Below, one piece after another: positions 1 to 30,825 of a stretch of 30,825 nucleotides of DNA; within the stretch, counting starts at the first letter, position 1; each line of letters opens with the position of its first letter. This stretch comes from a virus, in IMG/VR virus record IMGVR_UViG_3300047562_000211, positions 1 to 30,825 of that record. One strand, given 5' to 3'. Under the pieces are notes generated by a model, which was not told the DNA's origin, did not search any database, and saw only the letters and a list, made by a program, of their open reading frames with translations. The translations under genes were made by a program, and so were the position numbers.

Positions 1-22
1 CCTGTAATAACGGAGACGTAAG

Positions 23-220
23 ATGTTAATGACTCAACGAGATTTGGACAGTCTGGTTGCTATATTTGAGCGAAAGTTTGAACCACGGTTTACTGAGCTA
101 CAAGACCAAATTAAAGAGCTAGAGGAGAAACTTAATGAGCAAAAAGAAGGACCCTCGTCTGGAACGAGCAGGCGTAAGCGGGTACAACAAACCCAAGAGA
201 ACGCCCAGCCATCCCACTAA
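23..220 (+). CDS. Small coiled-coil hypothetical protein
   Basis: 65 aa, function not recognised. Residues 5-43 are charged and heptad-like (for example LQDQIKELEEKLNEQKEG), which suggests a short coiled coil. The tail is basic and polar. A GGAG-like site in cggagacgtaag lies just before the ATG; the ATG two codons later (29) is an alternative start. The last 86 bases overlap the next gene in another frame. The next gene is clearly the better conserved type, so this protein's tail may be constrained by it. It lies downstream of the predicted terminase transcript and may be co-transcribed with it. Confidence 0.6.
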   Translation: MLMTQRDLDSLVAIFERKFEPRFTELQDQIKELEEKLNEQKEGPSSGTSRRKRVQQTQENAQPSH

Positions 221-401
221 AAGCCACGTAGTTGTCGCTAAAGAGGGCGATAAAGTCAAAACCATAAGGTTTGGGCAACAGGGCGTAAAAGGCGATAAAA
301 AGCCTACAGCACGACAAAAGTCTTTTAAGGCACGACACGCTAAAAACATTGCTAAAGGTAAAATGAGTGCAGCGTATTGGGCTGATAAGGAGAAGTGGTG
401 A
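135..401 (+). CDS. Basic marine-phage conserved hypothetical protein
   Basis: 88 aa, strongly basic, beginning MSKKKDPRLERAGVSGYNKP and ending KGKMSAAYWADKEKW. From memory, this protein type recurs in many marine podoviruses and cyanophages near the portal/capsid genes. I know of no established function. A GAGGAG site 7-8 bases before the ATG supports the start, even though it lies inside the previous gene. Its TGA overlaps the next ATG by one base, so the three basic proteins at 135-669 look co-translated. The high Lys/Arg content suggests nucleic-acid binding or a virion role; that is inference. Confidence 0.85.
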   Translation: MSKKKDPRLERAGVSGYNKPKRTPSHPTKSHVVVAKEGDKVKTIRFGQQGVKGDKKPTARQKSFKARHAKNIAKGKMSAAYWADKEKW

Positions 402-550
402 TGGCTAAAGGTTTGTATGCAAATATACACGCAAAACGCAAGCGTATCAAAGAAGGTTCTGGTGAAAAGATGAGAAAGCCCGGATCTAAAGGAGCGCCTA
501 CAGCAAAAGCGTTTAAACAATCAGCTAAAACAGCCAAAAAGAGGAAGTAA
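401..550 (+). CDS. Lys/Arg-rich microprotein (49 aa)
   Basis: Hand translation gives a 49-residue protein starting MAKGLYANIHAKRKRIKEGS and ending in TAKKRK, with 17 Lys/Arg. The ATG overlaps the stop of the preceding gene (TGATG) and the upstream context is aaggagaag. I recall near-identical small proteins in marine phages, always uncharacterised. It is the second of three consecutive, very basic small genes between the packaging and capsid genes. No domain is recognised. DNA binding or packaging assistance is only a guess from charge. Confidence 0.8.
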   Translation: MAKGLYANIHAKRKRIKEGSGEKMRKPGSKGAPTAKAFKQSAKTAKKRK

Positions 551-552
551 TT

Positions 553-669
553 ATGCCAGTAGTTAACGGAAAACACTATGCTTACACAAAAGAAGGCATG
601 AGCAAAGCTAAAGCAGCCGCTAAGAAATCAGGTAAAAAGGTAACTTACAAGAAGAAAAAAGGTAAATAA
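553..669 (+). CDS. Lys-rich microprotein (38 aa)
   Basis: Hand translation gives 38 residues, MPVVNGKHYAYTKEGMSKAK followed by a Lys-rich tail ending KKKKGK, with 13 Lys. It starts two bases after the previous stop, with the purine-rich site aagaggaag at that gene's end. The N-terminal pattern (P-V-V-N-G-K, then Y-T-x-E-G) recalls small conserved marine-phage proteins of unknown function. The gene ends just before a strong promoter, so it may be the last gene of the terminase/portal transcript. Confidence 0.75.
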   Translation: MPVVNGKHYAYTKEGMSKAKAAAKKSGKKVTYKKKKGK

Positions 670-692
670 TTCACAAAAATAGTGTTTGACTA

Positions 693-721
693 TTGACAAA
701 TGCTGTTTTTTATGCTATAAT
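693..721 (+). promoter_or_regulatory. Perfect sigma70 promoter for the capsid module
   Basis: TTGACA at 693-698 and TATAAT at 716-721 are separated by exactly 17 bases. Both boxes match the E. coli sigma70 consensus perfectly. Transcription should begin near 728, giving a leader of about 38 bases before the ATG at 766. It would drive the small genes and then scaffold and capsid using host RNA polymerase. Confidence 0.88.
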
Positions 722-765
722 GTAAAGTGTACAACATAAGTTGTTACTATTTACACTTGACAAAC

Positions 766-1035
766 ATGAGACAACCTAAGAGGCCTCCCTTGGACAAAGA
801 ACTTGAAACGTACTACAACAACTATTTTGATCTGTTTAACACTGATGGTTATAAGCAGCTTATTTCTGAACTACAGAATAACATAATAGCTATCAATAAT
901 GTTAACGCAATCAAAGACGAAGCAGATATGTACTTTCGCAAAGGTCAGATTAATGTGTTAGCTTCATTGGTCAACTTTGAAACAACAATAGACAATGCGT
1001 ACAAAGAGATCACGACTGATGCTGAAAGTGTATGA
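766..1035 (+). CDS. Conserved hypothetical phage protein
   Basis: 89 aa, acidic and helical in appearance, beginning MRQPKRPPLDKELETYYNNY. No motif is recognised; I have the impression that similar proteins precede scaffold genes in marine podoviruses. I chose the ATG at 766. The in-frame GTG at 727 lies at the predicted start point of the promoter at 693-721 and could not have a leader. No clear Shine-Dalgarno site is visible. It overlaps the next gene by 17 bases, which suggests coupled translation. Confidence 0.75.
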   Translation: MRQPKRPPLDKELETYYNNYFDLFNTDGYKQLISELQNNIIAINNVNAIKDEADMYFRKGQINVLASLVNFETTIDNAYKEITTDAESV

Positions 1036-1243
1036 CTTTAGGTGTGATCAAGGTCACATTTTTGAAAACTTTGTAGAGGCGGGCGTTACAACCAGTAGGT
1101 GCGGTTGTGGCGCTAATGCCAAACGAATACTATCAGCCACGAGTACTATCCTTGATGGGTCTTCTGGGGACTTCCCCGGAGCACACATGAAATGGGTTAA
1201 AGAACACGAAAAAGCTGGTAGAACTAAACGGGAAGCTGAATAA
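1019..1243 (+). CDS. Small zinc-ribbon-like protein
   Basis: 74 aa starting MLKVYDFRCDQGHIFENFVE. The pattern is C-x3-H (Cys9, His13) followed about 20 residues on by C-G-C, a split zinc-ribbon arrangement like the FmdB-type 'YDFxCxxxGHxFE' small regulatory proteins. A GDFPGxHMKWVKEHEKAG segment follows, which I recall from marine phage homologues. The ATG at 1019 is preferred over an in-frame ATG at 995: it begins right at the conserved motif and keeps only a short overlap with the upstream gene. Metal binding is inferred. Its position just before scaffold and capsid suggests a structural or assembly role. Confidence 0.75.
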   Translation: MLKVYDFRCDQGHIFENFVEAGVTTSRCGCGANAKRILSATSTILDGSSGDFPGAHMKWVKEHEKAGRTKREAE

Positions 1244-1292
1244 GCCAACCCCATAATATATCTCCATAACCAAAAGGCGGAGCATTTTAATA

Positions 1293-2105
1293 ATGGCAAG
1301 AGCACAACTCACTGACGAGCGCGAAGAAGAAATTAAAAACAACGAAGAAGTAGAGTCTCTTGATACAGAAGATACTACTGTAGAACAAGAGGTAACCCAA
1401 GAACAACCACAGACTGATGAGGATGAAATTCCTGAGAAGTACCGTGGTAAGTCTATGAAGGACCTTGTGGAGATGCACCGTAATGCGGAGCAAGCTCTAG
1501 GCAAGCAAAGTTCTGAAGTAGGCGAACTTCGTAAAGTTGTAGATGACTTCATTTCAGCACAACTCTCACAACAAAAAGCACCTCAAAAACAACAGCAAGA
1601 AGAAGACGAATACGACTTCTTTATTGATCCTGACAAAGCAGTATATAAGGCGATTGAGAACCATCCTAAGATCAAAGAAGCCGAACAGTACACTTTAGCT
1701 CAAAAGAAACAACTAGCTTTATCGACGTTGCAATCTAAGCACCCAGATATGGAAAGTATTCTTAAGAACGAAAAGTTTGCTGAATGGATTAAAGGATCTA
1801 AGATACGTACTCAGTTGTTTGTACAGGCTGACCAACAGTTTGATTATGAAGCTGCTGACGAATTGTTTAGTTTGTGGAAAGAACGCCAAAGCGTCGTACA
1901 ACAAACTGCACAAGTTGAACAGCAGGCTCGTAAACAGCAACTAAAGGCTGCTAATACAGGCAACGCTAGAGGTACTACTGAAGGGTCACGTAAGAAAGTT
2001 TATCGTCGTGCTGACATTATTAAACTTATGCGAGACGACCCAGAACGCTATCAAGCATTAGCTAATGAGATAATGCAAGCGTATCAAGAGGGTCGAGTCA
2101 AATAG
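1293..2105 (+). CDS. Scaffolding protein (T7 gp9-like)
   Basis: 270 aa, highly charged, with no Cys. Residues 1-45 are very acidic. The conserved EKYRGKSMKDLVEMHRNAEQ segment follows at about 48-67, then Gln-rich helical stretches and a basic C-terminus (KKVYRRADIIKLMRDDPERY). This layout is typical of podovirus capsid assembly proteins, in which the basic C-terminal helices bind the coat protein. It sits 22 bases before the major capsid gene, the standard order. GGAG lies 10 bases before the ATG. It would act inside the procapsid and be absent from mature virions. The assignment rests on composition, motif and position. Confidence 0.88.
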   Translation: MARAQLTDEREEEIKNNEEVESLDTEDTTVEQEVTQEQPQTDEDEIPEKYRGKSMKDLVEMHRNAEQALGKQSSEVGELRKVVDDFISAQLSQQKAPQKQQQEEDEYDFFIDPDKAVYKAIENHPKIKEAEQYTLAQKKQLALSTLQSKHPDMESILKNEKFAEWIKGSKIRTQLFVQADQQFDYEAADELFSLWKERQSVVQQTAQVEQQARKQQLKAANTGNARGTTEGSRKKVYRRADIIKLMRDDPERYQALANEIMQAYQEGRVK

Positions 2106-2127
2106 CCTAATCTAAAGGAGATTTATC

Positions 2128-3117
2128 ATGGCTACTCAAACTTACCCCGGAACAGTTGGCGGTGGTTCTATCGTCAATAAAACAGCAGCAGCAACGTTTA
2201 TTCCAGAAATCTGGAGTGATGAAATTATTGCTGCTTACCAGAAAAACCTTAAGATGTCACCCCTTGTCAAGAAGATGTCAATGTCTGGCAAGAAAGGCGA
2301 CACCATTCACATCCCTAAGCCTACTCGTGGCGCTGCTTCAGCTAAAGTTGCTGACACTGCTGTTAACATTCAAGCGAATGTAGAAGACGAGTTGGTAGTT
2401 ACCATTGATCGTCATTTTGAGTACTCACGCTTCATCGAAGATATTGTTGAAGTACAGGCACTCAACAGCCTCCGTCAGTTCTACACCAGTGATGCTGGTT
2501 ATGCTCTGGCTCTTAAGGTTGACACTGATCTGATCAACTGTGGTACTGGTTTTGGTGATGGTACTAAAACTTTGGCCCCCACAGACGCAGCTAGCTGGGT
2601 AAACAGCAACGCTTACTACAGCAATGCTGCTCTTGGTATCGCTACCTACGCTGCTGACACTGTAGCTACAGGCGATAACTTCACTGATCTTGCTCTTCGT
2701 CAGATGATCAAGCTCATGGACGACGCTGATGTACCTATGGAAAGCCGTGTGTTGGTAATTCCTCCTGCTGTCCGTAAGGACATCATGGGTATTGATCGCT
2801 ACGTGTCTTCTGACTTCGTAAGCGGTCGTGGTGTTGAGTCAGGACTGATTGGTAACCTGTACGGCGTTGACGTATACGTATCAAGCAATGCTCCTGTTCT
2901 TGAGACTGCTGCTCAGAACGCTGGTGGTTCTATTGACGTTCGTGGTTGCTTGTTCTTCCACCGTGACGCCATTGTTCACGCAGAGCAGATGTCTGTACGT
3001 TCACAGACTCAGTACAAGCAAGAGTACTTGTCTACTCTGTACACTGCTGACACCCTCTACGGTGTTGAAGTATATCGTCCTGAAGCTGGATTTATTCTGG
3101 CCGTTGCTGACGAGTAA
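2128..3117 (+). CDS. Major capsid protein
   Basis: 329 aa with a strong ribosome-binding site (aaaggag 8 bases upstream). It opens MATQTYPGTVGGGSIVNKTA and then has FIPEIWSDEIIAAYQKNLKM, the N-terminal signature of podovirus HK97-fold coat proteins. GDTIHIPKP and the later VLVIPPAVRKDIM and GNLYGVDVYVSSNAP segments fit the same family. Codon use here is more GC-rich and regular than in neighbouring genes, as expected of a highly expressed protein. It forms the icosahedral shell on the preceding scaffold. A terminator follows. Confidence 0.93.
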   Translation: MATQTYPGTVGGGSIVNKTAAATFIPEIWSDEIIAAYQKNLKMSPLVKKMSMSGKKGDTIHIPKPTRGAASAKVADTAVNIQANVEDELVVTIDRHFEYSRFIEDIVEVQALNSLRQFYTSDAGYALALKVDTDLINCGTGFGDGTKTLAPTDAASWVNSNAYYSNAALGIATYAADTVATGDNFTDLALRQMIKLMDDADVPMESRVLVIPPAVRKDIMGIDRYVSSDFVSGRGVESGLIGNLYGVDVYVSSNAPVLETAAQNAGGSIDVRGCLFFHRDAIVHAEQMSVRSQTQYKQEYLSTLYTADTLYGVEVYRPEAGFILAVADE

Positions 3118-3149
3118 TCCTAAGCTGCTACCTTAGGGTCTGAGGTTTC

Positions 3150-3180
3150 AGGGGTTCCTTTTAAAAACCCCTACTTTTTC
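3150..3180 (+). terminator. Rho-independent terminator after capsid gene
   Basis: A 7-bp stem (aggggtt 3150-3156 with aacccct 3166-3172) with a 9-base loop is followed by ctttttctttctt. It would end or attenuate the capsid transcript. In the remaining gap to 3249 there is a 12-base palindrome (TTTGTTAACAAA, 3188-3199). I see no good promoter for the fibre gene, so partial readthrough is likely. Confidence 0.8.
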
Positions 3181-3249
3181 TTTCTTGTTTGTTAACAAAA
3201 GTAACAAGCAACGACAATAGTTCATATTAATACCTAGGAAACCTATTAA

Positions 3250-5061
3250 ATGGCTACTACTATTAAGCTAAAGAATGGCTCTGGTGCTCCATTGGCAGGA
3301 GACCTAGTGCAAGGTGAACCAGCATTAGACTTAACTAACAAAAGACTCTACACAGAAGATTCAGGCGGTACTGTTATTGAGGTAGGCACTAACCCAAGCA
3401 CTCTAACAGTCACAGGCGACCTAGCAGTAGACACCAATACGCTGTTTGTTGATGCGTCCGCGAACTCTGTAGGGATTGGCTTAGTGAATCCGTCTTCTGA
3501 GCTTCACATTAAAGGCAGCATACCGCAGCTTATCCTGCAAGATACTACAGACTTTCAGGCTAGGTATGACTTTCGTAACTCTTTTAATACTGGCAAGGGT
3601 TCCATTCGATACGACTTTGGCAGCAACGAGATTCATTTCTATGGTAACGGAGAAAGCAATCTTCAGCTCACAATAGCTGACAATCTGATTACGACGGAGG
3701 GTGCTTTATCGGTCACAGGCGACCTAACAGTAGACACCAATACGCTGTTTGTTAACTCTACGACTAACCGTGTTGGGATTGGCGAAGCTGACCCTCAAGT
3801 ACTACTAGACGTAACCGGAGGCTCTGCTGCTAATACGTTTGCCGTAGACGTTGTTGGCTCTGTCACTACGGCCTCACTAGGCACTCAACTAGATCTGACG
3901 GGCTTCCGTTACAACATTGAGCATGACCGAGCTACAGGTATAGCTACACACTCTGTTGGTTCTAATGCAAGCGTAGATGCAATTACTATACTTCCCACAG
4001 GCAACGTTGGGATTGGCACAGGCGCTACATTCCCAAGCAACCTAGAGGTAGCTGATGCGGCAGGCTCTTGCTATATCAATGCAACCACATTGGGTACAGA
4101 CCATGTTGGTCTTTTATCTGGAACAGTTGGCTCTCTTTTCTTGGGAAGTGACGGCAACCATATTGGATTTTGTCATCAAGCCTTTGGCTCTAGAGGGACT
4201 GATTCAGGCATTACAGAGCGTATGCGTATCACCTCCACTGGCAACGTTGGGATTGGCACTAGCGGTTCAGAGCTTTCTGTACTTCATGCTGCAAAAAGCG
4301 ATGCTACTGTAGTTAGTAGTACTCTAACATCTAGGGTTACTGCCGCTAGACTGTTTATCCAGAACACTAACACAACCAACGGAAACAGCGCAGGAATCAC
4401 CCTTAATACAGCGGCTGGCTCAAACAACTATTGGTTTGTTGATGCTGTTGGTGCGACCTCTTACGGTTCTCCACTTACGTTTTCTAATCGAACCGGAAGC
4501 ACTACTGTTGCAGAGCGTATGCGCATAGACTCCGACGGCAACTTGCTGGTTGGGAAAACAGCCACTGATGGTGCTGCATCAGTTGGAACAGAGCTTTTGT
4601 CAAGTGGTAGTTTATTTCTGAAGTCTTCTGCGGGTAACTACCCTCTTGTTTTGAACACAACGTCATCTGGGTCTAACACGCCCACTGTTGCGTTTTTTCA
4701 GAATAACGTTACAGCAGGCTCAATACTAACCACAACAGGCTCATCTCCATCATTCTCAAGCGCATCAGACATGCGCCTAAAAGACAACATAACAGACCAC
4801 GAGTCAGAACTGGCTAACGTCATGGCCCTACGTCCTGTACGCTGGGACTGGAAAGATGAGGCGCTAGGCTCAGGAGAAGGCTTCATCGCTCAAGAGCTAG
4901 AGCAGACCGCATGGGCTGACTTGGTATCTGAAGGCGACGATGGCTACAAGCAAGTGTCTGGTTTAGGTATTGTAGAGACTCGTTTGATTAAAGCCATTCA
5001 GGAACTCTCCGCCCAAGTAGACGAACTCAAGGCTGAAGTAGCAGCACTCAAGGGAGCGTAA
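3250..5061 (+). CDS. Tail fibre/spike with S74 intramolecular chaperone
   Basis: 603 aa. The N-terminus (MATTIKLKNGSGAPLAGDLV, ALDLTNKRLYTEDSGG) is of the fibre type. The middle repeats VGIG-type and TVTGDL-VDTNTLFV segments typical of beta-helical or beta-sandwich fibre shafts. The C-terminal 98 residues start with SDMRLKDNI at residue 506 and end in a coiled coil (ALRPVRWDWKD, GFIAQELEQ, VSGLGIVETRLIKAIQEL). This is the endosialidase-type intramolecular chaperone (Peptidase_S74), which helps the fibre trimerise and cleaves itself off at the SD motif; the conserved Ser506-Asp507 are present. A 42-base segment is repeated (3409-3450, 3712-3753). The role is host recognition. AGGAAA lies before the ATG. 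Confidence 0.9.
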   Translation: MATTIKLKNGSGAPLAGDLVQGEPALDLTNKRLYTEDSGGTVIEVGTNPSTLTVTGDLAVDTNTLFVDASANSVGIGLVNPSSELHIKGSIPQLILQDTTDFQARYDFRNSFNTGKGSIRYDFGSNEIHFYGNGESNLQLTIADNLITTEGALSVTGDLTVDTNTLFVNSTTNRVGIGEADPQVLLDVTGGSAANTFAVDVVGSVTTASLGTQLDLTGFRYNIEHDRATGIATHSVGSNASVDAITILPTGNVGIGTGATFPSNLEVADAAGSCYINATTLGTDHVGLLSGTVGSLFLGSDGNHIGFCHQAFGSRGTDSGITERMRITSTGNVGIGTSGSELSVLHAAKSDATVVSSTLTSRVTAARLFIQNTNTTNGNSAGITLNTAAGSNNYWFVDAVGATSYGSPLTFSNRTGSTTVAERMRIDSDGNLLVGKTATDGAASVGTELLSSGSLFLKSSAGNYPLVLNTTSSGSNTPTVAFFQNNVTAGSILTTTGSSPSFSSASDMRLKDNITDHESELANVMALRPVRWDWKDEALGSGEGFIAQELEQTAWADLVSEGDDGYKQVSGLGIVETRLIKAIQELSAQVDELKAEVAALKGA

Positions 5062-5064
5062 GGT

Positions 5065-5397
5065 ATGCCAACACTATACAACGCACAGAACGTAACTGAC
5101 ACGATAGACAAGACGCTATTTGAGTACTCCTATCAGATTGATGTTTACAACCCTATTAACGGTGTGCGTAAGATAGCCTTTAAGACTGCTCAAGCAGAAC
5201 GCAACAACGAGACAGGTGAAGAGAAGCTGTTGAATTACTTGCGGACTCTTGAGGAAGTCTATGATGGTAACGAGACCTTTAATCTAATCAGCCCTGTTGA
5301 CGGAACTGTAGTAGGTACTATGGATTACGATACTGTGTTTGTTTCTCTGTATTCTTTGTTTTTTCATGTAGCGACTAAGGCAGACAACAATGGCTGA
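5065..5397 (+). CDS. Hypothetical protein downstream of fibre gene
   Basis: 110 aa, beginning MPTLYNAQNVTDTIDKTLFE; no domain recognised. It looks soluble, with a mildly hydrophobic end (VFVSLYSLFFHVATKAD). GGGAG is placed 8 bases before the ATG and only three bases separate it from the fibre gene. It overlaps the next gene by 8 bases, so the two are probably translated together. A structural or fibre-assembly role fits the position but is not shown by the sequence. Confidence 0.7.
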   Translation: MPTLYNAQNVTDTIDKTLFEYSYQIDVYNPINGVRKIAFKTAQAERNNETGEEKLLNYLRTLEEVYDGNETFNLISPVDGTVVGTMDYDTVFVSLYSLFFHVATKADNNG

Positions 5398-5644
5398 TGT
5401 TCTGCTAAACTATTTAATACGTGTAGGAGACGCAACTAGTCAGTGGTTTAATGTAGTATTCCTTTGGTCTTTAAACCCCAATGAATCTATTAGTGGCAGA
5501 GCGTGGAGGCTACGTAACGTATCTAAGGCATGGTCTTTAGTTCGTAAGTTTCTTGACTTTGTTGTGTTTTGGGAGGAGCGCCATTGTGAGCTATCTTATT
5601 ACGCTGACGTAAGACGAGCTAAAGCTTTATTAAATTTGGAATAA
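5390..5644 (+). CDS. Small conserved phage protein near lysis genes
   Basis: 84 aa, starting MADVLLNYLIRVGDATSQWF. The segment LNPNESISGRAWR followed by a W-rich helix, FWEERHC and SYYADVRRA matches a widespread small tailed-phage protein type found beside holins and endolysins. I recall it mostly with unsupported names such as 'helicase' or 'pseudouridine synthase'. At that size neither name is credible and the function is unknown. AAGG lies 9 bases before the ATG, which is inside the upstream gene. Confidence 0.75.
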   Translation: MADVLLNYLIRVGDATSQWFNVVFLWSLNPNESISGRAWRLRNVSKAWSLVRKFLDFVVFWEERHCELSYYADVRRAKALLNLE

Positions 5645-5648
5645 TAAT

Positions 5649-5939
5649 ATGACTACCAATATGCCTATAACGTCTTATGAGCAGCGTTTAGATCGAATTG
5701 AGTCTAAACTAGATAAAGTATCAGAAGCAATTACTAACATTGTTAGGCTAGAAGAAAAAGTAGTGGCAGGTACAGACAGAATTGACCGACTTGAGTTTCG
5801 TATGGATCATCTTGAGGCTACTGTTGATAACGTTAAGATGGTAGCCCAAAGAAACGACGGGTTTGTCAAAAACTCCGAGCGTTTAATGTGGGCTATTATT
5901 ACGGCTGCTATATCCCTTGCTGTATACATGTTGAGGTAA
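5649..5939 (+). CDS. Coiled-coil protein with C-terminal membrane anchor
   Basis: 96 aa. Residues about 8-65 form heptad-like coiled coil (RLDRIESKLDKVSEAITNIV and RIDRLEFRMDHLEATVDNV). Residues about 79-95 (LMWAIITAAISLAVYML) are one transmembrane helix ending with a terminal Arg. This layout resembles the phage haemolysin XhlA type, which is found in lysis cassettes. It is followed four bases later by a holin-like gene. A role in lysis or as an accessory to the holin is inferred from architecture and position. Confidence 0.7.
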   Translation: MTTNMPITSYEQRLDRIESKLDKVSEAITNIVRLEEKVVAGTDRIDRLEFRMDHLEATVDNVKMVAQRNDGFVKNSERLMWAIITAAISLAVYMLR

Positions 5940-5943
5940 GTTT

Positions 5944-6321
5944 ATGTGGACAGCCCTAATTGCTCCAGTAGCTGACTTAGTTAAAACTTGGTTAGACAAC
6001 CGTAAAAACAAAGCCAATGCAAAGCACGAGAAAGAGCTACAGCTAATAGCTAATACGGCCTCGTGGGAGCAGCTCATGGCCGAGCAAGCTAAGACCTCAT
6101 GGAAGGATGAGTGGTTTACTCTTTTGCTCTCAGCGCCCGTTGTGGCCCTTATGTGGGGTGTTACGTTTGATAACTCAGAAGTGGTGTACCGTGTGGGTCT
6201 AGCCTTTAATCAATTGAATAACCTTCCAGAATGGTACCAGTACTTACTTTTTGTTGCAGTCACCGCTTCTTTTGGCATAAGGGGCGCAGATAAGCTGCTG
6301 GCTATTAGGGGTCAAAAGTAA
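5944..6321 (+). CDS. Holin, GTA_holin_3TM-like
   Basis: 125 aa with three hydrophobic segments: about 2-15 (WTALIAPVADLVKTWL, possibly amphipathic), 57-74 (WFTLLLSAPVVALMWGV) and 98-112 (YQYLLFVAVTASFGI). A charged linker (NRKNKANAKHEKELQL) separates the first two. SWKDEWFTLLLSAPVVALMW resembles the three-helix holins of gene transfer agents and related phages. It would form lesions in the inner membrane to trigger lysis. The preceding gene has a membrane anchor and coiled coil, so the two may form the lysis cassette. No endolysin is adjacent. Confidence 0.72.
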   Translation: MWTALIAPVADLVKTWLDNRKNKANAKHEKELQLIANTASWEQLMAEQAKTSWKDEWFTLLLSAPVVALMWGVTFDNSEVVYRVGLAFNQLNNLPEWYQYLLFVAVTASFGIRGADKLLAIRGQK

Positions 6322-6323
6322 AC

Positions 6324-9884
<3,561 letters not shown>

Positions 9885-9887
9885 GAT

Positions 9888-10535
9888 ATGACATACCTAG
9901 AGATAGTAAATAATGTGCTTAGGAGACTCCGCGAAGAAGAAGTTTCTGGAGTACAAACCACTACATACGGAAAAATGGTAGGCGATTTTGTTAACGACGC
10001 TAAAAAACTAATAGAGTCTTCTTGGGACTGGTCTGGTCTACGTGTGACTACAACAATACCTACTGTTGCAGGAACCAGTGTTTACGTTATAGTTAACAGT
10101 AAAGATAAGTATAAAGATTTAACTTTTGTTAACGATACGTCTAACTTTTTTCTTGAGTATCGGCCTAGCGTTTGGTTTGAAGAGCAGTACAACATTAATA
10201 CTCCTGCTGAAGGGACCCCTAGGTACTACACTTATGCTGGCTTTGATTCTAATGGGGACACTCAAATAAAACTGTATCCTGAGCCAGATGCTGTTTACTC
10301 CATTAGGGCTACTGGTGTTATACGAGACTCTGATTTGGTTTTAGACACGGATGAGTTAGATATTCCACATATGCCTGTAATTCACTTAGCTCTTGCTTTG
10401 TTAGCTCGTGAGAGAGGAGAAACAGGAGGAACGTCTACTGCAGAATACTTTGCTATTGCTGATAAGTATTTAACAGATGCTATAGCTATTGATGCTGCTA
10501 GGCATCCAGAAGAAACTATCTGGTATACTCCTTAA
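9888..10535 (+). CDS. Tail tubular protein A-like adaptor
   Basis: 215 aa. MTYLEIVNNVLRRLREEEVS, then FVNDAKKLIESSWDWSGLR, then a beta-rich middle (FVNDTSNFFLEYRP, YYTYAGFDSNGDTQIKLYPE) and a helical end (HLALALLARERGETGG) is the pattern of podovirus head-tail adaptor/tail tubular A proteins (T7 gp11 type). Such proteins form a 12-fold ring under the portal. Direct proximity to the nozzle-type gene (11 bases) fits the usual A-B order. The upstream ribosome site is weak, and the start was chosen as the first ATG in frame after the previous stop. P22 gp4-type adaptor is the alternative name. Confidence 0.75.
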   Translation: MTYLEIVNNVLRRLREEEVSGVQTTTYGKMVGDFVNDAKKLIESSWDWSGLRVTTTIPTVAGTSVYVIVNSKDKYKDLTFVNDTSNFFLEYRPSVWFEEQYNINTPAEGTPRYYTYAGFDSNGDTQIKLYPEPDAVYSIRATGVIRDSDLVLDTDELDIPHMPVIHLALALLARERGETGGTSTAEYFAIADKYLTDAIAIDAARHPEETIWYTP

Positions 10536-10546
10536 GAGGTTAAATT

Positions 10547-12064
10547 ATGTCACAACCTTTACAGAGTATTAATTTAGTAGCTCCTGCGTTTAAAGGAATT
10601 AACACTGAAGATTCTCCTTTAGCGCAGGACCCTTCTTTTGCTGAAGTTGCTGATAACGCAGTAATTGACAAGCGTGGCCGTATTGCTGCACGTAAAGGAA
10701 ACTTTGTACTAACAGAAGATAAAACAGAGCTAGGCTCAGATAGAATCCATAAGATACATTATTTTTATGATGACGCAGGCAACACTAAGCTGTTCTCTGT
10801 AGGCAACAATAAGATAATGTCTGGAGACGTAACCCTTGTTGATGAAACCCCAGTAGCCTACACTGTTAATGCTAATAACTGGAAAATGCTTAATTTTAAC
10901 AACGCTGCTTATTTTTTCCAGAGAGGACAAGAGCCTTTAATCTACACGAACTCAGGTGGCTTAGAAACGTTTGGTTCTTACACCGGATCTACTACAGATA
11001 CTAAGTTATTTTGTAACGAAGCTTTAGCTGCTTATGGTCGTATGTGGGTAGCTGACAACAGTACAAATAAGCAAATAATTTACTGGTCTGATTTACTTAT
11101 TGGTACAGACTTTACTGGAGGCTCTTCGGGTTCTATTGATGTATCTAAAGCATGGCCCGACGGCTACGACGAAATCAAAGCGTTAGCTGCTCATAATAAT
11201 CTACTAATTATATTTGGTCAGCATAGTATTTTAGTGTATCAAGGAGCTAGTTCGCCAGCCACTATGTCTTTAGCAGATACAGTAGCAGGAGTAGGTTGCA
11301 TTTGTCGTAACTCAGTACAGCACATAGGTACTGATGTTTTGTTTGTTGCTCAATCAGGCTTAAGAAGCTTTGGCAGAACTATACAAGAAAAGTCAATGCC
11401 TCTGTCTGACCTAAGTGGAAATATTAAAAGCGAGTTTATTCAAGCTATTCAAACTAGGGACGCTCCTACGTCTTCTGTGTATAGCCCTGAAAATACATTT
11501 TATTTGCTGACGTTTCCAGACACCAACACTACTTACTGTTTTGATTTAAAAAACAGATTAGAAAATGGAGCCTACAGAGTAACTCGTTGGGTATCTGCTC
11601 CTTTTGCGTCTTACGAAAGGTCTACTGACGGTACATTGTATGTCGGTAGTTTAGACGGAATAGGTAAATACTCAGGATATTCTGATAATGGATTTAGTTA
11701 TCGTTTTAGATACTTTAGTCCCGGATTGACATTTGGCGACCCTTCTAAAATTAAAATACTCAAAAAACTTAGACCCACGCTTGTTGGCGGTAATAGTTTA
11801 ACAGTATTTGTTAAATGGGCTTATGATCTTAATACTGCGTATACATCTAAAGAGTTTACTTTAGGTGATCAACAGCCGGGATTTTTTGGCATAGATGAGT
11901 TTAATGTTGCTGAGTTTACAGGTGGCGAATTGACTGGCCGAAGAGTTATAAATGCAACAGGAAGCGGCAGTATTATCACCATAGGTATTGAAACAGATAT
12001 AAACGGGTTTCCTTTATCACTACAAGAAATTAACGTACTAGCACTGATAGGTAAAACAGTATGA
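10547..12064 (+). CDS. Tail nozzle protein (tail tubular B / P22 gp10-like)
   Basis: 505 aa. The N-terminus MSQPLQSINLVAPAFKGINT with TEDSPLAQDPSFAEVADNAV and DKRGRIAARKGN is typical of the phage stabilisation/nozzle proteins that plug the tail tube. The body is beta-rich with repeated blade-like segments (YSPENTFYLLTFPDTNTTYC, STDGTLYVGSLDGIGKYSGY), consistent with the beta-propeller core known for P22 gp10 and T7 gp12. AGAGG precedes the ATG. It overlaps the next gene by four bases (ATGA). It sits at the distal tail and probably anchors the fibre-like product of the next gene. Confidence 0.78.
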   Translation: MSQPLQSINLVAPAFKGINTEDSPLAQDPSFAEVADNAVIDKRGRIAARKGNFVLTEDKTELGSDRIHKIHYFYDDAGNTKLFSVGNNKIMSGDVTLVDETPVAYTVNANNWKMLNFNNAAYFFQRGQEPLIYTNSGGLETFGSYTGSTTDTKLFCNEALAAYGRMWVADNSTNKQIIYWSDLLIGTDFTGGSSGSIDVSKAWPDGYDEIKALAAHNNLLIIFGQHSILVYQGASSPATMSLADTVAGVGCICRNSVQHIGTDVLFVAQSGLRSFGRTIQEKSMPLSDLSGNIKSEFIQAIQTRDAPTSSVYSPENTFYLLTFPDTNTTYCFDLKNRLENGAYRVTRWVSAPFASYERSTDGTLYVGSLDGIGKYSGYSDNGFSYRFRYFSPGLTFGDPSKIKILKKLRPTLVGGNSLTVFVKWAYDLNTAYTSKEFTLGDQQPGFFGIDEFNVAEFTGGELTGRRVINATGSGSIITIGIETDINGFPLSLQEINVLALIGKTV

Positions 12065-12294
12065 GTAATTATACAAAACTAGTTGACTTTGCTGCTAAAG
12101 ATTCTTTGCCTTCTGGAGATGCAGGCAAAATCATTAGAGGTTCTGAGTTTGAAACAGAATTTGATAACATTAGCACAGCGATTGCTACTAAAGCTGACAC
12201 ATCATCTCCTACGTTTACAGGAACAGTAACAATACCTGCCTTGACGTTTACAGGAACTCTGTCAACAGGTACTATTGATGGAGGTACGTACTAA
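12061..12294 (+). CDS. Short fibre-base-like protein
   Basis: 77 aa: MSNYTKLVDFAAKDSLPSGD, then KIIRGSEFETEFDNISTAIA, then Thr/Gly-rich SPTFTGTVTIPALTFTGTLS ending IDGGTY. The first part matches the N-terminal adaptor of many marine podovirus tail fibres, where a long shaft and receptor-binding end follow. Here the frame stops after two SPTFTGT-like repeats. It is therefore either a minimal fibre or an adaptor whose receptor-binding part lies elsewhere, for example the S74 fibre at 3250-5061. ATGA overlap upstream and TAATG overlap downstream indicate coupled translation. Confidence 0.78.
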   Translation: MSNYTKLVDFAAKDSLPSGDAGKIIRGSEFETEFDNISTAIATKADTSSPTFTGTVTIPALTFTGTLSTGTIDGGTY

Positions 12295-13601
12295 TGAGTT
12301 GGTTAAGTGATTTACTAGGAGGAGCTACTACAGGCCTTATTCCTAGTGAAATAACAAACATATATAACACTCCACTTCCTCAGGTAACTGCTCCTGATAT
12401 TTCGTTTCAGCCTTTTGGCGTAACTACGTCAGGTTTGGGTGGCGTATCTACCACTGCTACAGGAGGCACTGCGTTTAACTTAAGTCCTGAGCAGAAAGCT
12501 CTGCAAAATCAGTTGTTTGGTCAAGCAGGCACTATGCTTGGTCAGGTACCTACAGCAGGGGCTTCTCTAGGAACTGCTGGTCAGAACCTATTAAACCTTG
12601 GTCAACAAGCCTACGGACAAACTCCCGGCTCTGCTTTGTACAATTACGGTGCAAATCAGCTAGGACAAGCTCCGGGAACTTATGCAATGCTGCTTGGACA
12701 ACAAGCATTAGGTCAAACCCCTTATGGTCTTGGCTCTACTCAAGCAGCAGCACAGCAAGCATACGGACTAGGGTCTGATTTTATGACTCAAGCTGGTATG
12801 CCTACAGGCGCTAGAGAACAGGCCATATACGAACGTATGAGGGCTGCTCAAACGCCAGAAGAAGAACGTCAGCGTATGGCCCTAGAGGAGCGTCTGTTTG
12901 CTCAGGGACGAGGCGGTGTAACAACCAATCAATATGGTGGTACGCCAGAGCAGTTAGCGATGGCTAAAGCTCAAGCAGAAGCACAGAACACAGCTATGTT
13001 AGGCGCTATGCAACAAGCGCAACGAGAGCAGGCACAGCAAGGCGCTTTAGGCGCACAGTACGCTGGACTAGGGTCTTCACTGACAGGCCAGAGTCAGGCT
13101 TTGACAGCAGCACAGCAAGCACAGGCACTACAGGCACTACAATCGGGCCAAGGTATGAACCTAGCGCAACAACAGGCTGCTATGCAGGCCCTACAAGGTG
13201 GACAGGGTATGAACCTTGCTCAACAGCAGCAGGCTTTGGCTGCTATGCAAGGCGGCCAAGGAATGCTACAAGGTCAGCTAGGATTGCAACAAGGTCTACA
13301 AGGTATGGGTCTTGCGGCTATGCAAGCAGGATATGCGCCTCAGGCTAACCTCTTGAACGCACTACAGGGCGGTCTAAATGTGGCATCTATGGCTGATGTA
13401 GCGCGTAGGCAGCAAGGTGAGTACGGACTACAAACTCAGATTGCTAATATGCAAGGTGCATTAGGACAACAACAAGGTCTAGCTAATCTTTATGGGGGTG
13501 TTTATGGAGGACTTCTTGGAGGTTTAGGTGGTCTTGTTGGAGCCGCTGCTGATCCCTTAGCTTCTAGCTTTGGAGAGTGGCTTGGCGGTTTGTTTGATTA
13601 A
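12294..13601 (+). CDS. Gln/Ala/Gly-rich ejection (internal virion) protein
   Basis: 435 aa, starting MSWLSDLLGGATTGLIPSEI. It is very rich in Gln, Ala and Gly, with repeated GQ-x-P/LGQ segments at about 75-155 and a triplicated QGMNLAQQQ-like unit at about 285-325. Gly-rich hydrophobic stretches close the protein (GVYGGLLGGLGGLVGAAADP). Such composition, together with position after the nozzle and before two more large helical proteins, fits the DNA-ejection proteins of podoviruses (P22 gp7/gp20 or T7 gp14 class). These are stored in the head and cross the cell envelope. The assignment is by context; no specific family is recognised. Confidence 0.65.
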   Translation: MSWLSDLLGGATTGLIPSEITNIYNTPLPQVTAPDISFQPFGVTTSGLGGVSTTATGGTAFNLSPEQKALQNQLFGQAGTMLGQVPTAGASLGTAGQNLLNLGQQAYGQTPGSALYNYGANQLGQAPGTYAMLLGQQALGQTPYGLGSTQAAAQQAYGLGSDFMTQAGMPTGAREQAIYERMRAAQTPEEERQRMALEERLFAQGRGGVTTNQYGGTPEQLAMAKAQAEAQNTAMLGAMQQAQREQAQQGALGAQYAGLGSSLTGQSQALTAAQQAQALQALQSGQGMNLAQQQAAMQALQGGQGMNLAQQQQALAAMQGGQGMLQGQLGLQQGLQGMGLAAMQAGYAPQANLLNALQGGLNVASMADVARRQQGEYGLQTQIANMQGALGQQQGLANLYGGVYGGLLGGLGGLVGAAADPLASSFGEWLGGLFD

Positions 13602-13614
13602 GGAGAACTAAGAA

Positions 13615-14922
13615 ATGGCATACGGAATGGAAAACATAGCTAACATGCTCGCTAGAGGCGGTATGATGGCAGGTCAGCAGATTGGTGCTCCTATTGCTCA
13701 ATTTGGTCAAAACATAGGCGGTATGTTGACTTCTGGTGTTCAAAAACAGCAAAAGCAAACTGATGCTGCAGAAGTTCAAAAGCTACTTGAGCAGAACAAA
13801 GACAACCCTGAGCAACTTACTGCTTTGTACCAGAAGTACGCAAGTGAAGGTAAAACTGATTTAGCTAACTTGTTTAAGCAGGCTGCTGATGCTGCTACTC
13901 AAAAAAGAACGGCTCAGGTAGCTTCTTTAGAACAAGGCGGTGCTGAGATTACTGCTCAGGCTCAAAGGTCTAGGGCGGTACAGATGGCCTTACAACGGGG
14001 TGATCGTGAGGCTGCTCAGGCTATCCGTAGTGGGCTTATGGACCCTAAGGAGTACGTAGATAAGGTCGCTGGTCCTAGAGAGGCACCTAAGCCTGTAACA
14101 CTTTCCGCAGGTGCTGCTTTGGTAGACCCTATTACAGGTAAAACAATAGCTGAACGGCCCTTTAAGCCACAAGAAGAAAAACCAAAAGAAAACATGGCTT
14201 TTGAGTTAGCTAAGGGCGGTAAGTATACCCCCGAGTCGATTCAAGATGCAACAATGGCTGATGGGTCTATAAACTATTCGCTTCTTGTTCCTCGCTCTGA
14301 TGGGTCAGCGGTTTCTCGTGGAAACGTATCTTCTCCTGTAGAGACACGTATCAATAAAATTACAGAGGAATCAACAAAAGCATCTGTAGCTATGTCTAGA
14401 AACAGGGCGCTACAGCAGCAGCTTTTAGCTAATCCTGATAAATCAACAGGTATAGTTAGTCAAATCAGAACATCTGCTTTAGATCTTGCTGGAAAGAGGG
14501 ATGAGGAAGAAGAGGCAAAAACTCTTTTTTTACGCACTAGGAACACCGACATAATCAACAGCCTCCCTCCCGGCGTTGCTTCTGATACTGACGTTCGTAT
14601 CTTTTCTCAAGGTTTTCCTAGTGAAAACGCCAGCACAGAAGAAATAACTAGGTATCTTCAAGCAGAAGAAAGAATACTTGCAGCGTCTAGCGACATGGCT
14701 TTACTTGCTGACAGGCACCTTGGTTCTCAGATAAACCAAGGATTGGATGCGACAATGATAGGGTTTGAAGACAAAAAGCAACAGTACGGAAAACTTATGC
14801 AAGATATGTTAACGAGGATTCAACAAAGAGTGGCTAACGGAGAAGATCCTATTGTTGTTGAACAAGAAGAAGTTAGGTATATTTCTGAAGGGTTAGGCTT
14901 TACTCCTAAATTCTATCGGTAG
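13615..14922 (+). CDS. Probable internal virion / ejection protein
   Basis: 435 aa. The N-terminus has Gly/Met/Gln-rich segments (MLARGGMMAGQQIGAPIAQF). Residues 40-130 are helical and charged, and the C-terminal half is helical (TRYLQAEERILAASSDMALL). The segment LVDPITGKTIAERPF is beta-hairpin-like and recalls P22 gp20-type proteins. GGAG lies 10 bases before the ATG. It sits between two other ejection candidates and is likely co-assembled with them around the portal. No catalytic motif is seen. Confidence 0.62.
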   Translation: MAYGMENIANMLARGGMMAGQQIGAPIAQFGQNIGGMLTSGVQKQQKQTDAAEVQKLLEQNKDNPEQLTALYQKYASEGKTDLANLFKQAADAATQKRTAQVASLEQGGAEITAQAQRSRAVQMALQRGDREAAQAIRSGLMDPKEYVDKVAGPREAPKPVTLSAGAALVDPITGKTIAERPFKPQEEKPKENMAFELAKGGKYTPESIQDATMADGSINYSLLVPRSDGSAVSRGNVSSPVETRINKITEESTKASVAMSRNRALQQQLLANPDKSTGIVSQIRTSALDLAGKRDEEEEAKTLFLRTRNTDIINSLPPGVASDTDVRIFSQGFPSENASTEEITRYLQAEERILAASSDMALLADRHLGSQINQGLDATMIGFEDKKQQYGKLMQDMLTRIQQRVANGEDPIVVEQEEVRYISEGLGFTPKFYR

Positions 14923-14929
14923 GTATAAA

Positions 14930-17644
14930 ATGGCTAAAAGTATATTTACAGGTCAAGAAGTATCAGAGGATAACCCATACGCAGCTACATTAGCGGGTGT
15001 TGGGTTTTCTAATCCTTATGCTGTTGATGCTATGGGTCCAGAGCAGCGACAAGAGCAATACGTTGCTGAAAACATGCAAGCGTTTACTGAGAAAGCAGAG
15101 TCCGAAGAAGGATTTACTGTAGACGACTTAGAGATGACTGCTAGGGCTTTCATTGATGGTCTTTGGCTAAATAAGTCTGAAGAGGTAGGAAGCTATATAG
15201 CAGCAACGATGGTAAAGGTGTTAGATCCTGAGTTAGCACAAGGTAAAAGCATCTCTGATATTGCGTCAGAAATGAAGACAGGTCTTGAAGCAGAGTCTGC
15301 AAGGTTTGCTGAAGAAAATCCTTGGACTGCTGGCATAGCAAACGTTGCTGGTGGTGTGCTGTCTCCTGTGTCTTTGGCTGGTGGTAGGGTAATATCCGAG
15401 GCTGCTAAACTAAGACAAGGAGCACAGGCTGGTCTTGTTGCTGACGATGTTGCTGCTACACTTGGTGGTGCTTTCGCAAAGAGAGGAGAAGATGCTGTTT
15501 CTTTGGCACAACAATTAGGACAACAGCAGAGTGGTCGGTTGGCTCAGTTTGTTTCTGGAGCGCCTACACCAGTAGCTGCTTCTGCTTTGGCAGGTGCTGA
15601 AGGGGCTGTAATAGGGTTTGAAGGTCAAGACTTACAAGAAAAAGCCACAAATGCTGTATTTACTGCTGGAATTTCTGCTACTGTTCCTTTTGCTTTTGCA
15701 GGGGCTAAAAAAGTATACGATTTTGCTACTGAGTCTAAAATGGCTCAACAGTTGGGCGAAGGTGCCGACTTTGTAAACCTTATGTTTACTGAACACGGCC
15801 TTTCTCAAGTATACCGATCCGTTATATCTAAGGCATACGGAGGAAGGACACTGAGTGAGCAACAAGCTAGGAAAGTAGCTGGTCGTGCGTTAACTCCTAG
15901 GGCCGCTGAAAAAGCCACCTCAGAAATTAAGGCAGACGCTATTAGAAAGACTAAACTTGCTAAAGAGGCAATTAACAGGAACACTACAGAAGCTATTGAA
16001 GAGATAGGACTTAAGTTTGATGATGAAATTGCTGAAGTCCGTCGATTAGCAAAAGAAAGTGAGGGCGCTCGTAAAGTTGAATATGAGGCTCGTCTTGCTG
16101 AGTTAGAAGAGGCAAAATCAAATGCAAGTGTTGCTAAAACATTAGCCGTAAAAGAAGCAGATGCGGCTGTTAATGCAGCAAACGCAGCTTTTCGTGGTCA
16201 GGCGTTACGTCAAGCAGCGCCTCCGGGTGCTTCTGCCGATGAAATAAACGCTCTAGGCGCTATGGATCCACAACAAGCAAACAAAGCTTTAGATCAGCTT
16301 TGGAGCCAATATGGATTTAAAGTAGCTAATGGTAAGACGTACTCTATAAATGCTGAAGACGCTGTTAAGTTCATCGACAGAATTAAAGACGACTATGCCG
16401 ACCTAGCTCTTGTAGGTGCCGAGAGAGGCGGCATAATAAGAGACATCACTAACTACATTAGTGGTGAAATAACAAGAAAAGCCCCGGACGGTACAATTAA
16501 GGGAGAGGACTTATTACAGCTTAGAAGCACCATAGGTACAGCAATTAATGGATTATCCGATAAAAGCGTATCTACTCGTCGTTTTTCTTCGGAAGTTCAG
16601 GACTACTTTAATGATCTTTTAGAGTCAGGGCTATCTAAGGCAGAAAAAGAAGCGTTTGATGCTGATAGGTACGCATGGGGTATTCGTAGTACTGTAGACG
16701 ACGCCATAGCAAAAGCTTCTGGTGGCGGGTCACAAGTACGTGCTGGTGCTTTTGATGCTAGTGATTATTTAGACGCCGTTAGAAGCTTTAGCCCTAGGTT
16801 TGCTGCTCGTGGTCAAGGAAGACTACAAAACGAAGCACAGACTCTTGCTCAACTAACTAAACAAAACAAAGAAAACATCATATCTCTAGCAAACAAAGAG
16901 GCTGAGAAAGTCGCAAAAGATGCAATTAAGGAAAAAGCTTTACTTAAAAGAGACCTTTCAAAGCAAAGAGACGCGATAGCTAAAAAAAGAGACGCTGAAA
17001 TAGCGGAGCTAAACAGGCAAAGATCAGTTATGAAAGGAGAAGCAGAAGGTAGTCGTATTCTCAAAACAAAAATTGAGGAGGTAAAAAACAGATACGCTAT
17101 TCAGATGGCTGATATTGATACACAAATACAAAGAGCAACAGACGAAACAGAAGCTCTAAAAAATATGATGCCTTCAACATTTAAAGGTTCTGTTTTTGAA
17201 AACCTGTTTAATACGGCTCTTGTAGGACAAGCGGCTCTTTTTGCTGCTCCCAGTGTTAGCCAAAGCATAAAAGCTACACTTGTTTCTGGCGGTGTTGGCG
17301 CTAGGATATTAGCTAAAGAGTCTACTCAACGTATATTAGCTAGACAAAGTAGTGGGCAAGCTTCCTTACGTAGGGCTACAGAGAGCGTCGGTCAAAAAGC
17401 CCAAGCACTTGGAATTACTCCGTCTCAAACAACAGGAGGCATGTCGGCTACTGTTGGTCAAGCTACGGCACCTAAAAAGCTTATGTTTTCTGGAGAACGT
17501 AAAGAAACAATACGAAACTTACCAACTTCAGGGAAAGCCGCTCTATATAGAAACCTTGAGGCTAAAGGTGTACTAGAGAGGCTTGAGGCAGAAGATCCTA
17601 AGTTATTTAAAGAACTGAAGAAAGCATCTAACGCAGCTAAATAA
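14930..17644 (+). CDS. Large ejection protein with coiled coils
   Basis: 904 aa, last gene of the late module. Hydrophobic Gly/Ala-rich stretches occur at about 128-155 (ENPWTAGIANVAGGVLSPVS), 210-260 and 770-800 (LVGQAALFAAPSVSQSIKAT). Long charged coiled coils occur at about 335-420 and 640-760 (KRDLSKQRDAIAKKRDAEIA). It looks like the largest internal core protein of a podovirus (T7 gp16 position and size class), but I see no lytic transglycosylase motif. It would be ejected into the envelope during infection. AGG lies just upstream of the ATG. The strong terminator at 17650 follows immediately. Confidence 0.65.
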   Translation: MAKSIFTGQEVSEDNPYAATLAGVGFSNPYAVDAMGPEQRQEQYVAENMQAFTEKAESEEGFTVDDLEMTARAFIDGLWLNKSEEVGSYIAATMVKVLDPELAQGKSISDIASEMKTGLEAESARFAEENPWTAGIANVAGGVLSPVSLAGGRVISEAAKLRQGAQAGLVADDVAATLGGAFAKRGEDAVSLAQQLGQQQSGRLAQFVSGAPTPVAASALAGAEGAVIGFEGQDLQEKATNAVFTAGISATVPFAFAGAKKVYDFATESKMAQQLGEGADFVNLMFTEHGLSQVYRSVISKAYGGRTLSEQQARKVAGRALTPRAAEKATSEIKADAIRKTKLAKEAINRNTTEAIEEIGLKFDDEIAEVRRLAKESEGARKVEYEARLAELEEAKSNASVAKTLAVKEADAAVNAANAAFRGQALRQAAPPGASADEINALGAMDPQQANKALDQLWSQYGFKVANGKTYSINAEDAVKFIDRIKDDYADLALVGAERGGIIRDITNYISGEITRKAPDGTIKGEDLLQLRSTIGTAINGLSDKSVSTRRFSSEVQDYFNDLLESGLSKAEKEAFDADRYAWGIRSTVDDAIAKASGGGSQVRAGAFDASDYLDAVRSFSPRFAARGQGRLQNEAQTLAQLTKQNKENIISLANKEAEKVAKDAIKEKALLKRDLSKQRDAIAKKRDAEIAELNRQRSVMKGEAEGSRILKTKIEEVKNRYAIQMADIDTQIQRATDETEALKNMMPSTFKGSVFENLFNTALVGQAALFAAPSVSQSIKATLVSGGVGARILAKESTQRILARQSSGQASLRRATESVGQKAQALGITPSQTTGGMSATVGQATAPKKLMFSGERKETIRNLPTSGKAALYRNLEAKGVLERLEAEDPKLFKELKKASNAAK

Positions 17645-17649
17645 AAAAA

Positions 17650-17677
17650 GGGGGAGCTTTCGGCTCCCCTAGTTTTA
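17650..17677. terminator. Bidirectional terminator between convergent modules
   Basis: A 7-bp stem GGGGAGC (17651-17657) and GCTCCCC (17663-17669) with a 5-base loop is flanked by seven A on the left and tagtttta on the right. On the minus strand the hairpin is followed by CTTTTTTT, a strong terminator for the early transcript. On the plus strand the T tract is shorter. It lies exactly between the last late gene and the reductase gene. Confidence 0.9.
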
Positions 17678-17678
17678 T

Positions 17679-19562
17679 CTACAGTTCACATGCTCCTCCA
17701 GTACATGCTAACGTTTGTGCCCCCTCAGTTTTATCCTCGTGTTCTACAATGTCCCAGTTAATCTCTGTAGGCATTGTCTTCACGAGTTGCTCGTATGTCT
17801 TCTTATCTATCTCCTCGTAAGGTGCCTGTTGGTACGTGTGTTCACTATACGGTAAGAAGCTAACTCCTGATACATCGTTGAAGTTATTGTACAACCACTG
17901 TCCTACCTCTAGGAACTCTGACTCTTTGTAGTACACAGTAATACTAGGCTTGTGTTCGGTGTAGAAGTCTTGGTACAACTTCCACAACCTGAGTTGCTCC
18001 ATTGCCCCTACCTCTTTGGTCACCACAGCGGTCTCAGGAGCCTTCATAGGGAAGCTGAATACCTTGGTACCGGGTGACACCAGATCGTCCTCCACAGGCA
18101 CTCCTGCGGCCTCTAAGACCTCACACAAGGGGTCATTAGCTGACTGTCTTACTCGTCGGATGTAATACTTGCTGTATCTCGGGTGAATGCCACTAGCAGA
18201 ATCAACAAGCTGGCTGACAGTACCAGAGGGCTTAACAGCAGTAATAGCAGTAGAAGTATTAATCCCAAGTTTAGCAGCCCATTCTTCGTTCGTCTTAATA
18301 GCTTCCTCACGCATCTCGGTAAGCCATTTCTTAAGTTGTTTACTGTCACCGTTGTCTCCTACGGATTCCCGTCCTGATAGCACAGGGTGATCCATGATGC
18401 CTGTTAGTGATACGCCTAGTAGTGCCTCTTCTTCGGTGTTGTATTTCCAGACCTTACGTAGGTACCTAAAGTCTGTCAGCGTAGCCTGAAGAGATCCAAG
18501 GATAGTCGCAATACGTATTTTTCGTTTGAGATCCTTAAGACTATCGGTTGGCCGTACAACAACTTCCGATAAGTTGCAGAACTGATAAGGACGGAGGATA
18601 ATTTCTGAGCAAGGGTTGGTCCCAAAGTCCCAGTCAACATCTCTTCTACCGTTTTTTGCAGCCTGCTTTTTACTGGCGACTCGGCTGAACATACCTCGTT
18701 CTCCTGAGTACGACTCATATAGGCTTTTCCACTCTTCTAAAAACGCTGGGAAGTCTGGCTTTTCTGTGTAACAAGCAGAGTTGTTAGCTAGACCACGTTG
18801 AGGATTATCTACCCACCACTGTCCTGTCTTTGCTCGACGGATTCTGTCGTCGGTAAGGTTACTAAGACTGATGAGTGCGCTTCTTCGGACTCCTCCGACG
18901 ACAACGATCTGTGCAATCTTACAACAGATATCGTGACATTCGATGGAACTAAGCTTTCGTCCAGAAGCTCCCCGAAAGACTTCAACGGTGAATCGGAACA
19001 AATCTTCAAGAGGTTCTGGCCCAGACGCACGACCTCCGAAAGTTTTGAGGGGTGCACCAGAAGGTCGAACTCCGCTTGTATCCCACTTTGGGACTTGACC
19101 TGAATAGAGCATGGCAATAAGTTCTCGGTATGCTTTTGCCCATCCAATTTTACTGTCTGCAACGTGAATAACACTTTCTGTGTCATGTAATTTCTCTGCT
19201 ACGTCTGGTAGTTTGCTTATGTACTGCCGTTCTACTGAGAAGCCTACGCCTGTACCGCACATGAGTACGTACATCATCTCATCAAAAGCCTTAGGGTGAT
19301 CGATAGGTAGGTAGCTACAGTTAAAGCCAGCTACGTTGTCTCGGTCTAAGGCCTCACCTGCGGTCATTAAAGCTCGCATGGATGGCATTACTTCTAGCCC
19401 TATGATTGCCTCTGTGACGTCCTTAGCGTCTTTTTCAGGCAGCTTGTCGCCCCAGTAGTCTACGTACCGTTGTACGGTCTCTTCCCAAGTCTCACGACGC
19501 TTCTTCTCTGGTACGTAACGAGCGTAGCGTGACTTGTGGATTAGTTCCTGATAAATATCCAA
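17679..19562 (-). CDS. nrdJ: Class II (B12-dependent) ribonucleotide reductase, monomeric type
   Basis: 627 aa. It reduces ribonucleotides to deoxyribonucleotides using adenosylcobalamin, in the cytoplasm, for phage DNA synthesis. NPCSEI at 316-321 gives the thiyl-radical Cys318 and Glu320. Cys329 (FCNLSEVV) lies 11 residues on, as in the Lactobacillus leichmannii enzyme (408/419), and Cys82 (FNCSYLP) is the likely redox partner. The C-terminus has the C-x4-C shuttle pair (CTGGAC, 620/625). No N-terminal ATP cone is visible. The start is TTG: AAGGAG lies 8 bases upstream and no better ATG exists. The gene overlaps the upstream DUF1289 gene by 71 bases. Confidence 0.95.
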   Translation of the reverse strand: MDIYQELIHKSRYARYVPEKKRRETWEETVQRYVDYWGDKLPEKDAKDVTEAIIGLEVMPSMRALMTAGEALDRDNVAGFNCSYLPIDHPKAFDEMMYVLMCGTGVGFSVERQYISKLPDVAEKLHDTESVIHVADSKIGWAKAYRELIAMLYSGQVPKWDTSGVRPSGAPLKTFGGRASGPEPLEDLFRFTVEVFRGASGRKLSSIECHDICCKIAQIVVVGGVRRSALISLSNLTDDRIRRAKTGQWWVDNPQRGLANNSACYTEKPDFPAFLEEWKSLYESYSGERGMFSRVASKKQAAKNGRRDVDWDFGTNPCSEIILRPYQFCNLSEVVVRPTDSLKDLKRKIRIATILGSLQATLTDFRYLRKVWKYNTEEEALLGVSLTGIMDHPVLSGRESVGDNGDSKQLKKWLTEMREEAIKTNEEWAAKLGINTSTAITAVKPSGTVSQLVDSASGIHPRYSKYYIRRVRQSANDPLCEVLEAAGVPVEDDLVSPGTKVFSFPMKAPETAVVTKEVGAMEQLRLWKLYQDFYTEHKPSITVYYKESEFLEVGQWLYNNFNDVSGVSFLPYSEHTYQQAPYEEIDKKTYEQLVKTMPTEINWDIVEHEDKTEGAQTLACTGGACEL

Positions 19563-19683
19563 TGATGTTGCTCCTTTGTTCGTCTGTGTATCTAGTCCAG
19601 TTAATGATTTGTTCTTTAGTTCTGCCGCAGCCTATGCACTTGTCGTTCATTAGTCCGCATTGTCTGATGCAGGGGGTTTTCAC
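19492..19683 (-). CDS. DUF1289-like Cys-rich small protein
   Basis: 63 aa: MKTPCIRQCGLMNDKCIGCG then RTKEQIINWTRYTDEQR. The C-x3-C ... C-x2-C pattern followed by a W-x(n)-R helix is the DUF1289 signature, a small bacterial family that probably binds a metal or Fe-S cluster. GTG start: GAGG is 7 bases upstream and the GTG overlaps the previous stop (TAGTG). The 3' third overlaps the start of the reductase gene, so translation of the two is likely linked. A link to reductase function is inference from position only. Confidence 0.82.
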   Translation of the reverse strand: MKTPCIRQCGLMNDKCIGCGRTKEQIINWTRYTDEQRSNIIGYLSGTNPQVTLRSLRTREEAS

Positions 19684-19829
19684 TAGCTGTCCTCTGAGTC
19701 CAGAAGTTTTTCTATAGCACCTAGCAGTTCAGCAAGTGTGTTATAGATCATTACCTTTGTCTCTGAGCAGTAGTACTCCAAAATGTAGCCGTTAGTTGCG
19801 TTACGGATAGTCAAGTCATCAATTCTCAT
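19683..19829 (-). CDS. Hypothetical protein (48 aa)
   Basis: Hand translation gives MRIDDLTIRNATNGYILEYY followed by an acidic helical end (LAELLGAIEKLLDSEDS). It starts with GGGAG 6 bases before the ATG, partly inside the end of the upstream gene. Its stop overlaps the next start by one base. The 'xxNGYILE' opening is a pattern I associate with small phage proteins of unknown function. It is tightly packed in the reductase operon. Confidence 0.75.
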   Translation of the reverse strand: MRIDDLTIRNATNGYILEYYCSETKVMIYNTLAELLGAIEKLLDSEDS

Positions 19830-19830
19830 T

Positions 19831-20055
19831 TCATTCTCCCATTAGTACGTATTGTTTTGCTACGTCGATGAGTAGATTTAACTCTGCGGCATTTAGATTA
19901 GTCAGAAACATCATCGTCTCATCGTTAGACCCTATGAATACTGCGGAGTCAAATTTATTTTCCAGTAGTAGTTGAGGAATATGTACAGTAGCTAACTCCT
20001 TTACCTGATCTACTGGATCTTTTTGCTTCTTAAAGTCTGGCGTTACAACTTTCAT
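19831..20055 (-). CDS. Hypothetical protein (74 aa)
   Basis: Beginning MKVVTPDFKKQKDPVDQVKE; no family recognised. It has an alternating alpha/beta look (FDSAVFIGSNDETMMFLTNL). I chose the ATG at 20055: AGGAA lies just upstream and it forms an ATGA overlap with the stop of the DUF3310-like gene. The longer frame to 20088 has no ribosome site. Confidence 0.75.
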   Translation of the reverse strand: MKVVTPDFKKQKDPVDQVKELATVHIPQLLLENKFDSAVFIGSNDETMMFLTNLNAAELNLLIDVAKQYVLMGE

Positions 20056-20339
20056 ATACTTTCCTTGATTAGTCTCTCTAAGTACCACCGGGCTTTACGT
20101 AGGTCTTCTACAGGCTTGCCCTTGTACTCGTATCGCCACAAGTATTTAATGCAGTTTCCTTTTAGGTATCCTGCAAACTGCTCAGGCTCCATAGACTCCT
20201 TGATTGCGTCAATACACTCAATGCTGCCTGCGTTGTAGTGGTGTGGTTTGTTTACTATATCTTCTTGCATTACTTTATATTCTTCAATAATCTTAGACGC
20301 ATCATCCCACTCCCTAGGTAGTGCTTTGTTAATAGACAT
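20052..20339 (-). CDS. DUF3310-like protein
   Basis: 95 aa. NKPHHYNAGSIECIDAIKES, then FAGYLKGNCIKYLWRYEYKG and LRKARWYLERLI is the DUF3310 signature, found widely in phages and sometimes labelled nucleotide kinase without proof. Its biochemical role is unknown to me. The placement between the recombination and dNTP-supply genes fits nucleotide or DNA metabolism. GAGGAAGAGG precedes the ATG. The gene overlaps its neighbours by 11 bases upstream and 4 downstream. Confidence 0.88.
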   Translation of the reverse strand: MSINKALPREWDDASKIIEEYKVMQEDIVNKPHHYNAGSIECIDAIKESMEPEQFAGYLKGNCIKYLWRYEYKGKPVEDLRKARWYLERLIKESI

Positions 20340-20505
20340 CCTCTTCCTCCTCTAATATCTCATCCCAAAATTCTTCTAGTCTTACTATTAGCTTATCTTC
20401 AAACCTGTCTAGTAGCTCATCTGATGTTATCTGAAGAGCCTCTAGTAAATCATCAGGGTCATAAAACCTAAGGATTTTTTCTTTAGTCTCTTCAAGTGTT
20501 AACAT
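20329..20505 (-). CDS. Acidic hypothetical protein (58 aa)
   Basis: Hand translation: MLTLEETKEKILRFYDPDDL, helical and very acidic, ending WDEILEEEEDVY. It overlaps the resolvase gene by 14 bases and the DUF3310-like gene by 11. No good ribosome site other than gag within the previous gene. A small protein mimicking nucleic-acid charge is possible, but nothing in the sequence shows a partner. Confidence 0.7.
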   Translation of the reverse strand: MLTLEETKEKILRFYDPDDLLEALQITSDELLDRFEDKLIVRLEEFWDEILEEEEDVY

Positions 20506-20884
20506 ACTCTATCAACTCCGGTAGTGTATTAATAGTATACCATTTTATCGTGTGCTTGTCACACCATTCTGACATGGTTAGTTTAGTAGTTTTACTTACT
20601 TTCTGCTCAGGTTTCATGAGTACAAACACAAGCTCTTCAGTCCAAGACAGGGATGCCGCTATTGCCTTGTACTTTTGGGTGTCCCCGGCCCTGAAGTACC
20701 CCTTACACTCGACGTAGGTGATTGACTCTCCGCTGTCGAACACAAAGTCTGGGGTGTACATCCTAGGGACTGTGTACGGGATTGACGAAGGCTCGTAGCT
20801 AAATCCACATGGTTGTAACTCTTGCGATACTTCATACTCAAACGTACTCCTAAACCCCGCTGGTGTTTTCTTTTTGCGACTCAT
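20492..20884 (-). CDS. T7 endonuclease I-like Holliday junction resolvase
   Basis: 130 aa. FRSTFEYEVSQEL matches the first helix of T7 gp3 with catalytic-type Glu16. YTPDFVF supplies Asp46 and YVECKGY supplies Glu59-x-Lys61, together the PD-(D/E)xK active site. The end (MSEWCDKHTIKWYTINTLPE) resembles the family's C-terminus. It would cut branched DNA during replication and packaging. It overlaps the upstream nuclease gene by four bases (ATGA). The length is close to T7 gp3. Confidence 0.88.
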   Translation of the reverse strand: MSRKKKTPAGFRSTFEYEVSQELQPCGFSYEPSSIPYTVPRMYTPDFVFDSGESITYVECKGYFRAGDTQKYKAIAASLSWTEELVFVLMKPEQKVSKTTKLTMSEWCDKHTIKWYTINTLPELIEYVNT

Positions 20885-21762
20885 GATACATCCTTAAGCA
20901 GTATCTCCATGACGTTAGGTTCTTTCTCAATGGTAACCAGATAGCGAGGACCTGAAGAGTAAGCGAAGGCGCGAACGGAAGGCCAACATAACTTTTTGTA
21001 GGTGCAGTAGGAGCATCCGACGGCGAGTTTCTGGTTCCCACTCTTTCCATCGTCGATAGGCTGATAGCATACGTCGGGTGGGTCGGGTAGCTCCACTAGC
21101 TTTTTTACGTGTTCAATGCGCTCCTCTATGTCGTAGCTGATCAGGTCGTATATCGGTGCCTGCGTATCTTCCGTGTCGTAAAGTAGGTACGTGAGATGGC
21201 CGTTTTGTTTGTCCATTGCGAGCCAGCCAAACTTTGTTGCTCCTTCTGCGTGAGCGTAGCCTTTAATCTGCCCAACGTAACCAAATGGGTCATCGTAAGC
21301 GAGCGTACCGTCTTTGAATTTCTTAAACCCAAAAGTCGAAACACTCTTAACATCAGTGACAATGCCATCAATTTTACAGTCCATAGAACCAGTAATGCCT
21401 CGGACGTTGACTTTCTTTTGCTCATCTGTTACCTCGTGTCCAGCAGCCTTAGTTAGAAACAACAGTAGTTCTTCGATCAGGTGACCGTACAAAAACTTAA
21501 CATAAGTATGGCCTTGAATCTCTTCGCCTACGTCAGGGTTGTTAACAGCGTTCCAAAGATAGCGATCATCCCGACCAATATTAGACATACGAAGTGTTCT
21601 TCCGTCAGAAGCTTTTTCATTTCCGAACTCCTTGTGCATTAGTTTCTTTACGTTTTCCCCGAAGTCGTCAATGGCCTGATCTAGGTCAACACCTTCAGGG
21701 GGTTGTTTTGTAGATACAACAGAGTAAATGTCGTCTACTAGTGTGTATATCGATTTACTCAT
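20881..21762 (-). CDS. Cas4/RecB-like PD-(D/E)xK exonuclease
   Basis: 293 aa. Active-site pattern: Glu98 (GHLIEELL), Asp128/Asp132 (GSMDCKIDG), Asp137-x-Lys139 (VTDVKS), then GQIKGYAHA (the Gln-Tyr motif IV, about 165-169). Cys250, Cys253 and Cys259 (GCSYCTYKKLC) with Cys232 may hold an iron-sulfur cluster, as in Cas4 and AddB-like nucleases. In a T7-like replication set without a recognisable gp6, it is the likely exonuclease for recombination or host DNA breakdown. It is not part of a CRISPR locus; no repeats or other cas genes are present. ATGA overlaps occur on both sides. Confidence 0.85.
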   Translation of the reverse strand: MSKSIYTLVDDIYSVVSTKQPPEGVDLDQAIDDFGENVKKLMHKEFGNEKASDGRTLRMSNIGRDDRYLWNAVNNPDVGEEIQGHTYVKFLYGHLIEELLLFLTKAAGHEVTDEQKKVNVRGITGSMDCKIDGIVTDVKSVSTFGFKKFKDGTLAYDDPFGYVGQIKGYAHAEGATKFGWLAMDKQNGHLTYLLYDTEDTQAPIYDLISYDIEERIEHVKKLVELPDPPDVCYQPIDDGKSGNQKLAVGCSYCTYKKLCWPSVRAFAYSSGPRYLVTIEKEPNVMEILLKDVS

Positions 21763-22178
21763 TGGTTTTCCTCTAAGTATTTTATGGCTCTAGTCAGCAT
21801 AGCCGTATCGTCATCAAACCCTCCTAAAGACCTGTTGCATTTATGACACAACCAGCCTCTAAAAGCCTCTGTCTCGTGGCAATGGTCTAACACCCAAGAC
21901 CCGTTATTTGTGTTTCCTCGCCCTTTAACAGCTTGTTCGTCCCCCTCACAGATGGGACAGATGTATCCTTTAGGCGGCATACCATATTTAAGCCTTAAGT
22001 TTTCTCTTACTTTGCTCAGTTCATTATTACATTTCTTACATTCTGGTCTTAGGTAATTTCCTCCCGAGGTTCTTGAGAACCTTTCTATAGGCAACAGCTG
22101 CTTACACTTACTACATTCCTTATGATCACCGCCTAAATCATAATGATCATCCTCTATCATTAATGTAAGCTGTTCCAT
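21759..22178 (-). CDS. Recombination endonuclease VII-like (HNH/zinc)
   Basis: 139 aa. The C-terminal half carries ICPICEG, LDHCHETEAFRGWLCHKCNR and LGGFDDD, the Endonuclease_7 core with two CxxC zinc pairs and the DH-H catalytic segment. The N-terminal part adds a further pair of Cys motifs (ECSKCKQ, ECKKCN) common in phage versions. It resolves branched DNA. A second junction nuclease lies two genes downstream, so this genome carries both the T4 and T7 resolvase types. The ATG overlaps the stop of the polymerase gene. Confidence 0.9.
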   Translation of the reverse strand: MEQLTLMIEDDHYDLGGDHKECSKCKQLLPIERFSRTSGGNYLRPECKKCNNELSKVRENLRLKYGMPPKGYICPICEGDEQAVKGRGNTNNGSWVLDHCHETEAFRGWLCHKCNRSLGGFDDDTAMLTRAIKYLEENQ

Positions 22179-23836
22179 CAGTGCGTCTCACTCCAGTTGT
22201 CTCCGATTTTGTACTCTCCGTCGAGGGGACAGCGGAGTCCGAAGGCTTCCCCTGCCTGCTTAAGGCAAGACACCGCAAGCTCCCCGAAAGCTTCTGCCTG
22301 TTGCTCATCAACCTCTGCCTGTACTTCGTCATGCACGTTACCTACAAACTTAAAGTTAAAGTCCTGACCCTTGGCTTGCTCGTCTAGCAACACTAAGGCC
22401 TTTTTCATTACGATGGCTCCTGCAGCCTGTAATAGTGTGTTTAGTGCACTATGTTCTGACCTAACCCAGAGCTTTCTTCCGTCGAGTCCAATAAGGTAAC
22501 CTTTTCCAACTGCTCGCCCAACTCGTTCTCGTAGACTTGCAAGAGCTGGTGTATTGCTGAGAAAACGTTGCTTAAGCGCATTGCCGTCTCTAGCACTTCC
22601 CCCGACGACGCTTCCAATCTTGGCATCTCCTGCCCCGTAGAGGAAAGCATAGATGAAAGTTTTAGCTTGAGACCGTTCCTTAAGTCCTGCAGCGATTTGA
22701 TTTGCGGTGTGAATGTCTCCTGTAAGGATTTCATTTGTATAGTCCTCGTCGTCCATATAGTGAGCCAGCATACGCAACTCCAGACCTGAAGCATCGAAGC
22801 CAACCAGTTTCTTACCCTTTGGTACAATCCAGCACATCCTGCTCTCAGCCCCGTAGAGGCCTCTGGCGGTGATCTGGGCCATGTTAGGACTCTGGTGTGT
22901 CATACGTCCAGTAACGGCCCCACAAGGGTTTACACGGCCATGTACACGGTCTGTGTCCTGATCAGCGTGATCTATCCATGACTGAACCATTGCAGATCTT
23001 TTCTGTAACGTGAGGTACTCGAGCACAAGAAGCGACTCAGGGATTGATAAGTTCTCCGAGAGGGTTTTTTCGTCAACCTTAGGTTTTCCCGTCTCTGTAA
23101 CGCTGCCCCATTTAGCACCCTTCTCTGTAAGTCTCTCTGCGACTTGCTGGCGAGAACCCGGATTGAACACAGTAATCTTGTCCTTAAGACGTTTTCCTGT
23201 TTTGTCCGAGAAACGCTTTTCAACGATTGGAGGAAAGACTTCCTGTAGTTCATTCTCTATCTCCTTCTGGCGCTGAAGCATCTCAGCCAGCAATGTAGAC
23301 GCATAACGAAAGTTAAGCAGCCACCCGTTCCTCTCTTGCTCTGCTATGACCCAAGCTACCTTGTGCTCTAGGTCTATAGATAGATCAGAAAAGCCCTTAA
23401 GATCCTTACGTAGCTCATTATGTACTGCTTCGGTTACGTCTACGTCCCGCATACAGTAGTCAATCATCTGTGGGGTTAGCTGTGACCAGTCGTTGTGATC
23501 ACCCTTAGGGAAGCCTAGGGTGTTGCCCCAGTTCCGAAGTGAGTGTCCACCAGAGCGACTAGGATCAGCCAGACGACTAAGTGTAAGGGTATCCAAGACA
23601 TACTCAGGATCAAAGACCACACCCCATAGCCGATCAAGTACAGGGATGTCATAACCGATGACATTATGTCCAACCCATATAGCATCAGGGATCGAAGCTT
23701 TGTACGCAATGAGGTCAGTAGCATTAGTGATCACCGTTGTAGTCTGTTTGTACTTACAAGCCACACACCAGATTACACTGGGCTTCAGGCCGTCCGATTC
23801 TAAATCAAAGTAAACGTATCGTGGTTCAGATTGCAT
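22178..23836 (-). CDS. Family A DNA polymerase with 3'-5' exonuclease
   Basis: 552 aa. Proofreading motifs are intact: FDLES (Asp11, Glu13), GHNVIGYD (Asn58, Asp63), YCMRD (Tyr127, Asp131). Polymerase motif A is DASGLELR (Asp348), the O helix is RSQAKTFIYAFLYGAG (Arg388, Lys392) and motif C is HDE (502-504). The residue equivalent to E. coli Phe762 is Tyr396, as in T7. It is shorter than T7 polymerase, so a thioredoxin-binding insert is probably absent. I chose the ATG at 23836: AGGA lies 8 bases upstream and the exonuclease motif then falls near residue 11. An in-frame ATG at 23875 would overlap the previous gene and lacks a site. Confidence 0.95.
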   Translation of the reverse strand: MQSEPRYVYFDLESDGLKPSVIWCVACKYKQTTTVITNATDLIAYKASIPDAIWVGHNVIGYDIPVLDRLWGVVFDPEYVLDTLTLSRLADPSRSGGHSLRNWGNTLGFPKGDHNDWSQLTPQMIDYCMRDVDVTEAVHNELRKDLKGFSDLSIDLEHKVAWVIAEQERNGWLLNFRYASTLLAEMLQRQKEIENELQEVFPPIVEKRFSDKTGKRLKDKITVFNPGSRQQVAERLTEKGAKWGSVTETGKPKVDEKTLSENLSIPESLLVLEYLTLQKRSAMVQSWIDHADQDTDRVHGRVNPCGAVTGRMTHQSPNMAQITARGLYGAESRMCWIVPKGKKLVGFDASGLELRMLAHYMDDEDYTNEILTGDIHTANQIAAGLKERSQAKTFIYAFLYGAGDAKIGSVVGGSARDGNALKQRFLSNTPALASLRERVGRAVGKGYLIGLDGRKLWVRSEHSALNTLLQAAGAIVMKKALVLLDEQAKGQDFNFKFVGNVHDEVQAEVDEQQAEAFGELAVSCLKQAGEAFGLRCPLDGEYKIGDNWSETH

Positions 23837-23852
23837 CTCTAGCATCCTACTG

Positions 23853-24038
23853 TTAAAAGTCTGTCTCGTCCTCATCGTATTCAGCCTGAGGTATTACATA
23901 AGCCTGTGGGTATATGTCTCTATCAACACCAAGTAATAAAAAATCAACCGCTTTTGCTTTGTTACCGAATAAACCTAAAACAACGTCGAGGTACATTCCA
24001 TCACTTGCATATTCTTCGCCAATTACATACCATTTCAA
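23853..24038 (-). CDS. Hypothetical protein between helicase and polymerase
   Basis: 61 aa, beginning (M)KWYVIGEEYASDGMYLDVVL and ending acidic (EYDEDETDF). The start appears to be TTG, overlapping the helicase stop (TTGA), with GGGAG about 10 bases upstream. An in-frame ATG at 23996 has no ribosome site. The acidic, Phe-ending tail resembles the C-termini of phage SSB and of the helicase in this operon (EGETEF), which may contact replication partners. That is inference. Confidence 0.68.
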   Translation of the reverse strand: MKWYVIGEEYASDGMYLDVVLGLFGNKAKAVDFLLLGVDRDIYPQAYVIPQAEYDEDETDF

Positions 24039-25672
24039 AACTCAGTTTCTCCCTCGTCAAATGAAGGTGCGGGTACTTCATTCATGCGTCCTGTCTCTAG
24101 GTCGTACCGTAGCCAGCAAGCGGGGCCTGTCTGACCAGTGTAGCGATTCTTGAGTATCCTGACGCACGTTGTGTTACGTACTAGTGGGTCCTCGTGTTGC
24201 TGATTTCGCTCCATACCGATCACAATATCGGATAGCTGGGCTATGCTCTGGCTACCACGTAAGTCCTGTAGGCTAATGGAGCCGCCGTCCTCATGAGCTT
24301 TACCAGTGACCCGCTTCAGGTGCGACACTAGGAACAATCCAATCCCTGTCTCTGCCACCAGTGTGCGGAGTTTAGTCATTATCTCATCGATAGCCTTACG
24401 CTCGTCTCCGTTGTCCTGACCTGATACTACGATGGACAGGTGGTCAAGTATAACGTATTTGCAGTCAAGGGCTTTCGCCATGTACCGGACTCTTGATAGT
24501 AAGTTGTCCGTTGAAGTTGACCCCCAGTGGTCGAATAGATAGTACCTTCCCGTTCCCAGAGTTGCTTCCCAGTATGGTCTAAGGTCATCGACAGGTGTGT
24601 CTTCTTCCAAGTGTAACGGCCTATTTGCCGCCACCGACATGATTCCCAGAGTGGTACGGGGTACGTCTTCTTCAAGTGCAAGTACTCCGATGTTCGCTTG
24701 TGTACGCTGTAGTAAGTCGTATTCAAGCTCTCGTATGAATTGGCTTTTCCCCATTCCAGATCCACTAGTAATGGTGACGAGTTCATAGGGCCTATGACCC
24801 CTTGTGATGGTGTTAAGTCCTTCCCACGGGTAAGGAATCGATTTAACGGATCTTTTGTTGACAAGCGCATCCCAAGTGTCCTCCCCTGCTACGATGCCGT
24901 CTGGTCTATAGACTTTAGAGTCCCACCACGCCTCAGTAAACTCCTTGATCCGGTTTGCCGTGAGCATCTCACTGGCGTCCTTCATAGGCAGCTTACAGAT
25001 GCGTAGCTTGTTAGGACTGAAAATGTCCTTGACTTGCTCTACTGCTAGGTTACCCGCCTTGTCGTTATCAAAGCACAGGACAACCTGATCGTACCCTTCG
25101 ATAAACTCTAGGCTGGCTTTAATCTCCTTGACGGCAGCACTAGCGCCACCCTTGAGGCTAACCACGTCGAACTTCTTACCGAACATCTCGTACACACTCA
25201 GGGCGTCTAGCTCTCCCTCAGTGATAGTCAAGAACTTCCCACGGCCCCTACACACGTTCTGCCCGAATAGGCCAGCACTGGGTAGGTCACCTGTGGCGTA
25301 GAAGCCTTTGGTAGCTACCTGACGTACCTTAGAAGCCACCAGTTCGCCCGTCTCAGGGTGATAGTAAGGATAGTAGTGCTTGTCTATCTTACCCTGCTGA
25401 TCGAACTCTACAGTGACCTTGTAGGCTGCACAGGTCTCCTTTGAAATCTTACGTGTATCTAAGTCCGATACTGCTGGCCCTAACTTTACCTTGTAGCCCG
25501 AGACTGGAATCTCAGGGGCAGCATCAGCCACCCCCTCGAAACCTCCACCGTAGACATGGTAGCCGCAGTCCGGTGTAAAGCAATGCTTACCCCCGTTCTC
25601 GTATACTGCTACGTTGTCTTTGGAGCCGCAGTTAGGGCATGGTTCCCTTCCTACAACCTTGGAGTCAGCCAT
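24035..25672 (-). CDS. Primase-helicase (T7 gp4-like)
   Basis: 545 aa, both activities in one chain. Zinc site: Cys12, Cys15, Cys31, Cys36 (CPNC...CFTPDC). TOPRIM: Glu152 (TEGELDALS) and FDNDKAG (Asp202, Asp204). RecA-like helicase: Walker A SGSGMGKS (303-310), LEED (333-336), YVILDH (Asp410), RGSQSIAQLSD, and RILKNRYTG near 505-512 as the arginine-finger region. The acidic tail ending ETEF is the type that docks DNA polymerase in T7. It would unwind the fork and lay down primers. The start ATG lies two bases after the SSB stop. Confidence 0.95.
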   Translation of the reverse strand: MADSKVVGREPCPNCGSKDNVAVYENGGKHCFTPDCGYHVYGGGFEGVADAAPEIPVSGYKVKLGPAVSDLDTRKISKETCAAYKVTVEFDQQGKIDKHYYPYYHPETGELVASKVRQVATKGFYATGDLPSAGLFGQNVCRGRGKFLTITEGELDALSVYEMFGKKFDVVSLKGGASAAVKEIKASLEFIEGYDQVVLCFDNDKAGNLAVEQVKDIFSPNKLRICKLPMKDASEMLTANRIKEFTEAWWDSKVYRPDGIVAGEDTWDALVNKRSVKSIPYPWEGLNTITRGHRPYELVTITSGSGMGKSQFIRELEYDLLQRTQANIGVLALEEDVPRTTLGIMSVAANRPLHLEEDTPVDDLRPYWEATLGTGRYYLFDHWGSTSTDNLLSRVRYMAKALDCKYVILDHLSIVVSGQDNGDERKAIDEIMTKLRTLVAETGIGLFLVSHLKRVTGKAHEDGGSISLQDLRGSQSIAQLSDIVIGMERNQQHEDPLVRNTTCVRILKNRYTGQTGPACWLRYDLETGRMNEVPAPSFDEGETEF

Positions 25673-25674
25673 TA

Positions 25675-26052
25675 TCAGAACTCCGCTGCGTCTGCTGTGG
25701 CTTCGTTATCAGCTACTTCGATAACCTTGACGGCCTCTAGGTAGGTAGACACACCGTGTACTGGGTGTTGTGGCCCCAGCTTGTACTTCAGGCGCACCTT
25801 AGAGTTGTAAGGCACCTCACCAGACCACTCCTCACCGTCAGCATCAAAGGCTTTTACGTCGAAACGTGACTTGAACTTGCGCTGCTTTGCGCCGTTATAA
25901 TCCTTGATCTTGACGCCTTTTGCTGCTAACTGGTTGGCATCTTCGTCGGACAGTGTTACGGTCATGCTGAAGGCACCCGTAGACTGACCCATGTACTCGT
26001 CGTGCTTAGTGATGTTGCTGAAGTTTACTGTACCTTCGATTACGTCAAACAT
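25675..26052 (-). CDS. ssb: Single-stranded DNA binding protein (gp2.5-like)
   Basis: 125 aa. MFDVIEGTVNFSNITKHDEY, then FSMTVTLSDEDANQLAAKGV and KQRKFKSRFDV resemble phage OB-fold SSBs. The C-terminus (EVADNEATADAAEF) is acidic with a terminal Phe, as in T7 gp2.5, where it binds polymerase and helicase. It precedes the helicase by two bases. The open frame extends 40 codons further to 26172, but a TTGACA-17-TATACT promoter lies inside that extension. AGGGAAG lies 7 bases before the ATG at 26052, so I use this start. Confidence 0.88.
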   Translation of the reverse strand: MFDVIEGTVNFSNITKHDEYMGQSTGAFSMTVTLSDEDANQLAAKGVKIKDYNGAKQRKFKSRFDVKAFDADGEEWSGEVPYNSKVRLKYKLGPQHPVHGVSTYLEAVKVIEVADNEATADAAEF

Positions 26053-26115
26053 AGGTTCGCTTCCCTGTTTAGTTACATTGGTTGGTTTAGATTGGCTTTT
26101 GCCAGTCTTACTAAT

Positions 26116-26144
26116 AGTATACTCCTCTTTTATCTTTTTGTCAA
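26116..26144 (-). promoter_or_regulatory. Sigma70 promoter for replication genes
   Basis: On the minus strand TTGACA (26144-26139) and TATACT (26121-26116) are 17 bases apart. The predicted start is near 26109, leaving about 57 bases of leader before the SSB ATG at 26052. A small TGGC-AAAA-GCCA hairpin lies in that leader. It would give the SSB-helicase-polymerase block its own promoter. Confidence 0.82.
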
Positions 26145-26164
26145 GTGTTAAATCCTCTAGATCC

Positions 26165-26374
26165 TCAAACATCTTCTATCACATCCCTACTTAGTACGTC
26201 ATCTGCAGCCTTACGTAGCCACTTAGCTAACGCTTCCCTAGACTCTGCAGATACTGATACGGCGTCCTCTGTCCACCCTACGCTGTCACTGTCAAACTTG
26301 TACACCTCCACTAGCTCGTACAGATCCTCCCCGGCAAAGTCTTTGGTCTTACGTGCAGCATAGTGCCATGTCAT
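26165..26374 (-). CDS. Hypothetical protein (69 aa)
   Basis: MTWHYAARKTKDFAGEDLYE, then VYKFDSDSVGWTEDAVSVSA and a helical end (ALAKWLRKAADDVLSRDVIE). It has an alpha/beta pattern like small phage proteins with a strand-strand-helix fold, but no known family. ATGA overlap with the upstream gene. It is the last gene before the SSB promoter. Confidence 0.75.
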   Translation of the reverse strand: MTWHYAARKTKDFAGEDLYELVEVYKFDSDSVGWTEDAVSVSAESREALAKWLRKAADDVLSRDVIEDV

Positions 26375-26595
26375 GACTTGAACTCGTCTATGGCTATCTC
26401 AATTAGCTCCTCCTCTAAACGCTCTACCTCACGCTCACTCAGAGACGAATTAGCGTACATACGGCCTACAATCTCGCCGCCTATGTAGCCTGTCTCGTCG
26501 TCCCACTCTACCTCTACGTCAGCCCCGTAGTAGAACCCGTCGGGGTGATACTGCTCTACGCTAACGATTGTTGATCCTTCTGTTGATAGTCCCAT
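26371..26595 (-). CDS. Acidic hypothetical protein (74 aa)
   Basis: MGLSTEGSTIVSVEQYHPDG, then DVEVEWDDETGYIGGEIVG and an acidic helix (REVERLEEELIEIAIDEFKS). The first half is strand-rich and no family is recognised. GAGG is placed 10 bases before the ATG. Coupled to the next gene by ATGA. Confidence 0.75.
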   Translation of the reverse strand: MGLSTEGSTIVSVEQYHPDGFYYGADVEVEWDDETGYIGGEIVGRMYANSSLSEREVERLEEELIEIAIDEFKS

Positions 26596-26596
26596 T

Positions 26597-26830
26597 TCAT
26601 TCTGCCTCTAGTTTTAAAACTTTAAGTCCATTAATGATACCGTATTGCTGGAGCGTCTCTAGGGCCTCTGTATGGCTCTGTGAGAGCTTTTTGCTGAAGG
26701 GTATGCCACCATAAGGGTCAGCCTTCTCAAAGGCCTTACAGAGCCGTTTAGAGGCTTCTAGGCCTATGACGGGTACTGTGAGTGACCCATGCTGGATTAA
26801 ATACAGGTCAATACGTTCCTCAGGGTCCAT
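26597..26830 (-). CDS. Hypothetical protein (77 aa), first gene after structured leader
   Basis: MDPEERIDLYLIQHGSLTVP, then helical RLCKAFEKADPYGGIPFSKK. Not recognised. I chose the ATG at 26830: GAGG lies 7 bases upstream, while the in-frame ATG at 26842 has no site. It is the first gene behind the perfect promoter at 26996-26968 and a leader rich in inverted repeats. Its expression is therefore probably the first target of whatever that leader does. Confidence 0.75.
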   Translation of the reverse strand: MDPEERIDLYLIQHGSLTVPVIGLEASKRLCKAFEKADPYGGIPFSKKLSQSHTEALETLQQYGIINGLKVLKLEAE

Positions 26831-26877
26831 ATGTAGCCTCATGTAGTTTTAGGTTAGCCTTAGAAGTAACTTCACAT

Positions 26878-26964
26878 GTACTAATGTAGTACTACAGTAG
26901 ATTACTCCTTTACTTACCTACTTAGTAATACTTGTTTAGTTACTTCATTAGTTACTACTGTAGT
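26878..26964 (-). ncRNA. Structured leader A sharing a 20-nt element with leader B
   Basis: Reading the minus strand from the predicted start near 26961, ACTACAGTAG (26964-26955) is perfectly complementary to CTACTGTAGT (26900-26891). Inside, ATTACT (26929-26924) pairs with AGTAAT (26906-26901) and holds AAGTAAAGG near its 3' side. The element AAGTAAAGGAGTAATCTACT (26915-26896) recurs with one mismatch at 30471-30490. A second hairpin, GTACTA-CAT-TAGTAC (26892-26878), overlaps the closing stem and could be an alternative fold. No reading frame follows the internal AAAGGAG. It may act by controlling readthrough or translation of the gene at 26830; function unknown. Confidence 0.55.
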
Positions 26965-27164
26965 TAAATTATATCATGAACAGTAAAATCTGTCAAGTAC
27001 TCATCTAGTGAAATAATACCAGTATTCTCTGCCTCCTCTAAGTCCCACTCAGTAGCCAGAGAAACAGCATAACAAGTACTGCATAGATCAATATATTCAC
27101 CTCGGTTATCCTTCTTGATAGCTTCAAAGTCCTCTAGTAATGTGTTGCAAGCTTTACATCTCAT
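26964..27164 (-). CDS. Small CxxC-type zinc protein
   Basis: 66 aa: MRCKACNTLLEDFEAIKKDN then LCSTCYAVS. The pairs CKAC (3-6) and CSTC (28-31) form a zinc-ribbon-like knuckle. The rest is acidic and helical (EWDLEEAENTGIISLDEYLT). It may be a small regulator or adaptor; no family is assigned. GAGGAATACT lies before the ATG. Its 3' end contains the next promoter, an economical overlap of coding and control sequence. Confidence 0.78.
   Translation of the reverse strand: MRCKACNTLLEDFEAIKKDNRGEYIDLCSTCYAVSLATEWDLEEAENTGIISLDEYLTDFTVHDII
26968..26996 (-). promoter_or_regulatory. Perfect sigma70 promoter before leader A
   Basis: TTGACA (26996-26991) and TATAAT (26973-26968), spacing 17, both perfect on the minus strand. 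The predicted start near 26961 coincides with the beginning of the 10-bp closing stem of leader A. The promoter lies wholly within the end of the upstream coding region. Confidence 0.88.
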
Positions 27165-27187
27165 TTTAGTATTCCTCTAGGTAATGT

Positions 27188-27391
27188 CTACTGTGTATCT
27201 TCTGATACGCTATGGAAAGTACTAATCCATTCTAATTGTATAGAGTCGTCGGTTTTACCTCTGTACTCCTTGTTTAGGTGTTCCCGAGCCATACTCATTA
27301 TCTCATAGAGCGGCATCATGTGCAAGTGTAGATCCACTAGGTCATATTGCATCTGTTCTACTGTGGGTATAAATGGTGTACGCTTATTCAT
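27188..27391 (-). CDS. Hypothetical protein (67 aa)
   Basis: MNKRTPFIPTVEQMQYDLVD, then HLHMMPLYEIMSMAREHLNK, all-helical and not recognised. The ATG at 27391 overlaps the previous stop (TGATG) and has GGGAGG 8 bases upstream; the TTG one codon earlier is unnecessary. It is an early, probably host-directed or regulatory gene by position. Confidence 0.75.
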   Translation of the reverse strand: MNKRTPFIPTVEQMQYDLVDLHLHMMPLYEIMSMAREHLNKEYRGKTDDSIQLEWISTFHSVSEDTQ

Positions 27392-27714
27392 CAATCGAAC
27401 CTCCCGATAACTTGATGGTCATCCGTTACTAGTGCAGTGATGGCGTAAGGGAACACGTACAGTGTATAAGACCCTTCCTGAAGCACTAGGAACGCGTCTA
27501 AGGGGTCATCATCATCAGCTATGTACTGACCTACGTCTGTGTCTACGTAGCCGTCAAACGGGTAACTGAAGCCTCCGTAGCCGTACAGTGAATCCATTTT
27601 ATCAGCTACAGTCTGGAAACCGTGTAAACCTACCTTGTCCACGGCGTCACTGAAAAAGTAAGGGATAAGGCCTGCAGCCTCTAGTGCGTTTGCTTTCTTC
27701 TCAATAACTTTCAT
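27391..27714 (-). CDS. Hypothetical early protein (107 aa)
   Basis: MKVIEKKANALEAAGLIPYF, then GYGGFSYPFDGYVDTDVGQY, DDDDPLDAFLVLQEGSYTLY. Acidic and rich in Gly, Tyr and Asp; not recognised. AAGGACGG precedes the ATG and lies in the end of the 34-aa gene. Overlaps the next gene by one base. Confidence 0.75.
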   Translation of the reverse strand: MKVIEKKANALEAAGLIPYFFSDAVDKVGLHGFQTVADKMDSLYGYGGFSYPFDGYVDTDVGQYIADDDDPLDAFLVLQEGSYTLYVFPYAITALVTDDHQVIGRFD

Positions 27715-27718
27715 AACT

Positions 27719-27823
27719 TTACCGTCCTTTTAAGTCTGACCAGAATATTAGTAACAGGAAGGCGGTACCATACGCCACTATCTCACCTACTGTAAAGCCC
27801 CCTGCAAATACAACTGTGTCCAT
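27719..27823 (-). CDS. Membrane microprotein (34 aa)
   Basis: Hand translation: MDTVVFAGGFTVGEIVAYGT then AFLLLIFWSDLKGR. Residues about 15-28 are hydrophobic and followed by a short basic tail, so one transmembrane helix is likely. GGAGG lies 9 bases before the ATG in the shared AACACCATG context. Nothing is known of its role. A small membrane protein in the early region could alter host membrane functions or act against superinfection; that is speculation. Confidence 0.68.
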   Translation of the reverse strand: MDTVVFAGGFTVGEIVAYGTAFLLLIFWSDLKGR

Positions 27824-27827
27824 GGTG

Positions 27828-27995
27828 TTAATCCTCCCGTGTAGCGGCTATGCGCTTTAGCATGGTATCTATTCTAAAATCATTGTCACACCTGTAACCC
27901 ATAGGAATAACCCATTCGTTGTCGGAATATTCCTTGCATTGTTCTAGTGCAGCCTCTAAAGCATCTAGTGCCTCTGCTAGTGTTAGCCTTTCCAT
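27828..27995 (-). CDS. Hypothetical protein (55 aa)
   Basis: Hand translation: MERLTLAEALDALEAALEQC, then NEWVIPMGYRCDNDFRIDT and LKRIAATRED. The N-terminal half is an acidic helix with a regular Leu/Ala spacing. No family. The ribosome site is weak (GGGG 10 bases upstream, in the end of the previous gene). Confidence 0.62.
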   Translation of the reverse strand: MERLTLAEALDALEAALEQCKEYSDNEWVIPMGYRCDNDFRIDTMLKRIAATRED

Positions 27996-27999
27996 ACTA

Positions 28000-28140
28000 T
28001 TAAGCCCCTGCTAGCTGAATAGTGTACGTGTGGCCTTCCAGTGAGTCTATGTCAACATAAACTGTAAACCTCAGTCCTCGCTCAACTAGCCCCTGTACTA
28101 TGGCTAGCATTTCGTCTCTGCTATCTACGTAAATTTTCAT
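28000..28140 (-). CDS. Hypothetical protein (46 aa)
   Basis: Hand translation: MKIYVDSRDEMLAIVQGLVE then RFTVYVDIDSLEGHTYTIQL. It has a beta-alpha-beta-beta look of a very small single-domain protein. GGGGAG lies 8 bases before the ATG. Not recognised. Confidence 0.7.
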   Translation of the reverse strand: MKIYVDSRDEMLAIVQGLVERGLRFTVYVDIDSLEGHTYTIQLAGA

Positions 28141-28145
28141 GGTGG

Positions 28146-28358
28146 TTACTCCCCTAGTTTAGCCAGTTTAGCGCGTAGCTCGCGATTGAGTCTAATGGAC
28201 GCCACTAGCTTGTGATCCTTGAATACTCGCCTGTGAGGCTTTGAGTAATCGTTCTGAATATGCCACATGCCCTCGGAATGATCGAACCAGACCGTTAGTC
28301 GTAGCCAGTTTAACAGTTTAGTGCCTGTGGTGCTAATGTAAGACTTAAGTTTACGCAT
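28146..28358 (-). CDS. Basic hypothetical protein (70 aa)
   Basis: MRKLKSYISTTGTKLLNWLR, then TVWFDHSEGMWHIQNDYSKP and a basic helical end (RLNRELRAKLAKLGE). Strongly basic and possibly nucleic-acid binding by charge. The ATG at 28358 has AAGGGG 7 bases upstream; the longer frame to 28412 would run into the gp88-like gene and is rejected. Confidence 0.72.
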   Translation of the reverse strand: MRKLKSYISTTGTKLLNWLRLTVWFDHSEGMWHIQNDYSKPHRRVFKDHKLVASIRLNRELRAKLAKLGE

Positions 28359-28362
28359 GGTG

Positions 28363-29007
28363 TTACCCCTTTGCAATGATATTTGATTGTTGTTTAACCA
28401 TAGACTTACCATGTCCGATATAGGTGACTACTGCGGTATCCTTGTCCCAGCATGAGCGACACGGGCCACATTTGCCTTCCCGAGTGTACGCCTCACAGAC
28501 TACACTACCCTCTGGTACTGTGTCAAGTGTCGCAATGGTGCTAGTGGTAGCCCCTGCTATTGTCTCACCTGTGACGCTATCGGATGACAAGCGTACTACT
28601 ACATTCTCTAAAGACTGCATTTCATGTATCACTGGCATGAATTTGTAGAATTTGTACATTCTAGTGGGAAGCCAGTGTTTAACCCATGGCGTAGCTTTCA
28701 TAACCTCTAGAATCTTACGTGCTAACCGAATATCGTACATGTCACCAGAGTCAAACCACCGGAAGTATCGCTCTGTGTCTAACTCCTGTACCATCTCGGT
28801 AACCCATGACTCACGCTTCCAGTCATCCCGATTGTGCTCCCTAGGTGCTCTCACGTTCTTAAACCTATAGTTACCCGTAGTAGCATAGCATCCTTTACAG
28901 GCATCCACTAGCTCGCCTGTGGTAGTTCTAGATGCTGGACATGTATCGAGCGCCTGCAGTGACCATGATTTGCAGGGCATTTTAGACGCTTTAGATAGTT
29001 TTATCAT
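28363..29007 (-). CDS. GP88-like Cys-rich phage protein
   Basis: 214 aa. It opens MIKLSKASKMPCKSWSLQAL with CPAS, then CKGCYA, and has FRWFDSGDMYDIRLARKILE and WLPTRMYKFYKF, with a C-terminal CGPCRSCW. This is the pattern of the phage 'gene product 88' family (the mycobacteriophage gp88 type). Its function is not established as far as I know. The conserved Cys clusters suggest an Fe-S or zinc site, and the R-W-x-DSGD and TR segments look catalytic. The W-I-x-TR end pattern recalls radical-SAM-related phage proteins, but no CxxxCxxC motif is seen. Confidence 0.78.
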   Translation of the reverse strand: MIKLSKASKMPCKSWSLQALDTCPASRTTTGELVDACKGCYATTGNYRFKNVRAPREHNRDDWKRESWVTEMVQELDTERYFRWFDSGDMYDIRLARKILEVMKATPWVKHWLPTRMYKFYKFMPVIHEMQSLENVVVRLSSDSVTGETIAGATTSTIATLDTVPEGSVVCEAYTREGKCGPCRSCWDKDTAVVTYIGHGKSMVKQQSNIIAKG

Positions 29008-29020
29008 GATGGTTCCCCTG

Positions 29021-29233
29021 TTAGTTCTTAAAGCTAATCATAGTGATACCACGTCTACGCAATTCTTGTGAGGCATAGTGAAATTCATCCCAGTACTGTC
29101 CTGTTTTGGGATTGCCTATTGTCTCCCCTACCTGTGCTGCAGTATAGGCATCATCCCGAATGTAAATCAAAGCCTCTGCAGGTAGTGTCTTAAAACGTGC
29201 GATAGTGTCACTGTGCCAGTTGTTAGTGTCCAT
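29021..29233 (-). CDS. Hypothetical early protein (70 aa)
   Basis: MDTNNWHSDTIARFKTLPAE, then IRDDAYTAAQVGETIGNPKT and YASQELRRRGI. I have seen similar small 'xDTIARFxxLPxEAL ... NPKxGQYxDExHYAxxEL' phage proteins but know of no function. The ATG at 29233 has GAGGATT just upstream and sits about 42 bases behind the promoter at 29309-29282. The frame upstream to 29290 has no ribosome site. Confidence 0.78.
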   Translation of the reverse strand: MDTNNWHSDTIARFKTLPAEALIYIRDDAYTAAQVGETIGNPKTGQYWDEFHYASQELRRRGITMISFKN

Positions 29234-29281
29234 AGTGTAATCCTCGGTTTTGACTAGTGTTGAGATTAATCGGGAACACTG

Positions 29282-29309
29282 ATAATACAATGCTCCCTGT
29301 TAATGTCAA
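29282..29309 (-). promoter_or_regulatory. Sigma70-type promoter (early)
   Basis: TTGACA (29309-29304) and TATTAT (29287-29282), spacing 16, minus strand. It lies just behind the stop of the 69-aa gene and gives a leader of about 40 bases to the ATG at 29233. Confidence 0.75.
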
Positions 29310-29313
29310 CTTT

Positions 29314-29523
29314 TTAAGCAACAAAATTTCTAGCGTATTCCTGTGCACGTTTTAGGCTATCCGTTCGGAATGTTCTAACGTGTAACTCACGCTCTTGGTA
29401 CTCGTGGTGTACCTTGCATATTACAGAATACTTTTTACCTACCGGCATTTCGTATATAGTGGCAGTCTCGCCCCAGCCTTTGGTGTTGTAGTGGTAGTCT
29501 ATTTCTTTGGCTCTGATGTTCAT
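29314..29523 (-). CDS. Hypothetical early protein (69 aa)
   Basis: MNIRAKEIDYHYNTKGWGET, then VGKKYSVICKVHHEYQEREL and RTDSLKRAQEYARNFVA. The strands followed by a basic helix suggest a small alpha/beta fold, perhaps nucleic-acid binding; not recognised. AGAGGA lies 7 bases before the ATG. Confidence 0.75.
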   Translation of the reverse strand: MNIRAKEIDYHYNTKGWGETATIYEMPVGKKYSVICKVHHEYQERELHVRTFRTDSLKRAQEYARNFVA

Positions 29524-29548
29524 TGTTCAATCCTCTTGGGTTAGTCTT

Positions 29549-29564
29549 GGGGCCTTTCGGCCCC
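29549..29564. terminator. GC-rich hairpin with tetraloop, possible terminator
   Basis: Perfect 6-bp stem GGGGCC/GGCCCC with a 4-base loop. On the minus strand the loop is GAAA, a very stable GNRA type, but no T tract follows. It lies between the first two early genes and may tune readthrough or protect RNA ends. On the plus strand it is followed by tttggttgttt, so it could stop stray rightward transcripts. Confidence 0.5.
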
Positions 29565-29573
29565 TTTGGTTGT

Positions 29574-29717
29574 TTATGCTGGTCGCCATTCTAGAATCTG
29601 TTGGGTTACCTCCGCTAGTGTCTGCCCTTCTATGATGTGTCCCTTAGGGCTCGCAGTGATGTAGCAATCGGGCGCTGTGTGGTAAACTTTCCAGCCGTTG
29701 ATAATGAATGTAGTCAT
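29574..29717 (-). CDS. First early gene, hypothetical (47 aa)
   Basis: Hand translation: MTTFIINGWKVYHTAPDCYI then SPKGHIIEGQTLAEVTQQIL ending EWRPA. Not recognised. AGAGGG lies before the ATG, and the promoter at 29784-29757 predicts a leader of about 33 bases. Being first behind the strongest leftward promoter, it is probably made immediately after infection. Confidence 0.72.
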   Translation of the reverse strand: MTTFIINGWKVYHTAPDCYITASPKGHIIEGQTLAEVTQQILEWRPA

Positions 29718-29756
29718 GTTGTTTCCCTCTTGGTTAATCCCTTAGTGGATGACTCC

Positions 29757-29784
29757 ATTATAGACCATTGAATGCCGTTGTCAA
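29757..29784 (-). promoter_or_regulatory. Leftward early sigma70 promoter
   Basis: TTGACA (29784-29779) and TATAAT (29762-29757), both perfect, spacing 16, minus strand. The predicted start is near 29750. It drives the whole early module using host RNA polymerase, as expected for a phage without its own polymerase. Confidence 0.86.
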
Positions 29785-29819
29785 CAATTATTTTCAATTT
29801 ATTTTTGTGAATTATTTAC

Positions 29820-29841
29820 GCTCCCTCGGTGCTCCCTCGGT
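29820..29841. repeat. Tandem 11-mer (two copies)
   Basis: GCTCCCTCGGT occurs twice with no spacer (29820-29830, 29831-29841), unusually GC-rich in an A/T-rich region. It could be a protein-binding iteron; only two copies exist, so this is tentative. Confidence 0.75.
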
Positions 29842-29994
29842 AACGCAATCTCATGGTGTCTCAAGTGGCCTCAATGGGTGCTACTTAAGCACACACATGT
29901 CAACATTTAAATCATGGTATTATTACCTATTGACTTCACATGTTATCTATGGTTGCGCCTCTGGTTGTTACCATAGTTGCCTTGTGTTGTCAAG

Positions 29995-30003
29995 TGTGAA
30001 TAA
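29995..30003 (+). promoter_or_regulatory. DnaA-box match (TGTGAATAA)
   Basis: The reverse complement is TTATTCACA, which fits the bacterial consensus TTATNCACA exactly. A one-mismatch relative (TGTGAATTA) lies at 29806-29814 in the same orientation. Confidence 0.55.
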
Positions 30004-30051
30004 TACCAATGTTTTCCCTTGACAGCTCATGGCTTCCTGTGTTAAACTTGT

Positions 30052-30084
30052 GGGGGCCTTGTGTTTAGACCGGGGGGGAGGGGG
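30052..30084 (+). other. G-rich tract
   Basis: Five G (30052-30056), then seven G, one A and five G (30072-30084). It has enough G runs for a quadruplex and is the most strand-skewed spot noted in the window. It could also mark a packaging or terminus site near the terminase gene. An assembly artefact in a homopolymer is possible. Confidence 0.5.
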
Positions 30085-30194
30085 ATTGACATAGGAATAC
30101 TTATGTTGTAGCTACTCAGGCACAAAAAAGAGTGAAATTAGAACAACAAAAGAGTACCTAAGACTCCAGTTAAATCAAGAGTTTATGTATAACC

Positions 30195-30203
30195 TGTGGA
30201 TAA
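30195..30203 (+). promoter_or_regulatory. Perfect DnaA-box match (TGTGGATAA)
   Basis: The reverse complement TTATCCACA is the strongest known DnaA box (E. coli R1 type). It lies exactly 200 bases from the box at 29995 in the same orientation and is followed by an A/T-rich stretch suitable for unwinding. Confidence 0.6.
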
Positions 30204-30290
30204 CTTTAAAAGGACACCATTAGTGGCTGCAAATGACACCCTAAGACACTACTATTATTGGTAATATGTCACAATATTGCCTAATAGGTA

Positions 30291-30319
30291 TTGACTTTTA
30301 TAAAAAAGTATGATATAAT
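30291..30319 (+). promoter_or_regulatory. Rightward sigma70 promoter for terminase transcript
   Basis: TTGACT (30291-30296) and TATAAT (30314-30319), spacing 17. TGATATAAT around the -10 is shared with the promoter of leader A. The predicted start near 30326 coincides with the first base of the 11-bp closing stem of leader B. Confidence 0.86.
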
Positions 30320-30325
30320 AGAAGG

Positions 30326-30521
30326 TAGTTACTTAGGCAATAAAGTAGACACCAAAGGGTAGGCTCCTAAGGTGTAACGCCTGATCAAACTAATCGATCA
30401 TCCTGATCCCCTCCAAGGGGTCACCTAAGTAGAATTACTTACTGACTTACTAGTACTTCTCATGAGAAGGAAGTAAAGGAGTAACCTACTTAGCTACTGA
30501 TTAGGACCTACTAAGTAACTA
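30326..30521 (+). ncRNA. Structured leader B before the terminase gene
   Basis: TAGTTACTTAG (30326-30336) is perfectly complementary to CTAAGTAACTA (30511-30521), closing a leader of about 196 bases. Inside are a bulged hairpin at 30404-30423 (TGA-CCCCT/AGGGG-TCA), and an 8-bp stem CTAAGTAG (30425-30432)/CTACTTAG (30486-30493). That stem is extended by TTACT (30435-30439)/AGTAA (30480-30484) and capped by CTTCT-CATG-AGAAG (30456-30469). AAGTAAAGGAGTAACCTACT (30471-30490) is shared with leader A. The terminase ATG lies 41 bases after the closing stem. It may be a cis-regulatory RNA, a stable small RNA or a packaging signal. Confidence 0.6.
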
Positions 30522-30562
30522 GGGGTGACGGGTGACAACATATGACTACATAAGGGCTAAAC

Positions 30563-30825
30563 ATGACCGAAGGTGTACCTAAGAAAGGGAGGCCTACAAA
30601 GACTAGTGTAGCTACTGCACGTAAGACAGGTAAGGTAGGTAGGCCTAAAGGCACAGCAGCTATCATCAACGAGTACAGAGATCGTATGCTGGCTAGTCCT
30701 AAGTCACGTAAGGTACTAGAGTCTATCTTTGATGCTGCCTTAGACCCTGAGCATAAGAATCAAGCAGCAGCATGGAAGTTAGTAATGGACAGGGTAGCTC
30801 CTGTAGCAGCCTTTGAGCAAGAGAT
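30563..30825 (+). CDS. Putative small terminase subunit (5' part)
   Basis: At least 87 aa, running off the window end. The N-terminus holds two AT-hook-like Gly-Arg-Pro cores (KKGRPTK and VGRPKG), suited to minor-groove DNA binding. KSRKVLESIFDAALDPEHKN then AAAWKLVMDRVAPVAAFE resembles the helical DNA-binding part of small terminase-like proteins in marine podoviruses. It would recognise phage DNA and hand it to the large terminase, expected just beyond the window. AAGGG lies 6 bases before the ATG. It is the first gene behind the rightward promoter and leader B. Start and strand are certain; the function is moderately so. Confidence 0.68.
   Translation, partial: MTEGVPKKGRPTKTSVATARKTGKVGRPKGTAAIINEYRDRMLASPKSRKVLESIFDAALDPEHKNQAAAWKLVMDRVAPVAAFEQE

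Follow-up and report, generated by a model that had tools for sequence, protein, structure and literature searches.

A conserved pseudoknotted leader RNA, a candidate translational regulator of the late operon in marine podovirus-like phages

Introduction

Phages without an RNA polymerase of their own need other means of timing their late genes, and the locus described here raises the question of whether a structured leader RNA could be one of them. A conserved, knotted leader found in numerous marine podovirus contigs, where it directly precedes the virion operon, would offer a compact and testable answer. The window, i.e. the whole stretch of DNA that was analyzed, is the complete IMG/VR record IMGVR_UViG_3300047562_000211 (30,825 bases) and can be considered a podovirus-like genome fragment. 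Replication genes (primase/helicase, DNA polymerase, Cas4-type exonuclease, endonuclease VII and ribonucleotide reductase) occupy its minus-strand half, and virion genes its plus-strand half. It is only distantly related to named phages, with a DNA polymerase that shares at most 48% identity with its counterparts in Pelagibacter phages. A search for a T7-type RNA polymerase in the window and in related records of 34-40 kb, which may be incomplete, found none; the HTVC019P control was detected. Because no phage RNA polymerase was found, the host enzyme presumably reads the late operon. A first-pass annotation of the DNA had described the leader as a closed multi-branch structure of regulatory type, belonging to no known RNA family, and had proposed that it times the packaging genes, acts as an attenuator, is processed into a small RNA or serves as a packaging signal.

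Results

Promoter and first gene of the late operon

The leader, which like all its parts described below lies on the plus strand, is preceded by a strong promoter, as had been annotated. This sigma-70 promoter consists of TTGACT and TATAAT separated by 17 bp, with a TG before the -10 hexamer (extended -10), and occupies nucleotides 30291-30319. The same promoter is found before every complete homologous leader; these copies have the strong promoter on their 5′ side and, on their 3′ side, the gene for the same small basic protein with which the late operon opens. The contig ends within this gene, the 5′ part of which encompasses nucleotides 30563-30823. The product includes two GRP motifs and, in the related locus L083, is a 133-amino acid protein with an alpha-helical core; there the gene is followed by those for an endolysin, two small proteins, TerL and the portal protein. 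No family match was obtained in PHROGs, Pfam, NCBIfam, the PDB or a fold search, the best fold matches, from a low-confidence model, being DUF5681 and uncharacterised phage proteins, and the family libraries revealed no similarity to single-stranded DNA-binding proteins (SSB). The gene had been named a terminase gene; no family library recognises it as such, and it is kept here as a candidate for the terminase small subunit (TerS), a fair guess by position only.

Structure and folding energy of the leader in the window

The stems that had been read from the sequence are all present. The closing stem, P1, is a perfect 11-bp pairing of nucleotides 30326-30336 with 30511-30521 that joins the predicted transcription start to a point 41 nt upstream of the ATG (30563). 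It encloses a hairpin at 30349-30375 with the 5-bp stem ACACC/GGUGU (30349-30353/30371-30375) and an invariant UAGGC loop; the 8-bp stem P2 (30380-30387/30498-30505); and the 8-bp stem P3 (30425-30432/30486-30493), with a pair probability of 0.68. The sequence UAACGCCU, at 30375-30382, occupies invariant columns in the alignment of the closest relatives. The 14-base palindrome hairpin CTTCTCATGAGAAG at 30456-30469 corresponds to a gap in the homologues and is thus not conserved.

Energy comparisons gave a divided answer. The segment 30326-30521 has a minimum free energy (MFE) of -58.3 kcal/mol as compared with -45.4 ± 4.5 for its shuffled versions (z -2.89; none of 200 as good), but the whole leader, 30324-30562, does not surpass its shuffles, of which 46 in 200 fold as well (z -0.72), and P1, with a mean pair probability of 0.22, is missing from its MFE structure. 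Since the folding energy depends on the boundaries chosen, the comparison with relatives decides.

The nested fold is also incomplete. Its stems recur in relatives, but it omits a conserved pseudoknot that reaches beyond the closing stem toward the ribosome-binding region. The 5′ strand of the pseudoknot, Y (UCAUCC-UGAU-CCCC, 30398-30411), pairs with strand Z (GGGG-UGAC-GGGUGA, 30522-30535), which adjoins the 3′ end of P1; the value for the Y-Z duplex is -16.5. In the window P1 and Y-Z cross, and nested folding cannot display the pseudoknot. Duplex prediction indicates that Y can also form a competing local hairpin, UGAUCCC/GGGGUCA, at 30404-30423. Z is followed by a linker of near-constant length (30536-30562) that includes the Shine-Dalgarno sequence AAGGG.

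A further potential pairing was observed in the window, L004 and L187, between GUAGUU at the 5′ end and a GACUAC that lies just ahead of the Shine-Dalgarno sequence (30325-30331 with 30543-30549), the L004 version extending to 8 bp (CTGTAGTT/GACTACAG). This may offer the 5′ end an alternative partner, and the pairing would touch the ribosome-binding site.

Clade A, the subgroup of the window

Related loci were collected by protein searches with the downstream gene, taking 80 loci per query, and their leaders were then grouped. Among named phages there was no match to the leader in a direct DNA search or to the first gene in a protein search. The subgroup that includes the window, clade A, has five distinct leaders (window/L083, L084, L086, L004/L088 and L187). 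Its architecture comprises P1, P2, the hairpin with the UAGGC loop followed by the invariant octamer, a long P3 arm, and Y-Z. The stems recur with changed sequences. That of the UAGGC hairpin is CUACAG/CUGUAG in L084 and L187 and ACUAAG/CUUAGU in L004, and P2 is found in four lineages as CCTGATCA/TGATTAGG, CCTAGTC/GATTAGG, CCTTTAG/CTAAAGG (L004) and CCTTAACA/TGTTAAGG (L187). Against shuffled 3′ regions, the combined Fisher p values were 0.002 for P1, 2.5e-5 for P2 and 1.9e-4 for Y-Z. The Z strand varies little across the five leaders; RNAalifold nevertheless selected Y-Z when run on the clade A alignment alone, with no clade B input. A search with a spaced UAGGC pattern recovered the clade A leaders together with unrelated chance matches that had no promoter.

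Clade B and covariation

The sister subgroup, clade B, was defined with a 17-base pattern that retrieved 111 stretches, of which 80 were kept; the subgroup numbers 59 distinct leaders plus one outlier. A sigma-70 promoter of the same type was found in all 76 matches with upstream sequence, and a homologue of the same gene came next in all 67 stretches with a readable ORF. Z followed its strict expression in 69 of the 80 stretches, and the other 11 have CGAAA in place of CGAAC. The helices of clade B are arranged in the order a, b, c, a', b', c' and cross one another: P0 (CAGAU/AUCUG), an 8-bp P1, and the Y-Z pseudoknot GUUCGUAU-AGAU-CCCC / GGGG-ACUC-AUGCGAAC. The most compact form of this knotted core, of the L299 type, is 80 nt long and includes an invariant AGA/CUC internal loop. 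A conserved leader peptide was looked for in clade B and not found.

Strands were anchored by their position relative to the promoter, Y and Z, and not by complementarity, because MAFFT misplaced the short forms. The 3′ strand of P1 was taken as the 8 nt ending 3 or 4 nt before Z, with L107 and L471 placed by hand; the 26-pair rows used for covariation were assembled by joining helix strands and are not native alignments. Across L107, L471 and 16 distinct cores from clade B, double changes occurred at 14 of the 26 pairs. They amounted to 42 double-change cells as compared with 11.1 after shuffling (0 of 500 shuffles reached that number), and 95.3% of the cells pair as opposed to at most 53% in slid registers. 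Covariation in homologues, which had been named beforehand as a test of the structure, is therefore clear in clade B, and it is strong for P1. On the leader tree, one P1 pair co-changed 8 times (p < 2e-4), the last pseudoknot pair 4 times from C-G to U-A (p 2e-4), and P0 twice (p 0.001); the co-changes in P0, P1 and the pseudoknot all stay paired. Most Y strands were set by the search pattern, so that the case for the pseudoknot depends on this C/U-G/A pair together with L471 and L107, two leaders that came from protein searches rather than from the RNA pattern and that show further compensatory changes. The L471 pseudoknot reads UUCACUU-AGAU-CCUC / GAGG-ACUC-AAGUGAA. The cells of P0 and P1 include 32 G-U as opposed to 4 A-C, an excess indicating that the functional strand is the transcript, i.e. 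the plus-strand RNA.

Clades A and B agree in promoter, position and spacing to the start codon and have a AGAUCCCC/GGGG core in common. There is no detectable sequence homology between their leaders (the clade B HMM did not detect clade A), and clade A has no P0, that portion of the 5′ end being occupied by P1. From this shared layout we infer that the two clades are of common descent. The comparative evidence from both clades bears out a structured RNA of regulatory type behind the promoter, and we consider it very probable that the leader is a functional structured RNA acting in cis.

Spacing to the start codon

Z ends 25-29 nt short of the start codon in clade B, 27 nt in the majority of leaders (24 in L471), and 26-28 nt short of it in clade A. 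The distance from promoter to Z is 66-124 nt in clade B and about 168-201 nt in clade A. Taking both subgroups together, 24-29 nt separate the pseudoknot from the start codon, and 66-201 nt separate it from the promoter. A near-fixed distance on one side and a free one on the other are expected of translation control and are not required by antitermination or by a free RNA, although the constant spacing is partly owed to shared descent. The clade B linkers consist of 46% A and have an unpaired probability of 0.59, as compared with 0.38 elsewhere in the leader; they include GUUAAACACAAGGA, and a UUAAA/UAAA stretch is common in them and less clear in clade A.

A group of loci, L198-L242, forms a sister clade that retains the same gene but has only a very short leader behind a similar promoter, and it can be considered a natural deletion control. 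For this reason the leader RNA appears to be a lineage-specific regulatory addition and not an essential packaging signal.

Strand exchange

In computed folds of the clade B leaders, the CCC of Y is paired locally in 58 of 59 cases as long as Z has yet to be transcribed; once Z is present, its partner is Z in 54 of 59. Together with the local hairpin available to Y in the window, these predictions suggest that the leader is a two-state RNA.

Discussion

Proposed role of the leader

The best-supported role of the leader, to which we give a probability of about 50%, is that of a cis-acting translational regulator in the 5′ leader of the phage late operon; that its main action is on the initiation of translation is an even bet. 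The knotted leader probably helps to set the timing or the strength of translation of the virion-building genes. Starting at the strong sigma-70 promoter, the host RNA polymerase would transcribe the leader, and the RNA would fold during synthesis, with Y moving from its local hairpin to Z. The completed pseudoknot would then adjoin the landing site of the 30S subunit, separated from it by the short A-rich linker, and a protein or ligand that binds one of the two states could set translation of the late operon. Candidate binders include the basic product of the first gene itself, the gp2.5-like SSB of the phage, or a host factor. A fuller proposal, which we put forward tentatively, is that a bistable, multiply pseudoknotted leader RNA of a new family governs the late switch in marine podoviruses without their own RNA polymerase, by moving one strand from a local hairpin to a pseudoknot next to the ribosome, the trigger being a phage protein or a signal of the state of infection. 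The naturally occurring compensatory variants CCCC/GGGG, CCCU/AGGG and CCUC/GAGG are ready-made controls for such a model, and the 80-nt compact form is small enough for structural study.

Relation to known RNAs

We rate the pseudoknotted leader as a new family. The absence of a known RNA family, as had been annotated, agrees with Rfam 15, which gave no match at the gathering thresholds for the window and 12 related loci and only chance-level matches in permissive searches; we found no published description of this leader RNA in the open-access literature. By analogy, its closest precedent is the operator of T4 gene 32, a pseudoknot of about 28 nt that nucleates protein binding along a less structured stretch including UUAAA/UAAA and the ribosome-binding site (PMC535899). 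In both cases a pseudoknot in a phage leader lies upstream of the ribosome-binding site and start codon; the less structured stretch that follows it in T4 has a probable counterpart in the clade B linkers, where the element noted above is common, and a less clear one in clade A. The T4 operator, however, governs its own SSB, and the RNA described here precedes a late gene that does not code for an SSB, with a binder that is only a candidate; it is also 80-215 nt long, has crossing helices and begins at +1. Since the controlled gene is not an SSB gene, the leader is not a member of that class. A leader pseudoknot is also found in the mRNA of the E. coli toxin TisB, where it acts on ribosome loading at a single-stranded standby region that precedes a sequestered ribosome-binding site by about 100 nt (PMC7708055). 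The manA and wcaG motifs are structured 5′-UTR candidates of marine cyanophages found by comparison (PMC2864571); they are associated with metabolic genes of T4-like phages, and their Rfam models do not match this leader.

Alternative explanations

The leader could instead be an mRNA stability element, in which a stem or pseudoknot closes off the 5′ end, starting at its first nucleotides, and slows the decay that depends on that end (RppH, RNase E or J), giving a lasting late mRNA. The closing stem begins at the predicted +1, a second strong promoter in the window likewise has a start-anchored stem, the mean z of 50 leaders is -2.46, and in 30 representative leaders of the first gene the 5′ end pairs downstream above shuffles (Fisher p 7e-6), although individually only 7 of the 30 are significant. 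A plain hairpin would suffice for this purpose, however, and both the Y-Z pseudoknot and the near-fixed distance to the start codon would be left unexplained. We consider this explanation unlikely.

Decidedly improbable, in our opinion, is processive antitermination, in which the nascent leader would bind the host RNA polymerase to permit read-through of the long late operon. The closest rival precedent, again by analogy, is the put RNA of HK022, which binds the zinc-binding domain of the RNA polymerase beta' subunit and suppresses termination. Both are promoter-proximal structured RNAs of phages read by the host RNA polymerase, presumably in our case given the failure to find a phage enzyme; the leader begins at +1 and no intrinsic terminator was found on the plus strand between 30326 and 30562. 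The putRNA is about 70 nt long and has two stem-loops, with no pseudoknot reported (PMC9378689), unlike the three crossing helices of clade B and the crossing of P1 with Y-Z in the window, and antitermination has no need of a constant distance to the start codon. The lack of a terminator also speaks against the attenuator that had been proposed.

A ligand-sensing riboswitch or a new self-cleaving ribozyme might be suggested by the compact 80-nt core with its three crossing helices and invariant internal-loop bases, and by the exchange between local and long-range pairing. The a-b-c-c'-a'-b' topology of the compact core resembles that of HDV-like ribozymes. This possibility is nonetheless slight: no Rfam ribozyme or riboswitch matches, and the element occurs only before one late gene, not before metabolic genes. 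An HDV-like ribozyme in particular was rejected, as few nucleotides separate the 3′ strands of P0 and P1 in clade B (one U in the L299 type) and a J4/2 of HDV type with its catalytic C would not fit.

A trans-acting role, as a packaging RNA or a processed small RNA, is highly improbable. A location at the very start of the late (packaging) operon would agree with it, and phi29 pRNA is a closed structure to which the leader may be likened. Neither a terminator nor a separate 3′ end is visible in the sequence, however, the conserved pairing reaches almost to the Shine-Dalgarno region, and the sister clade has the same gene without this structured RNA. The small RNA and the packaging signal that had been proposed are thus unsupported, in view of the near-fixed distance to the start codon and of the short-leader sister clade. 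Chance complementarity in a repeat-rich intergenic region with many CTAAG/CTTAG words, which the ordinary energy of the whole leader and the non-conserved palindrome might suggest, is scarcely credible, and for clade B it is ruled out by compensatory changes far in excess of the shuffled and slid controls.

Other features of the window and its relatives

A second structured leader was observed on the minus strand at 26843-26961, behind a perfect sigma-70 promoter (26996-26968). It has a start-anchored stem, ACTACAGTAG/CTACTGTAGT, in place of which L003 and L004 have AACTTAAGT/ACTTAAGTT; its folding energy is ordinary (z -0.73), and it shares with the late leader the 20-nt stretch AAGTAAAGGAGTAAYCTACT. 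The gp2.5-like single-stranded DNA-binding protein, a candidate RNA-binding regulator, is encoded on the minus strand at 25675-26172 (PHROG 112, E 1e-5). Also on the minus strand, nucleotides 28363-29007 encode a conserved protein matching phrog_1392 (E 7.5e-29), with no function assigned. An imperfect inverted repeat (39 nt, 74%, with a 16-nt spacer) lies between the divergent operons at 29915-30008. Other marine phages, L108, L144, L094 and L150, have unrelated-looking, very stable leaders before the same gene (z down to -10), frequently made of CTTAAG repeats, and the whole phage group seems to favour structured late leaders.
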